Assembly (NCBI RefSeq): GCF_004341885.1
Contig: NZ_SLVX01000006.1
Span: 186,001 to 250,000, forward strand
Origin: Shinella granuli
GTDB taxonomy: Bacteria; Pseudomonadota; Alphaproteobacteria; Rhizobiales; Rhizobiaceae
Length of the DNA: 64,000 nt
Direction of reading: 5' to 3'
Part shown: positions 1 to 64,000 of the stretch, in pieces
How the letters are laid out: each line of letters starts with the position of its first letter
Position numbering within the stretch: position 1 is the first letter of the stretch
Translations under genes and position numbers: made by a program
Notes under the pieces: model-generated
What the model saw: only the letters and a program-made list of their open reading frames with translations
What the model was told of the DNA's origin: nothing
Database searches by the model: none

Positions 1-1
1 C

Positions 2-622
2 TTCAGGATCGCCGTGCTCTCCTCCTCCGGCAAGGGCGAGGCGCTGGCGGCCGAAACCGGCGGCTTCGGCGTCACCGGCTCCAACCAGTCGAACGACGAC
101 TTGCAGCGCCTCGTCGACGGCGCGCTGGAACGCTGGGGCCGCGTGGACGTCCTCGTCAACAGCGCCGGCCATGGCCCCCGCAAGCCGATCCTCGACCTCA
201 CCGACGAGGACTGGCACGCGGGCATCGACGTCTATTTCCTCAATGCCGTGCGCCCGACGCGCCTCGTCACCCCGGTCATGCAGAAGCAGAAATCCGGCGT
301 GATCATCAACATCTCGACCGCCTGGGCCTTCGAGCCGAGCTCCATGTTCCCGACCTCGGCCGTCGCCCGCGCGGGCCTCGCCTCGTTCACGAAGATCTTC
401 GCGGACACCTACGCGGCCGACAACATCCGCATGAACAACGTGCTGCCCGGCTGGATCGACAGCCTGCCGGCGACCGAGGAACGGCGCGACGGCGTGCCCA
501 TGAAGCGCTACGGCACGAGCGAGGAGATCGCCGCGACGGTGGCCTTCCTCGCCTCCGACGGTGCCGCCTACATCACTGGCCAGAACATCCGCGTCGACGG
601 CGGCATCACGCGCTCGATCTGA
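2..622 (+). CDS. SDR family oxidoreductase, 5' truncated by the window, atypical active site
   Basis: C-terminal part (about 206 residues) of a classical short-chain dehydrogenase; the reading frame is open to the window edge, so the N-terminal nucleotide-binding glycine motif lies outside. Visible family features are the NSAG variant of NNAG, the catalytic-serine strand (IINIST) and the C-terminal GQNIRVDGG segment. The active-site helix that should read YxxxK reads SAVARAGL instead: Ser replaces the catalytic Tyr and Arg the Lys. Fold membership is clear. Substrate is unknown, and classical NAD(P)H redox chemistry is doubtful. Confidence 0.85.
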   Translation, partial: FRIAVLSSSGKGEALAAETGGFGVTGSNQSNDDLQRLVDGALERWGRVDVLVNSAGHGPRKPILDLTDEDWHAGIDVYFLNAVRPTRLVTPVMQKQKSGVIINISTAWAFEPSSMFPTSAVARAGLASFTKIFADTYAADNIRMNNVLPGWIDSLPATEERRDGVPMKRYGTSEEIAATVAFLASDGAAYITGQNIRVDGGITRSI

Positions 623-675
623 GGCAGATTCCGCGCCGCGAACCGATGATGTTTGAGGAAAACGGTGCGACATAT

Positions 676-727
676 CCCTTCGCCCCGCTTGCGGGGAGAA
701 GGTGGCCGGCAGGCGGGATGAGGGGCC
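676..727. repeat. Interspersed palindromic intergenic element, copy 1
   Basis: Imperfect element built on the palindrome CCCCGC-tt-GCGGGG followed by agaagg and a GGATGAGGGG tail. Near-identical copies lie at 8617-8666 and 61075-61123 in the same orientation. It resembles the RIME class of rhizobial intergenic mosaic elements; that assignment is by type, not by alignment. Confidence 0.7.
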
Positions 728-740
728 GAGCGTCTTTCGT

Positions 741-938
741 TCAGGCGAGGGCCGAAACCTTCACGCCGAGTTCCCAGACGGGCTTCAGCGTCGGCATCGC
801 GCCGGTGGGAAGCTGGCCGGCATAGGTCTGGAGCGCCCGGCGCACACCCTTCGGACGGTCGACCGCGGCGCCCATCGTGTAGGCGAGGAAGAGGGCGGTG
901 AAACCGAGAACGTTGATGGTGAGGACGAGGGCTTTCAT
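741..938 (-). CDS. Small membrane protein, unknown function
   Basis: A 65-residue protein starting MKALVLTINVLGF, with one hydrophobic segment at about residues 3-22 that could be a membrane anchor or an uncleaved signal, then a short basic/polar tail. An in-frame start 48 bases upstream (MADSRF...) is possible, but the hydrophobic N-terminus favours this one. It stands alone, divergent from lemA. No family recognised; reality rests on the membrane segment and placement. Confidence 0.5.
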   Translation of the reverse strand: MKALVLTINVLGFTALFLAYTMGAAVDRPKGVRRALQTYAGQLPTGAMPTLKPVWELGVKVSALA

Positions 939-1138
939 GACGGTTGCTTCAAGGTTCGTGTTGTTGGTGAAGCGACTATCGGCCAAGGCGCGCCGCCGCG
1001 CGGTTCCCGGGGTGACAGGGCCGGCGGGCGATCGTTCTGCTTGAGGAAAGGAGGCGGCCTCGGAGCCCGCGGGGGGCTTTCCTGCGGCGATGCGAATGCT
1101 AAGGTCGGGCCTGGGACAAAGAAGGAGCGGAGACTTTC

Positions 1139-1687
1139 ATGATCGGTCTGGCAATCGCGGCGGTGGTCGTCCTCTACGCCATCATTCTCTACAACGGCCT
1201 CGTCAAAGCCCGTCAGGTGAAGGAGGAGGCCTGGTCCGGCATCGACGTGCAACTGAAGCGCCGCGCCGACCTCATCCCCAACCTCATCGAAACCGTGAAA
1301 GGCTACGCCGCGCACGAGAAGGACACGCTGGAAAAGGTGGTGGAGCTGCGCAACCGGGCGCAAGCCGTCCCGGCGGGTGACGTCGCGGGCAGGGCCCAGG
1401 CCGAAGGCCTGCTCAGCCAGGCGCTCGGCCGCATCTTCGCGCTCGCCGAGGCCTATCCCGACCTCAAGGCCAACCAGAACTTCGCCGAGCTGCAGGAAAC
1501 GCTTGAAACGCTGGAAAGCGAGATTCAGATGTCGCGCCGCTACTACAACGGCGCCGCCCGCGATCTCAACGTGAAGGTCGAGAGCTTCCCCTCGAACCTC
1601 GTCGCCAGCCTCTTCAAATTCCTCAAAGCGCCCTATTTCGAGATCGAGAACCCGGCCGACCGGGCCGTGCCGACCGTAAAGTTCTAG
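1139..1687 (+). CDS. lemA: LemA family protein
   Basis: 182 residues: one N-terminal transmembrane helix (residues 2-20) followed by the helical LemA domain, with the family segments VKARQVKEEAW and RRADLIPNLIETVKGYA and the C-terminal RYYNGAARDLN and FPSNLVA motifs. LemA proteins are membrane-anchored four-helix proteins of poorly defined function. A GGAG ribosome site sits 6 bases before the ATG. The next gene encodes a DUF2207 protein, the usual partner of LemA, so the two probably act together at the envelope. Confidence 0.93.
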   Translation: MIGLAIAAVVVLYAIILYNGLVKARQVKEEAWSGIDVQLKRRADLIPNLIETVKGYAAHEKDTLEKVVELRNRAQAVPAGDVAGRAQAEGLLSQALGRIFALAEAYPDLKANQNFAELQETLETLESEIQMSRRYYNGAARDLNVKVESFPSNLVASLFKFLKAPYFEIENPADRAVPTVKF

Positions 1688-1689
1688 AA

Positions 1690-1750
1690 CGTTCGTTTTG
1701 TCGCATTTCCGAACGGAAAACCGGTATCCACTTTTCCTGGAAATGCTCTA
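1690..1750. repeat. Interspersed rhizobial-type repeat between lemA and the DUF2207 gene
   Basis: AT-richer intergenic segment with the arms of an imperfect palindrome (cggaaaaccgg core) ending in aaatgctct. It resembles the element at 14429-14530, which ends in the same aatgctctaa. It lies between two genes expected to be co-transcribed, so it probably forms a hairpin in the message. Confidence 0.5.
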
Positions 1751-1765
1751 ATGCCGGAGACCTTC

Positions 1766-3709
1766 ATGACGCGGATTGCAGCTCTCCTGGCGCTGTGGCT
1801 CTGCCTTCTGGTCGGGGGCGCGGCCCGGGCGGAGGAGTATTTCGACCGCTACCATTCCGACATCGCTGTCGCGAAGAACGGTACCCTGACCGTGACGGAG
1901 ACGATCCGCGTCCATGCCGAGGGCAACCGGATCCGCCGCGGCATCTATCGCGATTTCCCGCTCACCTTCGTCGACGCCGGCGGGCGGGAGCGCGAGGTGG
2001 GCTTCAAGATCCTTGGTGTCGAGCGCGACGGGCGGCCGGAGCCCTATCGCACGGAAACCATCCGCCGCGGCATCCGCATCTATTTCGGCTCGGCCGACGT
2101 GCTCATCGATCCGGGCTTCCACGCCTATCGCCTGACCTACGAGACGACGCGGCAGATCCGCTTCTTCGACACGCATGACGAACTCTTCTGGAACGTCACC
2201 GGCACCGAATGGGCCTTCCCGATCGAGCAGGCGACGGCGACGGTGACGCTGCCGCAGGGCGTGCGGGCGGAGGAACTGACCGTCTTCACCGGCCCGCTCG
2301 GTGCCACGGGCAAGGATGCGCGCGGCGAAAACCAGGGCAACCGGGCGACCTTCGAGACGACGCGCGCGCTCGGACCGAACGAGGGCCTGACGATCGGCGT
2401 GAAAATGCCGGCCGGCAGCATCGACCGGCCGACGGCGGCGGAAGAGCGCGCGCTGTTCCTCAAGGACAACCGCAACCTCTTCCTCGCCTTCGGCGGCCTC
2501 GCGCTGGTCGTCGGCTATTATCTCTGGGCCTGGCTCTCCGTCGGCCGCGACCCGCCGCGCGGCGTCATCGTGCCGCGCTGGGATGCGCCGGAGGGCATAT
2601 CGCCGGCGCTCGTCAACTATATCGACGAGAAGGGGTTCGGCGGGCGGGGCTGGACGGCAATCTCCGCCGCCTTTCTCAATCTTGCCGTCAAGGGCCTTGT
2701 CGAGCTGAAGGACCTGAAGACCTCCATCACCGTCACCCGGACGGAAAAGCCGGTCGAGGGGACCCTGCCGACGGGCGAGGCGACCCTCCTGAAGACCATG
2801 GGGTCGGCGGGAAGCACCTTCATCATCGACAAGTCGAACGGCAAGCGCGTGCAGACGCTGGGCCACGATTTCAGCCAGGCGATGGAAAAGGAGCACCGCT
2901 ACAAATATTACCTCGCCAACTGGCCGCAGGTGATCTGCGGCATCCTCCTGTCGCTCGCCTGCCTTGCGGCCCTCCTGATCTTCGGCTCGCTGCCGGAGGA
3001 GGGCATCGTGCTCGTCATCCTGCCCGTCTTCGCCTCGGTCTTCGTGTCGATCTTCGCGCTGGCGCTCGGGCAGAACTTCCGGCGGGCGAAAACGCTCGGC
3101 GCGCGCATCCTCGCCGTCGTGATGATCGCCTTCGTCGGCTTCGTTCTCCTGACAGTCTTCGGCGGTGTCCTCGTCACGCTGTTCCTCACCAGCGCGGCCG
3201 CCGGCCAGATGCCGCTCTTTGCCGCCGTCGGCGGCATCGTCGTCACCAATCTCGTCTTCTTCTTCCTGATGGGCGCGCCCACGCCCCTCGGCCGCAGGAT
3301 GATGGACGGCATCGAGGGCCTGCGCCAATACCTGACGCTCGCCGAGAAGGACCGCATGAACATGGCCGGCGCGCTGGAAATGTCGCCGCGCCACTACGAG
3401 ACCCTCTTGCCCTATGCCGTGGCGCTCGGCGTCGAAAAACCCTGGTCGGAAACCTTCGACCGCTGGCTCGCCGCCGCCGCGGCGGCCGGTGCTGCCGCGG
3501 CCGCCTACCAGCCCGCCTGGTATCACGGCGACGGCTTTTCCTCCGGCCGCTTCTCCGATCGCATGGGCGGCTTTGCCGGCTCCATGGCGGGCACCATGAC
3601 CGCCTCCCTGCCGGATCCGCCGAAAAGCTCGTCCTCCGGTTTCTCCTCCGGCGGCGGTGGCGGCTCCTCCGGGGGCGGCGGTGGCGGCGGTGGCGGCGGC
3701 GGCTGGTAG
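1766..3709 (+). CDS. DUF2207 domain membrane protein with Gly-rich tail
   Basis: About 647 residues. Signal peptide (MTRIAALLALWLCLLVGGAARA), a large extracytoplasmic DUF2207 domain beginning EEYFDRYHSDIAV, a transmembrane helix near residue 240, a cytoplasmic stretch, then three or four further helices between about residues 390 and 510. The extreme C-terminus is a low-complexity Ser/Gly run, as is typical of the family. The ATG at 1766 is preferred over the one at 1751 because GGAG lies 7 bases before it and the signal peptide then starts cleanly. Function unknown; the genomic pairing with LemA suggests an envelope complex. Confidence 0.9.
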   Translation: MTRIAALLALWLCLLVGGAARAEEYFDRYHSDIAVAKNGTLTVTETIRVHAEGNRIRRGIYRDFPLTFVDAGGREREVGFKILGVERDGRPEPYRTETIRRGIRIYFGSADVLIDPGFHAYRLTYETTRQIRFFDTHDELFWNVTGTEWAFPIEQATATVTLPQGVRAEELTVFTGPLGATGKDARGENQGNRATFETTRALGPNEGLTIGVKMPAGSIDRPTAAEERALFLKDNRNLFLAFGGLALVVGYYLWAWLSVGRDPPRGVIVPRWDAPEGISPALVNYIDEKGFGGRGWTAISAAFLNLAVKGLVELKDLKTSITVTRTEKPVEGTLPTGEATLLKTMGSAGSTFIIDKSNGKRVQTLGHDFSQAMEKEHRYKYYLANWPQVICGILLSLACLAALLIFGSLPEEGIVLVILPVFASVFVSIFALALGQNFRRAKTLGARILAVVMIAFVGFVLLTVFGGVLVTLFLTSAAAGQMPLFAAVGGIVVTNLVFFFLMGAPTPLGRRMMDGIEGLRQYLTLAEKDRMNMAGALEMSPRHYETLLPYAVALGVEKPWSETFDRWLAAAAAAGAAAAAYQPAWYHGDGFSSGRFSDRMGGFAGSMAGTMTASLPDPPKSSSSGFSSGGGGGSSGGGGGGGGGGGW

Positions 3710-3813
3710 ACGATCGGCGCGTCAGCCCGACTTTTCGGGTTTGGACGGATGACATTTGGCTTGAGGCTTGCTAAGTCCCCGCCAGTCGAAAAATCCATCA
3801 GTCAGTGACCCCC

Positions 3814-5928
3814 ATGCCCGATCTTCTGCTTGAACTCCGCTCCGAGGAAATCCCCGCCCGCATGCAGCGGAAGGCTGCGGGCGACCTGAAGAAGCTCGTC
3901 ACGGACGCGCTGGTGGATGCGGGCCTGACCTATGAGGGCGCACGCGAATACTGGACGCCGCGCCGCCTGACACTCGACATCCGCGGCCTCAACGCCCGCT
4001 CGAGCGACGTGCGCGAGGACATCAAGGGCCCGGCGACCTCGGCGCCCGAGCAGGCGATCCAGGGCTTCCTGCGGAAGGCGGGCCTTGCCTCTGTCTCCGA
4101 AGCCCATGTCCATTCGGACCCGAAGAAGGGCGATTTCTACGTCGCCCATATCGTCAAGCCGGGCCGCCCGGCCGACGAGATCATCGCCGAGGTGATGCCC
4201 GGCATCATCCGCAACTTCCCCTGGCCGAAGCCGATGCGCTCCGGTGCGGCTTCCGCCAGGCCCGGTTCGCTGCAATGGGTCCGCCCGCTGCAATCCATTG
4301 TCTGCACCTTCGGTTCGGAGACCGAGGAAACCCGGGTCGTGCCCTTCGAAGTCGGCGGGCTCGTCGCCGGCAATGTCACTTACGGCCACCGCTTCCATGC
4401 GCCAGGCGCGATCACCGTGCGCCGCTTCGAGGACTATGTCGCCAATCTGGAGAAGGCCAGGGTCGTGCTCGACGCCGAGCGCCGCAAGCAGATCATCGCG
4501 ACGGACGCGAACAACATCGCCTTTGCGAACGGCCTCGAACTGGTCGAGGACGAGGGCCTCTTGGAAGAGGTTTCCGGCCTCGTCGAATGGCCGCAGGTGC
4601 TGATGGGCACCTTCGAGGAAGAGTTCCTGGCGATCCCCTCGGAAATCATCCGCCTCACCATCAAGACGAACCAGAAATGCTTCGTCACCCGCAAGCCGGG
4701 CGCCGAAACGCTCTCCAACCACTTCATCCTCGTCTCCAACATCGAGGCGAAGGATGGCGGCAAGGAGATCGTGCACGGCAATGGCAAGGTCGTGCGCGCC
4801 CGCCTGTCGGATGCCAAGCACTTCTGGCTGCGCGACCAGGGCGACCTGCCGGACCTCGACACGCTGAAGGCCTCCGCCGAAAAGTTCGGCCTCGACCTGA
4901 AGAAGCCGCTCGACCAGCGCATGGCCAAGCTCGATGCGCTGAACGTCACCTTCCATGCCAAGCTGGGCACCCAGGGCGCCCGCGTCGAGCGCATCCGCAA
5001 GCTTGCAGGCGAACTTGCCCCCGTCATCGGCGCCGATGCGGCGCTCGTCGACCGGGCCGTGGTGCTCGCCAAGGCGGACCTGCGCACCGAGGCCGTCGGC
5101 GAATTCCCGGAACTCCAGGGCATCATGGGCCGCAAATATGCCGGGCTCCAGGGCGAGGACGCCGCGGTGGCCGAGGCGATCGAGGATCATTACAAGCCGC
5201 AGGGCCCCTCCGACCGCGTGCCTGCGGGCAAGGTCGGCCTTACCGTCGCGCTCGCCGACAAGCTGGACACGCTGATCGGCTTCTGGGCCATCGACGAGAA
5301 GCCGACCGGCTCGAAGGATCCCTATGCGCTGCGCCGCGCTGCCCTCGGCGTCATCCGCATGCTGCTCGAAAAGAACATCCGCCTGCCGCTCGCCTCCGTC
5401 GCGAAGGATCCGGACCTCGTCGCCTTCTTCCACGATCGCCTGAAGGTCTATCTCCGCGACATGGGCGCGCGCCACGACCTGATCGACGCCGTGCTGACGC
5501 CCGAGGCCGACGATCTCCTGATGGTCGCGCGCCGCGTCGAGGCGCTGACGGCCTTCATCACCTCGGAAGAGGGCCAGAACCTGCTCGCCGGCACCAAGCG
5601 CGCCACGCAGCTTCTCGCCGCCGAGGAGAAGAAGGGCACTGTCGTCGAAGGCGCCGTCTCGGCCGATCTTCTCCTGCTCGATGCCGAAAAGGCCCTCCAT
5701 GCCGCCGTCGAGATCGCGACGAAGGACGCTGCCGCCGCCGTCGCCAAGGAAGACTTCCGCTCCGCCATGGAGGCCCTCTCCACGCTGCGCGCCCCGGTCG
5801 ACCAGTTCTTCAACGACGTGCTGGTCAACGACGAGGATCCCGCCATCCGCGCCAACCGCCTCGCCCTGCTCTCCGCCATCCGCGCCGCCACCGGCACGGT
5901 CTCGGATTTCTCGAAGATCGCGGGGTAA
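3814..5928 (+). CDS. glyS: Glycine-tRNA ligase beta subunit
   Basis: 704 residues, the usual length for the bacterial tetrameric glycyl-tRNA synthetase beta chain. The N-terminus [18 protein letters not shown] is diagnostic, and the C-terminal third is the helical tRNA-binding region. It charges tRNA-Gly together with the catalytic alpha chain GlyQ, which is not in the window and probably lies upstream of position 1. The ATG at 3814 is preferred to the GTG nine bases earlier because it gives the family N-terminus exactly. Confidence 0.97.
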
Positions 5929-5941
5929 GGGAAGGGCGGTA

Positions 5942-6436
5942 ATGGCCGCAAGGATCCTCATCAGCGCCTGCCTTGCCGGCCTGCCGGTGCGCTATAACGG
6001 TTCGGCCAGGCCGCTTGTCCATGGGGCGGTCGAGCGGTGGCGGGCGGCGGGGCGGCTGGTGACGCTTTGTCCGGAGCTTTCGGGCGGCTTCCAGGTGCCG
6101 CGGCCGCCGGCGGAGATCGAGAGCGGGCTTGACGGCGAGGACGTGCTCGACGGGCGGGCGCGGGTGCTGGAAGTATCGGGCGGGGATGTTTCGGCGGCCT
6201 ATATCGCGGGCGCGCGCATCGCGCTCGACGTGGCGCGGGAAAATGGCTGCCGGCATGCGCTGCTCATCGACGGCAGCCCGTCCTGCGGCTCCGCCTTCGT
6301 CTATGACGGCACGTTTTCAGGCATCCGGCATGCGGGGCAGGGGGTGACGGCGGCGCTCTTGCGGCGCGGCGGCATCGCGGTCTATTCCGATAGGGAGGTC
6401 GATCGGCTGGTCGGCGATCTCGGGGAGAGTTGCTGA
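5942..6436 (+). CDS. DUF523 family protein
   Basis: 164 residues with the DUF523 hallmarks in order: ISACLAG near the start, RYNG, LCPELSGGFQVPRPP and the cysteine motif GSPSCGS. The conserved cysteines suggest a metal- or cluster-related role, but none is established. It starts 13 bases after glyS behind a purine-rich GGGAAGGG and is probably co-transcribed with it. Confidence 0.9.
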   Translation: MAARILISACLAGLPVRYNGSARPLVHGAVERWRAAGRLVTLCPELSGGFQVPRPPAEIESGLDGEDVLDGRARVLEVSGGDVSAAYIAGARIALDVARENGCRHALLIDGSPSCGSAFVYDGTFSGIRHAGQGVTAALLRRGGIAVYSDREVDRLVGDLGESC

Positions 6437-6443
6437 TACGCTT

Positions 6444-6469
6444 GCGCCCCTGCTTGAGGTCAGGGGCGC
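6444..6469. terminator. Inverted repeat between convergent genes, possible terminator
   Basis: A 9-bp perfect stem GCGCCCCTG/CAGGGGCGC with an 8-base loop lies just after the DUF523 gene and between converging genes. It lacks a U-tract on either strand, so termination is inferred from position and stem strength only. Confidence 0.4.
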
Positions 6470-6538
6470 AAAACGTCCGCTTTCGCGGATTCCTGTCAGC
6501 CTGGAGGGACTGAGAGGCAGGGCGCTTCCAATATGGGG

Positions 6539-7015
6539 TCAGTTGACCCGAAGTTCAAACCCTGCCGGATCAAACTCCCGTGAAGGGACCATGCCGGCCG
6601 TTGCCGTCTTGCCGGCAGCGGTCTCGTCGAGCGCGCTCGTGCGGGCGCCGGCATCGACGGTTTCCACGGCGGTGGCATCTGCGTCCGCCGGCTTTTCCGC
6701 CTCGGCGGCCTGATGGGCTTCCACCGGCGCCTTGCTGACGAAGAGCACCGGCGAGCCGCCCATCCAGGCTTCCGTGCGGAAGATCTTGCGCTCGCCGTTT
6801 TCCTCGCGGATCTCCACCTTCTGCGTACCGGGCTCGATGGCGTCGACATGGTAGGCGGCGGATTTCGACTTCGGCTTCAGCGCCGGGCAGTCGTCGCAGC
6901 GGATTGCCGAAATGCTCGAACCCTCGGACGACGCACTGGCAACGGGCTCGATCGAACCGGCAAGGGCGGGGGCGGCAAGAAGCAGGAAGGCAAAGGTCGG
7001 CAGCAGGGTACGCAT
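6539..7015 (-). CDS. Secreted HPE1-like domain protein
   Basis: 158 residues with a clear signal peptide (MRTLLPTFAFLLLAAPALAG). The mature part has a Cys pair (IRCDDCPALKPK), then a compact segment ending RTEAWMGGSPVLFVSKA, followed by a low-complexity Ala/Glu/Thr-rich tail. This matches my memory of the rhizobial group named plant virulence effector HPE1-like; the name does not establish a virulence role. The start at 7015 has GGAG 8 bases before the ATG; the TTG one codon upstream is less likely. Confidence 0.6.
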   Translation of the reverse strand: MRTLLPTFAFLLLAAPALAGSIEPVASASSEGSSISAIRCDDCPALKPKSKSAAYHVDAIEPGTQKVEIREENGERKIFRTEAWMGGSPVLFVSKAPVEAHQAAEAEKPADADATAVETVDAGARTSALDETAAGKTATAGMVPSREFDPAGFELRVN

Positions 7016-7120
7016 CAACGGTTCTCCCTTATGGTTGGAGGGAGAATAGCGCCGGCCGGTTACGGTCCCGTCAGGCGAATTGGTAAAATTTGAGCGATCC
7101 GGCGTTTTTCGCGCAGGGCC

Positions 7121-8392
7121 TCACGCCTTTTCGCGGGCGACGGCGCGCCAGCCGATGTCGCGGCGGCAGAAGCCGTTGTCCCATTCGACCCGGTCGAGCG
7201 CCTGATAGGCCGCCTTTTGCGCCTCCGCGACGGTCGGGGCGACGGCCGTGACGTTGAGCACGCGCCCGCCGGTCGCCACCAACTGGCCGTCCTTCAGGGC
7301 TGTGCCGGCATGAAACACCTTGCTGGCCGCATCGTCGGCCGGCAGCGCGCGGATCGGCGTGTTCTTCTCGTAGGCGCCGGGATAGCCCTTCGAGGCCATG
7401 ACGACGGTGAGTGCCGCGGCATCGCGCCAGGTGGCGGAAACCGTGTCGAGCCTGCCGGTTGCGGCCGCATGCAGGATCGGCAGCAGGTCGCTTTCGAGCC
7501 GCATCATCAGCACCTGGCATTCCGGATCGCCGAACCGCACATTGTATTCGATGAGTTCAGGCCCCTTGGCGGTGATCATCAGCCCGGCGAAGAGCACGCC
7601 CTGGAAGGCGTGGCCGTCGGCCGCCATGCCGCGGATCGTCGGCTCGATGATCTCCTTCATGGTGCGCGCGACCATGTCGGGCGTCATGACGGGGGCGGGC
7701 GAGTAGGCGCCCATGCCGCCGGTATTGGGGCCGGTGTCGCCGTCGCCGACGCGCTTGTGGTCCTGGGCAGAGGCGAGCGGCAGGGCGTTCGCGCCGTCGC
7801 ACAGGCAGAAGAAGCTTGCCTCCTCGCCGTCGAGGAAGGCCTCCACCACGACTTCCGCCCCGGCCGCGCCGAAGGCGCCGTCGAAGCAGTCGTCCACGGC
7901 GGCCAGCGCCTCGTCAAGCGTCATGGCGACCGTCACGCCCTTGCCGGCGGCAAGCCCGTCCGCCTTGATGACAATCGGCGCGCCCTCGCGCTCGACATAG
8001 GCCTTCGCGGCGGCCGCATCGGTGAAGCGCTGGTAGGCGCCGGTAGGGATGTCGTATTTTGCGCAGAGGTCCTTGGTGAAGCCCTTGGAGCCTTCAAGCT
8101 GGGCGGCGGCGGCCGAGGGGCCGAAGACGTCGATGCCGGCAGCGCGCAGCACGTCCGCCATGCCCGCGACCAGCGGGGCTTCCGGCCCGACCACCACGAA
8201 GGTGACGCCGTTCTCCTTGCAGAAGGCGGCGACGGCCGCATGGTCGTCGATATCGAGCGCGACGAGCGTCGCGCAGTCGGCGATGCCCGGATTGCCGGGG
8301 GCGGCAAAGAGCGTTTCGAGGAGGGGGGACTGCGCCAGCTTCCAGGCAAGGGCGTGCTCGCGTCCGCCCGATCCGATCAACAGAACCTTCAT
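7121..8392 (-). CDS. purD: Phosphoribosylamine-glycine ligase
   Basis: 423 residues, full length for GARS. Starts [21 protein letters not shown], the PurD signature, followed by the ATP-grasp domain ([24 protein letters not shown]). It catalyses ATP-dependent joining of phosphoribosylamine and glycine, step two of purine synthesis. The ATG at 8392 is chosen over the one six bases upstream because GAGG sits 8 bases before it. It stands alone, without neighbouring purine genes. Confidence 0.97.
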
Positions 8393-8692
8393 GCCCATAC
8401 CCTCGATCCGTCCTTCGTTGCTGGCGGGTTAAGGGGACGGGGCTGAAAGGTCAAGGGCTGTAGGTCGCGGGAGCGCGCAAGGACGGGATAATGCCGGGCT
8501 GGCGGGCAGCAACCGTCTCCCCGCAAGCGGAGGGAAGGCAAGTTGAGGAGAAGGAAGAGGAGGCCGTATTCCCCGATCCCTGCGGTTCGATGGGTCGGGA
8601 AACCGGTTCCATCCTCCCCTTCGCCCCGCTTGCGGGGAGAAGGTCGCGGCAGCGGGATGAGGGGCCACCACGAATGGGTACGGTACTGCCCC
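8393..8692. other. Intergenic region upstream of purD with repeat remnants
   Basis: This 300-base gap holds one good copy of the palindromic element (8617-8666) and a degenerate related palindrome near 8517-8532 (CTCCCCGC-aa-GCGGAG). The purD promoter should lie near 8400-8450, but no convincing -35/-10 pair was seen. No coding potential beyond shadows. Confidence 0.5.
8617..8666. repeat. Interspersed palindromic intergenic element, copy 2
   Basis: Same element as at 676-727: CCCCGC-tt-GCGGGG core, then agaaggt and a GGGATGAGGGGCC tail, in the same orientation. Confidence 0.7.
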
Positions 8693-8932
8693 CTACAGCG
8701 TGGCAGCGCCCTTTTCTTCGACGGTACGGCCGAGGGTCTCCAGCTCCGTGTCGATCAGGTGCACGTCCTCGTACCAGCCGTCATCCTCCACCATGGCGCT
8801 CTCGGTGGCGGCGCGCTGGAGGGCGCGGGCTTCGGTGCGCAGCTTTTCCAGCTTGGCGATCTTCTCCTTGCGGGAAAGGCCGGTGTCGTTGCGGATTGCC
8901 TGCAGCTTCAGTTCCATCGTGCTGACGGTCAT
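8693..8932 (-). CDS. Small conserved-looking charged protein, unknown
   Basis: 79 residues (MTVSTMELKLQAIRNDTGLS...), highly charged and predicted almost wholly helical (KEKIAKLEKLRTEARALQRAATESAM), then an acidic/aromatic stretch DDGWYEDVHLIDTELETLG. A strong AGGAG lies 7 bases before the ATG, which supports a real gene. No signal peptide or membrane segment, and no family recognised; a small cytosolic helical protein is all that can be said. Divergent from the MipA/OmpV gene. Confidence 0.6.
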   Translation of the reverse strand: MTVSTMELKLQAIRNDTGLSRKEKIAKLEKLRTEARALQRAATESAMVEDDGWYEDVHLIDTELETLGRTVEEKGAATL

Positions 8933-9099
8933 CGGGAAACTCCTTGTTCGTTCCCCGAAGAACGCCGGCCCGGCCGATTCGTTCCGCGTGCCGTCCCGCC
9001 GGATGGTTAGCAAAGCGGTAATGAAACGCGGCTAATGTTCACGCAATCAAAGGTTTCGGCAGCCCGCGGCGGGCCTGCCGGTGAAGCGAGGATTGTGTT

Positions 9100-9909
9100 T
9101 TGCGTATCCGTGTCTCGACCGCAATGACTGCGGCCGCCCTGCTTTTTGCGCCCGTTTCCGCCCGTGCCGGCGAGGGCGGCTATTTCTGGTCCGGCGACTG
9201 GTATCTGAAGGTCGGCGCAGCCGGCTTCGCCGCGCCGCGCTACGAGGGGGCGAAAAAGTACCTGTTCCAGGTCACGCCGATGATCTCGCTCGGCAAGGCG
9301 GGCAGCACCGTCCGCTTCTCCTCGCGCAACGACAACCCGTCCTTCGCGCTGATCGACAATGGCGGCTTTCGCGCCGGCGCGACCGGCAAGCTGGTCATGC
9401 CGCGCGACAAGGACGATTCGAAGGACCTGCGCGGCCTGACGCCGGTGAAGTTCGGCGGCGAGCTCGGCGCCTTTGCCGAAGCCTATCCGACGGACTGGCT
9501 GCGCGTGCGCGGCGAGGTGCGCCACGGCATCCGCAGCCATGACGGCATCGTCGCCGATATCGCGGCGGATGCCTTCGTCGATGTGCGCCCGGACGTGCGC
9601 GTCTCGGCCGGCCCGCGCCTGACGGTCGCCTCGAACGACTACATGGACACCTATTACGGCGTGAAGCCGAACCAGGTCGCCAAGTCCGGCCTTTCCGCCT
9701 ACGATCCCGACGGCGGCATCCACTCGGTCGGCGCGGGTGCGGCGATCACCTGGCAGGTCAACGAGAAGATCGAGACGAGCGCCTTTGCCGAATACAAGCG
9801 CCTCGTCGGCGATGCGGCCAAGTCCAGCCTCGTCAGGCAGCGCGGCGACCGCGACCAGGTGCTGATCGGCCTTTCCGCCACCTACCGGTTCGATTTCACG
9901 CTGCCGTAG
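9100..9909 (+). CDS. MipA/OmpV family outer membrane protein
   Basis: 269 residues: signal peptide ending SARA, then an outer-membrane beta-barrel ending in the aromatic strand YRFDFTLP. The segment WYLKVGAAGFAAPRYEGAKK is typical of the N-terminus of mature MipA/OmpV proteins. The family sits in the outer membrane and is variously tied to murein-synthesis scaffolding or osmotic response; which applies here is unknown. The start is a TTG with GAGG 8 bases before it, and no in-frame ATG would keep the signal peptide. Confidence 0.88.
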   Translation: MRIRVSTAMTAAALLFAPVSARAGEGGYFWSGDWYLKVGAAGFAAPRYEGAKKYLFQVTPMISLGKAGSTVRFSSRNDNPSFALIDNGGFRAGATGKLVMPRDKDDSKDLRGLTPVKFGGELGAFAEAYPTDWLRVRGEVRHGIRSHDGIVADIAADAFVDVRPDVRVSAGPRLTVASNDYMDTYYGVKPNQVAKSGLSAYDPDGGIHSVGAGAAITWQVNEKIETSAFAEYKRLVGDAAKSSLVRQRGDRDQVLIGLSATYRFDFTLP

Positions 9910-9985
9910 ATCCTTTCGGCACGCGCGGGCGCTCCGCGGTGCGGTGCCGGCTTGACCCGCGCCGGGCGGCTTGCGATCTAGGGGC

Positions 9986-10939
9986 ATGATCAGCTCTCCC
10001 TCCGATTCCGGCCGCGTCGCCGACGCGCCGTCCCGAAACTGGGTCTACCGCGTGCTGCCGCGCGCGGCCTGGCCCTATGCGCAGCTCGCCCGCTGGGACC
10101 GGCCGATCGGCTGGCAACTGCTGTTGCTGCCCTGCCTCTGGTCGACGGCACTGGCGGCCAATGTCTCGGCGGCGATCGGCACCTTCGATCTTGCGCGCTT
10201 CGTCACGCAGCTCTTCCTCTTCTTCGTCGGGGCCGTCGCGATGCGCGGCGCCGGCTGCACCTATAACGACCTCGTCGACCACGAGATCGACCAGGCGGTG
10301 GCCCGCACCCGCTCGCGCCCGCTGCCGTCGGGCCGCGTCACGCGCCGGCAGGCGAAGATCTTCATGGCACTGCAGGCGCTCGTCGGCCTCGTCGTGCTGT
10401 TGCAGTTCAACCTCTTCACCATCGTGCTGGGCATCGCCTCGCTGGCGATCGTCGCGATCTACCCTTTCGCGAAGCGTTTTACCGACTGGCCGCAATTCTT
10501 CCTCGGCATGGCCTTTTCCTGGGGCGCGCTGATGGGCTGGGCGGCGGAGTTTTCCGAGGTGTCGGCCGCCTCGCTGGCGCTCTACATCGCCGCCATCGCC
10601 TGGACCATCGGCTACGACACGATCTACGCCCATCAGGACAAGGAGGACGACGCGCTGATCGGCGTGCGCTCCACCGCGCGGCTCTTCGGCGAGAAGACCG
10701 CCGGGTGGCTCATCGGCCTCTACGGCCTGACGGTCGCGCTGGTCGCGCTCTCCTTCTGGCTTGCCGGCATCGGCATCGTCGCCTGGCTTGGCCTCGGCGT
10801 GGCGGCCGTCATGCTTGCCTGGCAGATCGCCACGCTCGACATCGACGATCCGGAACAGTGCCTGGCGCTCTTCAAGTTCAACGGCATCGTCGGCCTCTGC
10901 CTCTTCCTCGCGCTCACCATCGCCATCCCGTTCGCCTGA
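9986..10939 (+). CDS. ubiA: 4-hydroxybenzoate polyprenyltransferase
   Basis: 317 residues, an integral membrane prenyltransferase with about eight helices. The first Asp-rich motif is NDLVDHEID and the second is YDTIYAHQDKEDD, both needed for Mg-prenyl-diphosphate binding. It attaches the polyprenyl tail to 4-hydroxybenzoate in ubiquinone synthesis at the inner membrane. The ATG at 9986 (MISSPSD) is preferred to an upstream TTG at 9971. No other ubi gene is nearby. Confidence 0.95.
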   Translation: MISSPSDSGRVADAPSRNWVYRVLPRAAWPYAQLARWDRPIGWQLLLLPCLWSTALAANVSAAIGTFDLARFVTQLFLFFVGAVAMRGAGCTYNDLVDHEIDQAVARTRSRPLPSGRVTRRQAKIFMALQALVGLVVLLQFNLFTIVLGIASLAIVAIYPFAKRFTDWPQFFLGMAFSWGALMGWAAEFSEVSAASLALYIAAIAWTIGYDTIYAHQDKEDDALIGVRSTARLFGEKTAGWLIGLYGLTVALVALSFWLAGIGIVAWLGLGVAAVMLAWQIATLDIDDPEQCLALFKFNGIVGLCLFLALTIAIPFA

Positions 10940-11110
10940 TCAGCGGTGCCGCGGCCCGCGCGAGCCGGTCTGCGGGCGGTCTTCGCCGCGCCGCAGCGTC
11001 GTCGGGTGGAGGGCGATCTCGAAGCCGCGGCGCGGCGGGCGGGCGCGCTCGACGGTCGCGCTGTCGAGGGTGCGGATGCGGCCGAGGAGGGTGGTGAAGA
11101 ACTTTGCCAT
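10940..11110 (-). CDS. Short basic protein, unknown
   Basis: 56 residues, MAKFFTTLLGRIRTLDSATVE followed by an Arg/Pro-rich tail. An AAGGGA ribosome site 8 bases upstream supports translation. The N-terminal 14 residues could form an amphipathic helix and the rest looks disordered and basic. Its stop codon begins at the base after the ubiA stop. No family recognised; comparison across relatives is needed to prove it. Confidence 0.4.
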   Translation of the reverse strand: MAKFFTTLLGRIRTLDSATVERARPPRRGFEIALHPTTLRRGEDRPQTGSRGPRHR

Positions 11111-11225
11111 CTGATCTGTCCCTTGCTTCGCGTTCCCAGGTAACGAACCCGGTGTGTCGAACGCTGTTTCCCATGCCGGGGGCGGGAAAAGTGTTCCCGG
11201 GGGAACAGGCGCGGGCGCACGAAAA

Positions 11226-11253
11226 AGCCGGCCGCAGGGAACGGCCGGCTTTT
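11226..11253 (-). terminator. Intrinsic terminator for the DUF6101 gene (bidirectional)
   Basis: A 9-bp perfect stem AGCCGGCCG/CGGCCGGCT with a 7-base loop, flanked by aaaaa on the left and tttt on the right. Read on the minus strand it lies 20-50 bases after the DUF6101 stop and ends in a U-tract, so it works as a Rho-independent terminator there, and it could also act on plus-strand transcripts. Confidence 0.85.
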
Positions 11254-11274
11254 CGGAGGTCATGTCTTCGTCGC

Positions 11275-11838
11275 TCAGCGCCGGGCGATGATCTCCTGTC
11301 CGTCGATCTTCATCTGCACGCCGAGCTTGCCCGTGGTGCGGCGCACGAGGAAGCGCGGGCGGCGGTCGGCGAAGTAGGAGTGGCGGCGGCGCGGCTTGGC
11401 GGGGCGGCTGCCGACCGTCAGGTTGTCGTCGAGCGGCCGGGCGATGCCGTCGGCCTCGACCATCAGCATGGGGATGCGATAGGCATCGGCCCAGCTGCGC
11501 CAGTCGGCGGCGATGTCGCACAGGTCATGCGCCACGAGCAGCGGGATGCACAGGTCCGGATCGTCGTGATGCAGTTCGAGGGTGACGGTGACCTCGCCGT
11601 TGCCATGGTCGATGGCGCGCGCGGCGACGCCCTTGAAGGCGCGGGCCGGCAGGGCGATCGAGAGCGGCAGGCCGCTTGCGGGCAGGACCTTGCGCAGCAC
11701 GGCGCCGCGTTCGTCGAGCGTGATGGTGGCGTCGGTTCCCTCGGCGCGCAGCTCGAATGTCACCTGCTGCGGAAAGCGCTTGGGATCGAGCCGGAGCGTG
11801 GTGCCGGCCCAGGCCGGCTTGGAAACGGTATTCAGCAT
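11275..11838 (-). CDS. DUF6101 family protein
   Basis: 187 residues starting MLNTVSKPAWAGTTLRLDP, with a central all-beta-looking domain and a basic C-terminus (RPAKPRRRHSYFADRRPRF). No signal peptide or membrane segment. I recognise it as the rhizobial uncharacterised DUF6101 group; no activity is known and no catalytic motif is apparent. A following intrinsic terminator shows it ends its transcription unit, and an AGGG ribosome site precedes the ATG by 8 bases. Confidence 0.7.
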   Translation of the reverse strand: MLNTVSKPAWAGTTLRLDPKRFPQQVTFELRAEGTDATITLDERGAVLRKVLPASGLPLSIALPARAFKGVAARAIDHGNGEVTVTLELHHDDPDLCIPLLVAHDLCDIAADWRSWADAYRIPMLMVEADGIARPLDDNLTVGSRPAKPRRRHSYFADRRPRFLVRRTTGKLGVQMKIDGQEIIARR

Positions 11839-12099
11839 GTCTTTCGCCCTTGTTTTCCTTGAGAGCCGGTGTCCGGTCTTCTCATCGGGACTTTTCGTCC
11901 TCTGAGGGCGAGAATAGGCGCCCCCCCTTCCGAGCCGCTTAAAAATCGCGGTTAAGAAAACTTTGCAGTTCCTGATGGTTAGCAAAACCGCACGGGCTAG
12001 GGTTTAGGAGAGGTGAACGCCTTCGACAGGCCGGGACAAGCCTCGCGCGCGAGAGTGGGCCCCGATCGGCCCGCCCGCATTGTCGAAAGAGATTCCCCG

Positions 12100-14421
12100 A
12101 TGCTGTCCACCTATACGAGCTACAACCTCATCGCGCGTGACATGCTGGTGTCGCTGGACCGCACCGCGAGCGAGACGATCACCGCGCGCGAGGCTGCGTA
12201 TTACAGGGAAAACATCGGCAAGGTGACCAGCGTCGACGCGTTCCTCGACGACTACCGGCTCTATTCCTACGCCATGAAGGCCTACGGCCTGGAGGACATG
12301 ACCTATGCCACGGCCTTCATGCGCAAGGTGCTGGAAAGCGACCCGTCGGACGCGAGCAGCTTCGTCAACCTCCTGACGGATTCGCGCTACCGCGAGTTCG
12401 CCACCGCCTTCAGCTTCGAGGCGTCCACCGCCTCGGCGCAGACCGAGGTGCAGCTCGACGAGATCATCGGCCTCTATTCGGCGACTGTCGCCAATGCCGG
12501 CGCGGCGATCAAGGAGGAGACGCGCTACTACAATGCCGTCATCGACACGGTGACGAGCGTCGACCAGCTCCTGAACAACGACCGGCTGCGCAGCTACGTC
12601 TTCACGGCCTTCGGCATCGATCCGTCGACTTGGTCGCGCCAGACGATCCGCGGCGTGCTGACGAGCGACCTCGACGACCCGGGCAGCTATTTCAACACGC
12701 AGTTCGGCGCCAGGGCGACGGCCGCCCAGGCCGCCATCCAGGATGCCAATGACGAATTGGCGACGCTCGAACCCAACGCCGCCAATGCGGCCCGCATCGC
12801 CCAGTTGAAGGCCGAGATCGCCCGCCAGAGGGCCGTCATCGCCAGTGCCGAGAAATACGGCACGCTCGCCAGCGCCTTCAATTTCGCCGCCGACGGCACG
12901 GCCGTTGCCGGCACGGTGCAGAACGCCGGCCAGAAGACCGGCACGACGGAGCTCTACACGCTCTCCAATCCGCGCGCGACGACGGCCGCCGCGCTGATCC
13001 ACAAGGAGTATTTCGAAAGCCGGATCGGAAGCATCACGACGGCGAGCGAGCTGGCCGCCGATCCGCGCCTCGTCAGCTATGTCAAGGTGGCCTTCGGCCT
13101 CGACAAGCTGTCGATCGTCAGCTCGACCATCACCAACATCCTGACCAGCGATCCCGACCCGGACAACCCCGACAGCTACATCAACAAGTTCGGCGGGGCG
13201 GACAAGGAGGCCTATTTCGCCCTGCGCGCCGCCTTCAACTTCCAGGAGGACGGCACGCTGGCGCCCGGCGATGCGCCACAGACCGCCGCCCAGACCGCGA
13301 CGGTCGCCAGCAGTTACATGAACCGCTACAATGACAAGGACGACGAGGCGGACGCACTGGCCATCAAGCGCTTCAAGAGCCAGATCGGCGCGGTGAAGAC
13401 CGTGAGCGACTTCGTGGGCGAGGCGAGCCTCTACGACTTCGCGTTGAAGGCCTACGGCTTCGATCCGGCCAAGGTCTCGGCCCTGACGATCAAGAACGTG
13501 CTGAAGAGCGACCTCAACGACCCGAAGAGCTATGTGTACCAGCTCGGCGACGAGCGCTTCGTCGAATTCGCCAAGGCGTTCAATTTCGGGTCGGACGGCA
13601 ATATCACGGCCCCGAAGCTGGCACAGTCCGAATCCGAAATCCTCGTCATGTCGCGCGCCTATGTGACGGCGAAATCCCGTTTCGGAACGGAAGATGACAA
13701 GAAGTTGGCGGAGGAGGAGGTGAAATATTACTCCCTCCAGATGCAGAAGGTCGACAGCGTCAAGGAATTCCTCTCCGACGCGCGCCTCGTCGCCTTCGTG
13801 CTGACGGCGAACGGCGTCGACCCGAAAAGCGTCGATGCCGAGTTCATGGCCAAGATCTTTACCTCCGATCTCGACGATCCCGACAGTTTCGTCAACCAGC
13901 AGCCCGACCGCGCCTACCGCAAGATCGTCGCCTCGTTCAACTTCAATACCGAAGGGCTGGTCGAGCGGCAGGACGATGCGGAGATCCAGTCGCGCCGCGG
14001 CATCTACCAGACGATCGACAGCTATGTGCGCCAGAAGCTGGAGGAGGATGCCGGCAACGACAATGCTGGCGTGCGCCTGGCGCTCTATTTCGAGCGCAAG
14101 GCGGAAACGGTTTCCAGCCCCTACGACCTTCTGGCCGACGACGCGCTGTTCGAGGTCTTCAAGGTGCTCTTCCAGTTGCCCGACGAGATCGCGAGCGCGG
14201 ATGTCGACGCCCAGGCCGACATGATCGAGCGCTATCTCGACCTGAAGGACCTGCAGGATCCGGAGAAGGTCTCCAAGATGATCGTGAAGTTCTCCGTGCT
14301 CTATGACCTTGAAAACCAGAGCACGATGGATCCCGCGCTCTCGGTGCTCACCAATTCCGGCTCCGCCGGCATCAGCGCCGATCTCATGCTGTCGCTGGCG
14401 CAGCTTCGCACCGGCGGCTGA
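12100..14421 (+). CDS. DUF1217 tandem-repeat protein
   Basis: 773 residues beginning MLSTYTSYNLIARDMLVSL. It consists of five similar units plus a diverged sixth, each with a SVxxFLxDxRLxxYxxxAxGxD block, then an LxSDxxDPxSYxN block and a FNF element. Units start near residues 35, 150, 305, 430 and 555, and the last near 660. Related short DUF1217 proteins occur in rhizobial flagellar clusters, but no flagellar gene is visible here. No signal peptide or membrane helix. Helical repeats suggest a scaffold or secreted structural role (inference). The ATG at 12100 fits the family N-terminus. Confidence 0.85.
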   Translation: MLSTYTSYNLIARDMLVSLDRTASETITAREAAYYRENIGKVTSVDAFLDDYRLYSYAMKAYGLEDMTYATAFMRKVLESDPSDASSFVNLLTDSRYREFATAFSFEASTASAQTEVQLDEIIGLYSATVANAGAAIKEETRYYNAVIDTVTSVDQLLNNDRLRSYVFTAFGIDPSTWSRQTIRGVLTSDLDDPGSYFNTQFGARATAAQAAIQDANDELATLEPNAANAARIAQLKAEIARQRAVIASAEKYGTLASAFNFAADGTAVAGTVQNAGQKTGTTELYTLSNPRATTAAALIHKEYFESRIGSITTASELAADPRLVSYVKVAFGLDKLSIVSSTITNILTSDPDPDNPDSYINKFGGADKEAYFALRAAFNFQEDGTLAPGDAPQTAAQTATVASSYMNRYNDKDDEADALAIKRFKSQIGAVKTVSDFVGEASLYDFALKAYGFDPAKVSALTIKNVLKSDLNDPKSYVYQLGDERFVEFAKAFNFGSDGNITAPKLAQSESEILVMSRAYVTAKSRFGTEDDKKLAEEEVKYYSLQMQKVDSVKEFLSDARLVAFVLTANGVDPKSVDAEFMAKIFTSDLDDPDSFVNQQPDRAYRKIVASFNFNTEGLVERQDDAEIQSRRGIYQTIDSYVRQKLEEDAGNDNAGVRLALYFERKAETVSSPYDLLADDALFEVFKVLFQLPDEIASADVDAQADMIERYLDLKDLQDPEKVSKMIVKFSVLYDLENQSTMDPALSVLTNSGSAGISADLMLSLAQLRTGG

Positions 14422-14428
14422 TCGCTTG

Positions 14429-14530
14429 GAGCAATTCCAGCAAAGGTGCGACGCGGTTTTGCGTCCGGAATTGCGTTAAACAAACAGATAGAGCGTTTTC
14501 GCGAATCGAAGAAAAGCGAAAATGCTCTAA
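14429..14530. repeat. Interspersed rhizobial-type repeat
   Basis: A roughly 100-base element between convergent genes: GCAATTCC ... GGAATTGC forms one imperfect hairpin and GAGCGTTTTCGC ... GCGAAAATGCTC a second. The last bases overlap the stop codon of the minus-strand dehydrogenase. A diverged relative is at 1690-1750, and the first bases recur at 26824. Confidence 0.7.
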
Positions 14531-15957
14531 CCCCTGACGACCTTGCCGGGATTCATGATGCCGGCGGGGTCGAAGGCGCGCTTGACCCTTGCCATCAGGT
14601 CCATCTCGATCGGGGCGCGCACCGCCGCGAGCTCGTCGCGCTTCAACTGGCCGATGCCGTGCTCGGCGGAGATCGACCCGCCATAACGCAGCACGATGCC
14701 GTGCACGAGATCGTTGATCTCGCGCCAGCGGCCGAGGAAGGCCGCCGTGTCGGCGCCGACGGGCTGGGAGATGTTGTAGTGGATGTTGCCGTCGCCCATA
14801 TGGCCGAAGGAGCAGATGCGCGCGCCGTCTATGGCCTTCATGACCGCCGCGTCCGCCTCCGCCATGAAGGCCGGAATGGCCGAGACCGGCACCGAGACGT
14901 CGTGCTTGATCGAGCCGCCCTCCGGCTTCTGCGCCGGCGACATGCTCTCGCGCATGTGCCAGAGCGCCCGGCGCTGCTCCTCGCTGGCGGCGATCACCGC
15001 ATCGTCGACGAGCCCCGCCTCGATGCCCTCGGCCAGCAGCGCCTCCATCATGCGCGCCGCGGTCTCCGGCGCGTCCGATGTCGAGATGTCGACCAGCACG
15101 TACCAGTCGTGCCGGCTGGCGAGCGGGTCGCGCACGCCCGGAATGTGCCGCGTGGTGAAGTCGACGCCGAGCCGCGGCATGAGTTCAAAGCCGGTCAGCG
15201 CGGTGCCGCAGCGGCTGGAGGCGCGCTCGAAGAGGGTGAGCGCATCCGCGACGGATTTCAGTCCGGCGAAGGCTACCTCGTGGCCGAGCGGCCGCGGGAA
15301 GAGTTTCAGCACCGCGCCGGTGATGACGCCGAGCGTGCCTTCCGCGCCGATGAAGAGATCGCGCAGGTCATAGCCCGTATTGTCCTTCTTCAGCCGGCGC
15401 AGGCCGTTCCAGACCTCGCCCGTCGGCAGCACGACTTCGAGGCCGAGGCAGAGCTGGCGCATGTTGCCATAGGCGAGCACCGCCGTGCCGCCGGCATTGG
15501 TGGAAAGGTTGCCGCCGATCTGGCAGGAGCCTTCCGAGCCGAGCGACAGCGGGAACAGCCGGTCCACCGCCTCCGCCGCCTTCTGGATCTCCGCGAGCAC
15601 GCAGCCGCTGTCGGCGACGACGACATTGCCGACCGGATCGATGTCGCGGATGCGGTTGAGCCGGGAGAGCGACAGCACGACATCCATCGCCCCCTCGCGC
15701 GGCGCCGCGCCCCCGACATGGCCCGTATTGCCGCCCTGCGGCACGATGGCCGTGCGCGTCTCGGTGGCGAGCGCCAGGATCTTCGAGACCTCCTCGACGG
15801 AGCCCGGCCGCAGCACGAGCGGCGAGGTGCCGTGATAGAGCCCCCGGCTTTCGACGAGATAGGGCGCGATGTCGCTTTCCGCGGTGAGCGCATGAGCCGG
15901 GCCGGTGATGGCGGCGAAGCGGTCGATGAGGTCGGGGGAAAGCGTCGCCTGGATCAT
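14527..15957 (-). CDS. FAD-linked 2-hydroxyacid dehydrogenase (D-2-hydroxyglutarate/D-lactate type)
   Basis: 476 residues with the two-part architecture of VAO-type FAD enzymes. The PP-loop FAD domain contains VPQGGNTGHVGGA, LGSEGSCQIGGNLSTNAGG and FIGAEGTLGVITGA. The C-terminal substrate domain carries the metal-site motifs HMGDGNIHYN and SAEHGIGQLKR. This group oxidises D-2-hydroxyglutarate, D-lactate or glycolate, passing electrons to ETF or quinone; the exact substrate cannot be told from sequence. The ATG at 15957 is behind GAGGA. Monocistronic. Confidence 0.9.
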   Translation of the reverse strand: MIQATLSPDLIDRFAAITGPAHALTAESDIAPYLVESRGLYHGTSPLVLRPGSVEEVSKILALATETRTAIVPQGGNTGHVGGAAPREGAMDVVLSLSRLNRIRDIDPVGNVVVADSGCVLAEIQKAAEAVDRLFPLSLGSEGSCQIGGNLSTNAGGTAVLAYGNMRQLCLGLEVVLPTGEVWNGLRRLKKDNTGYDLRDLFIGAEGTLGVITGAVLKLFPRPLGHEVAFAGLKSVADALTLFERASSRCGTALTGFELMPRLGVDFTTRHIPGVRDPLASRHDWYVLVDISTSDAPETAARMMEALLAEGIEAGLVDDAVIAASEEQRRALWHMRESMSPAQKPEGGSIKHDVSVPVSAIPAFMAEADAAVMKAIDGARICSFGHMGDGNIHYNISQPVGADTAAFLGRWREINDLVHGIVLRYGGSISAEHGIGQLKRDELAAVRAPIEMDLMARVKRAFDPAGIMNPGKVVRG

Positions 15958-16164
15958 GGCTCTGTCCTCGTTGGCGCCGTGTCGCAAGGGGCGGACGGCC
16001 TGAGTCGGAAACGGTGTGGAAACGCCTGAATTTGGCGCGCAAAGGTATGCAGCGGTTTTGCGCCAACGGCATGCCCGAAATCAAGAGGGCAGGGGCGTAT
16101 GGAGCGGTCGCGATGCGGCCCGGGCGCTCTCCGGGACGGAAGAACCCACTTCGTTTCGGCGCGC

Positions 16165-17139
16165 CTAGCCGCGCGGCGCGGCGGCGCGCTGCAGGCGGTC
16201 GTTGATCGCCTCGCCGAGGCCGCGGGAGGGGATTGGTGCGAAGGCGATGGAGCGGGCGCCGGTCGCATCCGCCTGTTTCATGTAGCCGAAGAGATTGGCG
16301 GCCGCCTCCGCGAGGTCGCCGCTGGGGCTGAGGTCCAGCACCAGCGCCGCATCGGCCTCGCCGGGCAGCGCCGTGCCGCCGAAGCGGATCAGCACCTCGC
16401 CGGGCGCCACGTCGCGCGCATCGAGCCGCACCGGCGCATCGGGCGCGTAATGCGAGGCGAGCATGCCCGGTGCCTCGATCGCGGCGCCTGCCTTTTCGTT
16501 GCGAAGGACCGGCCGGCCGGTGACGCGCTCGACCTCGGCGGCATCCAGTCCGCCCGGCCTGAGCAGCCGGATCGTCTCGCCCTCGACCTTGATGATGGTG
16601 GATTCGAGCCCCACGACGGCCGGCCCCGCATCCAGAACCAGCTCCAGCTTCGCGCCGAAATCCTCGGCGACGTGCCGGGCGGTGGTCGGGCTGATGCGGC
16701 CGGAGGTGTTGGCGCTGGGTGCGGCGAGCGGCCGGCCGAAGGCCGACAGCAGCCGGCTGGCAAAGCCCTTGGGCACGCGGATGCCGATCGTGTCGAGCCC
16801 GGCGCGGGCAAGCGGGTGGATGGCGCTTTCCGGCCGGATCGGCAGCACGAGCGTCAGCGGCCCCGGCCAGAAGGCCTCGGCGATCATGCGCGACAGCGGA
16901 TCGAAGACCGCGTGCTCCTCCGCCATGGCAAGGTCCGCCATGTGGCAGATCAGCGGATTGAAGCGCGGCCGGCCCTTCATCTCGTAGATGCGGGTGATGG
17001 CCAGCGGGTTGGTGGCGTCGGCGGCAAGGCCGTAGACCGTCTCGGTGGGAATGGCGACCGGCACGCCCCGACCGAGCGCCTCGCAGGCCCGTGCCAGCGC
17101 CGCCTCCGCATCCGTCCGCGTATCCACGATGTCCGCCAT
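16165..17139 (-). CDS. L-threonylcarbamoyladenylate synthase, Sua5 type
   Basis: 324 residues: an N-terminal YrdC/Sua5 domain with the nucleotide-binding KGRPRFNPLICH motif and TETVYGLAADATN, then the extra C-terminal Sua5 domain present in the long (Sua5) but not the short (TsaC) form. It makes threonylcarbamoyl-AMP from threonine, bicarbonate and ATP for t6A37 modification of ANN-reading tRNAs. AAGGG lies just before the ATG. Confidence 0.95.
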   Translation of the reverse strand: MADIVDTRTDAEAALARACEALGRGVPVAIPTETVYGLAADATNPLAITRIYEMKGRPRFNPLICHMADLAMAEEHAVFDPLSRMIAEAFWPGPLTLVLPIRPESAIHPLARAGLDTIGIRVPKGFASRLLSAFGRPLAAPSANTSGRISPTTARHVAEDFGAKLELVLDAGPAVVGLESTIIKVEGETIRLLRPGGLDAAEVERVTGRPVLRNEKAGAAIEAPGMLASHYAPDAPVRLDARDVAPGEVLIRFGGTALPGEADAALVLDLSPSGDLAEAAANLFGYMKQADATGARSIAFAPIPSRGLGEAINDRLQRAAAPRG

Positions 17140-17287
17140 GTCGCCCTTCCTTGTCGGGGCTTCCTTTACAGGGCTTTTCCGGCAAAAGCCAAGGGTCGCC
17201 GATTGCCTAAAATGCGAGCGACCGGATTAGATCGGCCGAAAGCGGTGGCTGCTATGGAAGGTTGAAAGATCCAGCAGCAGGTTCGCA

Positions 17288-18355
17288 ATGATGGCGCACA
17301 AGAAATCCTCGACGACCGACATCGCCTTGCGCGTCGCAACGGCCATGAAGCAGATGGGCATAGACGGGCTGCCGCGCAATTACGAGCTGGTCTACGAGGC
17401 CTATGCCGGCTGCAATCCCGATCTGGTGCGCGACTTCATCGCGCTCGGCAAATACAAGACGCAAGCCGCGCTCGACGAACTCGGCCGCAAATACCTGCCG
17501 CACCACCACGAGGCAGGCGTGCTGCAGCGCTCGGCCGGCGCCATCAGTAACGAGATGGCCAATTTCATGGACCTGCTCAGCCAGGAGCGCACCTCGCTGT
17601 CGGATTACGGCCGCCTGATCGGCGAGGCCTCGCAGGTCATCCGCGATGCCGGCAGCCTCGGGGAGGGCGCGCTCGGCTCCTCGCTGGAGGCGCTGCAGCG
17701 CGCGACGGAACTGCGCGTCACCCACACGGCGGAAATGGCGGAGAAGGTTGCCGCGCAATCGGCCGTCATGGACGGCATCCAGAAGGAGATGGCGGAGTTC
17801 GAGGCGATGAAGTTCATCGATCCGCCGACCAAGCTCGGCAACCGCCGCGCCTTCAACAAGGCGCTCGCCCGCGTCTACGCCAATCCCGATCTGCCGATGC
17901 TCTGCGGCGTCGCCATTGCCGAGGTGGATGCCGAGCGTCGCTTCTCGCCCGGCCAGATCGAGGCCCTGTCGGACCATCTCGTCACCTTCTATGGCGGCCT
18001 CATCCGCCAGGCCTTCCCGGCCGGCGAGCTTGCCGTGCGCTTCGACGGCCTGCGCTTCGGCTTCGTGTTCCACACCGCCGATGCAGGCGAGGTGACGCGG
18101 CTGATCGACCTCCTGCGCGCCGCCTTCCAGACGGTGGCGCTGCGCGATCCGCGCACCGGCCGCAATCTCGGCCGCCTGACGCTATCGGCGGGCGTGTGCA
18201 TGACGGAGAGCGCCGACAGCGCGCTCGACCTTTCCGCGGCCTGCGAGCGCGCGCTGGCGGAGGCACGCAGCGCGGGCGGCGACCAGATCGTCGTCTACGG
18301 CCGCGGCGACGAGGTGCCGGCCGGCAAGGAATGGCTGATCTACCGGCCCGCCTGA
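17288..18355 (+). CDS. Degenerate GGDEF domain protein
   Basis: 355 residues: a helical N-terminal half (residues 1-170) with predicted coiled coil at about 125-175, then a GGDEF fold opening with the recognisable DPPTKLGNRRAF (178-189). The active-site loop reads RFDGLRFGFV (251-260) where RxGGDEF is expected, and the metal-binding Asp strand is also altered (AEVDAERRF). No diguanylate cyclase activity or product-inhibition site is expected. A protein-interaction or nucleotide-sensing role is possible. Soluble; ATG behind AGCAGG. Confidence 0.88.
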   Translation: MMAHKKSSTTDIALRVATAMKQMGIDGLPRNYELVYEAYAGCNPDLVRDFIALGKYKTQAALDELGRKYLPHHHEAGVLQRSAGAISNEMANFMDLLSQERTSLSDYGRLIGEASQVIRDAGSLGEGALGSSLEALQRATELRVTHTAEMAEKVAAQSAVMDGIQKEMAEFEAMKFIDPPTKLGNRRAFNKALARVYANPDLPMLCGVAIAEVDAERRFSPGQIEALSDHLVTFYGGLIRQAFPAGELAVRFDGLRFGFVFHTADAGEVTRLIDLLRAAFQTVALRDPRTGRNLGRLTLSAGVCMTESADSALDLSAACERALAEARSAGGDQIVVYGRGDEVPAGKEWLIYRPA

Positions 18356-18371
18356 TGGAGGGGGAGGGAGC

Positions 18372-18992
18372 CTAGAGCGCGCGGATGATCTTGCGCAGCG
18401 CCTCGTCGCGTGCGCCGAGCATCAGCACGTTCTTCATGGCGAGCTTCGGATCGTCGGTGCGGAAGAGCACGCCGTTGCCGCGCACCTTGCGGTCGATCTG
18501 CAGCCGGCCTTCCTCCTCGGCCGGCGTGATGGCGACGGCGAAATACATGCGCCCCGCCTTCTTCGAGATATCGGCGAAGAACTGTTCCTCCTCGCCGATC
18601 TCGGCGAAGAAATTGGCCATGTAGAAGGCCCATTGCACATTCTTGAATTCCGCGAAGCGGGAATTGGCGACGGTGATGTGGCAATAGCCGAGATGCGGCG
18701 TCCGGGCGAGCGTGCGGTGGAAGATCAGCTTGGGAAAGCGGATCGACTGATGGAAGCCGTTGATGCGGTCATGCGTGACATTCCCGGCATTCTCCAGCTT
18801 GCGGCCGGTGCGCTCGGCCACCTCCTGGTAGCTGAGATATCGCTTCTCGCTCGGGCTCCAGCTTGTGTTCCGGTCGATGCGGCCGGTGCGCAGGAACTCG
18901 GTATGGACGGCCGGTTTCGGCTGGTTCGCGCGCTTGTAGGCGACCGCGTCGTAATAACGGAACTTGGTTTGCTGCACGCGCCGGCACTCCAT
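18372..18992 (-). CDS. Uncharacterised conserved-looking protein
   Basis: 206 residues, no signal peptide, mixed alpha/beta, rich in Arg and aromatic residues (FRYYDAVAYKRANQPKPAVHTE, NVQWAFYMANFFAEIGEEEQFF). The closing third, with ITPAEEEGRLQIDRKVRGNGVLFRTDD, looks like an ordered domain. The GTG two codons upstream is an alternative start. It converges with the degenerate GGDEF gene, 16 bases apart. I recognise no family. Good codon usage and length make it very likely real. Confidence 0.7.
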   Translation of the reverse strand: MECRRVQQTKFRYYDAVAYKRANQPKPAVHTEFLRTGRIDRNTSWSPSEKRYLSYQEVAERTGRKLENAGNVTHDRINGFHQSIRFPKLIFHRTLARTPHLGYCHITVANSRFAEFKNVQWAFYMANFFAEIGEEEQFFADISKKAGRMYFAVAITPAEEEGRLQIDRKVRGNGVLFRTDDPKLAMKNVLMLGARDEALRKIIRAL

Positions 18993-19291
18993 CCTCACGC
19001 CCCGATGCGGTGAAGTTTATGGAAACGGCGTTAAACATTCCTTGCCGGGCCGCTCCCTCTTTTTCCGCATGTTTCGGATGGGTCGCAATATGACAATTGT
19101 GTCGGCGCGCCCGCCAGGTTGCCCCTGGCGTGGCTTTGGTGCCTGTTATTTTGGCATAATTGATTGAAATATATGCAGTAACAACCGTGATCATCTTGCC
19201 GGACGTCGTTTGTCTCCTGTCGTCAAATCGGAATGGCATGTCGCTATCTGACATGTCGTTTGCTGAATCTTGCGCTTAGATAAGAACACTC
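18993..19291. other. AT-rich intergenic region upstream of the cobalamin riboswitch
   Basis: About 300 bases, markedly richer in A/T than its surroundings (for example around 19140-19190). It should hold the promoter for the riboswitch transcript. It contains an inverted repeat CATGTC-gctatct-GACATG near 19237-19255 that could be an operator. No convincing sigma-70 hexamer pair and no open frame of interest. Confidence 0.5.
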
Positions 19292-19458
19292 GAGGTGCCG
19301 TTCTGACGAAGAGCGGAGAATTGGGAAGCCGGTTGAAATCCGGCGCTGCCCCCGCAACGGTGGAGGAGAAAAGCGCGGCGAGACGCCACTGGACGGAAAG
19401 GTCCGGGAAGGCGCCGCGATGGTCCGGAAGGACGCTCCTGAGCCCGGAAACCAGCCTT
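19292..19458 (+). promoter_or_regulatory. Cobalamin (adenosylcobalamin-type) riboswitch
   Basis: All core elements are readable in order: GGGAAgccGG then TTGAAATCC, the GCTGCCCCCGCAAC loop (19345-19358), the B12-box GCCACTGG (19384-19391), CCGGGAAGGCGCC and the closing GCCCGGAAACCAGCC (19442-19456). The following 120 bases (19459-19577) are GC-rich and end in an AGGA ribosome site, so the expression platform probably hides translation initiation of the betaine demethylase gene or terminates its transcript. By analogy with other B12 riboswitches, high cobalamin should switch the operon off. Confidence 0.95.
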
Positions 19459-19577
19459 GGGTGTGATCGTGACTGGCTGCGGCGGGCGGCCGGGAAGCGT
19501 GCAGTCCGTGCGCCCCCGCGCCCGGATGCCGTCTCCTTCCGTGCGCCTCATCCCCAATTTGATATCGAGGATCCGGC

Positions 19578-20822
19578 ATGGACATCAGCAGCGACGTGCT
19601 CCGCAAGCTCAAGAACCGGCGCGAGGGCCACAGCCTCGAGCAGGCCTTCTACATCGACCCCGACCATTACAAGCTGGACCTGGAGACGATCTGGTATCGC
19701 GACTGGCTGTTCATCGGCCATGACTGCGAGATCCCGAAGGCCGGCAACTATTTCACCGTGCAGGTCGGCGACTATCCCGTCGTCATCACCCGCGACCGCA
19801 CAGGCACCGTGCGCGCCCTGCACAATTCCTGCCGCCACCGCGGCTCGCGCGTCTGCACGCAGCACCGGGGATCCTCCGCAAAGCTCGTCTGTCCCTATCA
19901 CCAGTGGACCTACGAACTGGACGGCTCGCTGCTCTTCGCCCGTCACATGGCCGAGGATTTCGACAAGAGCCAGCACGGCCTGAAGCGCGTGCACTGCGAG
20001 ACCGTCGGCGGCTATATCTTCATCTGCCTTGCCGACGAGGCGCCGGATTTCTCCGCCTTCCGCGCGCTGGTCGAGCCCTATCTCGCCCGCCACCGCCTCG
20101 GCGAGACGAAGGTCGCCTTCGAAAGCACGATCGTCGAGAAGGGCAACTGGAAGCTCGTCTGGGAGAACAACCGCGAGTGCTACCATTGCGCCGCCAACCA
20201 TCCCGAACTCTGCCGCACCTATCCGGAAGCCCCGAGCGCCACCGGCGTGCAGGGCGCCAAGGACGATCCTGTCATCGCCGCGCACTGGGAAAAATGCGAG
20301 GCGGCGGGCCTGCCGAGCGAATTCCGCATGTCGCCGACCGGCCAGTTCCGCGCCGCGCGCATGCCGCTCATCCAGGAGGCCGAAAGCTACACCATGTCCG
20401 GTGCCCGCGCCGTCCAGCGACCGCTCTCCAACGATGTCCTGGAAAACCATATCGGCACGCTCCTGCTGTTCCACTACCCGACGACGTGGAACCACGTGCT
20501 CGCCGACCACGCCATCACCTTCCGCGTGCTGCCGCTCGGCCCCGAGCTGACGCAGGTCACGACCAAGTGGCTCGTCAACAAGGATGCCGTCGAGGGCGTC
20601 GATTACCGCCTCGACGAGCTTACCCATGTCTGGACCGAAACCAACGACCAGGACCGCCGCATCGTCGAGGAAAACGCCTTCGGCATCCGCTCCCCAGCCT
20701 ACCAGCCCGGCCCCTATTCGCCGGAGGACGAGGGCGGCGTCATGCAGTTCGTCGAATGGTACGCGAATTTCATGATCGACCGGCTCGACGGCGCCAAAAA
20801 GCCGCTCTCGCGGGTGGCCTGA
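19578..20822 (+). CDS. gbcA: Rieske-type quaternary ammonium (glycine/proline betaine) demethylase oxygenase
   Basis: 414 residues. Rieske cluster ligands C85-R-H87 and C105-P-Y-H108; mononuclear iron site E200-C-Y-H203 and H208, with Glu at the bridging position as in other betaine-type oxygenases. The C-terminal WLVNKDAVEGVDYRL and SPAYQPGPYSPE segments are those of GbcA and Stc2, which remove a methyl group from glycine betaine or stachydrine with O2, releasing formaldehyde. Which betaine is used cannot be told. The reductase starts one base after this stop. Control by the upstream B12 riboswitch is the notable feature. Confidence 0.85.
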   Translation: MDISSDVLRKLKNRREGHSLEQAFYIDPDHYKLDLETIWYRDWLFIGHDCEIPKAGNYFTVQVGDYPVVITRDRTGTVRALHNSCRHRGSRVCTQHRGSSAKLVCPYHQWTYELDGSLLFARHMAEDFDKSQHGLKRVHCETVGGYIFICLADEAPDFSAFRALVEPYLARHRLGETKVAFESTIVEKGNWKLVWENNRECYHCAANHPELCRTYPEAPSATGVQGAKDDPVIAAHWEKCEAAGLPSEFRMSPTGQFRAARMPLIQEAESYTMSGARAVQRPLSNDVLENHIGTLLLFHYPTTWNHVLADHAITFRVLPLGPELTQVTTKWLVNKDAVEGVDYRLDELTHVWTETNDQDRRIVEENAFGIRSPAYQPGPYSPEDEGGVMQFVEWYANFMIDRLDGAKKPLSRVA

Positions 20823-20823
20823 C

Positions 20824-21927
20824 ATGACGATCGCCAGCCATTTCCGCCACTTCGACGAGCTTCATCCGTGGAACGACCGCCAGCACATGCTGGAATGCAT
20901 CGCCGCCACGGTGGAGACATCGGATGTGATGACCTTCACCTTCCGCTCCGATCGCGACAACTGGTTCCGCTACCTGCCGGGCCAGTTCGTCACGCTGGAA
21001 CTGCCGGTGTCGGAAGACGAACCCGTCATGCGGACCTATACGCTCTCCTCGACGCCCTCGCGGCCCTTCTCCGTTTCCGTGACGGTGAAGGCGCAGAAGG
21101 GTTCGATCGGCACGCGCTGGATGTTCGACACCCTGCGCCCCGGCATGCGTCTGAAGGCCTTTGGCCCGCTCGGCGACTTCTCCCTCGTGCGCTATCCCGC
21201 CGAAAAGTACCTCTTCATCTCGGCGGGTTCCGGTGTCACGCCGATGATGTCCATGACGCGCTGGATGTCGGATTGCGCGCCGCAGTCCGATGTCGCCTTC
21301 ATCACCTGTGCCCGCAAGCCCGAGGACCTCTTGTTCAAGGCGGAACTCGAATGCCTCGCCGCCCAGATGCCGAACCTTGCGCTCGGCTTCGTCGTCGAGG
21401 GGCACAATCCGCGCGACGGCTGGCATGGCCTGCGTGGCCGGATCGATGCAGCGCGCCTCTCGCTGCTCGCGCCCGATTTCCGCGACCGCACCGTCTTCTG
21501 CTGCGGCCCGGAGCCCTTCATGCGCGGCGTGCGCGACATGCTGAAGGTCTGCGGCTTCAACATGGACCGCTACCACGAGGAGAGCTTCCAGCCGGCCAAT
21601 GCGCCCGCCCCGGAGGCGATCGCCATCCGCGCGGGCGCCGGCGAGCAGGAGATCGATGCCAACGCCGTTTCTACCGTGACCTTCACCATGGCCGGCAAGG
21701 ACGCCCAATGCCCGCCCGGCCAGACGATCCTGCAGACGGCGCGCGCTGCGGGCGTGCGCATCGGCGCGGCCTGCGAGGGTGGCCTTTGCGGCACCTGCCG
21801 GGTCATGAAGGTTTCGGGCGAGGTGGACATGCGCCACAATGGCGGCATCCTCGACGACGAGATCGAGGAGGGCTACATCCTCGCCTGCTGCTCGCGGCCC
21901 ATCGGGGACGTGCAGATCGAGGCGTAG
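20824..21927 (+). CDS. gbcB: Reductase partner of the Rieske demethylase
   Basis: 367 residues: ferredoxin-NADP reductase FAD domain (R70-T-Y-T-L-S-S), NAD domain (GSGVTPMM and CCGPEPFM) and a C-terminal plant-type 2Fe-2S ferredoxin with C317, C322, C325 and C355. It passes electrons from NAD(P)H through FAD and 2Fe-2S to the oxygenase. Start codon one base after the oxygenase stop, so the two are translationally coupled. Named by analogy with GbcB; the family is also called hybrid-cluster reductase in annotation. Confidence 0.85.
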   Translation: MTIASHFRHFDELHPWNDRQHMLECIAATVETSDVMTFTFRSDRDNWFRYLPGQFVTLELPVSEDEPVMRTYTLSSTPSRPFSVSVTVKAQKGSIGTRWMFDTLRPGMRLKAFGPLGDFSLVRYPAEKYLFISAGSGVTPMMSMTRWMSDCAPQSDVAFITCARKPEDLLFKAELECLAAQMPNLALGFVVEGHNPRDGWHGLRGRIDAARLSLLAPDFRDRTVFCCGPEPFMRGVRDMLKVCGFNMDRYHEESFQPANAPAPEAIAIRAGAGEQEIDANAVSTVTFTMAGKDAQCPPGQTILQTARAAGVRIGAACEGGLCGTCRVMKVSGEVDMRHNGGILDDEIEEGYILACCSRPIGDVQIEA

Positions 21928-21937
21928 GAGCGGGACC

Positions 21938-23032
21938 TCAGAAATCCTGGTAGTTCAGCGGCGTGACCTCGACCAGGCGGCGGCCGAGCGTGGTGGTCGC
22001 GGTGCCCTTCGCCATGATGCCGGCGCGGACCTCCGCCGTCACGGCGACGGGAAACGAGGCCACCGCACCTGAGGCGAGCGTGACGGCGCCGGCCGTCTGC
22101 GCCCCGGTGCCGGCTTCGGCTTCGGCCGTCACCGTGGCCTTGAAGGCGCCGCCCGCCGGGATGGAGGCGGTGAGCATCTCGTCGACGGGCTCGAAGGGCT
22201 TTTCCGGCAGAAGTTCGCCGAAGGCCCAGGCCTTGCCGAGCGCCGCCTTCGTCATCGGCGCCACGTTGACGTCGATATCGGTCAGCGCGCCCTTCACCCG
22301 GTAGGGGCAGCGCCGCTTCGAGCAGTTGACGCCGGCGGAGAATTGCCAGAGCGCGTAATTGTCCCAGTTGCCCATCGGGAAGGCGCCCTCGATGCCGGGC
22401 TTGTAGCGGGCGTACCAGAGCGGCAGGCGCGAGAGGATGCGGTACTTGTCGCGGTTGAGCGCGATGTGCTGGGCGGTCGAATGGTTGGTGTAGAGCACCG
22501 GGTAGCGGCCCGTGCGCGTCCTGATATGGCCGGCGAAGACCTGGGCATCCTCCAGTGACATGTAGGCGTCGGGATCGATGCCTTCGATGTCCAGCACCAT
22601 CATCTCGTCGTCCTGCGGATTGGCATAGTCGAGGAAATGATTGGCCTGGTCGACCGGATTGCCCGGCCGGGCGAGGTGATAGGCGCCCCACAGCAGCCCC
22701 TTCGAGCGTGCAAGCAGCCGGCGCGTCTGGTAGAGCTCGCGGCTCACCGCATATTTGCGCCACATGGTCTTGCAATGCGCCACCGTGTCGCCGCCATGCT
22801 CGCCCTTGCAACTGAAGCTTTCCGGCAGGCCGTCGGAGGCCTTGGAGATGAAGCCGGCGATGCGCGTGTCGGAGAGCATTTCCGACCAGTCGATCTCGTT
22901 CAGTTCATAGGCATCGATGACGATGGCGTTTTCCGGCTTCTTCCACGGCTCCACGCTGGCCGCGGTGGCGGGAAAGGGCAGGGCCGCCAGCAAGAGAAGG
23001 GCGGCGAGGCCGGAAAGATGCTTCGGGTTCAT
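21938..23032 (-). CDS. Secreted glycoside hydrolase family 25 (lysozyme-like)
   Basis: 364 residues: signal peptide (ending FPATAAS), then a GH25 TIM-barrel with NAIVIDAYELNEIDW, FISKASDG, the acidic DIEGID pair expected at the active site, and the YALWQFSAG strand. About 110 residues of beta-rich, Ala/Thr-rich sequence follow, perhaps an accessory wall-binding domain. The family cleaves the MurNAc-GlcNAc bond of peptidoglycan. AGGAG precedes the ATG by 5 bases. The upstream region holds TTAACCAT (minus strand, 23085-23092), which resembles a CtrA half-site. Confidence 0.88.
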   Translation of the reverse strand: MNPKHLSGLAALLLLAALPFPATAASVEPWKKPENAIVIDAYELNEIDWSEMLSDTRIAGFISKASDGLPESFSCKGEHGGDTVAHCKTMWRKYAVSRELYQTRRLLARSKGLLWGAYHLARPGNPVDQANHFLDYANPQDDEMMVLDIEGIDPDAYMSLEDAQVFAGHIRTRTGRYPVLYTNHSTAQHIALNRDKYRILSRLPLWYARYKPGIEGAFPMGNWDNYALWQFSAGVNCSKRRCPYRVKGALTDIDVNVAPMTKAALGKAWAFGELLPEKPFEPVDEMLTASIPAGGAFKATVTAEAEAGTGAQTAGAVTLASGAVASFPVAVTAEVRAGIMAKGTATTTLGRRLVEVTPLNYQDF

Positions 23033-23238
23033 GGAGGCTCCTGGTCGATTTCGCGCCTGCGCAAGCGACCATGGTGAGCCAAACATGGTTAACGGACGGC
23101 TAACGCGCACAAAACCGCGCGCCGAGCATTGAATCGCCCACCGCAAGACCGCATATGGAACGAAAGGGACTTTGGTGCGTTTCGCGTTCAAATTGCCGTT
23201 CGAGCAAAGATCGAAAGGCACCGTTAGGGAGAAGTATC

Positions 23239-23841
23239 ATGACGTTTCTCAACAAATGCCTGGCTGTGACCATGTCGGCGCTCTTCGCCGCCACGCCGGT
23301 CGTGCCCGCCGGCGCCATGCCGCTTGCGGTTCCCAAGGTCCAGACGACCGCGGCCGGCGGCAACGATGTGCAGCTTGTGCGTGATGGCGAGCGCCCGTTC
23401 TGGCTGAAGCGCAATTTCCGATTCGATGGCAATTCGCGCGACGTCCGGCGCAATTACAATCGCATGAGCACGCGCGAGCGCAACCGTCGCATCGAGAATT
23501 TCGGGAATCGCGACAGCGGCTGGCGCGACAACCGCCGCAATCGCGACCGGGATGTCGGCTGGCGTGACCGCGGCGACCGTTACGGCTGGTATCGCGGCCA
23601 TCGCGGCTATCGCTACCAGCGCCCGGGCTATCGCTACCATGACGGTTTCTGGTTCCCGCTCGCCGCCTTCGGCGTCGGCACCGTCATCGGTGGTGCGATC
23701 GCCAACGACCGGACCTATGTGGGTGGCGGCAGCGCGCATGTGAACTGGTGTGCAAACCGCTACCGTTCATACAGGGCTTACGACAACACGTTCCAGCCCT
23801 ATAATGGCCCGCGTCGCCAGTGCATCTCGCCCTATAGCTGA
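23239..23841 (+). CDS. BA14K family protein
   Basis: 200 residues: signal peptide ([20 protein letters not shown]...), an Arg/Asn/Asp-rich low-complexity middle with GYRY/GYRYH repeats, a short hydrophobic Gly-rich segment ([19 protein letters not shown]) and the C-terminal BA14K motif with conserved Cys and Tyr ([20 protein letters not shown]). BA14K is named after a Brucella surface antigen with lectin-like activity. GGGAG precedes the ATG. Confidence 0.9.
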
Positions 23842-23884
23842 CAGGGCGAACCTCTCCGTGCCGGATGGTCCCCCCGGCACCTGG

Positions 23885-23935
23885 AACGGGCTGACCAGTC
23901 TTTGACCGGCCGGCCCGTTTCCGTTTCGGGTATCG
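23885..23935 (+). terminator. Possible terminator after the BA14K gene
   Basis: Inverted repeat AACGGGC ... GCCCGTT with a long, partly structured loop, followed by a T-rich tttccgttt. Its position 44 bases after the stop suits a terminator; the long loop makes it weak. Confidence 0.4.
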
Positions 23936-24026
23936 ATCTTCGTTGACGTTTACGTAAAAATAAATAATCTGTCCGCCAGAAAGTCGCCCCGCCACAGCGG
24001 GCAGGGCGGTCGGGAGGAGGATAGAG

Positions 24027-25823
24027 ATGTACAAGGCGCCGGTCGAGGAGATTGCGTTCACGCTGAAGCATGTGGCGGGCCTTGCGCCCGCGCTGGACGG
24101 CGGCCATCTCGGCGACCTTTCGGACGACCTCGTCGATGCCATCCTCACCGAAGCCGGCCGTTTCGCCACCGAGGAGGTGGCCCCGCTCGCCGAGATCGGC
24201 GACAGGCAGGGCGCCCGCCTTGTCGATGGCGCCGTGAAGATGCCCGACGGCTGGCCGGCGCTCTACAAGGCCTGGGCGGAGGGCGGCTGGAACTCGCTGA
24301 CGGCCTCGCCCGATTTCGGCGGGCAGGGCCTGCCGCACATGCTGCATGTCGCCGCCCTCGAAATGTGGAACAGCGGCTCCATGGCGTTTGCGATCGGCCC
24401 GACGCTGACGATCGGCGCCATCGAGGCGCTGGCGGCGCACGGCTCGGATCACCTGAAATCCACCTATCTGCCGAAGATGGTGTCAGGCGAATGGATGGGC
24501 TCGATGAACCTCACCGAGCCCCATGCCGGCTCGGACCTCGGCGTGATGAAGACCCGCGCCGAGCGGCGCGGCGACGGCACCTACCGCCTCTTCGGCCAGA
24601 AGATCTTCATCACCTATGGCGAGCACGATTTCACGGACAACATCGTGCATCTGGTGCTCGCCCGCCTGCCGGATGCGCCCGCCGGCACGCGCGGCATCTC
24701 GCTCTTCCTCGTGCCGAAGTTCCTCGTCAATGACGATGGTTCGCTTGGAGCCCGCAACGACGCCCATTGCCATTCCATCGAGCACAAGCTGGGCATCCAC
24801 GGCTCGCCCACCTGCACGATGATCTACGGCGACGGCCGCTTCGGTGACGAGCCGGGCGCCATCGGCTGGCTGGTCGGCGAGGAGAACCGGGGCCTTGCCT
24901 GCATGTTCACCATGATGAATAACGCCCGCCTTGCCGTCGGCATGCAGGGCGTGGCGATCGCAGAGGCGGCGACGCAGAAGGCGATCGCCTATGCGAAGGA
25001 GCGCACGCAGGGCAAGGCGCCCGGCTGGCAGGGAGCCGGCAAGGATGGGGGCCAGGGTTCGGGCATGAGCCCGATCATCGAGCATCCCGACGTCGCCCGC
25101 ATGCTTCTGACCATGAAGGTGCTCACCCAGGGCGCCCGCGCCATCACCTATGCCTGCGCCCACGCCGTCGACATGAGCCACGGCGTGGAGGCGAAGCACT
25201 GGGCCGAGCGCGCGAGCCTGCTCACCCCCATCGCCAAGAGCTTCGCCACCGATGCCGGCGTCGACGTCGCCTCGCTCGGCGTGCAGGTGCATGGCGGCAT
25301 GGGTTACATCGAGGAGACGGGCGCGGCCCGCCTCTACCGCGACGCCCGCATCGCGCCGATCTACGAAGGCACCAACGGCATCCAGGCCATCGACCTCGTC
25401 ACGCGCAAGCTGCCGCTCTCGGACGGCGACCATCTGCGCGGCTTCATCGCCGAACTGCGGGAGATCGCGGCCAAGGCCGGGCAGGCGAATGCGCCAGCCC
25501 TCGGCGAGACCGCAACCCGCCTCGAGGCCGCCATTTCCGATCTCGAAGCGGCGAGCGAATGGCTGCTCGCCACGCTGGCGGAAGGGAAACAGGCCGAAGC
25601 GCTCGCCGGCGCCACACCCTACCAGCGCCTCTTCGGCCTGGTCCTGACCGGCGCCTATCTCGCCAAGGGCGCGCTCGCGGACGTCGGCGATGGCCGCAAC
25701 GGCGAACGCGCCGCGCTGTGCCGCTTCGCCGCGGAGAATATCCTCAGTGAGACGGCGGCGCTGCGGGACCGGGTGGTTTCCGGTGCGGGAAGCCTGGAAG
25801 CCGCGCGTTTGGTGCTGGAATAG
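24027..25823 (+). CDS. Acyl-CoA dehydrogenase, long C-terminal-extended type
   Basis: 598 residues, longer than classical acyl-CoA dehydrogenases (about 380). The extra C-terminal domain (from about residue 460) marks the AidB/DmdC-like branch. FAD-domain motifs GSMNLTEPHAGSDLG and KIFITYGEHD are present, and the base region reads RIAPIYEGTNGIQAIDLV. It oxidises an acyl-CoA to the enoyl-CoA with ETF as acceptor; chain or substrate type is not determinable. GGAGGAGG precedes the ATG. A crotonase follows after 246 bases, which suggests a shared beta-oxidation-like route. Confidence 0.9.
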   Translation: MYKAPVEEIAFTLKHVAGLAPALDGGHLGDLSDDLVDAILTEAGRFATEEVAPLAEIGDRQGARLVDGAVKMPDGWPALYKAWAEGGWNSLTASPDFGGQGLPHMLHVAALEMWNSGSMAFAIGPTLTIGAIEALAAHGSDHLKSTYLPKMVSGEWMGSMNLTEPHAGSDLGVMKTRAERRGDGTYRLFGQKIFITYGEHDFTDNIVHLVLARLPDAPAGTRGISLFLVPKFLVNDDGSLGARNDAHCHSIEHKLGIHGSPTCTMIYGDGRFGDEPGAIGWLVGEENRGLACMFTMMNNARLAVGMQGVAIAEAATQKAIAYAKERTQGKAPGWQGAGKDGGQGSGMSPIIEHPDVARMLLTMKVLTQGARAITYACAHAVDMSHGVEAKHWAERASLLTPIAKSFATDAGVDVASLGVQVHGGMGYIEETGAARLYRDARIAPIYEGTNGIQAIDLVTRKLPLSDGDHLRGFIAELREIAAKAGQANAPALGETATRLEAAISDLEAASEWLLATLAEGKQAEALAGATPYQRLFGLVLTGAYLAKGALADVGDGRNGERAALCRFAAENILSETAALRDRVVSGAGSLEAARLVLE

Positions 25824-25870
25824 GAATGCTTGGACTGCCAGCGAAGTGAGAGACTGTAGCTGCCGCGACA

Positions 25871-26024
25871 CCCCCCTCTGCCCTGCCGGGCATCTCCCCC
25901 TCAAAGGGGGAGATCAGCAGGAGGCGAAAACCTCGCTCAACCGGCAACGCCGGAGATGGGCGGAACGGCGGCCCCGACCAATCTCCCCCTTGAGGGGGAG
26001 ATGCCCGGCAGGGCAGAGGGGGGA
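25871..26024. repeat. Pair of 44-bp elements in inverted orientation
   Basis: Arms 25871-25914 and 25981-26024 are reverse complements at all but one position (a one-base length difference). Each arm itself contains the palindrome CTCCCCCT/AGGGGGAG. They are separated by 66 bases. Transcribed as one RNA the pair would form a long hairpin between the acyl-CoA dehydrogenase and the crotonase. This is a second family of intergenic repeat, distinct from that at 676, 8617 and 61075. Confidence 0.85.
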
Positions 26025-26069
26025 TCCGGCACCCGAGTGACTGCCATTCGATGAAGGAAACCGATACCC

Positions 26070-26825
26070 ATGACCGACCCCATCCTGATCGAGCGCCCGG
26101 AAACGGCCCCCGGCGTCCAGGTGATCCGCCTCAACCGCCCCGACAAGAAGAACGCCATCACCCGCGCCATGTACCAGGCGATGACGGACGCGCTGACGGC
26201 GGGTGATGCGGACGAGACGGTGCGCGCCACCGTCTTCCTCGGCAGCGAGGGCTGCTTTTCCGCCGGCAACGACCTGAACGATTTCCTCGCCTTCGCCATG
26301 GGCGGCACGATGGGCCGCGAGGTGATCGATTTCCTCCATGCGCTCGCCGCGCACGGCAAGCCGCTGGTTTCCGGCGTCGATGGCCTGGCGATCGGCATCG
26401 GCACGACGATCCATCTGCACTGCGATCTCACCTATGCCTCGATCCGCACCGAGTTCCGCACGCCCTTCGTCGATCTGGCGCTGGTGCCGGAGGCGGCCTC
26501 CAGCCTTCTCGCGCCCCGTCTGATGGGCCATCAGCGCGCCTTCGCGCTGCTCGCCGCCGGCGAGGGCTTTTCCGCCACCGCCGCGCGGGACGCTGGCCTT
26601 GTCTACGCCGTCGTCGAGCCCGCCGCGGTGGAAAGCGAGACGCTTGCCGCCGCCGCGCGCCTCGCCGCCAAGCCGCCGAAGGCGCTCGCCATCGCCCGCA
26701 CCCTCATCCGGGGGGACGGCGCGGAAGTGGCAAGGCGCATCGACGAGGAGGCCGGACATTTCGCGGCGCAGTTGAAGAGCCCGGAAGCGCGCGCCGCCTT
26801 CGAGGCCTTCATGGCCCGCCGCTAG
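26070..26825 (+). CDS. Enoyl-CoA hydratase/isomerase (crotonase) family
   Basis: 251 residues, the usual crotonase length. The oxyanion-hole segments are GCFSAGNDLNDF and VDGLAIGIGTTIHLHCDL. The first conserved Glu of classical hydratases appears to be absent and the second acidic position reads VPEAASS, so isomerase or hydratase activity cannot be decided. AAGGAA lies before the ATG. Probably works with the preceding acyl-CoA dehydrogenase. Confidence 0.88.
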   Translation: MTDPILIERPETAPGVQVIRLNRPDKKNAITRAMYQAMTDALTAGDADETVRATVFLGSEGCFSAGNDLNDFLAFAMGGTMGREVIDFLHALAAHGKPLVSGVDGLAIGIGTTIHLHCDLTYASIRTEFRTPFVDLALVPEAASSLLAPRLMGHQRAFALLAAGEGFSATAARDAGLVYAVVEPAAVESETLAAAARLAAKPPKALAIARTLIRGDGAEVARRIDEEAGHFAAQLKSPEARAAFEAFMARR

Positions 26826-27128
26826 AGCAATTCCCGCAAAGGGCGAGCCGGTCTTTCCGGCAACAGACAGGCAGGCGGACGGATCGGCACGCTTTTCGGC
26901 GCCTTCCGTCCGGATGTCCTGCCGGCGCCTGCTTCGCAGGCACCGGGTGCACCCGATTTATGGTCTATCAATTTTAACAGTGCCTTAAACACGTTTTCCT
27001 ATCGTGCGGCATTCTCCGGCTTTCCGGCCGGCGGCCGCATGATGCGCCCGATTTCCGCCTTCCGGCATGTCGTTCAGCATCGCGTCCCCGCCGGTTTCGG
27101 CGCCGGCGCCCGAAGGAACACCCTCTCC
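26826..27128. other. Structured intergenic region before the chemoreceptor gene
   Basis: Begins with a fragment of the interspersed repeat (agagcaattcc...), then a long hairpin with arms GGCAGGcGGACGGA (26870-26883) and TCCGTCC ... CCTGCC (to 26923), then a perfect small hairpin GCCTGC-ttc-GCAGGC (26927-26941), then an A/T-rich stretch around 26958-27000 that probably contains the chemoreceptor promoter. The hairpins may terminate the crotonase transcript, although there is no U-tract. Confidence 0.55.
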
Positions 27129-29222
27129 ATGGCCAAGCGCTCCAATCTGATGACGCGCATCCTCGTCGTCGCGTCCCTCGTCGTCGTCGCCGCCTTCACC
27201 GGCTTCTCCCTCTATATCGACAGCCTGCAGCGCAGCGTCTTGACGAAATCCGTCGAGGAAAGCATCGATAGTTCCGGCAAGCAGGCCGCCCAGAGCATCG
27301 CCAACTGGCTGAACGCCCGCGTCTCGCTGACCGAAATGGCCGGCAATGCCGCCGGAAAGGTCGTCGACGCCGCCGGCATCGAGGCCATGCTGCAGAACGA
27401 CGTGCTCGTCAGCCAGTTCATGACCACCTATGTCGGCGACGAGACGGGGCTCTTCACCATGTGGCCGAAGTCGCAGATGCCCGAGGGCTACGACCCGCGC
27501 CAGCGCCCGTGGTATCAGGATGCCGTCAAGGCCAATGCCAGCGTCCTGACCGAGCCCTATATCGACGCCTCCACCAACGATCTGATCATCAGCGCCGCGA
27601 CGCCCGTCAAGCATGACGGCAAGCTGCTCGGCGTCGCCGGCAGCGACTTCTCGCTGAAGTCGCTCGTCGACATGGTCAATTCGGTCGACCTCGGCGGCAC
27701 GGGCTTCGCCTTCCTCGTCAGCAAGAACGGCCAGATCCTCGTGCATCAGGACAAGGCGCTCGTCACCAGGACGCTCGTCGATGCCTTCCCGGCGGCGACG
27801 CCAGCCATCGGCGGCGGCATCGCCCACACGACCTATGCCGGCAAGCCGGTGCTGGTCTCCTTCGTGCCGGTCACCGGCCTGCCGTCGGTCGAATGGTATC
27901 TCGGCTTCACCATCGACAGCGGCATGGCCTATGCGGCGATCGACCAGTTCCGCATCGCCGCGACGATCGCCACCATCCTCGCCGTCGTCGTCATGATGGG
28001 CTTCCTCGCCACCGTGCTCTCCCGCCTCGTCGTGCGCCCGGTCAAGGACATGACCTTCGCCATGGACAAGCTCGCCTCGGGCGATGTCACCGCGGCCATT
28101 CCCGGCGAGGACCGCACCGACGAGATCGGCCAGATGGCCGCCGCCGTCGCCGTCTTCCGCGACAATGCCATCGAGCGCACCCGCCTCGAAAACGCCGCCG
28201 AAGAAGGCCGCATGCTCTCCGAAAGCGAGCGCCGCGAGCGCGAGGCCGTCAAGGCACGCGAAGCCGGCGAGATCCAGCACGCCGTCGAGGCGCTGGCGGA
28301 CGGCCTCGGCCGCCTTGCCGACGGCGATCTCGCCCACCGCATCGAAGAACCCTTCGCCGGCCATCTCGATCGCCTGCGCACCGACTTCAACCACTCCCTC
28401 ACCAGGCTGCACACGGCGATGACGACGGTCGGCCAGAACGCCCGCGCCATCGATGCCGGCGCCACCGAGATCCGCTCGGCCGCCGACGATCTCGCCCGCC
28501 GCACGGAGCAGCAGGCGGCTTCCGTCGAGGAAACCGCCGCCGCGCTGGAGGAGATCACCACGACCGTGAAGGACTCCACCCGCCGCGCCGAGGAGGTCGG
28601 TTCACTCGTCTCGCGCACCCGGGAGGGCGCTGAAAAATCCGGCGAGGTGGTGCGCCGCGCCGTCTCGGCCATGCAGGGCATCGAGAAGTCCTCGCACGAG
28701 ATCTCCAACATCATCGGCGTCATCGACGACATCGCCTTCCAGACCAATCTTCTCGCGCTCAATGCCGGCGTGGAAGCGGCCCGCGCGGGCGAGGCCGGCA
28801 AGGGCTTTGCCGTCGTGGCGCAGGAAGTGCGCGAGCTCGCCCAGCGCTCGGCCAATGCCGCGAAAGAGATCAAGGCGCTGATCACGGCGTCCGGGGAACA
28901 GGTCCGTTCCGGCGTCTCGCTCGTCGACGAGACGGGCGCCGCGCTGGAGGCCATCGTGCGCGAGGTGCAGGAGATCAACGGCCATGTGAACGCCATCGTC
29001 CTGGCCGCCCGCGAACAGTCGACCGGCCTGCAGGAGATCAACACCGCCGTCAACACGATGGACCAGGGCACGCAGCAGAACGCCGCCATGGTAGAGCAAC
29101 AGACGGCGGCCAGCCACGGCCTTGCCAGCGAGGCCGGCGCTCTCAACGCGCTGCTCGCCCAGTTCAAGCTCGGTTCGAGCGCCGCAAGCTATGCCGCCAC
29201 CGCTCCGCGCCGCGCCGCGTGA
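27129..29222 (+). CDS. Methyl-accepting chemotaxis protein with dCache sensor
   Basis: 697 residues. Transmembrane helix 1 (about 8-28), a periplasmic double-Cache ligand domain with [14 protein letters not shown] and the proximal-module signature [16 protein letters not shown], helix 2 (about 278-300), HAMP, then the coiled-coil signalling domain with the hairpin tip [21 protein letters not shown] (one residue trimmed at each end in most families). No CheR-docking pentapeptide at the C-terminus (ends PRRAA). Ligand unknown; dCache chemoreceptors often bind amino acids. The start at 27129 removes a non-helical leader. Confidence 0.93.
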
Positions 29223-29242
29223 GGGATACGCCTTCCCTGGAG

Positions 29243-29274
29243 GGCCCGGGAGCGATCCCGGGCCGTTCCGTTTT
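29243..29274 (+). terminator. Intrinsic terminator after the chemoreceptor gene
   Basis: 8-bp perfect stem GGCCCGGG/CCCGGGCC with a 6-base loop, followed by gttccgtttt, starting 20 bases after the stop codon. Confidence 0.85.
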
Positions 29275-29368
29275 CCCGGTCTCGTCCGATGCCGGCCGCT
29301 TGTGACGTGGCCGAAGCCTCTCCATCTATAGGCGACCCCATCGCAGTACAGACAGAAGAGGCGTGAAA

Positions 29369-30127
29369 ATGATCGAGTTACAGGGACGTACGGCCGTCAT
29401 CACCGGTGCCGGCCGCGGGCTGGGGGCGGCGCTTGCCCTGTCCCTCGCGCAGGCGGGATGCAACCTTGTTTTGTGTGGCCGCAACCCGGCGGCACTGGAA
29501 ACCCTGGCGGACCGGATCGCCAGCACGACGGGACGCCGCCCCGCCTCCGTCGCCGTCGATCTCGCCGACAGCGAAAGCGTGCGCCGGGCGGTCGATGCCA
29601 TTACCCGGTCGCATAACCATGTCGATCTGCTGGTGAACAATGGTGCGATGTGGCTGGAGGCGCGCGACACGCCGCACAGCGCGGAGGAGGTGCTGACTGT
29701 CATCAACTCCGCCGTCACCGGCACTTTCCTCTTCACCCAGGGCCTTCTGCCGCTGCTCCGGCGCTCCGCCCATCCGGACATCGTCACCATCGGCTCGGTC
29801 AGCGGCCTGCCGAATGCGCCGCTCCAGACCGTCTCCGTCCCCTTCTACGCGGCCAAGCGCGCCCAGGCGGCGCTTGCCGACGGGTTGCGCCAGATGCTGG
29901 CGGGAACGCCGCTGCGCTCCATCGTCGTGCACCCGCCCTATCTCGATGACGTGCAGCCGGGCGAGCCCGAATGGGCGGAGGCGGCCGAGCGGGCCAAGGG
30001 GACCCGCGGCACCAACCGGGATGTGGTCGACGCCGTGCTGTTCGCCGTCACCCGGCCGCGCCACATCACGCTCTCCATCGTGCTGGATGCGGACGATGGC
30101 GGGGTGTTTCCCGCACAGGGCGGCTGA
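29369..30127 (+). CDS. SDR family oxidoreductase
   Basis: 252 residues. Complete classical SDR: cofactor motif TGAGRGLG near the start, NNGA in place of NNAG, catalytic Ser in IGSVSG, and an intact active-site YAAKR (Y-x-x-x-K register satisfied: FYAAK). The R in LVLCGRNP suggests NADP preference (inference). Substrate unknown. The ATG at 29369 has GAGG 7 bases before it; the GTG two codons upstream is less likely. Confidence 0.88.
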   Translation: MIELQGRTAVITGAGRGLGAALALSLAQAGCNLVLCGRNPAALETLADRIASTTGRRPASVAVDLADSESVRRAVDAITRSHNHVDLLVNNGAMWLEARDTPHSAEEVLTVINSAVTGTFLFTQGLLPLLRRSAHPDIVTIGSVSGLPNAPLQTVSVPFYAAKRAQAALADGLRQMLAGTPLRSIVVHPPYLDDVQPGEPEWAEAAERAKGTRGTNRDVVDAVLFAVTRPRHITLSIVLDADDGGVFPAQGG

Positions 30128-30139
30128 GGATCCCGGCGC

Positions 30140-31390
30140 CTACTTCTCCAGCACCGCCACCGCTTCCACATGCGCCGACCAGAGGAACTGGTCGATCGGC
30201 GTCACGAGGCGGATGCGGTAGCCGGCGGCGGTGAGGATGGCGAGGTCGCGGGCAAGGCTCACGGGATTGCAGGAGACGGCGACGATGGTCTTGACGCCGG
30301 AGCGGGCGAGTTCCCGGCACTGGTCCTCCGCGCCGGCGCGCGGCGGGTCGAAGACCACGGCATCGAACACCTTCAGCTCGGAAGCCATCAGCGGGCGGCG
30401 GAAGAGGTCGCGCCGCTCCACCGTCACCGGCTTCAGGCCTTGCGTGTTGCGCGCCGCCTGGTCGAGCGCCTTCAGCGCCTTTTCCTCGCCCTCCACCGCA
30501 TGCACCTTGGCCTGCCGCGCGATGCGCAGCGCGAAGGTGCCGGAGCCGGCGAAGAGATCGGCGACGCGCTTGGCCTTGCCGAGCGCCGCCAGCACCAGGT
30601 CCGCCATGGCGTCCTCGGCCGGCTTCGTCGCCTGGGTGAAGCCGCCGGCGGGCGGGAAGACGCGCACGCCGGAAAAATCGATCACCGGCTTTTGCGGCTC
30701 GATGAGAACTTCCCCGTCGCTGGAAACGCGGGCGATGCCGCGCAGCGACAGGATGCATTCGGTGACGGCGCGCCGCTCCTTGTCGCCCACCTTCTTGACG
30801 CCCTCGAAGGCGAGGTCGAGGCCGGAGAGCGTTTCGAGCACGGTGACGCGGAAGGGCTCGGCCGAGGTGGCGATGGCGGCGGCCACCCGGCGGATCGCCG
30901 CCAGCATGGAGACGATGCCGTCGCTCGAGATCGGACAGTGGTCGATGGAGACGATGTGGTGGCTGCCGGCCTGGTTGAAGCCGAGCAGCATCTCCTTTTC
31001 CGTCCGGCGCACGGTGAAGACGACGCGGCGGCGTTCGCCCGGCCGGGCGATGACGAGCGGGGCGACCTCGGGCGCGAGGCCCTTGGCCTTCAGCGCGTTG
31101 ACGACGAGGCTGCGCTTGAAGTCGTGGTAGAGCGCATCGGAAGCGTGCTGCAGCGTGCAGCCGCCGCAGGTGCCGTTCCTGCCGTCCGGGCCGAAATGCA
31201 CGCAGGGCGGCTCCACCCGTTCGGGCGAGGCGACCGACATGGACATGACAGTGCCGTGGTTCTTCACCCGCGCGACGGCTACCGTCTCGCCGGGTAGCGT
31301 GAAGGGCACGTAGACCGGGCCGCCGGCCGCCTCCGCGATGCCGTCGCCGCCGCTGCCGAGCCGCGCGATGGTGAGCGTTTCCGTCGTCAT
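30140..31390 (-). CDS. 23S rRNA (uracil-5-)-methyltransferase family (RlmD/RumA type)
   Basis: 416 residues: N-terminal TRAM domain (ETVAVARVKNHGTV), 4Fe-4S ligands C-x12-CGGC (CVHFGPDGRNGTCGGC) with a fourth Cys in DHCPI, then the SAM methyltransferase domain with LFAGSGTFALRIA, DPPRAG and the catalytic cysteine in VSCNPVSLARD. The family makes m5U in rRNA or tRNA; RlmD at U1939 is likely but not certain. It overlaps tlyA by 4 bases (ATGA) and lies in the dxs-tlyA run. Confidence 0.9.
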   Translation of the reverse strand: MTTETLTIARLGSGGDGIAEAAGGPVYVPFTLPGETVAVARVKNHGTVMSMSVASPERVEPPCVHFGPDGRNGTCGGCTLQHASDALYHDFKRSLVVNALKAKGLAPEVAPLVIARPGERRRVVFTVRRTEKEMLLGFNQAGSHHIVSIDHCPISSDGIVSMLAAIRRVAAAIATSAEPFRVTVLETLSGLDLAFEGVKKVGDKERRAVTECILSLRGIARVSSDGEVLIEPQKPVIDFSGVRVFPPAGGFTQATKPAEDAMADLVLAALGKAKRVADLFAGSGTFALRIARQAKVHAVEGEEKALKALDQAARNTQGLKPVTVERRDLFRRPLMASELKVFDAVVFDPPRAGAEDQCRELARSGVKTIVAVSCNPVSLARDLAILTAAGYRIRLVTPIDQFLWSAHVEAVAVLEK

Positions 31391-32139
31391 GGCTTTCGGC
31401 CTCCCAGAAGAAATTCGTGATTGCCGTCGCCGCCGGTGATGGGCGAGGGGATAAGGCCGAGGCTTTGCCAGCCCATGTCCTCGACGAGCCAGCGTTCCAG
31501 CTCGGCCGCAACGGCGGGCGCGCTCTCCGGGTCCTTCAGCAGCCCCGCCTTGCTGATCGCCTCGCGCCCCGCCTCGAACTGCGGCTTGACGAGCAGGACG
31601 CAGAAGGCGCCGGGCTCGGCGAGCATGAGCGCCGGCGGCAGCGCCAGCTTCAGCGAGATGAAGGAGACGTCGGAGACGACGGCGCCGATGGCGCGGCCGT
31701 CGAGATGGTCCGCATCGAGCACGCGGGCGTTCAGGCCCTCGTGGCTGGTGACGCGCGCATCCGTCAGGAGCCGCGGGTGAAGCTGGTCATGGCCCACATC
31801 GACCGCGACGACATGGCTGGCGCCGCGCTCCAGCAGGATTTCGGTGAAGCCGCCGGTGGAAGCGCCGATATCGAGACAGTCGAGGCCCGCAGGATCGAGC
31901 CCGAAGGCGTCCAGCGCGGCCTTCAGCTTCAGCGCCGCGCGCGAGACATAGGCCTGGGCGGGGTCGTCGATCTCGATGACGGCGGAGGAGGAAAAGCTCG
32001 AGCTCGGCTTGGTGACGACGCGGCCGTCGACGCGCACGGTGCCGCGCGTGATGGCGTCGCGCGCCCGCGAGCGGCTGGCGACGAGGCCGGCATTCAGCAG
32101 AAGCTGGTCGAGGCGGATGGTTTCTCTAGGTTGGGACAT
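31387..32139 (-). CDS. tlyA: TlyA family rRNA methyltransferase
   Basis: 250 residues: N-terminal S4 RNA-binding domain (RLDQLLLNAGLVASRSRARD) and a Rossmann methyltransferase domain with the family motif LDIGASTGGFTEILLERGA and VDVGHDQL. TlyA proteins 2'-O-methylate cytidines of 16S and/or 23S rRNA and influence capreomycin susceptibility; homologues are also annotated as haemolysin A. Translationally coupled to the RlmD-type gene and downstream of dxs. Confidence 0.93.
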   Translation of the reverse strand: MSQPRETIRLDQLLLNAGLVASRSRARDAITRGTVRVDGRVVTKPSSSFSSSAVIEIDDPAQAYVSRAALKLKAALDAFGLDPAGLDCLDIGASTGGFTEILLERGASHVVAVDVGHDQLHPRLLTDARVTSHEGLNARVLDADHLDGRAIGAVVSDVSFISLKLALPPALMLAEPGAFCVLLVKPQFEAGREAISKAGLLKDPESAPAVAAELERWLVEDMGWQSLGLIPSPITGGDGNHEFLLGGRKP

Positions 32140-32275
32140 CGCCTCTCATGACGCCTCGCGCCGCAGGTGGCAAGCCCCATGCGCAAAGCCGGGCGATGCG
32201 GCCCGGGAAATTCCGCAGCGAGCCGAGGCCGGCGAGGGCGGAAAGGCCCTGCGACGCCCCGCCCATCGCTTCTGC

Positions 32276-34195
32276 TCAGCCGGCGACGCCCACCCCGACG
32301 GCCTTCTGGCCGAGCGCCTGGAACACGGTGGAGACGATGCCCGCGCGGTCGAGGCCGGCCTTGGCATACATCGCCTCGGGCTTGGCCTGTTCCATCCAGA
32401 TGTCCGGCAGCACCATCGGGCGCACCTTCAGGCCATGGTCGAGCAGGCCCTCGAGCGCCAGGAACTGCAGCACATGGCTGCCGAAACCGCCGATGGCGCC
32501 TTCCTCGATGGTGATCAGCACCTCGTGGTGGCGGGCGAGCTGGCGGACGAGGTCGTGGTCGAGCGGCTTGGCGAAGCGCGCATCGGCGACCGTCGTGGAA
32601 AGGCCGGCGGCATCGAGGTCTTCTGCGGCCAGCAGACAGTCGGCGAGCCGCGTGCCGAAGGAGAGAAGGGCCACCTTGGAGCCCTGCTTGACGACGCGGC
32701 CCTTGCCGATCTCAAGGATCTCCCCGCGTGCCGGCATGTCGACGCCGACGCCCTCGCCGCGCGGATAGCGGAAGGAGATCGGGCCGTCGTCATAGGCGGC
32801 GGCCGTGCGCACCATGTGCTTCAGCTCCGCCTCGTCGGCGGCGGCCATCACCACGAAACCGGGCAGGGTGGCGAGGTAGGTCGTGTCGAAGGAGCCGGCA
32901 TGGGTCGGCCCGTCGGCGCCGACGAAGCCGGCGCGGTCGATCGGGAAACGCACCGGCAGGCCCTGGATGGCGACGTCGTGCACGACCTGGTCGTAGCCGC
33001 GCTGCAGGAAGGTGGAATAGAGCGCGCAGAACGGCTTGTAGCCTTCGGAAGCAAGGCCGGCGGCGAAGGTCACGGCGTGCTGCTCGGCGATGCCGACATC
33101 GAAGGTGCGGGCCGGATAGGCCTTGGCGAACTTGTCGAGCCCGGTGCCGGAGGGCATGGCGGCGGTGATGGCGAGGATCTTCTCGTCGAAGCCTGCTTCC
33201 TGCACCAGCGCCTCGGCGAAGACGGAGGTGTAGGCGGGCGCATTCGGCTTGGCCTTGGCCTGCGCGCCGGTGATGACGTCGAAGGTGTTGACGCCGTGAT
33301 ACTTGTCGGCGGCGGCCTCGGCTGGCGGATAGCCCTTGCCCTTCTGGGTGACGACGTGGATGAGCACCGGCCCCCTGGAATTGTCGCGCACATTGCGCAG
33401 CACCGGCAGGAGATGCTCGAAGGAATGGCCGTCGATCGGGCCGATATGGTAGAAGCCGAGCTCCTCGAACAGCGTGCCGCCGGTGACGTAGCCGCGCGCG
33501 TGCTCGACGGCGCGGGTGATCGCCCGGTCGACCGTCTTGCCGAGATAGGCCGTCAGTTTCTTGCCGAGTTCGCGGAAGCCCATATAGGTGCGGCCGGAGG
33601 CGAGGCGCGCGAGATAGGCGCTCATCGCGCCCGTCGGCGGGGCGATCGACATGTCGTTGTCGTTGAGGATGACGATGAGGCGCGCATCGAGCGCGCCGGC
33701 ATTGTTCAGCGCCTCATAGGCCATGCCGGCCGACATGGCGCCGTCGCCGATGACGGCGATGACGTTGCGGTGCTCGCCGGAAAGATCGGCCGCCACCGCC
33801 ATGCCGAGGCCGGCGGAGATCGAGGTCGAGGAATGGGCGGCGCCGAAGGGGTCGTATTCGCTTTCCGCCCGGCGGGTGAAGCCGGACAGGCCGTCCTCCT
33901 GGCGCAGCGTGCGGATGCGCTCGCGCCGGCCGGTCAGGATCTTGTGCGGATAGCACTGGTGGCCGACGTCGAAGATCAGCCGGTCCTTGGGCGTGTCGAA
34001 GACCTTGTGGATGGCGATGGTCAGTTCCACCACGCCGAGGCCCGCGCCCAGATGCCCGCCGGTGCGCGAGACGGCATCGACCATCTCGGCGCGCAGTTCG
34101 CTGGCCAGTTGCGGCAGGTCGCGATCGTCCACGGCCTTCAGGTCGGCGGGAACGCGGACCTTGTCGAGCAGGGGTGTGGCGGGTGCTTGTGTCAC
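32276..34195 (-). CDS. dxs: 1-deoxy-D-xylulose-5-phosphate synthase
   Basis: 639 residues, full length. Transketolase-like domains in order: TPP site with [30 protein letters not shown], pyrimidine domain with [18 protein letters not shown]-terminal transketolase domain. It condenses pyruvate and glyceraldehyde-3-phosphate, the first committed step of the MEP isoprenoid route and also a source for thiamine and pyridoxal. The GTG at 34195 ([11 protein letters not shown]) is chosen because GAGG lies 7 bases before it and it matches rhizobial Dxs starts; the ATG at 34201 sits too close to that site. Confidence 0.97.
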
Positions 34196-34456
34196 TCTCA
34201 TGCCTCGTGTTCTCGCCCGCATGCCCTGGCTCCGTTGCGGAACCCGGCCCGGACATGCGGTCTCATGCCGCGCTCACCTGTCACATGCAGAATGCGGCGT
34301 GCGATTTCAACCGTTTCAGCAAGTCTAGAGCGTATTTCGCCGGATTGATACCGCGCAATCCGACGCATTCCCGCGTTCTTCCGGGCAATTGGGGCATTTT
34401 GCGGACACGGAGGCCCGCCGCACGCCGGTTGTCGTGATTCCCGGACGCCGGTTCGG

Positions 34457-34891
34457 CTATGCCTTCTTCGAACGCGACTTGGCGCGCGCGGTTCCATTCA
34501 GCGCCACCGCGGCGCGGATCAGCGCCTTGAAGGCGTCCTCGTGGATGACGTCGCCCTCGCGGAAATCGATGGCGCGGCGGGTGTTGCCGTCCAGGCTGGA
34601 ATTGAAGAGGCCCGCCGGATCCTCCAGGGAAGCGCCCCTGGCGAAGGTCAGCTTCACGACGGCCTTGTAGGTCTCCCCGGTGCAGACGATGCCGTCATGC
34701 TCCCAGACCGGCACGCCGCGCCATTTCCATTCCTCCACGATATCGGGATCGGCCGCCTTCACGAGTGCGCGCAGCCGGGCGAGCGTCTCGCCCCGCCAGT
34801 CGGCAAGTTCGGCAATGCGCGCGTCGATCCGCGTGGAAGGGGTGGCCGTTTCGCTTTCCGCCTTGTCCATTGTCCTCGTGTCCTTCGTCAC
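34457..34891 (-). CDS. DUF1801 family protein (A)
   Basis: 144 residues with the YdhG/DUF1801 pattern: helix DWRGETLARLRALVKAADPDIVEEWKWRGVPVWEHDGIVC, then the beta core KAVVKLTFARGASLEDP (quoted in parts). Small cytosolic protein of unknown function. ATGA overlap with the next upstream gene, a second DUF1801 protein, so they belong to one operon led by arsR. Confidence 0.85.
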   Translation of the reverse strand: MTKDTRTMDKAESETATPSTRIDARIAELADWRGETLARLRALVKAADPDIVEEWKWRGVPVWEHDGIVCTGETYKAVVKLTFARGASLEDPAGLFNSSLDGNTRRAIDFREGDVIHEDAFKALIRAAVALNGTARAKSRSKKA

Positions 34892-35307
34892 ATGCGCTCG
34901 CCCGGAAGCCGGCTCGCCTGCCGGATCCAGTCGGCAAGCGGCGTCTTGTCGAGGTCGTCGCCCTCATGGATGTGGAAATAGCGCGTCTCCGGGGTTTTCG
35001 AGGCGACCGGCGGCACGGGATCGAGCGACGTGCCGCGGAAGAAGGTCAGCTTGATGTATTTCGCAAAGCAGTGGTAGCTGAGAAACCAGCCGTCGCCCTC
35101 GATGCCGTAGAACGGCGAGTTCCACTTCACCGCCTTGTGGACGTCAGGCACCGTCTTGACGATCAGCGCGTCGAGCTTGCGGCCGACACCGCTCTTCCAG
35201 CCCGGCATGGCCGCGATATAGGCCTGGACCGGTCCGTCGCCATACCCCTTGGCGATCTGCGGATTGCCGCCCGAAAGGAGTTTTGGTTCCTCCGGTGCCT
35301 TGGTCAT
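34888..35307 (-). CDS. DUF1801 family protein (B)
   Basis: 139 residues, second DUF1801 copy: IAAMPGWKSGVGRKLDALI, VHKAVKWNSPFYGIEG, LTFFRGTSLDP. It overlaps both neighbours by 4 bases. Tandem, diverged DUF1801 genes with an ArsR and an SRPBCC gene are a recurring bacterial arrangement without known function. Confidence 0.88.
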   Translation of the reverse strand: MTKAPEEPKLLSGGNPQIAKGYGDGPVQAYIAAMPGWKSGVGRKLDALIVKTVPDVHKAVKWNSPFYGIEGDGWFLSYHCFAKYIKLTFFRGTSLDPVPPVASKTPETRYFHIHEGDDLDKTPLADWIRQASRLPGERM

Positions 35308-35522
35308 CGCAGGCCCTCCGGGCTGCGGCGCCGCGCCAGATAGGGCAGGGCGAAGAGATAGAGCCCGCTTGCGAGCAGCAGGATGAGCGGGAAGAGCGCA
35401 AGAAGGCCGATCCACAGGGCCGGGGTCTCCTGCGTCATGGCCGCGATGTTGATCAGCACCGCGACGGTGAAGACGATCGAGAGCCAGCGGTGTATCTGCC
35501 GGATCCGCATGTTCCAGTTCAT
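35304..35522 (-). CDS. Small two-helix membrane protein
   Basis: 72 residues, MNWNMRIRQIHRWLSIVFTV..., with two transmembrane helices (about 13-30 and 36-58) and a basic C-terminus. It overlaps the DUF1801 gene by 4 bases and follows the SRPBCC gene by 34 bases, so it is part of the arsR operon. No family recognised. Confidence 0.7.
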   Translation of the reverse strand: MNWNMRIRQIHRWLSIVFTVAVLINIAAMTQETPALWIGLLALFPLILLLASGLYLFALPYLARRRSPEGLR

Positions 35523-35556
35523 TGTTGCCTCCTCAAGCGACAAGCGAGCCCGCCGT

Positions 35557-35955
35557 TCAGTCCAGATTGTCCAGGACGCGGTCGAGATTGTCGAGGAACC
35601 GCGGCCAGCCGGCCTGGGCACCCTGGAAGTAGCGCGGCTGGTCCGGCTTGAAACCGGTCTGTTCCATGCGCAGGGTCGTGCCCGTGCCGACGGGCGTCAG
35701 CGTCCAGGTGACGATGCTCTTCAGGCGCGAATCGCCCCATGTGTAGGAAAGGCTGCGGTGCGGCTCGACCTCCAGCACCTCGCAGTTCACCGAGCCCCAT
35801 TCCGCCCGGAAATCGAAGCGATGGCCGACACTGGCCGCGAAATCCGTCTCCATCAGCCATTCGGCGATCAGATGGGGCTGGGTCAGTGCGCGCCAGATCT
35901 TTTCCGGCGGATGGGGGATTTGCCGTTCCAGGACGACGGAAAGGGTTTCTGTCAT
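35557..35955 (-). CDS. SRPBCC (AHSA1-like) domain protein
   Basis: 132 residues, START/Bet v1-like fold of the AHSA1 group: RQIPHPPEKIWRALTQPHLI at the N-terminus, EVEPHRSLSYTWGD, and a C-terminal amphipathic helix (GWPRFLDNLDRVLDNLD). It should form a hydrophobic ligand pocket; ligand unknown. Its ATG overlaps the arsR stop, a standard ArsR-SRPBCC gene pair. Confidence 0.88.
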   Translation of the reverse strand: MTETLSVVLERQIPHPPEKIWRALTQPHLIAEWLMETDFAASVGHRFDFRAEWGSVNCEVLEVEPHRSLSYTWGDSRLKSIVTWTLTPVGTGTTLRMEQTGFKPDQPRYFQGAQAGWPRFLDNLDRVLDNLD

Positions 35956-36275
35956 TGATCCATTCTCTTCAGGAGGTCTTCCAGGCGATCGAACCGGCTC
36001 TGCCAGAAGCCGGCCATCTGGCTCGTCCAGTCGACGAGCGGGGCGAGAGCATCGAGTTGCGCGCTGTAATGCGTCTGCCGGCCCTCGTGCCGGTCGCGCA
36101 CCAGGCCCGCCTGCTTGAGCAGGGCGAGATGCTTGGAGACGACCGGCTGGGAGACGCCGGCCTGCGCCGTCAGCGCCCCCACCGTCTTCTCCCCCTCGCG
36201 GCACAGCCGCTCGAAAAGCGCCCGGCGGGTGGGGTCCGCAAGCGTGCGGAAGAGCATGTCGTGTGCTTCGGCCAC
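35952..36275 (-). CDS. ArsR family transcriptional regulator
   Basis: 107 residues, winged helix-turn-helix: RTLADPTRRALFERLCREGE, recognition helix VSQPVVSKHLALLKQAGLV, wing HEGRQTHYSA. It lacks the CxC metal-binding motif of ArsR proper, so it belongs to the non-metal group that accompanies SRPBCC proteins. Expected to repress its own operon (arsR, SRPBCC, small membrane protein, two DUF1801 genes) through the inverted repeats directly upstream. Confidence 0.92.
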   Translation of the reverse strand: MAEAHDMLFRTLADPTRRALFERLCREGEKTVGALTAQAGVSQPVVSKHLALLKQAGLVRDRHEGRQTHYSAQLDALAPLVDWTSQMAGFWQSRFDRLEDLLKRMDQ

Positions 36276-36294
36276 GTTGATCCATACCTCGATA

Positions 36295-36335
36295 GCTATG
36301 GATTTCCTATAGCCGATTGACTATGAATAAGTCAA
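36295..36335 (-). promoter_or_regulatory. Promoter and likely ArsR operator
   Basis: Minus strand: -35 TTGACT (36335-36330), 17-base spacer, -10 CTATAG (36312-36307), or TATAGG with an 18-base spacer. Two inverted repeats overlap it: TTGACT-N7-AGTCAA (36317-36335) across the -35, and GCTAT-N9-ATAGC (36295-36313) across the -10 and start region. Distance to the arsR ATG (36275) is right for autoregulation. Confidence 0.7.
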
Positions 36336-36402
36336 GTCAGCCATAAGAAACCGAAAGGGACCGCTTCCTTATGCCGGCAATATATGTTTATCCGTCTATA
36401 TA

Positions 36403-37326
36403 TCAGCCGGCCGGCAGCGGCACGAATTCCTCTTCGTCGCCGGGCACGATATCGAAGCGGCCGCTGCGCCACTCCTCCTTGGCCTGTTCGATGCGCTCCT
36501 TCGAGGAGGAGACGAAGTTCCACCAGATATGGCGCTTGGAGCCGAGCGGCGCGCCGCCGAACAGCATGATGTGACAGCCCTCCGGCCCGGCCTTCAGCGT
36601 GATCGCATCGCCGGGGCGGAAGACGAGCAACTGGTCGGGCGCAAAGACGTCGCCGGCAACGTCGAGCGTGCCCCACAGCACATAGACCGCCCGTTCCTCC
36701 CAGTCCGCCGCAAGCGGCGCGGAAGCGCCCGGCGCCAGCGTCAGGTCGGTGTAGAGCGTCTGCGTCGGCACGCCGACCGGCGAGGTGTAGCCCTCGTAGG
36801 AGCCGATGATCGTGCGCCCGGTGATGCCGTCCGCCGAGAAGGCCGGAAGCTCCGCCTTGGTCGTGTGGGCAAAGACGGGCGCCATCTCCTCGTGGCTGTC
36901 GGGCAGCGCCAGCCAGGTCTGCAGGCCGGAAATCGACTGCGGCCGGCCGCGCAGGTTCTCCGGCGAGCGCTCCGAATGCACGATGCCGCGCCCCGCCGTC
37001 ATCAGGTTCACGTCGCCGGGTTCGATGACCATCTCGGTGCCGAGGCTGTCGCGGTGCTTGATCTCGCCGTCGAAGAGATAGGTGACGGTGGACAGCCCGA
37101 TATGCGGATGCGGCTTGACGTCGATGGCCTCGCCGGCGCGCAGCAGCGCCGGCCCCATGCGGTCGAAGAAGATGAACGGCCCGACGAGCCGGCGCTTGGC
37201 CGTCGGCAACGCCCGCCGCACCTCCAGCCCGCCGATATCGCTCGTGCGCGGAATGATCAGATGCTCCAGCGCATCGCACGCCGCCGCATCGCCGGCCTCC
37301 GGGTCCTTTCCGGGAAAGAAACTCAT
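36403..37326 (-). CDS. Pirin family protein
   Basis: 307 residues, bicupin. N-terminal cupin carries the metal motif HPHIGLSTVTYLFDGEIKHRDSLG with the conserved His residues, then GRGIVHSE; a second cupin follows (TLYTDLTLAPGASAPL). Bacterial pirins are iron proteins, and some have quercetinase activity or bind metabolic enzymes; the role here is unknown. AGGAGGG precedes the ATG. It lies in the block between xseB and dxs. Confidence 0.93.
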   Translation of the reverse strand: MSFFPGKDPEAGDAAACDALEHLIIPRTSDIGGLEVRRALPTAKRRLVGPFIFFDRMGPALLRAGEAIDVKPHPHIGLSTVTYLFDGEIKHRDSLGTEMVIEPGDVNLMTAGRGIVHSERSPENLRGRPQSISGLQTWLALPDSHEEMAPVFAHTTKAELPAFSADGITGRTIIGSYEGYTSPVGVPTQTLYTDLTLAPGASAPLAADWEERAVYVLWGTLDVAGDVFAPDQLLVFRPGDAITLKAGPEGCHIMLFGGAPLGSKRHIWWNFVSSSKERIEQAKEEWRSGRFDIVPGDEEEFVPLPAG

Positions 37327-37433
37327 CGCGCCCTCCTGTCGTTGCTTCGTGCCTGCATGCTAGCGGGCGGGGAGGGGCGTGGATAGGGCAGCGGGCGTTG
37401 ACGGTGTGTCACCGGGTTCGGCCATTGCCTCTA

Positions 37434-37808
37434 TCAGGTGTCGTCCGGGAGCTGCACAGCAGCACGCTCGGCGTCGATGATCAATGTGGGCAGGCGTTCG
37501 GTCACGATCGACCAGACGATTTCCTCATCGACATTGTCATAGGCGTGGCGAAGGATATTGCCGAGATCGCGGATTTGCCGCCATGGATGGTTTGGAAGCA
37601 GCGTTTCGGCGGTTCCACCGAGCTTGCTGGCCGCCTCGGATATCCACTCCAGGCACCGTTCCACCGCATCGCGGACCAGGTTGTTGCGTGCGAAAGCCTC
37701 TCGATCCATGCCGGTGGTATAGGTGAGGATGCTCGTCGCATTCTCGACGATGTCCTGGAGACGGGTCTTCGGCCGCTCAGTAGGCAATGACGCGCTCCCG
37801 CTCGACAT
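37434..37808 (-). CDS. HepT-like HEPN protein (toxin of a HepT/MntA pair)
   Basis: 124 residues, DUF86/HepT: helical, with TRLQDIVENATSILTYT at the start and IRDLGNILRHAYDNVDEEI near the C-terminus, the alphaproteobacterial form of the HEPN R...H-x-Y active-site segment. HepT toxins act as RNases or are silenced by AMPylation of the Tyr by the MntA partner. It overlaps the antitoxin gene by 32 bases; a TTG at 37787 is an alternative start. Confidence 0.85.
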   Translation of the reverse strand: MSSGSASLPTERPKTRLQDIVENATSILTYTTGMDREAFARNNLVRDAVERCLEWISEAASKLGGTAETLLPNHPWRQIRDLGNILRHAYDNVDEEIVWSIVTERLPTLIIDAERAAVQLPDDT

Positions 37809-38085
37809 TCTGCCGGAGCCTTTCTCTCTGGATCGGCTCGGGAAGCACGTCCACCGGCCGACCGGTGAGGTTTTCGATCATCTCCTTGAGATCGACAAGG
37901 GCGCCAAAGTAGCCGAAGCCGGACTGCCGGACCGGCTCCGAAAGCTTGACCAGAACGTCGATGTCGGAGCCGGCGGTGGCAGTTCCGCGCGCCACCGAGC
38001 CGAACAGCGAAATATGCTCCGCCCCCGCCGCCTCAAGTTCGGCGCGGTGTTCCAGAAGCTTCGCGATGATCTCGTCCCTGGTCAT
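37777..38085 (-). CDS. MntA-like minimal nucleotidyltransferase (antitoxin)
   Basis: 102 residues with the minimal nucleotidyltransferase motif GS-x-ARG...SDIDVLV (GSVARGTATAGSDID), the catalytic Asp pair intact. In HepT/MntA pairs this enzyme transfers AMP to the toxin's active-site Tyr. The gene precedes and overlaps the HepT gene, the standard order. Confidence 0.88.
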   Translation of the reverse strand: MTRDEIIAKLLEHRAELEAAGAEHISLFGSVARGTATAGSDIDVLVKLSEPVRQSGFGYFGALVDLKEMIENLTGRPVDVLPEPIQRERLRQNVERERVIAY

Positions 38086-38129
38086 GGGAAAATTCTACCA
38101 CGACGCGAGAAGGGCGTCGAGTTGGGGGC

Positions 38130-38381
38130 CTATGCCCCGTCGAGCGGCTCCGTGCCCTGCGGCTTGCCGGCGCGGTCGAGGCGGATCTTCTCGATGCGGT
38201 TCTCGGCGGCCGAGAGCAGCGTCTCGCAATGCTTCTTCAGCGCCTCGCCGCGCTCGTAGATCTCGATGGAGCGGTCGAGCGGCACGTCGCCGCGTTCAAG
38301 GGCGGCGACGATCTTCTCCAACTCCTCCACGGCCTGTTCGAAGGAGAGGGCGGAGACGTCAGGGGCGGCGGCGTTGGTCAT
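38130..38381 (-). CDS. xseB: Exodeoxyribonuclease VII small subunit
   Basis: 83 residues: [19 protein letters not shown], the XseB signature, followed by [21 protein letters not shown]. It associates in several copies with XseA for single-strand DNA degradation; xseA is not in the window. It begins 2 bases after the deacetylase-like gene ends, so the two are coupled. In related rhizobia I recall dxs following directly; here 3.9 kb intervenes. Confidence 0.95.
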
Positions 38382-38383
38382 GG

Positions 38384-39310
38384 TCAGCCTCTCATCAGGC
38401 GAAAGATATGGGTGGCGGCGGATTCGGCGAGGCCTTGCAGGTCGTAGCCGCCTTCCAGCAGGCTGACCACCCGGTTGTTCGCCGATTTTTCGGAAAGCTC
38501 CATCAGCTTGGCGGTCGCCCAGTCGAAATCGTCGGCGACGAGATTGATCTGCGCCAGGGGGTCGCGGTGATGGGCGTCGAAGCCGGCGGAGATGATGATC
38601 AGGTCCGGCCGGAAATCGGCGACGCGCGGCAGGACGCGCGACCGGAAGGCGTCGCGGAAATGGTCGCTGCCGTCGTTCATCGAGAGCGGCGCATTGACGA
38701 TGTTGCCGGCGCCCGTCTCGTCCTTCGCGCCGCTGCCGGGATAGAGCGGCATCTGGTGCGTCGAGCAGAACAGCACCGAGGGGTCGTCGTAGAAGATGTC
38801 CTGCGTGCCGTTGCCGTGGTGCACGTCCCAGTCGACGATGGCGACGCGCTCGGCGCCGTGCGCCTTCTGCGCATGGCGGGCGGCGATGGCGGCATTGTTG
38901 AAGAAGCAGAAGCCCATTGCCCTGTCGCGCTCGGCATGGTGGCCGGGCGGGCGGGCGGCGACGAAGGCATTGTCCGCCTTGCCGGTGAAGACGGCGTCGA
39001 TTGCGGCGATGGCGCCGCCGATGCCGGTCAGCGCCGCCTGCAGCGTCGCGGGGCTCGCATAGGTATCGGCCTCGACCTGGTTGATGTCCTCCTCCGGCAT
39101 GGCGGACATGACGGCGGTGAGGTGGCGCTCGGGATGGGCGAGCAGCACGACGTCCTCGTTCGCCTGCGGCGCCTTCTCGCGAACGAGCGGCGAAAAGCGC
39201 TCGTGCTCGAGCGCGAGGTTGATCGCCCGGATGCGGTCCGACCGCTCCGGGTGGCCCTCCGGCGTATGGTGCTCGAGGAAGATCGGGTTCTCGAAGAGAA
39301 ACGTCGTCAT
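38384..39310 (-). CDS. Histone deacetylase-like amidohydrolase
   Basis: 308 residues, class II HDAC/AcuC-like arginase fold. Active-site motifs are complete: ARPPGHHAE (His-His), [15 protein letters not shown] (Zn Asp and His), [12 protein letters not shown] (second Zn Asp), LEGGYDL (Tyr). Likely removes acetyl or other acyl groups from lysine or polyamine substrates; the true bacterial substrate is unknown. Gene order deacetylase-xseB is conserved in rhizobia. Confidence 0.92.
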
Positions 39311-39379
39311 GGCCGGAAGCTACCCATTGCGGTTCACGAGGTCCACGGGAAATGGGCCGTGTCCACGGCTTTTCAACCG

Positions 39380-40330
39380 TCAGGGGGCGAGAAGCAGCTT
39401 TCCGGTGCGCGCGGGATCCTCCTGCCGGGCGAGCGCGGCGGAAAGGTCGGAAAGGGGAAAGACGCCGTCGACGGCCGAGCCGAGGACGCCGGCGCGGATG
39501 CCCGCAAAGCTGCGCGCGAAGGCCGCCTCGATCGCCGCGCGCGGCGCCGAATGCACCCAGTTGCGCAGCCAGAGGAAGGAGAAGGCCACCGTCTCGCGCC
39601 GGCTCGCCACCAGCGCGGCATCGAGCTGCGCCCCGCTCAGCGCGCCATACTGGATGAAGGCGCCGCCGTCGCGGACCTGCCGGAACAGCGCATTGCCGGG
39701 CTCCCCGCCGACCGCGTCGAGCACCGCGTCGAGCGGCGGGGCGGCGTGGGGAACGACCTCGCCGGCAAATGTCTCCGCCAGCCGCGCCGCGCTCGCCGCG
39801 CTGCGCACGAGGGCGACGGGCTGGAAGCCGGCCTCGGCCAGCAGCGCCAGCAGCATGCCCCCGATGGCGGAGGCCGCGGCCGTGACGCCGACACGCTGGC
39901 CCCCTGCCGCACCGAAATGCGTCCTGGCGGCCTCGACCAGCCGGAAGGCCGTCAGCGGGTTCACATAGGCCATGGCGGCGGCCTCGTCGGAAAGGTCGTC
40001 CGGCACGGCAAAGCACCAGTCGGCCGGGCGGAGAAGAAAGGGCTGCCACAGCCCGCTCGCGCCGATCGGCAGCACGCGCTGGCCGAGGGAAAGCCCGCTG
40101 ACGCCCTCGCCGAGGGCAGAGATCTCCCCGACGCCCTCGAAGCCGGGCACGAAGGGCAGCACCGTGCGGCTGCGATAGGCACCGGTGACGGGGATGAGGT
40201 CGGAGGGGTTGATTGCCGCGCGGCGGATGCGGATTTGCACTTCGCCGGGGCCGGGCGCGGTGCGCTCGGCTTCTTCCAGGCGGATCACTTGCCGGGGATC
40301 GCCGAACGCTCTAACAACGGCACGGAACAT
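39380..40330 (-). CDS. MDR family zinc-independent oxidoreductase (quinone reductase/ETR-like)
   Basis: 316 residues, medium-chain dehydrogenase fold: GroES-like N-terminal domain ([30 protein letters not shown]) and Rossmann domain. The nucleotide loop reads [12 protein letters not shown] rather than the common AAGGVG. No catalytic or structural Zn cysteines, so it belongs to the quinone-reductase / enoyl-thioester-reductase branch. Divergent from the thioesterase gene. Confidence 0.88.
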
Positions 40331-40351
40331 GGCTTAACCCCGGGACAGGAC

Positions 40352-40753
40352 GTGGAACAGGCGGCAGACATCACGGTCAGCGAGGTCCGGATACCCTTCC
40401 GCGATATAGACATGCACGGCCACATGCACAATGCCGCCTATTATGCCCATGCCGAGGCGGCCGTCGCCGGGCTCTGGCGGCACCGGCCGCACGGCGCTGA
40501 TGATCCGGTCTATTTCGTGCGCAAGTCCGGCTGCACCTTCCATCGCGGCCTGAAGCTCGACGATCTCGCCTGCCTGAAAGTGTCCGTCACGCGCATCGGC
40601 GCGACCTCGCTGAGCTTCGCGGTCGCGATTTCCGCAGAAGGCGCGCCGGTCGCCGACCTGGAGATCGTCTGGGTCGCCGTCGATCCGGCAAGCCGCCAGC
40701 CCGTCAACGTGCCGCAGCCAGTGCGCGACTGGCTGAAGTCATTCCTCGCCTGA
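40352..40753 (+). CDS. Acyl-CoA thioesterase, 4HBT family
   Basis: 133 residues, hotdog fold: IPFRDIDMHGHMHNAAYYAHAEAAV contains the catalytic D-x-x-x-HxxN pattern (positions quoted in part), and AVAISAEGAPVADLEIVWVAVD forms the later strands. Hydrolyses an acyl-CoA; substrate unknown. The GTG at 40352 is the only sensible start in frame, preceded by AGGAC. Its 3' end overlaps the convergent GFA gene by 15 bases. Confidence 0.85.
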   Translation: MEQAADITVSEVRIPFRDIDMHGHMHNAAYYAHAEAAVAGLWRHRPHGADDPVYFVRKSGCTFHRGLKLDDLACLKVSVTRIGATSLSFAVAISAEGAPVADLEIVWVAVDPASRQPVNVPQPVRDWLKSFLA

Positions 40754-41134
40754 CGCCGTCCCGACCCGCAGCCAGCCCGGCCGGCAATCCTCGAAGGAAT
40801 GGTATTGCGGCGCAAGCACCGGATCGGCCGGATCGTCGAAGCCGCCGATCAGCAGCGCCACGACCGGTTCGTCGTCGATCGCGCCGATGGAGCTGCCGCA
40901 GGCCGGGCAGAAGGCACGGCTGGAATAGGCGGAGGAGCGCCAGGTGGCGGGCCTGCCGCCGCTGCCGGTCCAGGCGAGGCGCTCGGCGGGAAACTCCACC
41001 CAGGCGGCGGTCGGCGCGCCCGTATGCCGCTGGCAGAAGCGGCAGGAGCAGGTATGCGGCCTTTCCGCCACGCCCCGCGCCTCGAAACGGATGGCGCCGC
41101 ACAGGCAGCCGCCGGCATGGATCTTCTCGCCCAT
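40739..41134 (-). CDS. GFA family (Mss4-like zinc) protein
   Basis: 131 residues with all zinc cysteines: GGCLCGAIRFEA, CSCRFCQRHTG, FCPACGSSIG. The family is named after glutathione-dependent formaldehyde-activating enzyme, but most members have no shown activity. Starts MGEKIHAGG at 41134. It lies 8 bases after the thiolase, at the end of the bioMNY run. Confidence 0.9.
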   Translation of the reverse strand: MGEKIHAGGCLCGAIRFEARGVAERPHTCSCRFCQRHTGAPTAAWVEFPAERLAWTGSGGRPATWRSSAYSSRAFCPACGSSIGAIDDEPVVALLIGGFDDPADPVLAPQYHSFEDCRPGWLRVGTASGEE

Positions 41135-41142
41135 GGTTCCCC

Positions 41143-42318
41143 TCACGGTTTCCGGAAAAGCGTCACGATCCCCATGCCGCCGCCGATGCCCATCATGGCA
41201 AGCGCCTCGGCGCCTGCCTCCGCCGTCCGCATCTGCGCGAACAGCCGCGTGACGAGGATCGCGCCGGAGGCCCCATAGGGATGGCCGAGCGCCAGCGCGC
41301 CGCCCTCGCGGTTGACGGCGGCGGGATCGATGCCGAGCGCATCGAGGCTGGCGAGCACCTGGGACGCGAAGGCCTCGTTGAATTCGATGAAGGGAACGCG
41401 CGCTGCGTCGAGGCCGGGATGGCGGGCGGCGAGCTTCTGCATGGCCGGCACGGGGCCGAGGCCGAGCAGGTTCGGATCGACGCCGGCGACCGCGCTGTCG
41501 ACGATTTCCAGCAGCACCGTCAGGCCCAGTCTCTGCGCCTCGGCGAGCGACGTGACAAGCATGACGGCGGCGCCGTCATTGACCGGGCAGGCATTGCCCG
41601 CCGTCACCGTGCCGCCGGGGCGGAAGACGGGCTTCAGCGCGGCGAGTTTCTCCAGCGCGGTGTTTTCGCGCGGGCATTCGTCGCGGGAGACGGTGCCGGC
41701 GGGCGTGTCGACCGGCACGATCTCGCCGGCAAAACGCCCGGCCTTTTGGCGCGCCACGGCGCGGCGATGGCTTTCGAGCGCGAAAAGGTCCTGCCGCTCC
41801 CGGCTGATGCCGGCATGGGCGGCGACGTTTTCGGCGGCGATGCCCATGTCCGGATCGCCCACCGTATCCGGCGCCATGCGGGCGCGGCGGAGCGGCTCGG
41901 GCGTGCCGCCCGGCGTCGACGGCGGGCGGAAGCGCAGATGGGCGCGGCTGGTGCTCTCGGTGCCGCCGGCAAGGTAGAAGCGCCCGGCGCCCGCCTGCAC
42001 CAGCCGCGCCGCCAGCGCGATCGCCTCCAGCCCGGCGCCGCATTGCCGGTCCACCGTCATGCCGGGCACGGAAATCGGAAGGCCCGCCTCCAGCGCGGCA
42101 AGGCGTGCGAGATTGCCGGCGCTGTTGGCGGCATTGCCGAGGATCACGTCGTCGACGGCATCCGGCCGCAGTCCCGTCTCGGCAAGGATTTTCCGGATGA
42201 GCGGCACGGCGAGGCTGGCCGGCTCGATGGCCGAAAGCGTGCCGCCGATGCGGCCGATCGGCGTGCGGAAGGCCGCGGCGACGACGGGGATACGGTCAGA
42301 GGAAACGGTCGAGCGCAT
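41143..42318 (-). CDS. Thiolase (acetyl-CoA acetyltransferase family) lacking the second catalytic Cys
   Basis: 391 residues. Thiolase fold with the nucleophile C93 (DRQCGAGLEA), NEAF (FNEAFASQ) and GHP (H346 in LGHPYGASG). The C-terminal CxG motif, whose cysteine is the general acid/base, reads G-I-G at 377-379 (MMGIGGGMG). So three of the four hallmarks are kept. It overlaps the acyl-CoA ligase gene by 23 bases. Position next to bioY and an AMP-forming ligase parallels Bacillus yhfS. Canonical Claisen chemistry is doubtful; degradative or altered acyl transfer is possible. Confidence 0.88.
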   Translation of the reverse strand: MRSTVSSDRIPVVAAAFRTPIGRIGGTLSAIEPASLAVPLIRKILAETGLRPDAVDDVILGNAANSAGNLARLAALEAGLPISVPGMTVDRQCGAGLEAIALAARLVQAGAGRFYLAGGTESTSRAHLRFRPPSTPGGTPEPLRRARMAPDTVGDPDMGIAAENVAAHAGISRERQDLFALESHRRAVARQKAGRFAGEIVPVDTPAGTVSRDECPRENTALEKLAALKPVFRPGGTVTAGNACPVNDGAAVMLVTSLAEAQRLGLTVLLEIVDSAVAGVDPNLLGLGPVPAMQKLAARHPGLDAARVPFIEFNEAFASQVLASLDALGIDPAAVNREGGALALGHPYGASGAILVTRLFAQMRTAEAGAEALAMMGIGGGMGIVTLFRKP

Positions 42319-43783
42319 CGTTCTCCTCCGCCACCCATTGCCGCACGGTCTTCGCCGCCACCTTGCCGGAGGACGTCACCGGCATGGCGCGGCACAGCCA
42401 GATGCGGCGCGGCTGCTTGTAGCGCGGCAGGAATTCCGAGAGCGCGGCCGTCAGCGCCCAGGGCGTCAGGCCCGGCCGTTCCGGCTCGATCACCGCGACG
42501 AGCTCGCTGCCGAGATCGGCATGGTCGATGCCGAAGACATGGGCGGCGCGCACGAGGCTGGTGTCGCACAACGCTGTCTCCACCTCCGAAGGATAGATGT
42601 TGTTGCCGCCGGACAGCACCATGCCGCCCGAGCGGCCGAGCAGGTGCAGCATGCCGTCCGTCTCCAGAAAGCCGAGGTCGCCGACGGTCGCGCGCGCGCC
42701 GAAGCGGGAAAGTCCCGCCCCGTCGCCCTGCCCGAGATAGCCGGTCGCGACCAGCGGGCTCTCGACGAAGACCGTGCCCGTCTCGCCCGCCGGCAGCGGC
42801 CTGCCGGCATCGTCGAGCACGGCGATCCTGACGCCCGGAAAGGCCCTGCCGACCGCCGTGGAGGAGGCGGCCTCGCCCGGCGCGGTAACGGTGACGAAGC
42901 CGAGTTCGGAGGCACCGTAATATTCGCGCAGCGCCGCCTTGGGGAAATGCGCCGCGCAGAGCGCATGGTCCGCCGCCGTCAATTTCGCACCGGCGATCGT
43001 GATGGCCGTGACGCCGGTCACCGGGGGCTCCGCGGCGAGCCGGCGCAGCATGGTCGGCACCAGGACGAGGCGGCGGATCGTGTTCGCCCCGATCGTCGCC
43101 AGCGCGGCATCCGGATCGAAATGCGCGGCAGAATGGAAGGCGCCGCCGGCAAGCAGCGTCTCGGTCATCGCATAGAGCGCAAGGCCATGGGCGAGGGGGC
43201 CGGGAGCATAGGTGCTCACCGTTTCGTCGATGCCGAAGAAGGGGGCGCCCGTGGCAAGGCTGGTCCGCCAGGAGCGCCGGTCGCGGATGATCGGCTTCGG
43301 ATCGGCCGTCGTGCCAGAGGTGAAGACGATGAGGAACGGATCGTCGGCTGCCCCTTCCGGCAGGGGCGGCGCGTCCAGCGCGGCGCTTTCGGCGATCACG
43401 TCCCACGCATCGCCGTGCCGGCTCTCGACGACGAGGTCCGCTCCGTGGGCCGTGACAAGAAGGTCGGGGTCGATTTTCCGGATCAGGCGCTGGCGCTGGG
43501 CTTCCGGCAGGTGCGGATCGATCAGCGCGGCGCAGTTGACGCCGGCCGTGGCGGCCGTGAAGGCGGCGGGAAAGAGCGCGTGGTTGCCGGTCATGATCGC
43601 GACCAGCCGGTTTTCCGGCCCGATGGCGCTGCGGCCTTGCGGGGCGAGGTCGGCGAAGGCGGCGTGGAACCGCCGGGCGGTCGCCGTGAGCGCGCCGTAG
43701 GAAAGAACCCGGTCCTCCAGGTGGAAGGCCGGGTTTGAGGGGCTTTCGGCGGCGTGCCGTTCGAGGGCGCCGGAAAGCGGCAT
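42296..43783 (-). CDS. AMP-forming acyl-CoA ligase linked to the biotin transporter
   Basis: 495 residues, ANL superfamily. Phosphate loop FTSGTTADPKPII, hinge region GDLGFLETDGMLHLLGRSGG, and the C-terminal catalytic Lys in SSGKVAAKTVR; all conserved, so probably active. It adenylates a carboxylate and transfers it to CoA. The gene starts 4 bases after bioY stops. The same bioY-ligase-thiolase grouping occurs as yhfU-yhfT-yhfS under BirA in Bacillus subtilis. The substrate may be a biotin-related or pimeloyl-type acid (inference). Confidence 0.88.
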   Translation of the reverse strand: MPLSGALERHAAESPSNPAFHLEDRVLSYGALTATARRFHAAFADLAPQGRSAIGPENRLVAIMTGNHALFPAAFTAATAGVNCAALIDPHLPEAQRQRLIRKIDPDLLVTAHGADLVVESRHGDAWDVIAESAALDAPPLPEGAADDPFLIVFTSGTTADPKPIIRDRRSWRTSLATGAPFFGIDETVSTYAPGPLAHGLALYAMTETLLAGGAFHSAAHFDPDAALATIGANTIRRLVLVPTMLRRLAAEPPVTGVTAITIAGAKLTAADHALCAAHFPKAALREYYGASELGFVTVTAPGEAASSTAVGRAFPGVRIAVLDDAGRPLPAGETGTVFVESPLVATGYLGQGDGAGLSRFGARATVGDLGFLETDGMLHLLGRSGGMVLSGGNNIYPSEVETALCDTSLVRAAHVFGIDHADLGSELVAVIEPERPGLTPWALTAALSEFLPRYKQPRRIWLCRAMPVTSSGKVAAKTVRQWVAEENDALDRFL

Positions 43784-43787
43784 CGGC

Positions 43788-44351
43788 TCAGGCGCGCTGC
43801 GGCAGCAGCGGATAGCCGGCGAGCACCGCGCGGCCGGCCAGCATGGCGACGAAGGCCTTGATGAGGTCGCCGGGCACGAAGACGAGCGAGGCGAGGGCCG
43901 TCTCGAAGAAGGCCTTGCCGCTCATATAGGCGAGCCACGGAACGCCGAAGAGGTAGACGACCGCGATGCCGCCGACGACGGAGGCGGCGAGGAAGGTGAG
44001 GAACTGCGCCAGCTCCGGCTGGTCTTCCTTCGCGAAGCGCTCGGCGATCAGGCCGCAGACATAGGCGCCGAAGAACCAGCCGACGAGATAGCCGGCCGTC
44101 GGCCCGGCAAAGACGGCAAGGCCGCCGCGCCCGCCCGACAGGACCGGCAGGCCGATCGCAACGAGCAGCAGCACGAGCAGCACGGCCGCCGCGCCGCGCC
44201 TTGCGCCGAGAATGCAGCCGGCGAGCATGACGCCGAGCGTCTGCGCGGTGATCGGCACCGGAATGAAGCCGAGCGTGAGCGGCGGCAGCAGGCCCAGCAC
44301 CACGATAATCGCGGCGAAGAGAGCGACGAGGACGATGTCTCTGGTGGTCAT
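43788..44351 (-). CDS. bioY: Biotin ECF transporter S component
   Basis: 187 residues with six predicted helices and the BioY signature segments PITAQTLGVMLAG, ILGARRGAAAV and GPTAGYLVGWFFGAYVCG. It binds biotin in the membrane and, with BioM and BioN downstream of the same promoter, drives uptake. The ATG at 44351 is preferred to a TTG 21 bases upstream. Gene order on the minus strand is bioM-bioN-bioY-ligase-thiolase-GFA. Confidence 0.95.
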   Translation of the reverse strand: MTTRDIVLVALFAAIIVVLGLLPPLTLGFIPVPITAQTLGVMLAGCILGARRGAAAVLLVLLLVAIGLPVLSGGRGGLAVFAGPTAGYLVGWFFGAYVCGLIAERFAKEDQPELAQFLTFLAASVVGGIAVVYLFGVPWLAYMSGKAFFETALASLVFVPGDLIKAFVAMLAGRAVLAGYPLLPQRA

Positions 44352-44387
44352 GTCAGGTTCCCCGGTGGACAAAATTGGGTCGAATGC

Positions 44388-44993
44388 TTAGTGCCGCCGA
44401 AAGCCGCGCGCGTCAATCGCCATGGCGATCGTGTCGGCGTCCTTCAGCGTCAGGATGATGAGCGGCACGAGGGTGGTCAATGGCCGGACCGGCAGGCCGC
44501 GCGCCCGGTGCGCATCGGTTATCTCGCCGTAACGTGCGAAGATCTCCGGCACGAAGCGGATGACGAGGCCGACCGCGAGACTCACATCGGCCGCGCGCAC
44601 GAAGCCGAATCGTTCGAGCGGCGTCAGGAGCCGGGTGATCTCGTCCATGAAGGCGGAGATGGAGGTCGTGGCGGTGACGGCGGCGGCGAGCAGAACCAGC
44701 GCGCTCAGCCGGCAGAAGACGACCAGCGCCTCGTGCAGCGAATGGAAGGCATAGTTCGCGGCCGCGACGAGCAGCACCGTGAAGAGCACGAAGCGCACGC
44801 GCCGCAGGGCCTCGCGAAAGCCGATGCCGGTCGAAAGGTAGAGGATGGCGGAAAGCCCGAGCGCCGGCACGAGGATGCGCAGGTCCGAAACGATAAAGAG
44901 CCCGATCGCGGCGGCGAAGAGCAGGACCAGCTTGCCGCGCACGGGCATCAGGTGCAGCGGCGAATCGCCCTCGATGTCGAGCCCGTTCAGCAT
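44388..44993 (-). CDS. bioN: Biotin ECF transporter T component
   Basis: 201 residues, EcfT fold with about five helices and the two coupling-helix Ala-Arg-Gly motifs (AHRARGLP and IDARGFRR) that contact the ATPase. It transmits ATP hydrolysis by BioM to BioY. The start overlaps the bioM end by 7 bases; bioY follows 36 bases later. Confidence 0.93.
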   Translation of the reverse strand: MLNGLDIEGDSPLHLMPVRGKLVLLFAAAIGLFIVSDLRILVPALGLSAILYLSTGIGFREALRRVRFVLFTVLLVAAANYAFHSLHEALVVFCRLSALVLLAAAVTATTSISAFMDEITRLLTPLERFGFVRAADVSLAVGLVIRFVPEIFARYGEITDAHRARGLPVRPLTTLVPLIILTLKDADTIAMAIDARGFRRH

Positions 44994-45667
44994 GCCGCGA
45001 TCTCCCGGTAGGCGCGAATCGCCTCCGCCGGCCGGTCGTCGGCCGCAAGCCGGCCCTCGTGGAAGACCAGCACCCGGTCGAAACCGTCGAGCAGCGCGAG
45101 ATCGTGCGTGATGACGAGCACCTGCTCCGGCAGGCCCGCCACCGTGCGCTCGATAAGCGCGCGGTTCTTCAGGTCGAGCTGGTTGGTCGGCTCGTCGAGG
45201 ATCAAGAGGTCCGGCCCGGTGACGAGCACGCTGGCGATCGCGCCGAGCTGCGTCTCGCCGCCGGAAAGCTCGTGCACGCGCCGCCGCGCCAGGTGGGATA
45301 TGCCGAAGCGGGCGAGCACCGCCTCCGTCCGCTCGGCGATCTCCGCCTTGCCGAAGCCGCGGTTCTTGAGGCCGAAGGCGATGTCCTCGGCAAGGATCGG
45401 CAGGATCATCTGGTGCTGCGGGTTCTGGAAGATGAAGCCGGTCTTGCCGCGCGCGGCCGCTTCGTCGGCCACCGTGTCCAGCCCGTCGACCGTCACCGTG
45501 CCGCCCGTCGGCTTGACGAGGCCGTTGATCAGCCGCGCCATGGTGGTCTTGCCCGATCCGTTGAGCCCGACCACGCCGATGCGCGATTCGCTCAGCGCAA
45601 GCGTGAGCGGATGAAGCGCGGCGCGTCCGGCATAGGTCACCGTTGCGGCGGAGAAGACGATATCCAA
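44987..45667 (-). CDS. bioM: Biotin ECF transporter ATPase
   Basis: 226 residues, ABC ATPase of the EcfA/CbiO class: Walker A GLNGSGKTTM, signature LSGGETQLG, Walker B LLILDEPTNQLD and H-loop ITHDLALL. First gene of the minus-strand bioMNY run. I looked for the alphaproteobacterial BioR box (TTATCTATAA type) between 45668 and 45847 and did not see one. Confidence 0.94.
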   Translation of the reverse strand: MDIVFSAATVTYAGRAALHPLTLALSESRIGVVGLNGSGKTTMARLINGLVKPTGGTVTVDGLDTVADEAAARGKTGFIFQNPQHQMILPILAEDIAFGLKNRGFGKAEIAERTEAVLARFGISHLARRRVHELSGGETQLGAIASVLVTGPDLLILDEPTNQLDLKNRALIERTVAGLPEQVLVITHDLALLDGFDRVLVFHEGRLAADDRPAEAIRAYREIAAC

Positions 45668-45847
45668 AAGCGGGGTCCCGTTTCGTGGATGGTGGGGGAG
45701 CTATAGGCAATTCTACCGCACCTGCGAAGAGGTTTTCCGCACCGGCCCGTGCGATAAGCGACAATCCGGCAAGGGGCAAAGCGGCCGATCCCGCGTTACT
45801 GTCGAAATCGGGTGGAACAAACCAAGAATATGTGCCTATCATCCACC

Positions 45848-47047
45848 ATGACGATTCTCCTCTCCAACGCCGAGGCCCGGCGTATCTTTCTCGCCCGGCA
45901 AGGCCTGAGCGCACCGCCCGGCCGGCTTCTCGGCAAGGCGGACCTGCTGAACCTCATCCACGACATCGGCTTCGTACAGGTCGACAGCATCGCCACGGTG
46001 GAGCGGGCGCATCACCAGATCCTGTTCTCGCGCAACCAGACCTACCGGCGCGAACACCTGACGGCGCTGCTGGAAAAGGACGGCGAGCTCTTCGAACACT
46101 GGACGCACGATGCCTCCATCATTCCGAGCGCCTTCTTCCGCTACTGGAAACATCGCTTCCGCCGCAAGGAGGCCTCGATCGCCGAACGCTGGCGCAAATG
46201 GCAGGGGGAAGGCTTCGACAAGGCCTTCGACGAGACCTACGAGCGCATCGCCTCCGGCGGCGCCGTGCTGTCGCGCGATCTGAAGGCCGACGATCACAAG
46301 TCGGGCGGCTGGTGGAACTGGCATCCGAACAAGACGGCGCTGGAATATCTCTGGCACACCGGCAAGCTGGCGATCGCCCGGCGCGAGAATTTCCAGAAGG
46401 TCTACGACCTCGTCGAGCGCGTGCTGCCGGCCCATCACCATGCGCCGGATGTCGAGCACGACGCCTTCCTCGACTGGGCCTGCCGCAGCGCCCTGGAACG
46501 GCTGGGTTTTGCCACCCATGGCGAGATCGCCGCCTTCTGGGCCCTGATCACGCCGGACGAGGCCAGGGCCTGGGTCGAGGCGCATCGCGAGGAACTGCGC
46601 CCCGTCGCCATCGTGCCGGCGGATGGCGGCAAGCCGCGCGCCTGCCATGCCTTCGCTGATTTCCCGGCCTACCTCGGCGACGTTCCCGATCCGCCCGCCC
46701 GCCTGCGCGTGCTCTCGCCCTTCGATCCGCTGATCCGCGACCGCAACCGCACCGAACGGCTGTTCGGCTATTTCTACCGCATCGAGATCTTCGTGCCGGA
46801 GCCGAAGCGGCAATACGGCTACTATGTCTTCCCGCTGCTCGAAGGCGACCGCCTCGTCGGCCGCATCGACATGAAGGCCGACCGCAAGGCCGGCACGCTC
46901 GATGTCAAGCGGCTGTGGTGGGAGCCGAAGGTCCGCGCCTCCACGGGCCGGCTGGAAAAGCTGGACGCGGAACTGGCGCGCGTGGCGAAGTTCGCCGGCG
47001 TGGAAACGGTGCGTTATCTCGATGGATGGCGCGGGGAGACGGGTTAG
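45848..47047 (+). CDS. YcaQ/AlkX-type winged-helix DNA glycosylase
   Basis: 399 residues, three winged-helix (HTH_42) repeats. The catalytic Q-x-D motif of the YcaQ/AlkX branch reads FVQVDSIATVERAHHQIL (QVD). The family unhooks interstrand crosslinks and removes bulky N7-alkyl purines. The start is uncertain: ATG 45848 (MTILLSNAEARRIF) gives the family N-terminus; ATG 45830 or GTG 45812 would add up to 12 residues. Its stop codon overlaps that of the convergent membrane protein gene. Confidence 0.85.
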   Translation: MTILLSNAEARRIFLARQGLSAPPGRLLGKADLLNLIHDIGFVQVDSIATVERAHHQILFSRNQTYRREHLTALLEKDGELFEHWTHDASIIPSAFFRYWKHRFRRKEASIAERWRKWQGEGFDKAFDETYERIASGGAVLSRDLKADDHKSGGWWNWHPNKTALEYLWHTGKLAIARRENFQKVYDLVERVLPAHHHAPDVEHDAFLDWACRSALERLGFATHGEIAAFWALITPDEARAWVEAHREELRPVAIVPADGGKPRACHAFADFPAYLGDVPDPPARLRVLSPFDPLIRDRNRTERLFGYFYRIEIFVPEPKRQYGYYVFPLLEGDRLVGRIDMKADRKAGTLDVKRLWWEPKVRASTGRLEKLDAELARVAKFAGVETVRYLDGWRGETG

Positions 47048-48003
47048 GCCGTCACCGGCCGTCCACCGAAGGCGGCCTTGCCTCGTTCCGTCAGCGCGCG
47101 GAACTTGTCCGAAGCGCCCGTCAGCTTGGCGTCCCATTCCGGGTCGGGCACCTGGCCGCGGATCGTGTCGAAATAGACCGCCATCAGCGCGGCGATCGCG
47201 AAGGGCTCCAGCACGGCGGCCTTGAAGGCCCAGGCGAAGACGATGGCAACGACGAAGGCGTAGCCCGCGATCTCGCCGGGGAAGGCGTAGAGGATCGCGC
47301 CGGCGGGGGCGAGGGCGAGCAGGAAGACGACGATCGACAGCACCCAGAGGAAGACGGCGAGCCAGACGGCGTTCTTCACCATCGTCAGCCCGTTCTGTGC
47401 ATAGAGCACGAGGCCGCGGCGGGCGCTGTCCCAGGCATTATCGCTGTTCGTGCGGATGTTGTAGCCGAGGATGATCTCGTCGACATAGGTCAGCGACAGG
47501 CGGATGACCGTGTTGGCGAAGCGGGCGATGGCATCGAGGCCGGGGATCGGCAGGAAGGCGGCGATGCCACCGATGAGCCCGGTAATGGCGGCGATCACGC
47601 CCTTGACGAGCTGGTCGAGCGCGAAGAGCACGTTCGCCTCGCCGAAACGGGCAGTGACGATCTCGCGGCCATAGGCGACCTGGCCCTTGCCATCCGGCAG
47701 CGCCTCGCCGTCGATCAGCTTGACGATGACGGCGATATGGGCGGCCTTGACCATGTAGAGCAGCCATTCGCGCGCCCAGTAGACGACGGTGGCGATGAAG
47801 CCCATGCCGATGAAGCCGCCCCAGACGGCATAGGATTCCGGGCTTTCGCCGAGCGAGCCGACGCCGTAGCCGATGCCGGCCCCGGCACCCGTGGCGAGGA
47901 TGAAGGCGAGCGTGATGACGAAGTAGATCACCATGCGCAGGAGGATGAACGGCATGGTCTTGGTGAGGATGCCGATGGTCCTGCCGATGCTGAAATCCCA
48001 CAT
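47044..48003 (-). CDS. Polytopic membrane protein, unknown
   Basis: 319 residues starting MWDFSIGRTIGIL, with about six transmembrane segments (near residues 15-45, 60-85, 130-155, 215-240, 245-285) and a soluble C-terminal tail (DPEWDAKLTGASDKFRALTE). Gly/Ala-rich helices suggest tight packing, but there is no transporter motif. Lies downstream of ribB, 84 bases away. I recognise it as a conserved hypothetical of rhizobia, without a name. Confidence 0.75.
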   Translation of the reverse strand: MWDFSIGRTIGILTKTMPFILLRMVIYFVITLAFILATGAGAGIGYGVGSLGESPESYAVWGGFIGMGFIATVVYWAREWLLYMVKAAHIAVIVKLIDGEALPDGKGQVAYGREIVTARFGEANVLFALDQLVKGVIAAITGLIGGIAAFLPIPGLDAIARFANTVIRLSLTYVDEIILGYNIRTNSDNAWDSARRGLVLYAQNGLTMVKNAVWLAVFLWVLSIVVFLLALAPAGAILYAFPGEIAGYAFVVAIVFAWAFKAAVLEPFAIAALMAVYFDTIRGQVPDPEWDAKLTGASDKFRALTERGKAAFGGRPVTA

Positions 48004-48087
48004 GCCCCTGTCATCCCCCAAGAAAATCCGGCGGTCCCCGATCGCCGCGTGAAAGGCAGACGTTTCGGGGAGGCCGTATATTCGGGC

Positions 48088-49188
48088 TCAGCAGAGGTCG
48101 GTGGCGCTGATCTTGATGCCGAAGCCTTCGAGGCCGACATAGTGGCGCTCGCGCGAGGCCATCAGGCGGATCGAGGAGATGCCGAGATCCTTCAGGATCT
48201 GCGCGCCGAGGCCGATTTCCAGCCATTCGCTCTCGCGCGCCTGCGCCTCGTCATGGCCTTCGCGGTCATGTTTGCCCTTGCGGGCGGTCGAGGACTGGCC
48301 GACGCCGACGGAGCCCTCGCGCAGGTAGACGATGACACCGCGCCCCTGTTCCGCGATGCGCTTCATGATCGCATCGATCTGGCGGTTCGCGCCGAAAACG
48401 TCGCCGCCGACATTTTCGAGATGCAGGCGCACCGGAATGTCCACGCCGTCGCGGATGTCGCCGAAGACGACGGCAAGGTGCTGCATCGGGTCCCAGGGCA
48501 GGGTGTAGGTCAGCGCCTTCGCCTTGCCGTAGGGCGTGTCGACGTCGAAGTCGCCGACCTGCTCGATCAGGGTTTCCTTGCGCTGGCGATAGGCGATGAG
48601 GTCGGCGACGGAGACCTGCTTGAGGCCATGCTGCTCGGCAAAGTGCGCGACCTGCGGCCCGCGCATGACGGTGCCGTCGTCGTTGACGAGTTCGCTGATC
48701 ACGCCGATCGGCGGCAGGCTGGCGAGCCTGCAGAGGTCGACGGCGGCCTCCGTGTGGCCCGAGCGCATGAGGACGCCGCCCTCGCGTGCGACGAGCGGGA
48801 AGATGTGGCCGGGACGCACGAAATCCGTCGGGCCGACATTGGGATTGGCAAGGTTGCGCACGGTCAGCGTGCGGTCGTCGGCCGAAATGCCGGTCGTCGT
48901 GCCGTGCTTGAAGTCGACGGAGACGGTGAAGGCGGTGGTGTGCGCCGAATCGTTCTCCGCCACCATGGCGTTGAGGTTCAGGCGCTTGGCCTCCTCGCGC
49001 GGCATGGGCGTGCAGACGATGCCGGACGTGTGGCGCACGATGAAGGCCATCTTCTCCGGCGTGCAGTGCACGGCGGCGACGATGAGGTCGCCTTCGTTCT
49101 CGCGGCCGTCGTCGTCCATGACGACGACGATCTCGCCGGCCTCGAAGGCGCGGATGGCATCGACGACGCGGGTCTGGTCGTAGCTCAT
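48088..49188 (-). CDS. ribB: 3,4-dihydroxy-2-butanone-4-phosphate synthase with degenerate RibA-like domain
   Basis: 366 residues. The N-terminal RibB domain (1-205) is intact: acidic loop DDDGRENEGDL (25-35) and RPGHIFPL (125-132). It makes the four-carbon unit of riboflavin from ribulose-5-phosphate. The C-terminal domain aligns with GTP cyclohydrolase II, but the zinc site, three Cys in SEC..GDVFGS.RCDC, reads HLENVGGDVFGANRQID (256-272) with no Cys. So GTP cyclohydrolase activity is not expected and a separate RibA should exist. It resembles the RibBX arrangement described in other proteobacteria. Confidence 0.92.
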   Translation of the reverse strand: MSYDQTRVVDAIRAFEAGEIVVVMDDDGRENEGDLIVAAVHCTPEKMAFIVRHTSGIVCTPMPREEAKRLNLNAMVAENDSAHTTAFTVSVDFKHGTTTGISADDRTLTVRNLANPNVGPTDFVRPGHIFPLVAREGGVLMRSGHTEAAVDLCRLASLPPIGVISELVNDDGTVMRGPQVAHFAEQHGLKQVSVADLIAYRQRKETLIEQVGDFDVDTPYGKAKALTYTLPWDPMQHLAVVFGDIRDGVDIPVRLHLENVGGDVFGANRQIDAIMKRIAEQGRGVIVYLREGSVGVGQSSTARKGKHDREGHDEAQARESEWLEIGLGAQILKDLGISSIRLMASRERHYVGLEGFGIKISATDLC

Positions 49189-49198
49189 GGCAAGGTTC

Positions 49199-50296
49199 CT
49201 ATTTCAGACGGCCCGTCTGGCCGCGGTCACGGAGATAATGGTCGGCAATGGCGCAGGCAACCATCGCCTCGCCGATCGGCACGGCGCGGATGCCGACGCA
49301 GGGATCGTGCCGGCCCTTGGTGCGCACGTCGACATTGTTGCCGTCGGCGTCGATCGAGCGGCGCTCGGTAAGGATCGAGGAGGTCGGCTTGATGGCGAAG
49401 CGCGCGATGACCGGCTGGCCGGTGGAAATGCCGCCGAGAATGCCGCCGGCATGGTTGGACAGGAAGATCGGGTTGCCGTCGTTGCCCATGCGCATCTCGT
49501 CGGCATTCTCCTCGCCGGTGAGTTCCGCGCTCGCAAAACCCTCGCCGATCTCCACGCCCTTGACGGCGTTGATCGACATCAGCAGCGAAGCGATGTCCTG
49601 GTCGAGCTTGCCATAGATCGGCGCGCCGATACCGGCCGGAACGCCTTCGGCGGCGACCTCCACGACCGCGCCGATGGAGGAGCCTGCCTTGCGGATGCCG
49701 TCGAGATAGTCCTCCCAGACGGGCACGATGGCGGGGTCGGGCGCGAAGAACGGGTTGTTGTTGACCTCGTTCCAGTCCCAGTTGCTGCGGTCGATCCTGT
49801 GCTTGCCGATCTGCACCAGCGCGGCACGCACGGAAAGACCCGGCACCACCTTGCGGGCAAGGCCGCCGGCGGCCACGCGCGCCGCCGTCTCGCGGGCGGA
49901 GGAGCGACCGCCGCCGCGATAGTCGCGGATGCCGTATTTGGTGTCATAGGTGTAGTCGGCATGGCCGGGGCGGTAGCGCCGGGCGATCTCGCCGTAGTCC
50001 TTGGAGCGCTGGTCGGTGTTCTCGATCAGCATGGAGACGGGCGTGCCGGTGGTGATCATCGTCTCGCCGTCGTCGTCCATCATCACGCCCGACAGCACCT
50101 TGACGAGGTCGTCCTCGCGGCGCTGCGTCACGAAGCGCGACTGGCCGGGTTTGCGCTTGTCGAGCCAGGCCTGCAGTTCGGCCAGGGTGAAGCGGATGCC
50201 GGGCGGGCAGCCGTCCACCACGCAGCCGAGCGCGGCCCCATGGCTTTCGCCCCAGGTGGTGACGCGGAAGAGATGACCGAAGGTATTGTGCGACAT
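49199..50296 (-). CDS. aroC: Chorismate synthase
   Basis: 365 residues, starts [20 protein letters not shown], the family signature, with [18 protein letters not shown] and the [12 protein letters not shown] segment near the end. It converts EPSP to chorismate with reduced FMN, closing the shikimate pathway. The following ribB gene starts 10 bases away, so the two are probably co-transcribed; riboflavin supply for the FMN cofactor gives a functional link. Confidence 0.97.
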
Positions 50297-50402
50297 GAGC
50301 GGAACCGGACCCCACAGGAAAGTGCGCCCTCTCTTAGGGGAAAAGGTGGGGTCGGGACAAGGGTTTCGCGTGGGTGAGGCGGTTTTGGCGCTGTCCCGGA
50401 CG

Positions 50403-53400
50403 CTAGGACGCCAGCTTCCACCGCATTTCGCTGCCGAAGGCGAGGAAGGCGTCGCGGGAGAGCGGCCTGGCGAAGGCGTAGCCCTGCAGGAGGTCGCAGC
50501 CGAGCAGGCCGAGCATTTCGGCATGCTCCATCGTTTCCACGCCCTCGGCGACGATCTCGATGCCGAGCGAGCGGCCGATCTCGATGATCGAGCGCACCAG
50601 CGCCTGCTCGTTGCGTGCGGTGAGGATGGGCGCGACGAGCTGGCGGTCGATCTTCAACCGCTTCGGCTTCAGCTTGAGCAGGCTGACGATGGAGGTATGG
50701 CCGGTGCCGAAATCGTCGATCTCGATGTCGATGCCGAGCGCCTTGATGCGTTCAAGGTTGGCGAGCACCACGTCGTCGCTCTCGTCGAGGAAGATCGATT
50801 CCACCAGCTCGAAGGCGATCTGGCCGGGCTGGATGGACAGGCCCGTCAGGCTGTCGATCAGGCTCTCGTCCCTGAGACGCCGGGCCGAGACGTTGACCGA
50901 GATCTTCGGCATGATCAGTCCCTGCGCGGCCCAGCGCGCGCAATCGAGCAGCGCCTTTTCCAGGACGATGCGGTCGAGCGTCGCCATGACGTTGAGGTCC
51001 TCGGCGATCTTCAGGAAGTGGTCGGGCGTCAGCAGGCCCTCGCGCGGATGGTTCCAGCGGATGAGCGCCTCGGCGCCGGCGAGCTTGAGCGTGCCCGCGT
51101 CGATCTGCGGCTGGTAGTAGGGCACGAACTCGTTGTTCTCGATGCCGGCCAGGATGTCGTCGGCGATGCGCTTGTTCGAGATGATCTCGGCCTGCAGCGC
51201 CTCGGTGAAGAATTCGTGCCGGTTGCGCCCGAGCGCCTTGGCGCGGTAGAGCGCGATATCGGCATTGACGAGCAGCTTGGCCGTGTCGATCGACCGGCCT
51301 TCGGCAAGGGCGATGCCGATACTGACGCCGAAGCGGCAGAGATGGCCCTCATATTCGACGGGCTGCTGCATCAGGCTGATGATGCGGCGCGACAGCGCGC
51401 TGAGATAGACTTGGTCGGTCGTGTTGGTCACCACGACGACGAATTCGTCGCCGCCGATGCGCGCCACGAGGTCGCCGGCATGCACGCAGGCGCGCAGCAC
51501 CTGCGAGGCATGCACGAGAAGCGCATCGCCCGCGGCATGGCCGAGCGTGTCGTTGATCTGCTTGAAGCGGTCGAGATCGATGTGCAGGATGCCGACGCGG
51601 GCATCCTTCGTCTCGCTGCGCGTGGCGATGTCCGTCAATTCGTCATCGAGCTTGCGGCGGTTGCCGAGCCCGGTCAGCGGGTCGTGCAGCGCATTGTGCT
51701 CGATGCGGACCTTGGCCTGTTCCAGCTCGATGTTCTTGGCGTCCGCCTGTTCCTTGGCCGCCTTCAGGTTTTCCTTCAGGATCACGTCTTCCGTGACGTC
51801 GAAGGCAAGGCCGATCAGCTTGCGGCCGCCGTCCTGGCCGTGATGCACCTTGCCGACGGAACGGACATGGCGGATCTCGCCGTCCGGCAGCACCACGCGG
51901 GCCTCGTGCATATAGGGCAGGTCGTGCTCGACGCAGTGGTTGACGGTCTCGACCGTCGCTGCCCGGTCGTCCGGATGCATCGCGGCGAGCCATTCCTCGT
52001 GCGTCACGATGCCGTCGGTGAAGACGAGGCCGTAGAGCTGGTGCATGCGCTCGTCCCAGTAGGTCCGCCGGAGGTCGAGATCGGCCTCCCACAGGCCGCA
52101 CTGGTAGGAATCGAGCGCAAGGTCGAGGCGGCGGCTGGTCTGTTCCAGTTCGGCGTTCTGCCGTTCGGACTGTTCCTTGGCCTGCCGCAGGCGGGCGGTC
52201 ATCTGCATGTCTTCGGTGACGTCGAAGGCAAGGCCGACCAGCTTGCGGCGGCCGTCCTGCCCGATATGCAGCTTGCCGACGGACTGGACATGGCGCACGG
52301 ACCCGTCCGGATGCACGACGCGCGAGGTGCGCGAATAGGGCACGTTCTCGTCGATGGTCCGGGCGGCCTTGCCCTCCGCCTCCTCGCGGTCATCGGGGTG
52401 GATGGCGTTGATCCAGGTCTCGTGCGTGATGCGCTCGCCGGTGTTCGTGATGCCGTAGAGCTGGTGCATGCGGTCGTCCCACAGCGTCAGCCCGTCCTCC
52501 AGGTCGGCCTCCCAGAGGCCGCATTCATAGGAATCGAGCGCGAGATCGAGACGCTGCGTCAGCTTGGCGAGCTCGGCATTCTGTATCTCGGCATGTTCCT
52601 TGGCGCGTTTCAGCGCCTCGTTCAGCAGCACGTCCTCGGTGACGTCCCAACTGATGCCGGTCAATTTGTCCTCGCCGTTCGGGCCGGTGAGGCGCGAGCC
52701 GACATTGCGGATGTGGTGCCAACTGCCGTCGGGCATGAGGATGCGGTACTGCGACTTGTAGTCGTTGCCGCCGGCGCGGATCCGGTCCATCTCGCCCTTG
52801 GCGCTGGCGACGTCGTCGGGGTGGAGGACGGAGCGCCATTCCTGGTCGTTCGGCGTCTCGTTTTCCGGGAAGCCGTGCAGGCGGTGCATCTGTTCGTCCC
52901 AGTTGCGCGCGCCGGTCGACAGCTCGACTTCCCATATGCCGATCTTGGAGGCATCGAGCGCGATGTCGAGGCGCTGGGAGAGCGACTGCACCTGCCGCTC
53001 GCGTGCCCGCAGCCGGGCGATGTTGCGCTGGCGCTCGCTGACGAGGCCGCCGGTGAGGAAGATCGGCACGATGATGACCAGCGCGGCCGCCACGATGATC
53101 AGACGGATCTGGGTGAGGTTTTCCGGCGGATGATGCCAGCCCCTGGAGGGTATGGCCGCCAGTTGCCAGCGACCGCCCGGAAAATCCAGCGTCTGCAGGA
53201 CGGGATCCTTCTCGAAGACCTCCGCATCGCCGAGGAACGGGTCGACGATATTGTCGGGCACGCTGACATCGCGGATGGCGAGCTGGATATCGGTCTTGTG
53301 CCGTTGTGCGATGTGCAGTGTGGGCTGGTCGGGTTCGAAGAGGCCGGCATCGGTGAAGAGCTTGCGCTCGTCGATCAGCCCGTCGATGTAGCCCCAGAAA

Positions 53401-53957
53401 TGGTGCCGCGCGTCGACAGTGGTGAAGACCGGTATGAAGAGGTTGAAGCCGCGGCCGCCCTTGGCGAACTGCACCGGCCCGAACATCAGCGGGCGCCCGC
53501 GCGAGCGCTCGATCTGGGCGGCCCGGCGGAAGGAGGGGAAGCGGTTGAAATCGGTGCCGAGATAGTGCTGGTTGCCGTCGAGCGGGAAGGCCTGCCGCAC
53601 CTTGCCTTCCGGCGCGGCGCCGACGCGGCGGAAATGGGTGTTCTGCAGCATCAGCTTGCGGGCGAAGACGTTGAATTGCAGCGTGGCCTGCTCCGGCGCC
53701 ACCGCGAACATGTTAGCGACGGAGCGCAGGGCCGCCACGTTGCCGTTCACCTGGCTCTGCAGCCGGGCGCCGACCAGCGCGAGGTCGCCCGCCACATGGT
53801 TCTGCAGTTCGTTGCGATAGACGCGCTCGTTCTGCCGCTCGTAGACGATGCCCGCCGTCAGGATGACGCTGCCGGCAATCGCCGCCGGAACGAGCGACGG
53901 TTTCGCCCATTCTGCTATGGACGCCAGGGCGTGGCGAAGGGCGGCTGGAACGTGCAA
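50403..53957 (-). CDS. CHASE-PAS(x3)-GGDEF-EAL cyclic-di-GMP protein
   Basis: About 1184 residues from a TTG at 53957 (GGGGA 7 bases before it). Two transmembrane helices (about 20-38 and 286-306) flank a periplasmic CHASE domain. Three PAS/PAC repeats follow (each with a WDxxMHxLxG block), then GGDEF with intact [10 protein letters not shown] and EAL with [10 protein letters not shown] and DDFGTGHTS. Both catalytic signatures are kept, so it may make and degrade c-di-GMP. Longer starts (54074, 54197) would run through A/T-rich DNA that looks like a promoter, so I prefer the short one. Confidence 0.9.
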
Positions 53958-54257
53958 AAAGATGATCCCCGATGGTCGCAAAACGGTACGGGAGGCTTCC
54001 TTAAGATTGAATTTATAAGCAACTGAAATACTTGCATTTCCGTCCCGATACGAGAGAGCGGGGCGCGCGCGCATTCCGGGCCTTGCGCCGCTTTTGTCCG
54101 ACAATTCCGGGGATGAGCGGGCGGCCCGCCTTGATTCGCATGATCTTTCCGGCCATCCATTCCACCAGGGCAAGCGGGGGCGGGCGAATTTCGCCATATT
54201 TGGGGGGCATCTGACATGACCGGTAAAAAGACTGATTCATTTCCAGGGATATGCAAG
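53958..54257. other. A/T-richer divergent promoter region
   Basis: 300 bases between the GGDEF-EAL gene and the DUF1344 gene. The segment 53995-54045 is clearly richer in A/T than its surroundings, with a TATAAA-like -10 candidate on the minus strand at 54012-54018 but no good -35. It probably carries both promoters. The low GC argues against coding here, although the minus-strand frame stays open. Confidence 0.5.
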
Positions 54258-54518
54258 ATGCGCTTTCTGATCGCCGCGCTGATGGCCACGGCCGTTTTCC
54301 TTTCGCCGCTCGCCGCCTCGGCCGAGAGCGCCGACGTTGAGGCCGTGATCACGAATGTCGATACCACGAATCTCAGCCTCTCGCTCGATGACGGCAAGAA
54401 GTACCAGGCACCGGAAGAGTTCAATTTCGACGGGCTGGAACCGGGTGTGAAGGTGCTGGTGTTCTATACCGAAGTCGACGGCAAGCGCGTCATCAACGAT
54501 CTCGAGATCGTCCAGTAA
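54258..54518 (+). CDS. DUF1344 family secreted protein
   Basis: 86 residues: signal peptide MRFLIAALMATAVFLSPLAASA, then the DUF1344 core (VEAVITNVDTTNLSLSLDDG, APEEFNFDGLEPGVKVLVFY), a small beta-rich periplasmic domain. Function unknown; typical of rhizobia. The ATG at 54258 begins the signal peptide directly. Confidence 0.9.
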   Translation: MRFLIAALMATAVFLSPLAASAESADVEAVITNVDTTNLSLSLDDGKKYQAPEEFNFDGLEPGVKVLVFYTEVDGKRVINDLEIVQ

Positions 54519-54536
54519 AAGCGGGCGCAGGCCCTC

Positions 54537-55118
54537 TCAAAGCCAGTGCATGCCCGTCGCGTCGATGCGCAGCAGGCGGTCCTGGTGGATCGGCGTGTTG
54601 GCCGCCTCTTCCTCGTCCATGCCATTCAGCCGGAAGGCCGCGCGGAAAACGCCGCCATGGCTGACGCAGACCGTCGGCCGGGTGACATCGGCAAGCCAGG
54701 AGGCGATGCGCCAGGAGAGGATTTCGTAGCTTTCGGCCGCCTCGCCGGGCGGAATGAAGTTCCATTTGGCGCGGCTGCGTTCCTCGACCCGCGCCGGCGC
54801 CTCGGCCATCAGCTCGGGCAGCGTATGGCCTTCCCAATCACCGAAGGAGAGTTCGACGAGACGGTCGTCCGTGCGGTAGGCGAGGGGATCGAGCCCCATG
54901 GCGCGGCGCAGGATTTCCATCGTCTCGCGCGTGCGCCCCAGCGGGCTTGCGACGAAATCGAAACCGGCAACCGTGGCGCCGAGAATGCCCTTGAGGGCGG
55001 CGCCGTTGCCGGCCGCCTGGCGGCGGCCGGTCTCGTTCAGCGGAATGTCCTTCTGCCCCTGCAGCCTGCCCTCTGCATTCCACGCGGTCTGGCCGTGACG
55101 GATCATGTAGATGAGCAA
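54537..55118 (-). CDS. Histidine phosphatase (phosphoglycerate mutase-like)
   Basis: 193 residues, branch 1 of the histidine phosphatase superfamily: catalytic IRHGQTAWN with the phospho-accepting His, ASPLGRTRETM (Arg), ELSFGDWEG (acid) and VSHGGVFRA (second His). Substrate unknown. The start is a TTG at 55118 (LIYMIRHGQ) with GAGG 9 bases upstream; the ATG at 55106 would cut into the first strand. Follows fabI by 29 bases. Confidence 0.88.
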   Translation of the reverse strand: MLIYMIRHGQTAWNAEGRLQGQKDIPLNETGRRQAAGNGAALKGILGATVAGFDFVASPLGRTRETMEILRRAMGLDPLAYRTDDRLVELSFGDWEGHTLPELMAEAPARVEERSRAKWNFIPPGEAAESYEILSWRIASWLADVTRPTVCVSHGGVFRAAFRLNGMDEEEAANTPIHQDRLLRIDATGMHWL

Positions 55119-55147
55119 GGCGGAAAACCTCGGGGCGGACGTTCGTA

Positions 55148-55966
55148 TCAGTCCTTGACGACGGAGATGTCGGGCGCGTCGACCGCCTTCATGCCGACGA
55201 CGTGGTAGCCGCTGTCCGCATGATGGGTCTCGCCGGTCACCGAGCGCGACAGGTCGGACAAGAGGTAGAGGCCGACATCGCCCACTTCCTCGATGGTGAC
55301 GGTCCGGCGCAGCGGCGCATTGTACTCGTTCCACTTGAGGATATAGCGGAAGTCGCCGATGCCGGAGGCCGCGAGCGTCTTGATCGGGCCGGCCGAGATG
55401 GCGTTGACGCGGATGTTCTTCGGGCCGAGGTCGACGGCGAGATACTTCACGCTCGCTTCCAGCGCGGCCTTGGCGACGCCCATGACATTGTAGTTCGGCA
55501 TGACCTTCTCCGCGCCGTAATAGGTCAGCGTCAGCATCGAACCGCCATCGGTCATCAGCTTCTCCGCGCGGCGGGCGACGGAGGTGAAGGAATAGACCGA
55601 GATCTGCATGGTCTTGGCGAAATTCCCCGGCGTCGTGTCGACGTAGCGGCCGGTCAGTTCGTCCTTGTCGGAAAAGCCGATGGCATGCACGAGGAAGTCG
55701 ATCTTGCCCCAGGTCTTCTCGATGTTCTCGAAGACGGCGTCGATCGACGCCTCGTCGGAAACGTCGCAATCGCCGGCCAGTACTGCGCCGATCTCGACGG
55801 CCAGCGGCTCCACGCGCTTCTTCAGCGCATCGCCCTGATAGGTCAGGGCGATCTCGCCGCCCTGTGCGTGGATAGCCTTGGCGATGCCCCAGGCGATGGA
55901 ACGGTTGTTGGCGACGCCCATGATGACGCCGCGCTTGCCCTTCATCAGACCAGATGCCTGAACCAT
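55148..55966 (-). CDS. fabI: Enoyl-[acyl-carrier-protein] reductase (NADH)
   Basis: 272 residues, divergent SDR fold of FabI: GVANNRSIAWGIAKAI at the nucleotide site and the Y-x6-K active site (YYGAEKVMPNYNVMGVAKAAL, residues about 150-170). It reduces the enoyl-ACP double bond, the last step of each fatty acid elongation cycle, and is the triclosan/diazaborine target. The ATG at 55966 has GGGGGC upstream. The histidine phosphatase gene follows. Confidence 0.96.
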   Translation of the reverse strand: MVQASGLMKGKRGVIMGVANNRSIAWGIAKAIHAQGGEIALTYQGDALKKRVEPLAVEIGAVLAGDCDVSDEASIDAVFENIEKTWGKIDFLVHAIGFSDKDELTGRYVDTTPGNFAKTMQISVYSFTSVARRAEKLMTDGGSMLTLTYYGAEKVMPNYNVMGVAKAALEASVKYLAVDLGPKNIRVNAISAGPIKTLAASGIGDFRYILKWNEYNAPLRRTVTIEEVGDVGLYLLSDLSRSVTGETHHADSGYHVVGMKAVDAPDISVVKD

Positions 55967-56098
55967 GGTTTGCCCCCTGATACTTAAGTCAGATTTGCCT
56001 ATGGCATAGGCGGCAATGGCGTTCAAGCGCGGGAGGGTTCAGGAACTGTTAGCACCCGTAACAATGGGTGCATGTTTTACGAAAGCGTCACAAAGAGC

Positions 56099-57160
56099 TC
56101 AAAGATAAAGGCCTTCGCGCAGGCTGCGCATCAGGTCGATCATCTTGTCGTCGGGCTTTTCCCACAGGAGAAGGCGGATTTCGGCGACGAGATCGCCCCG
56201 CTCGCCGTTTTCCATGAGAAGGCCTTCGCCGGGAATGCGGATCTGATGGTCGGAGCCCGACCAGGCCGGGACCGTCACGGCGAGCGGCCCGAGCGGGCCG
56301 TCGATGGTGGTCTCGCAGCCGAGAACGGCATTCTCGATCGTCACCGGCAAATCCACCTTGAGGTCGAAACCGTCGACCCGGAAGCGGCCGGGCGCCACGC
56401 GCAGCGTGATCACGGCATCGCCCCGTCTCAGGCCTTCGATGCGGTATCCGGTCTCCTTGAGGCGGATCACCTGGCCGTCCGTCGAGCCCGCGCCGACCGG
56501 CACGCGCAGCGTCTGCCCGTCCGGCGTCTCGAGCGTCGGGCGCACCTTGTTGAGGATGTCCTCGACGCTGACGGTGACGTCGGCGACGAAGTCCGGCGCC
56601 GTTTCCGCCTTGGCGCGGCTCCCGCGGATGCGGCGGATGATGGCGGAGATGAGGTTGGCCGCCGGGGCGAGGCTGCGGCCTGGCGCTGCCTCTTCCGCCT
56701 CCGGCTCGTCGGCTGCCTTGCGGGCGTCCTGTGCGGGGCCGGCGGCCGCCTGCGCCTGCTGCTGCGGGCGGGGCTGGGCCTGCGATTGCGCCTGAGCCTT
56801 GGCTTCCGCAGGCTGGCCGCGCGAATCGACGCCGAAGATGCGGGCGATCATGTCCTCGGCATCCTCGTTCGACATGCGCGGCGGGGCTTCGCTCCTTGCC
56901 TTGCGCTCGGCCTGCTGGCGGCGCATCTGCTCCATGCGGCGCAGTTCGGCCTCGCGCTGCTGGCGGTCGTAGCGGCTGCGCTTGTCGGGATCGCGCAGGA
57001 TGTCATAGGCGCGGCCGGCCTCCGTGAAGCGCACGGTGGCGTTGGGGTCGTCATGGTTCTGGTCGGGATGCACGGCTTTTGCCAGCGAACGCCAGGCCGC
57101 CTTGATTTCCTCCTGCCCGGCGTTCCGCTTCACGCCAAGCACCGAATAGGGGTCACGCAT
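56099..57160 (-). CDS. DnaJ-type co-chaperone with C-terminal substrate domain
   Basis: 353 residues: J domain at the N-terminus (RDPYSVLGVKRNAG, HPD motif in AVHPDQNHDD), a long Gln/Ala/Arg-rich linker (about 70-175), then the two beta-barrel DnaJ C-terminal domains (VTVSVEDILNKV, RVPVGAGSTDGQVIRLKETG). No zinc-finger cysteines, so a class B (CbpA-like) J protein partnering DnaK. The start at 57160 is preferred to 57169. Confidence 0.92.
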   Translation of the reverse strand: MRDPYSVLGVKRNAGQEEIKAAWRSLAKAVHPDQNHDDPNATVRFTEAGRAYDILRDPDKRSRYDRQQREAELRRMEQMRRQQAERKARSEAPPRMSNEDAEDMIARIFGVDSRGQPAEAKAQAQSQAQPRPQQQAQAAAGPAQDARKAADEPEAEEAAPGRSLAPAANLISAIIRRIRGSRAKAETAPDFVADVTVSVEDILNKVRPTLETPDGQTLRVPVGAGSTDGQVIRLKETGYRIEGLRRGDAVITLRVAPGRFRVDGFDLKVDLPVTIENAVLGCETTIDGPLGPLAVTVPAWSGSDHQIRIPGEGLLMENGERGDLVAEIRLLLWEKPDDKMIDLMRSLREGLYL

Positions 57161-57258
57161 AACTTCCACCCGTTGCCGTTTTGTCGGCCATGATAGTGGC
57201 GAACGTCCTAATCACTGGTTACGGGCCAGAGTTGAAAAATGGCAAATATCGCGCCTCT

Positions 57259-57720
57259 TCACCCCTGCAGGTCGAAAGCGAGCAGCAGCCATTCGCCGGA
57301 ACTGCCAAGGCAGGTGCGGCCGGAATAGTTGGCGATGCCCTGGTAGGAATGGCGCGTCGTCACGAAATCGCGGCAGGGCCGCCCGGCATTGTCGCGGTTC
57401 TCCGCAATGCTGCTGATGACGCCGGCGCTGCCCGAGGCGGAATTCGCCCAGGGGATGGGGCTGCCGCCGGTGCGCGCCAGATCGGCGGAGGAGACGGCAT
57501 TGCGCACGGTGATCTCGTCGGTCAGCCGCTCCGTGCCCGATGGCACGGCGCTGGTGCGCACGGTATCGACCTTGCTGCCGTCGAAGATGTCGAGACCGCT
57601 CATGCAGCCCGAGAGAGAGGCGCCGCACAGGGTCACGACAACAACCGCAAGGCAATGTGCCGGGTATGGCTTTGTCTGCGCTCGCGACTTTGCTATGACG
57701 TCCACTCCAACCTGCCTCAT
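57259..57720 (-). CDS. RT0821/Lpp0805-type surface lipoprotein
   Basis: 153 residues. Signal with lipobox (ASLSGC), then a soluble domain with ITVRNAVSSADLA, CRDFVTTRHSYQGIANYSGRTC and a WLLLAFD end: the pattern of the RT0821/Lpp0805 surface protein family, 17-kDa antigen related. Outer-membrane attached, role unknown. The start could also be the GTG at 57705 (GAGG 9 bases away). It is divergent from pdxH with only about 29-44 bases between the starts. Confidence 0.8.
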   Translation of the reverse strand: MRQVGVDVIAKSRAQTKPYPAHCLAVVVVTLCGASLSGCMSGLDIFDGSKVDTVRTSAVPSGTERLTDEITVRNAVSSADLARTGGSPIPWANSASGSAGVISSIAENRDNAGRPCRDFVTTRHSYQGIANYSGRTCLGSSGEWLLLAFDLQG

Positions 57721-57749
57721 GCAGCCAATAGATCGGCATTGAATCGAAT

Positions 57750-58370
57750 ATGAGCGAAAATGCGTTAACAAGCGGTGACTTCACCGAGGAAAACGAACCC
57801 TATTCCCTCTTCGGCGCATGGCTGGAGGAGGCGGGAAAGACCGAGCCGAACGACCCGAACGCGGTGGCGCTCGCCACCGTCGACGAGACGGGCCTGCCGA
57901 ATGTGCGCATGGTCCTGCTCAAGGGGTTCGATGCGCGCGGCTTCGTCTTCTACACGAATTTCGAGAGCCGGAAGGGCGTGGAGATCCTTGGCGCGCGCAA
58001 GGCCGCCATGTGCTTCCACTGGAAGTCGCTGCGCCGCCAGGTGCGCATCCGCGGGGAAGTGGAGATCGTCACCGATGCCGAGGCGGACGAATATTACGCC
58101 TCGCGCCCGCGCGGCAGCCGCATCGGCGCCTGGGCGTCAAAGCAGTCGCGCCCGCTGGAAGGCCGTTTCGCGCTGGAAAAGGCCGTCGCCGAATACACGG
58201 CCCGCTACGCCATCGGCGAGATCCCCCGCCCGCCGCACTGGTCCGGCTTCCGCATCAAGCCCGTCTCGATCGAGTTCTGGCACGACCGCCCCTTCCGCCT
58301 GCACGACCGCGTGGAATTCCGCCACACGGAGGACGGCGCCGGCTGGACGAAGGTCAGGATGTATCCTTGA
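57750..58370 (+). CDS. pdxH: Pyridoxamine 5'-phosphate oxidase
   Basis: 206 residues. FMN-binding split-barrel: [51 protein letters not shown] and the C-terminal [15 protein letters not shown]. It oxidises pyridoxine or pyridoxamine phosphate to pyridoxal phosphate, the final salvage and synthesis step. A SnoaL-like gene follows after 9 bases in the same direction. Confidence 0.96.
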
Positions 58371-58379
58371 GGCCATGAT

Positions 58380-58748
58380 ATGCGTGCCGAAGACGTTCTC
58401 AGTCGATACGAGGCTCTGATCAACCGGCACGATTTCGATGTCCTCCTGCCTTTGATCTCGGAAGAGGCGATCTTCTGGTTCAATGACGGCTCCCATTCGG
58501 GCCTTGCCGAAATTCGCAAGGCCTTCGAGGAGACCTGGCGAAAATTCCCGCTCGAGCGCTATTGGCTCGAAGACCGGTGCTGGCTTGCCATGGGCGAAGG
58601 GGCGGCCGGATGCATCTATCGTTTCTGCTGGCAGACGACGCGGGACGGCAGGGTTCTTTCAGGCGGCGGCCGAGGCACGACGCTCCTGCGCGCCGAGGCC
58701 GGCACATGGCGCATCGTTCACGAGCACCTCAGCCAGTTTCCGAAGTGA
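58380..58748 (+). CDS. SnoaL/NTF2-like domain protein
   Basis: 122 residues, alpha+beta cone fold: RAEDVLSRYEALINRHDFDVLLPLI, EEAIFWFNDGSH, RGTTLLRAEAGTWRIVHEHLS. Small ligand-binding or enzymatic pocket protein of unknown substrate. GAGG is upstream of the ATG, and the gene is probably co-transcribed with pdxH. Confidence 0.85.
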   Translation: MRAEDVLSRYEALINRHDFDVLLPLISEEAIFWFNDGSHSGLAEIRKAFEETWRKFPLERYWLEDRCWLAMGEGAAGCIYRFCWQTTRDGRVLSGGGRGTTLLRAEAGTWRIVHEHLSQFPK

Positions 58749-58757
58749 AGCGTTGGC

Positions 58758-59813
58758 TCAGCGCCGCATCAGCCGGAAGGGAATGCCCGAGGCCAGCGCG
58801 CCGACATATTTCGGCTTCTGGTAGTGCCCGTTCAGCGAGATGCGGGGCAGGGTCGTCGGCGCGTCGAAGGAGCGGGCCGAAAGCGTGCCCGGATCCGTTG
58901 TGACGGCGACGCGGAAGCCGAGGTCCCTTGCAAGCTTGTGCTCGCGCGGCGAGACGGCGGCGCGGTCGCCATAGGGGTAGGCGAGGGTGTCCGGCCGGTG
59001 GCCGATGATGGCGGCGATGTGCGCGGCCGACTGGTCCATCTCCAGGTGCGCCTCCTCGTCGCCGAGGCGTGCGAGGGCCCGGTGGCTCACCGTATGGGCA
59101 CCGATCGATACGAGGGGATTGACGACGAGGCTCTTCAGTTCCGGCTCGCGCATGACCAGCCGTTCGGTGATCATCAGCGGATCGATGCCGTGGGCCCTTG
59201 CCGCCGCGTCGAGCCGCTCGATCGCCGCGGCCTCCTCCATCTCGCTCTGGATGAAGCGGGCAAGCCGGGCATAGGCCGCCTGTTTCTGGAAGGGCGTCGC
59301 AAGCGGCATGGTGATCGCACCGGAGCCGAAATCGAATTCCAGATGGGGCGCGACGCGCAGAAGCTCCGTCAGCGTCTCCCACCAGATGCCGTGCGTCTTG
59401 CAGGCGAAGCCCGGCGAGACGAAGACGGTGAAGGGTACCTTGTGCCGCGTGAAGACCGGCTGGGCATGGACCGCATTGTTGCGGTAGCCGTCGTCGAGCG
59501 TGAAGGCGGCGAAGCGCTCGCCGGCGCGCGCGATGGCAAGCCGCGCCGGCATGTCGGCCAGTGCCACGAACTGGTAGCCTTCTTCCGTGAGGTATTCGAT
59601 CGCCGCATCGAGAAATTCCGGTGTGACCTCCAGATGCGCATTCGGATCGAAGGCCTGCGGCGTCTTCGGCCGCACATGGTGCAGCGTGAAGATCGCGCCC
59701 ATGCCGCGGGCGGACGCCATCAGCCCGACGCGCTCGGCCAGATGCGCGAACTCCAGCCCGCCGGTGATCACGGCGCGCCTCAGTCCCTGTCGCATGACAC
59801 TGCGGATCGGCAT
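58758..59813 (-). CDS. Polysaccharide deacetylase (NodB homology) family
   Basis: 351 residues with NodB-domain motifs: AFTLDDGYRNNAV (metal Asp pair), GAHTVSHRALA (metal His pair) and AYPYGDRAAVS. Family members remove N- or O-acetyl groups from polysaccharides such as chitin oligomers or peptidoglycan. No signal peptide, so a cytoplasmic or membrane-associated substrate is likely. Preceded on the same strand by a 42-residue open frame. Confidence 0.9.
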   Translation of the reverse strand: MPIRSVMRQGLRRAVITGGLEFAHLAERVGLMASARGMGAIFTLHHVRPKTPQAFDPNAHLEVTPEFLDAAIEYLTEEGYQFVALADMPARLAIARAGERFAAFTLDDGYRNNAVHAQPVFTRHKVPFTVFVSPGFACKTHGIWWETLTELLRVAPHLEFDFGSGAITMPLATPFQKQAAYARLARFIQSEMEEAAAIERLDAAARAHGIDPLMITERLVMREPELKSLVVNPLVSIGAHTVSHRALARLGDEEAHLEMDQSAAHIAAIIGHRPDTLAYPYGDRAAVSPREHKLARDLGFRVAVTTDPGTLSARSFDAPTTLPRISLNGHYQKPKYVGALASGIPFRLMRR

Positions 59814-59849
59814 GTCGTCTTCATCGTCCCTTTTCGTCTCTCGCGGCCG

Positions 59850-59978
59850 TTATCGCACCCGGTCGGTATCCGAGTGGTTAACAACGGCTTTCCTGTGGCG
59901 CGGCGGCGCCGGCCGCCCGGCCTGGAAGGTGAGGATGCGGATGACATCCATGAAGATGCGGGTGATGGGGTCGAACAT
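59850..59978 (-). CDS. Possible 42-residue leader protein upstream of the deacetylase
   Basis: 42 residues: MFDPITRIFMDVIRILTFQA, an amphipathic or weakly hydrophobic helix, then a basic Pro/Arg-rich tail. GGAG lies 8 bases before the ATG. It ends 36 bases before the deacetylase start and is divergent from the LysR gene. The pattern (short helix plus basic tail) resembles the small protein at 10940-11110. Not recognised. Confidence 0.4.
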   Translation of the reverse strand: MFDPITRIFMDVIRILTFQAGRPAPPRHRKAVVNHSDTDRVR

Positions 59979-60077
59979 CGTCGTTCTCCGTGTTTCGGTC
60001 TGCACGGAGTGTCCGCCCGCTTGCCCCTGCGGCTCAAACGAGTTTATCGTCGATTTCGGATGACTTGAGGTTATGCG

Positions 60078-60977
60078 ATGAAACGCGGACGGCTGCCGCT
60101 GACGGCGCTCAGGAGTTTCGAGGCGGCGGGCCGGCTCGGCAGCTTCACGCTGGCGGCCGAGGAACTGCTCGTCTCCCAAGCCGCAGTGAGCCGGCAAGTC
60201 AAGGAACTGGAGGCCGAGCTCGGCAAGCCGCTCTTCGAGCGCCGCCACCGCAACGTGCGCCTCACCTCCGCCGGCGAGGCGCTGCTCGACGTCCTGTCGC
60301 GCGCCTTCGACGCGATGGATGCGAGCCTGTCGGAGATTCGCGGCCGGCGCGGCGGCGGGCTCCTGGAGATCAGCTCCGAGCCGTCCTTCGCGGCAAGCTG
60401 GCTCGTGCCGCATCTCGACGATTTCCATGCGGACCATCCCGAGATCGACGTCGTGGTCGAATCGGACATGCGGCTCATCGAATTCCGCACCCACGAGGCG
60501 GAAATCGCCATCCGGCACGGCATGGATGCCAGGGCCTGGCCGCGCGTTGCGGCCGAGCATCTGGCGGATGTGGAACTGGTGCCCGTGATCATGCCCTGCC
60601 TGATGGCGGAGGGGACGCCGCTGCGCGCGCCGGCCGATATCCTCGCCTATACGCTGCTGCACGAGGAGAACCGCAGCGCCTGGCAGCGCTGGTTCGCTGC
60701 CGCCGGCCTGCCGGACGTGCCGCCCGGGCGGGCGCAGATCTTCACCGAGGGCAATCTCGTGCTGCAGGCGGCGCTGCGCGGCCACGGCGTCGCGCTGGTC
60801 GACCGCGCCTTCGCGGCCGAGGACATCGCCGAAGGGCGTCTCGTGCAGCTCTTCGACATCTCGATCCGCTACGGCGCCTACTGGCTCGTCGCCCGCGATT
60901 TCAAACGCCTCTCCCCGAAGGCCCGCGCCTTCCGGCAATGGCTGTTGCAGCGCTTTGCCGCCTCTGGCGGTTCCTGA
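60078..60977 (+). CDS. LysR family regulator, GcvA-like
   Basis: 299 residues: N-terminal winged HTH (LPLTALRSFEAAGRLGSFTLAAEELLVSQAAVSRQVKELE, quoted across the recognition helix) and a periplasmic-binding-like effector domain (LLEISSEPSFAASWLVPHL, GHGVALVDRAFAAEDIAEGRL). The GcvA subgroup often controls an adjacent divergent gene; here that is the small leader frame plus polysaccharide deacetylase on the minus strand. Effector unknown. Confidence 0.92.
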   Translation: MKRGRLPLTALRSFEAAGRLGSFTLAAEELLVSQAAVSRQVKELEAELGKPLFERRHRNVRLTSAGEALLDVLSRAFDAMDASLSEIRGRRGGGLLEISSEPSFAASWLVPHLDDFHADHPEIDVVVESDMRLIEFRTHEAEIAIRHGMDARAWPRVAAEHLADVELVPVIMPCLMAEGTPLRAPADILAYTLLHEENRSAWQRWFAAAGLPDVPPGRAQIFTEGNLVLQAALRGHGVALVDRAFAAEDIAEGRLVQLFDISIRYGAYWLVARDFKRLSPKARAFRQWLLQRFAASGGS

Positions 60978-61074
60978 GGTCGAGGTTCCGCTGCCCCCTC
61001 ATTCAGGCGAAGGGGATGTGGCATGGGTTTCCCCAACCAATGACGTCAGGGGGGCCGGAAAGCGGGCATCCTTG

Positions 61075-61123
61075 CCTTCTCCCCGCCTGCGGGGAGAAGG
61101 TCCCGGCAGGCGGATGAGGGGCC
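61075..61123. repeat. Interspersed palindromic intergenic element, copy 3
   Basis: CCCCGC-ct-GCGGGG core at 61081-61094, then agaagg and GGATGAGGGGCC: same element and orientation as at 676 and 8617, here between convergent genes. Confidence 0.7.
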
Positions 61124-61141
61124 GTGGAATGGTAGGCGGGA

Positions 61142-62557
61142 TCAGGCCTTGGTGCCGCCCACCGTCACCTGGTCCATGCGCAGGTGCGGCTGGCCGACGC
61201 CGACCGGGACCCATTGGCCGGCCTTGCCGCAATTGCCGATGCCGGTGTCGAGCTTCGTGTCGTTGCCGACCATCGAGACGCGGCGCATGGCGTCCGGCCC
61301 GTTGCCGATCAGCATGGCGCCCTTGACCGGCGCCGTCACCTTGCCGTTCTCGATGAGATAGGCTTCCGTGCAGCCGAAGACGAATTTTCCGGAGGTGATG
61401 TCCACCTGCCCGCCGCCGAAGGAGACGGCATAGAGGCCGTTCTTCACCGAGGCGATGATTTCCTCCGGCGTCCGGTCGCCCGAGAGCATGTAGGTGTTGG
61501 TCATGCGCGGCATGGGGCGATGGGCGTAACCCTGCCGGCGGCCGTTGCCGGTCGCCTTCATGCCCATCAGGCGGGCATTCTGCCGGTCCTGCATGTAGCC
61601 GACCAGCTTGCCGTCCTCGATCAGCACGTTGTAGGCCGAGGGCGTGCCCTCGTCGTCGACGGTGATCGAGCCGCGGCGGTTGTCGATCGTGCCGTCGTCG
61701 ACGACGGTGACGCCCCTGGCGGCGACCTGCTCGCCCATCAGCCCGGCAAAGGCCGAGGATTTCTTGCGGTTGTAGTCGCCTTCCAGCCCGTGGCCGACCG
61801 CCTCGTGCAGCATGACGCCCGGCCAGCCGGAGGAAAGCACCACGTCCATCGTGCCCGCCGGGGCCTCGACGGCTTCCAGATTGACCAGGGCCTGGCGAAG
61901 CGCCTCGTCCGCGCCGAAACGCCAGCTCTCCTCGGTGAGGAAGGCATCGAAGGTGGTGCGCCCGCCGACGCCGTAGCTGCCGGTCTCCTGCCGGTCGCCT
62001 TCGCCGACGACGACGGAGATGTTGACGCGGGTCATGGGCCTGACATCGGTGACGCGGTGCCCGTCGGCGCGCAGGATGTTGACCACCTGCCAGCTCGCGG
62101 CGATGGAGGCCGTCACCTGCCGCACCTTCGGATCCTTGGCGCGCAGATACGCGTCGATCTCGGTGAGGAGGGCGACCTTCTGCTCGAAGCTCGGTGCGCC
62201 GATCGGGTTGTCCGGGGTATAGAGCTGGCGGTTGGTGCCCTGCGGCGCGGCGGCATAGTCGCCGGAATAGCCGCGTGTGACCGCGCCCGCCGCATCGACC
62301 GCGCGCTTCAGCGCCGAAAGCGTCATCTCGCCCGAATGCGCATAGCCCACCGCCTCGCCGGCGACGGCCCGAAGGCCGAAACCCTGGTCGGTGTTGAAGC
62401 TGCCGCCCTTGAGGCGGCCATTGTCGAAGGAGAGGGATTCGGCCTGGGCGTGCTCCAGGAAGAGCTCGCCGTCATCGGCGCTCTTCAACGTCTCCTTCAG
62501 CACCGCCTGCACGGATGCCTCGTCGGCATCGAAAAGGGAGAGGAGGTCGGTGTTCAT
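61142..62557 (-). CDS. tldD: Metalloprotease TldD
   Basis: 471 residues, full length. Zinc site HEAVGHGLEGD (HExxxH) with the later conserved Cys in FVFGCTEAYL. TldD forms a heterodimer with TldE (PmbA), which is not in the window, and trims unfolded or leader peptides, for example microcin or PQQ-type precursors. Starts MNTDLLSLF at 62557 with GGAG upstream. Confidence 0.96.
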   Translation of the reverse strand: MNTDLLSLFDADEASVQAVLKETLKSADDGELFLEHAQAESLSFDNGRLKGGSFNTDQGFGLRAVAGEAVGYAHSGEMTLSALKRAVDAAGAVTRGYSGDYAAAPQGTNRQLYTPDNPIGAPSFEQKVALLTEIDAYLRAKDPKVRQVTASIAASWQVVNILRADGHRVTDVRPMTRVNISVVVGEGDRQETGSYGVGGRTTFDAFLTEESWRFGADEALRQALVNLEAVEAPAGTMDVVLSSGWPGVMLHEAVGHGLEGDYNRKKSSAFAGLMGEQVAARGVTVVDDGTIDNRRGSITVDDEGTPSAYNVLIEDGKLVGYMQDRQNARLMGMKATGNGRRQGYAHRPMPRMTNTYMLSGDRTPEEIIASVKNGLYAVSFGGGQVDITSGKFVFGCTEAYLIENGKVTAPVKGAMLIGNGPDAMRRVSMVGNDTKLDTGIGNCGKAGQWVPVGVGQPHLRMDQVTVGGTKA

Positions 62558-62636
62558 GGGAGGCTCCGCAAGCATTGGACTTGGGGCTCATGTAAGTCCC
62601 CGGGAGGCAGGCGGCAAGCCCGCCCGGGGGGCGGAC

Positions 62637-63167
62637 TTACGGCAGCGTGTCGTAGCCTTCGCCGAAGCCCTTGAGGTCGACGGGGATGCCGATGCCTTCC
62701 TCGGGCGACTGGAAGACGATGAAAGTCGCCGTCGCGCCGGAGCGGAAGGTCTTCAGCAGTTCGTCCTCGAGCACGACCTCGGCATAGCAGCCATCGGAGA
62801 AGCAGCGCACGAAATAGGCGCGGCCGATATCCTTGCCGTCGACATTGAGGCCGAGGCCGTTCGGCAGCAGCACGCCGAGCGGTGCGAGCACGCGCAGGAT
62901 CTTCGCCTTGCGGTCGGCGGTCTTCAGCACGACGACGGAGAGGCCGAGCTCGGGCCGGTCCTCGGCCAGCACGTTCTGCATCAGCGCGCACTGTTCGCTG
63001 GACGCGCCGGCCGGCTGGTCGCAGACGATCGACCAGGCGCCATGGTTCGATTTCACCGTGCCGGGCTGCTGGGCTGCCGAAAGGGAAGGAAGCGCGAGAG
63101 CGCCGAACCCGAGCGCGGCAAGGCCAAGTGCCGCGCGGGACAGCCGGGAGAGGGGAGCAAAACCCAT
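62637..63167 (-). CDS. Invasion-associated locus B (IalB) family protein
   Basis: 176 residues: signal peptide (MGFAPLSRLSRAALGLAALG... ALPSLSAAQQ), then the IalB domain with GAWSIVCDQPAGASSEQCAL, GVLLPNGLGLNVDGKD, FVRCFSDGCYAEVVL. Two Cys pairs for disulfides are visible. Periplasmic or surface protein named after Bartonella IalB, widespread in alphaproteobacteria; role here unknown. Confidence 0.93.
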   Translation of the reverse strand: MGFAPLSRLSRAALGLAALGFGALALPSLSAAQQPGTVKSNHGAWSIVCDQPAGASSEQCALMQNVLAEDRPELGLSVVVLKTADRKAKILRVLAPLGVLLPNGLGLNVDGKDIGRAYFVRCFSDGCYAEVVLEDELLKTFRSGATATFIVFQSPEEGIGIPVDLKGFGEGYDTLP

Positions 63168-63573
63168 GAAAACCTCGGAATCTCGAATCAGTCGGGCTAT
63201 CTTTGAAGGGGCGGGGGCGAAATGAAAAGCCCCGAGGGCTCATTTCCAATTGATTGAAGGCGGAAATTGGACCGGCGCGCCACTCATTATAATAGAGGCC
63301 GTCCACGGCGGCGGCAGGGCGATGCGGGCGCCCGCATCGGGCCGGGCGAGGGGCCTTCCGGCGACATCGCCGCAGCCAAACCTTTCATGCTATAGGGAAT
63401 TATGAAGAAACTGTGGGGAGCGGGCCCATGCTTTTGCTTTTGCGCAAAAATGCCGCATGGGGTGTCCCCCATGGCTGTTGCGGCGAGCATGAAACTGTGG
63501 TTTTAAGCACTCAGTATAGCAGGGATTCTGCGCGTCTGTTTGATCCCGATCAAACGCCTTGGGGAGATACGTT
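63168..63573. other. Intergenic region upstream of coxB
   Basis: About 400 bases with no credible gene. It holds a perfect 12-bp palindrome TTTTGCGCAAAA (63438-63449), a 7-bp hairpin CATGGGG-tgtc-CCCCATG (63456-63473) and the FNR/FixK-type box at 63540-63553. The coxB promoter must lie here; a TATAGC at about 63515 is a -10 candidate. Confidence 0.6.
63540..63553 (+). promoter_or_regulatory. FNR/FixK-type binding site
   Basis: Perfect consensus TTGAT-CCCG-ATCAA, extended by one more paired base on each side (T/A) and G/C beyond. It ends 20 bases before the coxB GTG, downstream of the likely promoter, which suits repression of the aa3-type oxidase at low oxygen. Confidence 0.75.
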
Positions 63574-64000
63574 GTGAAAAACAAAGCTTTTGCAGTTCTG
63601 GCCGCGATCGGCTGTCTGCTCTTTGCTTCCACCGCTTTCGCTGATCAGCCGTTCGACTGGCAGAAGGGCCTCCAGCCCGCCGCGACCTCGATCATGGAAG
63701 AGATCCGCTGGTTCGAGCAGTATACACTGTGGTTCATCGTCCCGATCACCCTGTTCGTTCTCGCCCTGCTCATCGTCGTCGTCGTGAAGTTCCGCGAAGG
63801 CGCGAACCCGGTCCCGTCCAAGACCAGCCATAACACGGCGATCGAAGTCGTCTGGACGCTCGGCCCGGTCATCGTTCTCCTGTTCCTCGCCGTTCCCTCC
63901 TTCCAGCTCCTGACCAAGCAGCTCGCCCCGACGGAAGAGCCGGAACTGACGATCAAGGCCACCGGTTACCAGTGGTACTGGGGGTATGAATACCAGGTCG
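63574..64000 (+). CDS. coxB: Cytochrome c oxidase subunit II, 3' truncated by the window
   Basis: First 142 residues: signal peptide (VKNKAFAVLAAIGCLLF ... STAFA), two transmembrane helices (about 50-72 and 92-110) and the start of the cupredoxin domain with GYQWYWGYEYQ, the aromatic electron-entry patch. The CuA ligands lie beyond the window. Subunit II takes electrons from cytochrome c into the aa3-type oxidase. GTG start with GGAG 7 bases upstream. Likely first gene of the cox operon. Confidence 0.93.
   Translation, partial: MKNKAFAVLAAIGCLLFASTAFADQPFDWQKGLQPAATSIMEEIRWFEQYTLWFIVPITLFVLALLIVVVVKFREGANPVPSKTSHNTAIEVVWTLGPVIVLLFLAVPSFQLLTKQLAPTEEPELTIKATGYQWYWGYEYQV

Follow-up and report, generated by a model that had tools for sequence, protein, structure and literature searches.

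A cobalamin riboswitch ahead of a GbcAB/Stc2-type oxygenase operon in Shinella granuli and its co-occurrence with genes for probable corrinoid-dependent betaine demethylation

Introduction

Why should a cobalamin riboswitch precede an operon that encodes a Rieske-type oxygenase and its reductase? The question is raised by a 64 kb stretch of the Shinella granuli genome, the whole of which is called the window below. Around plants and algae, betaines are a major source of carbon as well as major osmolytes, and known examples of B12-independent isozymes under riboswitch control are metE and nrdAB. The first-pass annotation of the window had proposed that this oxygenase substitutes for a corrinoid-dependent betaine methyltransferase when cobalamin is scarce. 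Here we analyze the locus, the rest of the genome, and orthologous loci in other bacteria.

Riboswitch and leader RNA of the gbcAB operon

The following features, all on the forward strand, make up the locus.

19276..19473, +, full-length aptamer of a cobalamin riboswitch (RF00174; cmscan 118.5 bits, E 4.1e-29)
19474..19493, +, hairpin downstream of the aptamer; its loop, GCGGCGGGC, is partly complementary to the aptamer loop CCCCCGC
19567..19572, +, GAGGAT, a likely ribosome-binding site read from the sequence, 5 nt ahead of the start codon
19578..20822, +, gbcA-like Rieske oxygenase subunit, 414 aa (Rieske PF00355, Ring_hydroxyl_A PF00848)
20824..21927, +, gbcB-like reductase subunit for FAD, NAD and 2Fe-2S, 367 aa (FAD_binding_6, NAD_binding_1, Fer2)

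The alignment to RF00174 spans positions 1-189 of the 189 in the model, scores 118.5 bits where the gathering score is 31.5, and includes the GCCACTG core, the CCCCCGC loop and the B12 box. The covariance model thus confirms the complete riboswitch core recognized in the first-pass annotation and moves its start, formerly placed at 19292, 16 nt upstream. No other match in the 64 kb window exceeds the gathering score of its Rfam family, and a scan of the entire genome recovers the same aptamer (G000:C6:205276-205473). The end of the aptamer is separated by 104 nt from the first ORF of the gbcAB operon, in which gbcB starts one base past the gbcA stop codon.

The downstream hairpin, which we take to be the kissing-loop hairpin of the P13 type both in name and in role, has a loop that can pair with CCCCCGC in a putative tertiary contact. 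The loop motif GCGGNGGG is present in 93 of 103 switch-bearing leaders, and the inner stem pairs covary: in 46 distinct versions of the hairpin, pairs 1-3 are standard in 98, 89, and 98% (shuffle maxima 91, 85, and 87%). In the same 46 versions pair 4 (91% standard) is not above its shuffles, and the outer two pairs (59 and 61%) are unsupported.

Since no terminator-like site was found between the aptamer and gbcA, the control is probably translational, and we infer cobalamin-dependent repression of gbcAB through the leader. A promoter scan returned no candidates, and folding of the leader (z 0.04) left an expression platform unsupported. A test for RNA duplexes that would sequester the ribosome-binding site gave a mean z of -0.33 for 109 leaders; the longest complement to this site averaged 6.46 versus 5.91 in shuffled sequences, a weak difference drawn from 93 non-independent leaders.

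The oxygenase and its protein family

The pair consists of an oxygenase subunit with Rieske and mononuclear-iron domains and of a reductase with Fer2, FAD and NAD domains, which is the composition of GbcAB, the monooxygenase that converts glycine betaine to dimethylglycine and formaldehyde. The NCBIfam models assign 511.8 bits for GbcA (NF058607, equivalog cut-off 670) and 386.9 bits for GbcB (NF058606, cut-off 500). As both scores lie under the equivalog cut-offs, the earlier label of a GbcAB/Stc2-type oxygenase and reductase is correct as to type, whereas strict GbcA identity is not established. The GbcA cut-off is also missed by relatives from Paracoccus (535.3) and Agrobacterium (501) that belong to betaine-type clusters; a Paracoccus relative 70% identical to the window protein is encoded together with fdhA, ETF, FolD, and a BCCT transporter.

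Solved structures matched by the window oxygenase include 3n0q (556.8 bits) and 3vca (530.9 bits); 3vca and 4qup presumably both represent Stc2, the proline-betaine demethylase. In a quick tree the window protein does not group with Stc2-type proteins, being in another branch than L172 and L175, and the Stc2-type branch also holds PDB 3n0q and proteins of Phaeobacter and Gemmobacter. The riboswitch was found in both of these main branches of the family. As judged from relatives, the substrate would be a quaternary amine, be it glycine betaine, proline betaine, or a different one.

Mtg set and cobalamin regulon of S. granuli

The genome contains seven cobalamin riboswitches, and the six beyond the window copy include those ahead of metE and nrdI-nrdE. 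It also encodes four MttB homologues, one of which adjoins an MtgC-like corrinoid protein, a pterin-binding (MtgD-type) protein, MTHFR, DUF1638, and RACo/RamA. Both proteins on which the proposed substitution depends, an MttB-superfamily methyltransferase and a corrinoid protein, are therefore present side by side, and the corrinoid demethylation set of the genome comprises MtgB, MtgC, MtgD, RamA, and DUF1638 (PF06253, PF02607+PF02310, PF00809, and PF14574/PF17651 in locus L097). The best NCBIfam model for the corrinoid protein is MtgC (NF047996, 211.2 bits, under the cut-off of 370), and the sole model matched by MttB is that for trimethylamine (287.4 bits, under the cut-off of 525). A BHMT family protein of the MtgE type (565.7 bits, cut-off 338) and a proV-type betaine/choline transporter are encoded about 9-10 kb past MttB.

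Co-occurrence of the riboswitch and the Mtg system

We compared the riboswitch with Mtg genes in 57 genomes, the genome of S. granuli and 56 others taken from order and class samples that had been drawn evenly. MttB is encoded in all 31 switch-positive genomes and MtgC in 30 of them, whereas both are present in 10 of the 26 switch-negative genomes (Fisher test for MtgC versus switch, 1.2e-6). The switch is absent from every genome that lacks both MttB and MtgC, 16 in all. The Rfam aptamer was verified ahead of all 31 switch-bearing gbcA copies in the order and class samples, for which the E-value limit of 1e-130 was our own choice and affects the counts. The exception for MtgC, G470, has the switch and MttB in a genome 64% complete and was scored Mtg-positive from MttB alone; fragmented MttB genes in G020 and G060 were scored as present. 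Locus L219, with 462 nt of upstream DNA and no Rfam match, was kept out of the copy counts and the tree, and its genome, G380, was scored switch-negative. The hosts of plasmid records (Phaeobacter, Gemmobacter, Ruegeria, and Cereibacter) were set aside in Mtg scoring.

The association also holds in phylogenetically independent comparisons. Among 13 independent pairs that differ in Mtg, on a tree of the GbcA gene (FastTree) rather than of species and with Mtg taken as a genome trait, the switch differed in the same direction in 9.3 on average and in the opposite direction in none (median p 0.004). In two genomes (loci L236 and L237) the switch lies between divergent mtgC-DUF1638-mtgD-ramA and gbcAB clusters.

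The set of close relatives was taken from at least 588 confirmed matches, of which it holds the best 80, and is therefore biased to close relatives, nearly all of them Rhizobiaceae by name (two MAGs, L023 and L064, bear names from outside Rhizobiales and Rhizobiaceae). Locus L058, with 41 nt of upstream DNA, was excluded for both traits, leaving 79 loci with usable upstream regions. Three core boxes occur in the same order at 66 of these 79 orthologous loci, the last box being 129-214 nt from the start codon; Rfam was run at 22 of the 80 loci, and the rest were scored by the three boxes and a profile HMM. Given these 66 loci and the Rfam aptamers at the 31 sample copies, the adjacency of the riboswitch and gbcA is not due to chance. 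All 66 loci with the full switch belong to genomes with an MttB orthologue, by which the Mtg state was defined in this set (MtgC was checked in 14 of 80). Among the 10 genomes without this orthologue, six have no switch and four have weak degenerate ones (56.3-61.3 bits); the Mtg-less clade of L043, L044, L045, and L061 retains a weak aptamer, still above the gathering score. In two Rhizobium loci (L071 and L073) from genomes without MtgC, about 100 nt of the aptamer core are deleted and the flanking leader is kept.

In agreement with the control of isozymes, a B12-dependent counterpart is thus encoded and the two traits co-vary, in one direction and with switch-less exceptions among Mtg-positive genomes. 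Twelve Mtg-positive gbcA copies have no switch (10 fully switch-less genomes and the second copies in G334 and G457), as have three close relatives with the Mtg system (L065, L068, and L085), and therefore the coupling is not obligatory. The co-occurrence of MttB and MtgC with the switch contradicts the possibility that a B12-dependent betaine route is absent wherever this arrangement occurs.

A riboswitch captured by chance, with no regulatory effect on gbcAB, is scarcely credible: the aptamer core and the hairpin with its covarying stem are conserved from Rhizobiaceae to relatives with GbcA 48-60% identical, and the switch goes along with a second trait, Mtg. We have set this neutral hitch-hiking aside.

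Other possible causes of the association

Several other traits were considered as causes of the observed distribution and rejected. Loss of all cobalamin riboswitches does not account for it, since 24 of the 26 switch-negative genomes keep another one above the cut-off. MetE (PF08267), present in 6/31 switch-positive and 2/26 switch-negative genomes, does not discriminate between them, nor does B12 synthesis, as represented by CobH/CbiC (PF02570; 29/31 versus 23/26, p 0.65).

Betaine is a feed for industrial B12 makers, and gbcAB might be induced at low B12 to supply precursors, the glycine of betaine (via 5-aminolevulinate) and C1 units (via SAM) feeding cobalamin synthesis. We regard this as improbable. 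CobH/CbiC is indeed encoded in most genomes (65/71), but the switch and B12 synthesis do not vary together: 14 of the 16 Mtg-less genomes have CobH/CbiC and yet no switch, and two switch-bearing genomes, G852 and G284 (the latter 74% complete), have no CobH match. The stimulation of aerobic B12 production by betaine, as stated in the available part of a review (PMC8123684), is consistent with such a supply.

It is about equally improbable that the oxygenase serves to relieve the methionine and methyl-folate pools, where under B12 shortage MetH would stall, methyl-folate would be trapped, and GbcAB would make C1 units at the formaldehyde level in place of methyl-folate, aiding MetE and the folate balance and not taking over betaine catabolism itself. 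The metE and nrd genes do share the regulon, and a metH-like ORF lies within 5 kb of gbcA in 6/31 switch-positive and 0/26 switch-negative genomes (p 0.027), where metH-like denotes long ORFs with a corrinoid domain, family-tested in the S. granuli genome only, and both draft contigs and genomes for which no MetH match was listed count as not near. However, a MetH-type match is present in all 26 Mtg-less genomes (16 from the samples and 10 close relatives), none of which has a full switch; therefore MetH alone does not keep the switch.

Of greater weight, though still rather unlikely, is that the oxygenase and MtgB use different quaternary amines, so that the switch would be a general response to B12 shortage, linked to Mtg indirectly by a betaine-rich lifestyle. 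The occurrence of the switch in both the Stc2-type branch and that of the window protein would fit this, as would the missed equivalog cut-offs and the four MttB homologues. On the other hand, the divergent gbcAB and mtgC pairs that flank the switch and the co-variation in independent lineages argue for one process, and the gene cluster of the 70% identical Paracoccus relative (fdhA, ETF, FolD, and the BCCT transporter) also speaks against it. These alternatives overlap mutually and in part with the preferred explanation, so that their likelihoods do not add up to one.

Proposed role of the riboswitch

The comparative tests, both the co-occurrence in 57 genomes and the gene-tree contrasts, support the substitution proposed at the outset: GbcAB is probably a B12-independent stand-in for corrinoid betaine demethylation when cobalamin is scarce. 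Since the full switch is confined to relatives that encode the B12-dependent set, the O2-dependent route is probably used at B12 shortage. When plentiful, cobalamin would bind the leader RNA and hold translation of gbcAB low, and the betaine methyl group would flow from MtgB to MtgC-cobalamin and via MtgD to tetrahydrofolate. Under cobalamin shortage the corrinoid route would fail and the leader would open; GbcAB would then demethylate betaine with O2 and NAD(P)H, yielding formaldehyde. The logic would be that of metE and nrdAB/nrdEF, but with a catabolic reaction and a different methyl product. By this reasoning MtgB and GbcA would share a substrate, although they may act on different betaines.

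We lean towards a broader reading, in which across Alphaproteobacteria, from soil rhizobia to marine roseobacters, B12 acts through RNA as a points-switch between methyl-folate and methionine via MtgBCDE and formaldehyde via GbcAB. The prediction is that B12 supply decides the fate of betaine methyl groups, methionine versus formaldehyde. To our knowledge, this would be the first cobalamin-riboswitch pair with a catabolic oxygenase as the stand-in. A possible function is also suggested for PDB 3n0q, which entered the database as a putative aromatic-ring dioxygenase and whose gene in Ruegeria TM1040 is preceded by the switch. The switch is carried by gbcA of Ensifer as well (L025 and L027), and the proposed control may bear on betaine feeding in Ensifer B12 fermentation.

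Comparison with known systems

Glycine-betaine demethylation dependent on MtgC and MtgD has been demonstrated with mutants in Ruegeria pomeroyi, its cobalamin requirement being inferred from homology and proteomics, in a 2025 report of the corrinoid-type reaction in an aerobic bacterium (PMC12478193, available text). Shinella has a set matching the MtgBCDE and split methionine synthase system described there, with the BHMT protein and the proV-type gene. In that report GbcAB figures as the route of other bacteria, whereas Shinella has both routes; its available text does not mention a cobalamin riboswitch, the word "riboswitch" occurring once, in a glycine reference. According to the same report, earlier work on S. 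meliloti had called for a second, separate betaine route, which the report assigns to Mtg (PMC12478193); the B12-switched oxygenase is a further candidate for this route.

The glycine betaine monooxygenase GbcAB of Pseudomonas and Chromohalobacter (cited in the available text of PMC12478193) likewise consists of two components, a Rieske oxygenase and a reductase, that share their domains with the window pair; the latter differs in scoring under the NCBIfam equivalog cut-offs and in having an RNA switch ahead. Similarly, 3vca is among the nearest solved relatives of the window oxygenase, but the S. medicae copy nearest to it (912.3 bits, L175), unlike the window locus, has no riboswitch.

No description of the linkage had been known to the first-pass annotation, and among the literature matches listed no paper describes a connection between a cobalamin riboswitch and gbcAB. 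As raw annotation, however, it was already on record: judging from the available texts, entries of 2007-2008 place RF00174 ahead of S. meliloti SMc00982 and offer no interpretation (PMC2245857 and PMC2573895), and this gene, "likely encoding a dioxygenase", was later placed under sugar catabolism (PMC2848018). RF00174 precedes the orthologous gene both in Shinella and in S. meliloti Ak57 (L162, 100.3 bits).

Isozymes of B12-dependent enzymes form an existing category of cobalamin riboswitch targets (PMC3766115); the words oxygenase, dioxygenase, and betaine are absent from the main text of that paper as available. The Shinella operon resembles this category in that the enzyme encoded behind the same RNA family has no corrinoid domain, a B12-dependent counterpart is encoded in the genome, and metE and nrdI-nrdE of the same genome carry the same RNA. 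It differs in its target, a catabolic O2-dependent demethylase with formaldehyde rather than methyl-folate as the product, and a catabolic enzyme would thereby join the short list of B12-independent stand-ins.

Cobalamin riboswitch and gbcAB operon

The first-pass annotation had placed a cobalamin riboswitch in front of a Rieske betaine demethylase operon, and the covariance model bears this out, the RF00174 match being the only one above a gathering score in an Rfam scan of the 64-kb window. The elements of the locus are the following:

19276-19473, plus strand: cobalamin riboswitch (Rfam RF00174, 118.5 bits, gathering score 31.5, full model length)
3' of the aptamer, plus strand: hairpin with loop GCGGCGGGC, read in the leader
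between hairpin and gbcA start, plus strand: ribosome-binding site, read in the leader
19578-20822, plus strand: Rieske oxygenase, GbcA-like, 414 aa, starting 104 nt past the aptamer
20824-21927, plus strand: reductase, GbcB-like, one base after the oxygenase gene

Since no terminator-like site was found on the plus strand between the aptamer and gbcA, control of gbcAB would more likely be exerted at translation than at termination; tests of pairing between the leader and the ribosome site gave a weak outcome. Divergent from the riboswitch lies a gene for a DUF6656 protein (18372-18998, minus strand, 293 bits), and the S. meliloti locus has a divergent hypothetical gene at the same place.

Pfam detected no corrinoid domain in either the oxygenase or the reductase. 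Both proteins resemble GbcA and GbcB but score under the NCBIfam equivalog cut-offs, and the GbcA cut-off is also missed by Paracoccus and Agrobacterium relatives from betaine-type clusters. Among the matches listed, the oxygenase is 93-96% identical to its counterparts in seven Shinella genomes, and its closest solved structures are 3n0q and 3vca/4qup, the latter of the Stc2 type. Entry 3n0q was deposited as a putative aromatic-ring hydroxylating dioxygenase; it shows no visible difference over its 408 residues from the switch-linked oxygenase of Ruegeria sp. TM1040 (locus L170, 2504-3730).

Cobalamin riboswitches and the Mtg set of the same genome

The Shinella granuli genome (a 6.6-Mb draft in 97 contigs) contains seven cobalamin riboswitches, which by position and protein reading precede metE, nrdI-nrdE, a substrate-binding/FecCD transporter, bluB, a cbtA-cobW cluster, gbcAB, and a short ORF followed by metH. 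The identities of MetE, NrdE, CbtA, and MetH were confirmed by family, BluB being assigned at the level of a nitroreductase-family protein and the transporter at that of a siderophore-type binding protein. The top-scoring riboswitch of the genome (130.4 bits; C11:162702-162918, or 10702-10918 of locus L092, minus strand) faces the short ORF (91 aa, no family) and then metH, an unexpected target, since MetH is the methionine synthase that depends on B12 and it would be odd for B12 to repress its gene; the riboswitch may instead act on the short ORF or work as an ON switch, or there may be read-through.

The demethylase had been proposed to substitute for a corrinoid-dependent MttB/MtgB-type betaine methyltransferase, and four MttB homologues are indeed encoded in this genome, one of them beside a putative corrinoid-dependent betaine demethylation (Mtg) set with an MtgC-like corrinoid protein:

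C1:582389-583885: MttB homologue beside the Mtg set

Its other neighbours encode DUF1638, a formyltransferase-domain protein, MTHFR, a DUF5981 protein, a pterin-binding protein, and a RACo/RamA activase. Some 9-10 kb past this MttB are genes for a BHMT family protein and a proV-type betaine/choline transporter, and ~18 kb past it is the cbtA-cluster riboswitch (45.2 bits).

Co-occurrence of the switch with Mtg

The order and the class were sampled evenly, with 397 and 385 genomes, respectively; 46 and 10 of these have a close gbcA (E up to 1e-130), which makes 57 genomes with that of Shinella granuli, and the riboswitch stands before at least one gbcA copy in 31 of the 57. Rfam confirms all 31 switch copies outside Shinella granuli (79.7-119.7 bits; 30 genomes, G230 having two), and finds none at the remaining 28 gbcA copies, one of which has just 462 nt upstream. 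MttB is present in all 31 switch-positive genomes and MtgC in 30, whereas both are present in 10 of the 26 switch-negative genomes (Fisher for MtgC 1.2e-6). Counted by gbcA copy (Shinella granuli and locus L219 excluded), the switch accompanies 31 copies in Mtg-positive and 0 in Mtg-negative genomes, against 12 and 15 switch-less copies (p 6e-7). Among 13 independent pairs on the gene tree that differ in Mtg, the switch differs in the same direction in a mean of 9.3, in the opposite direction in 0, and not at all in 3.7 (median p 0.004).

As controls, another cobalamin riboswitch above the cut-off occurs in 24 of the 26 switch-negative genomes; CobH/CbiC was found in 29/31 switch-positive versus 23/26 switch-negative genomes, and MetE in 6/31 versus 2/26. 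Among 14 named plasmid records scanned, five carry the switch before gbcA (S. meliloti, Phaeobacter, Gemmobacter, Ruegeria TM1040, and Cereibacter); it was not found in those of Paracoccus (two), Agrobacterium, Salipiger, Ponticoccus, Pseudosulfitobacter, and Roseivivax, nor at the Stc2-type copies of S. fredii and S. medicae.

The two systems may also be neighbours. At loci L236 and L237, gbcAB is divergent from mtgC-DUF1638-...-mtgD-ramA across a gap of ~620 nt that holds the switch, aimed at gbcAB, and at L238 a dimethylglycine-oxidase-like gene (DAO + GCV_T) and an MttB homologue lie opposite switch-gbcAB on the other strand. A second riboswitch is found at L239 and L241 (divergent, before a TonB-dependent receptor and ribonucleotide reductase) and at L240 (on the metH side); gbcA has a metH-like ORF no more than 5 kb away in 6/31 switch-positive versus 0/26 switch-negative genomes (p 0.027).

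Probably decayed switches in close relatives

The close-relative set comprised 80 orthologous loci from titled records (the best 80 of at least 588), 79 with usable upstream DNA. The switch is full at 66 of them, weak at four (56.3-61.3 bits), and absent from nine. Ten of the 79 genomes have no MttB orthologue (in G039 there is just a homologue of 35% identity); of these ten, six are switch-less and the other four carry the weak switches. Three loci (L065, L068, L085) lack the switch in the presence of the MttB orthologue. The switch thus occurs in 66 Mtg-positive and 4 Mtg-negative genomes, against 3 and 6 without it (p 5e-5), or, with weak switches taken as none, in 66 and 0 against 3 and 10 (p 2e-10). 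All 50 close-relative genomes scanned whole have at least two RF00174 matches. As side observations, a second riboswitch-like HMM match (27.5 bits, minus strand) lies ~2.0-2.1 kb before gbcA in the Rhizobium tropici PTD1 record (L050), and L085 has a match to sRNA RcsR1 at 9625-9703 below threshold (25.1 bits, gathering 60), possibly by chance.

Alignment of the leaders of Rhizobium freirei PRF 81 (L071) and R. lusitanum SEMIA 4060 (L073) with intact sisters revealed a deletion of ~100 nt of the aptamer core, in the region about 100-340 nt before gbcA. Both flanks align, and the 5' part, B12 box, hairpin, and ribosome site are retained; Rfam gives no match in these leaders, even at E 1. MtgC is absent from both genomes, which have four and five other RF00174 matches, respectively, and the R. 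lusitanum-titled strain Opo-234 (L048) has both the switch and MttB. The weak clade (L043, L044, L045, L061) has kept the switch apart from its GCCACTG and GGGAAGG core, which is disrupted. All these leaders look like products of decay, which would have followed loss of the Mtg partner.

GbcAB as a proposed B12-independent stand-in

The simplest account, and the one originally proposed, is that GbcAB would serve as a B12-independent stand-in for corrinoid-dependent betaine demethylation; this would explain why a full switch is seen only alongside Mtg, why it appears decayed without Mtg, and why the gbcAB and mtg clusters can adjoin. It does not explain the switch-less gbcA of Mtg-positive genomes: two such copies are second paralogues (G334, G457), and the remaining ones may be under other regulators. 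GbcAB and the Mtg enzyme would share a substrate, and, since the switch is present in each of the two main branches of the family, glycine betaine is the likely rather than the fixed candidate.

Comparison with known systems

The S. meliloti gene SMc00982 is probably this gbcA, an assignment based on the orientation given in the lists and on the order of genes in the strain Ak57 locus (L162), the gene numbering presumably running down to mcpU. The first-pass annotation knew of no description of the linkage; the RNA before SMc00982 had in fact stood in published lists since 2007-2008 (entries in PMC2245857, PMC2573895), and no description tying the switch to betaine demethylation was found among the open-access matches listed. 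In PMC2848018, SMc00982 is termed likely a dioxygenase; its down-regulation in an hfq mutant, together with that of a likely glycine betaine uptake gene, is also recorded there. In the available text of PMC12478193, the sole riboswitch mention is a glycine riboswitch in a reference title. The same text places S. meliloti MtgBCDE with the cobalamin synthesis operon and ties glycine-betaine demethylation in Ruegeria pomeroyi to the Mtg set by mutants and proteomics, and it is this R. pomeroyi set, as described there, that the genes around the C1 MttB of Shinella granuli match.
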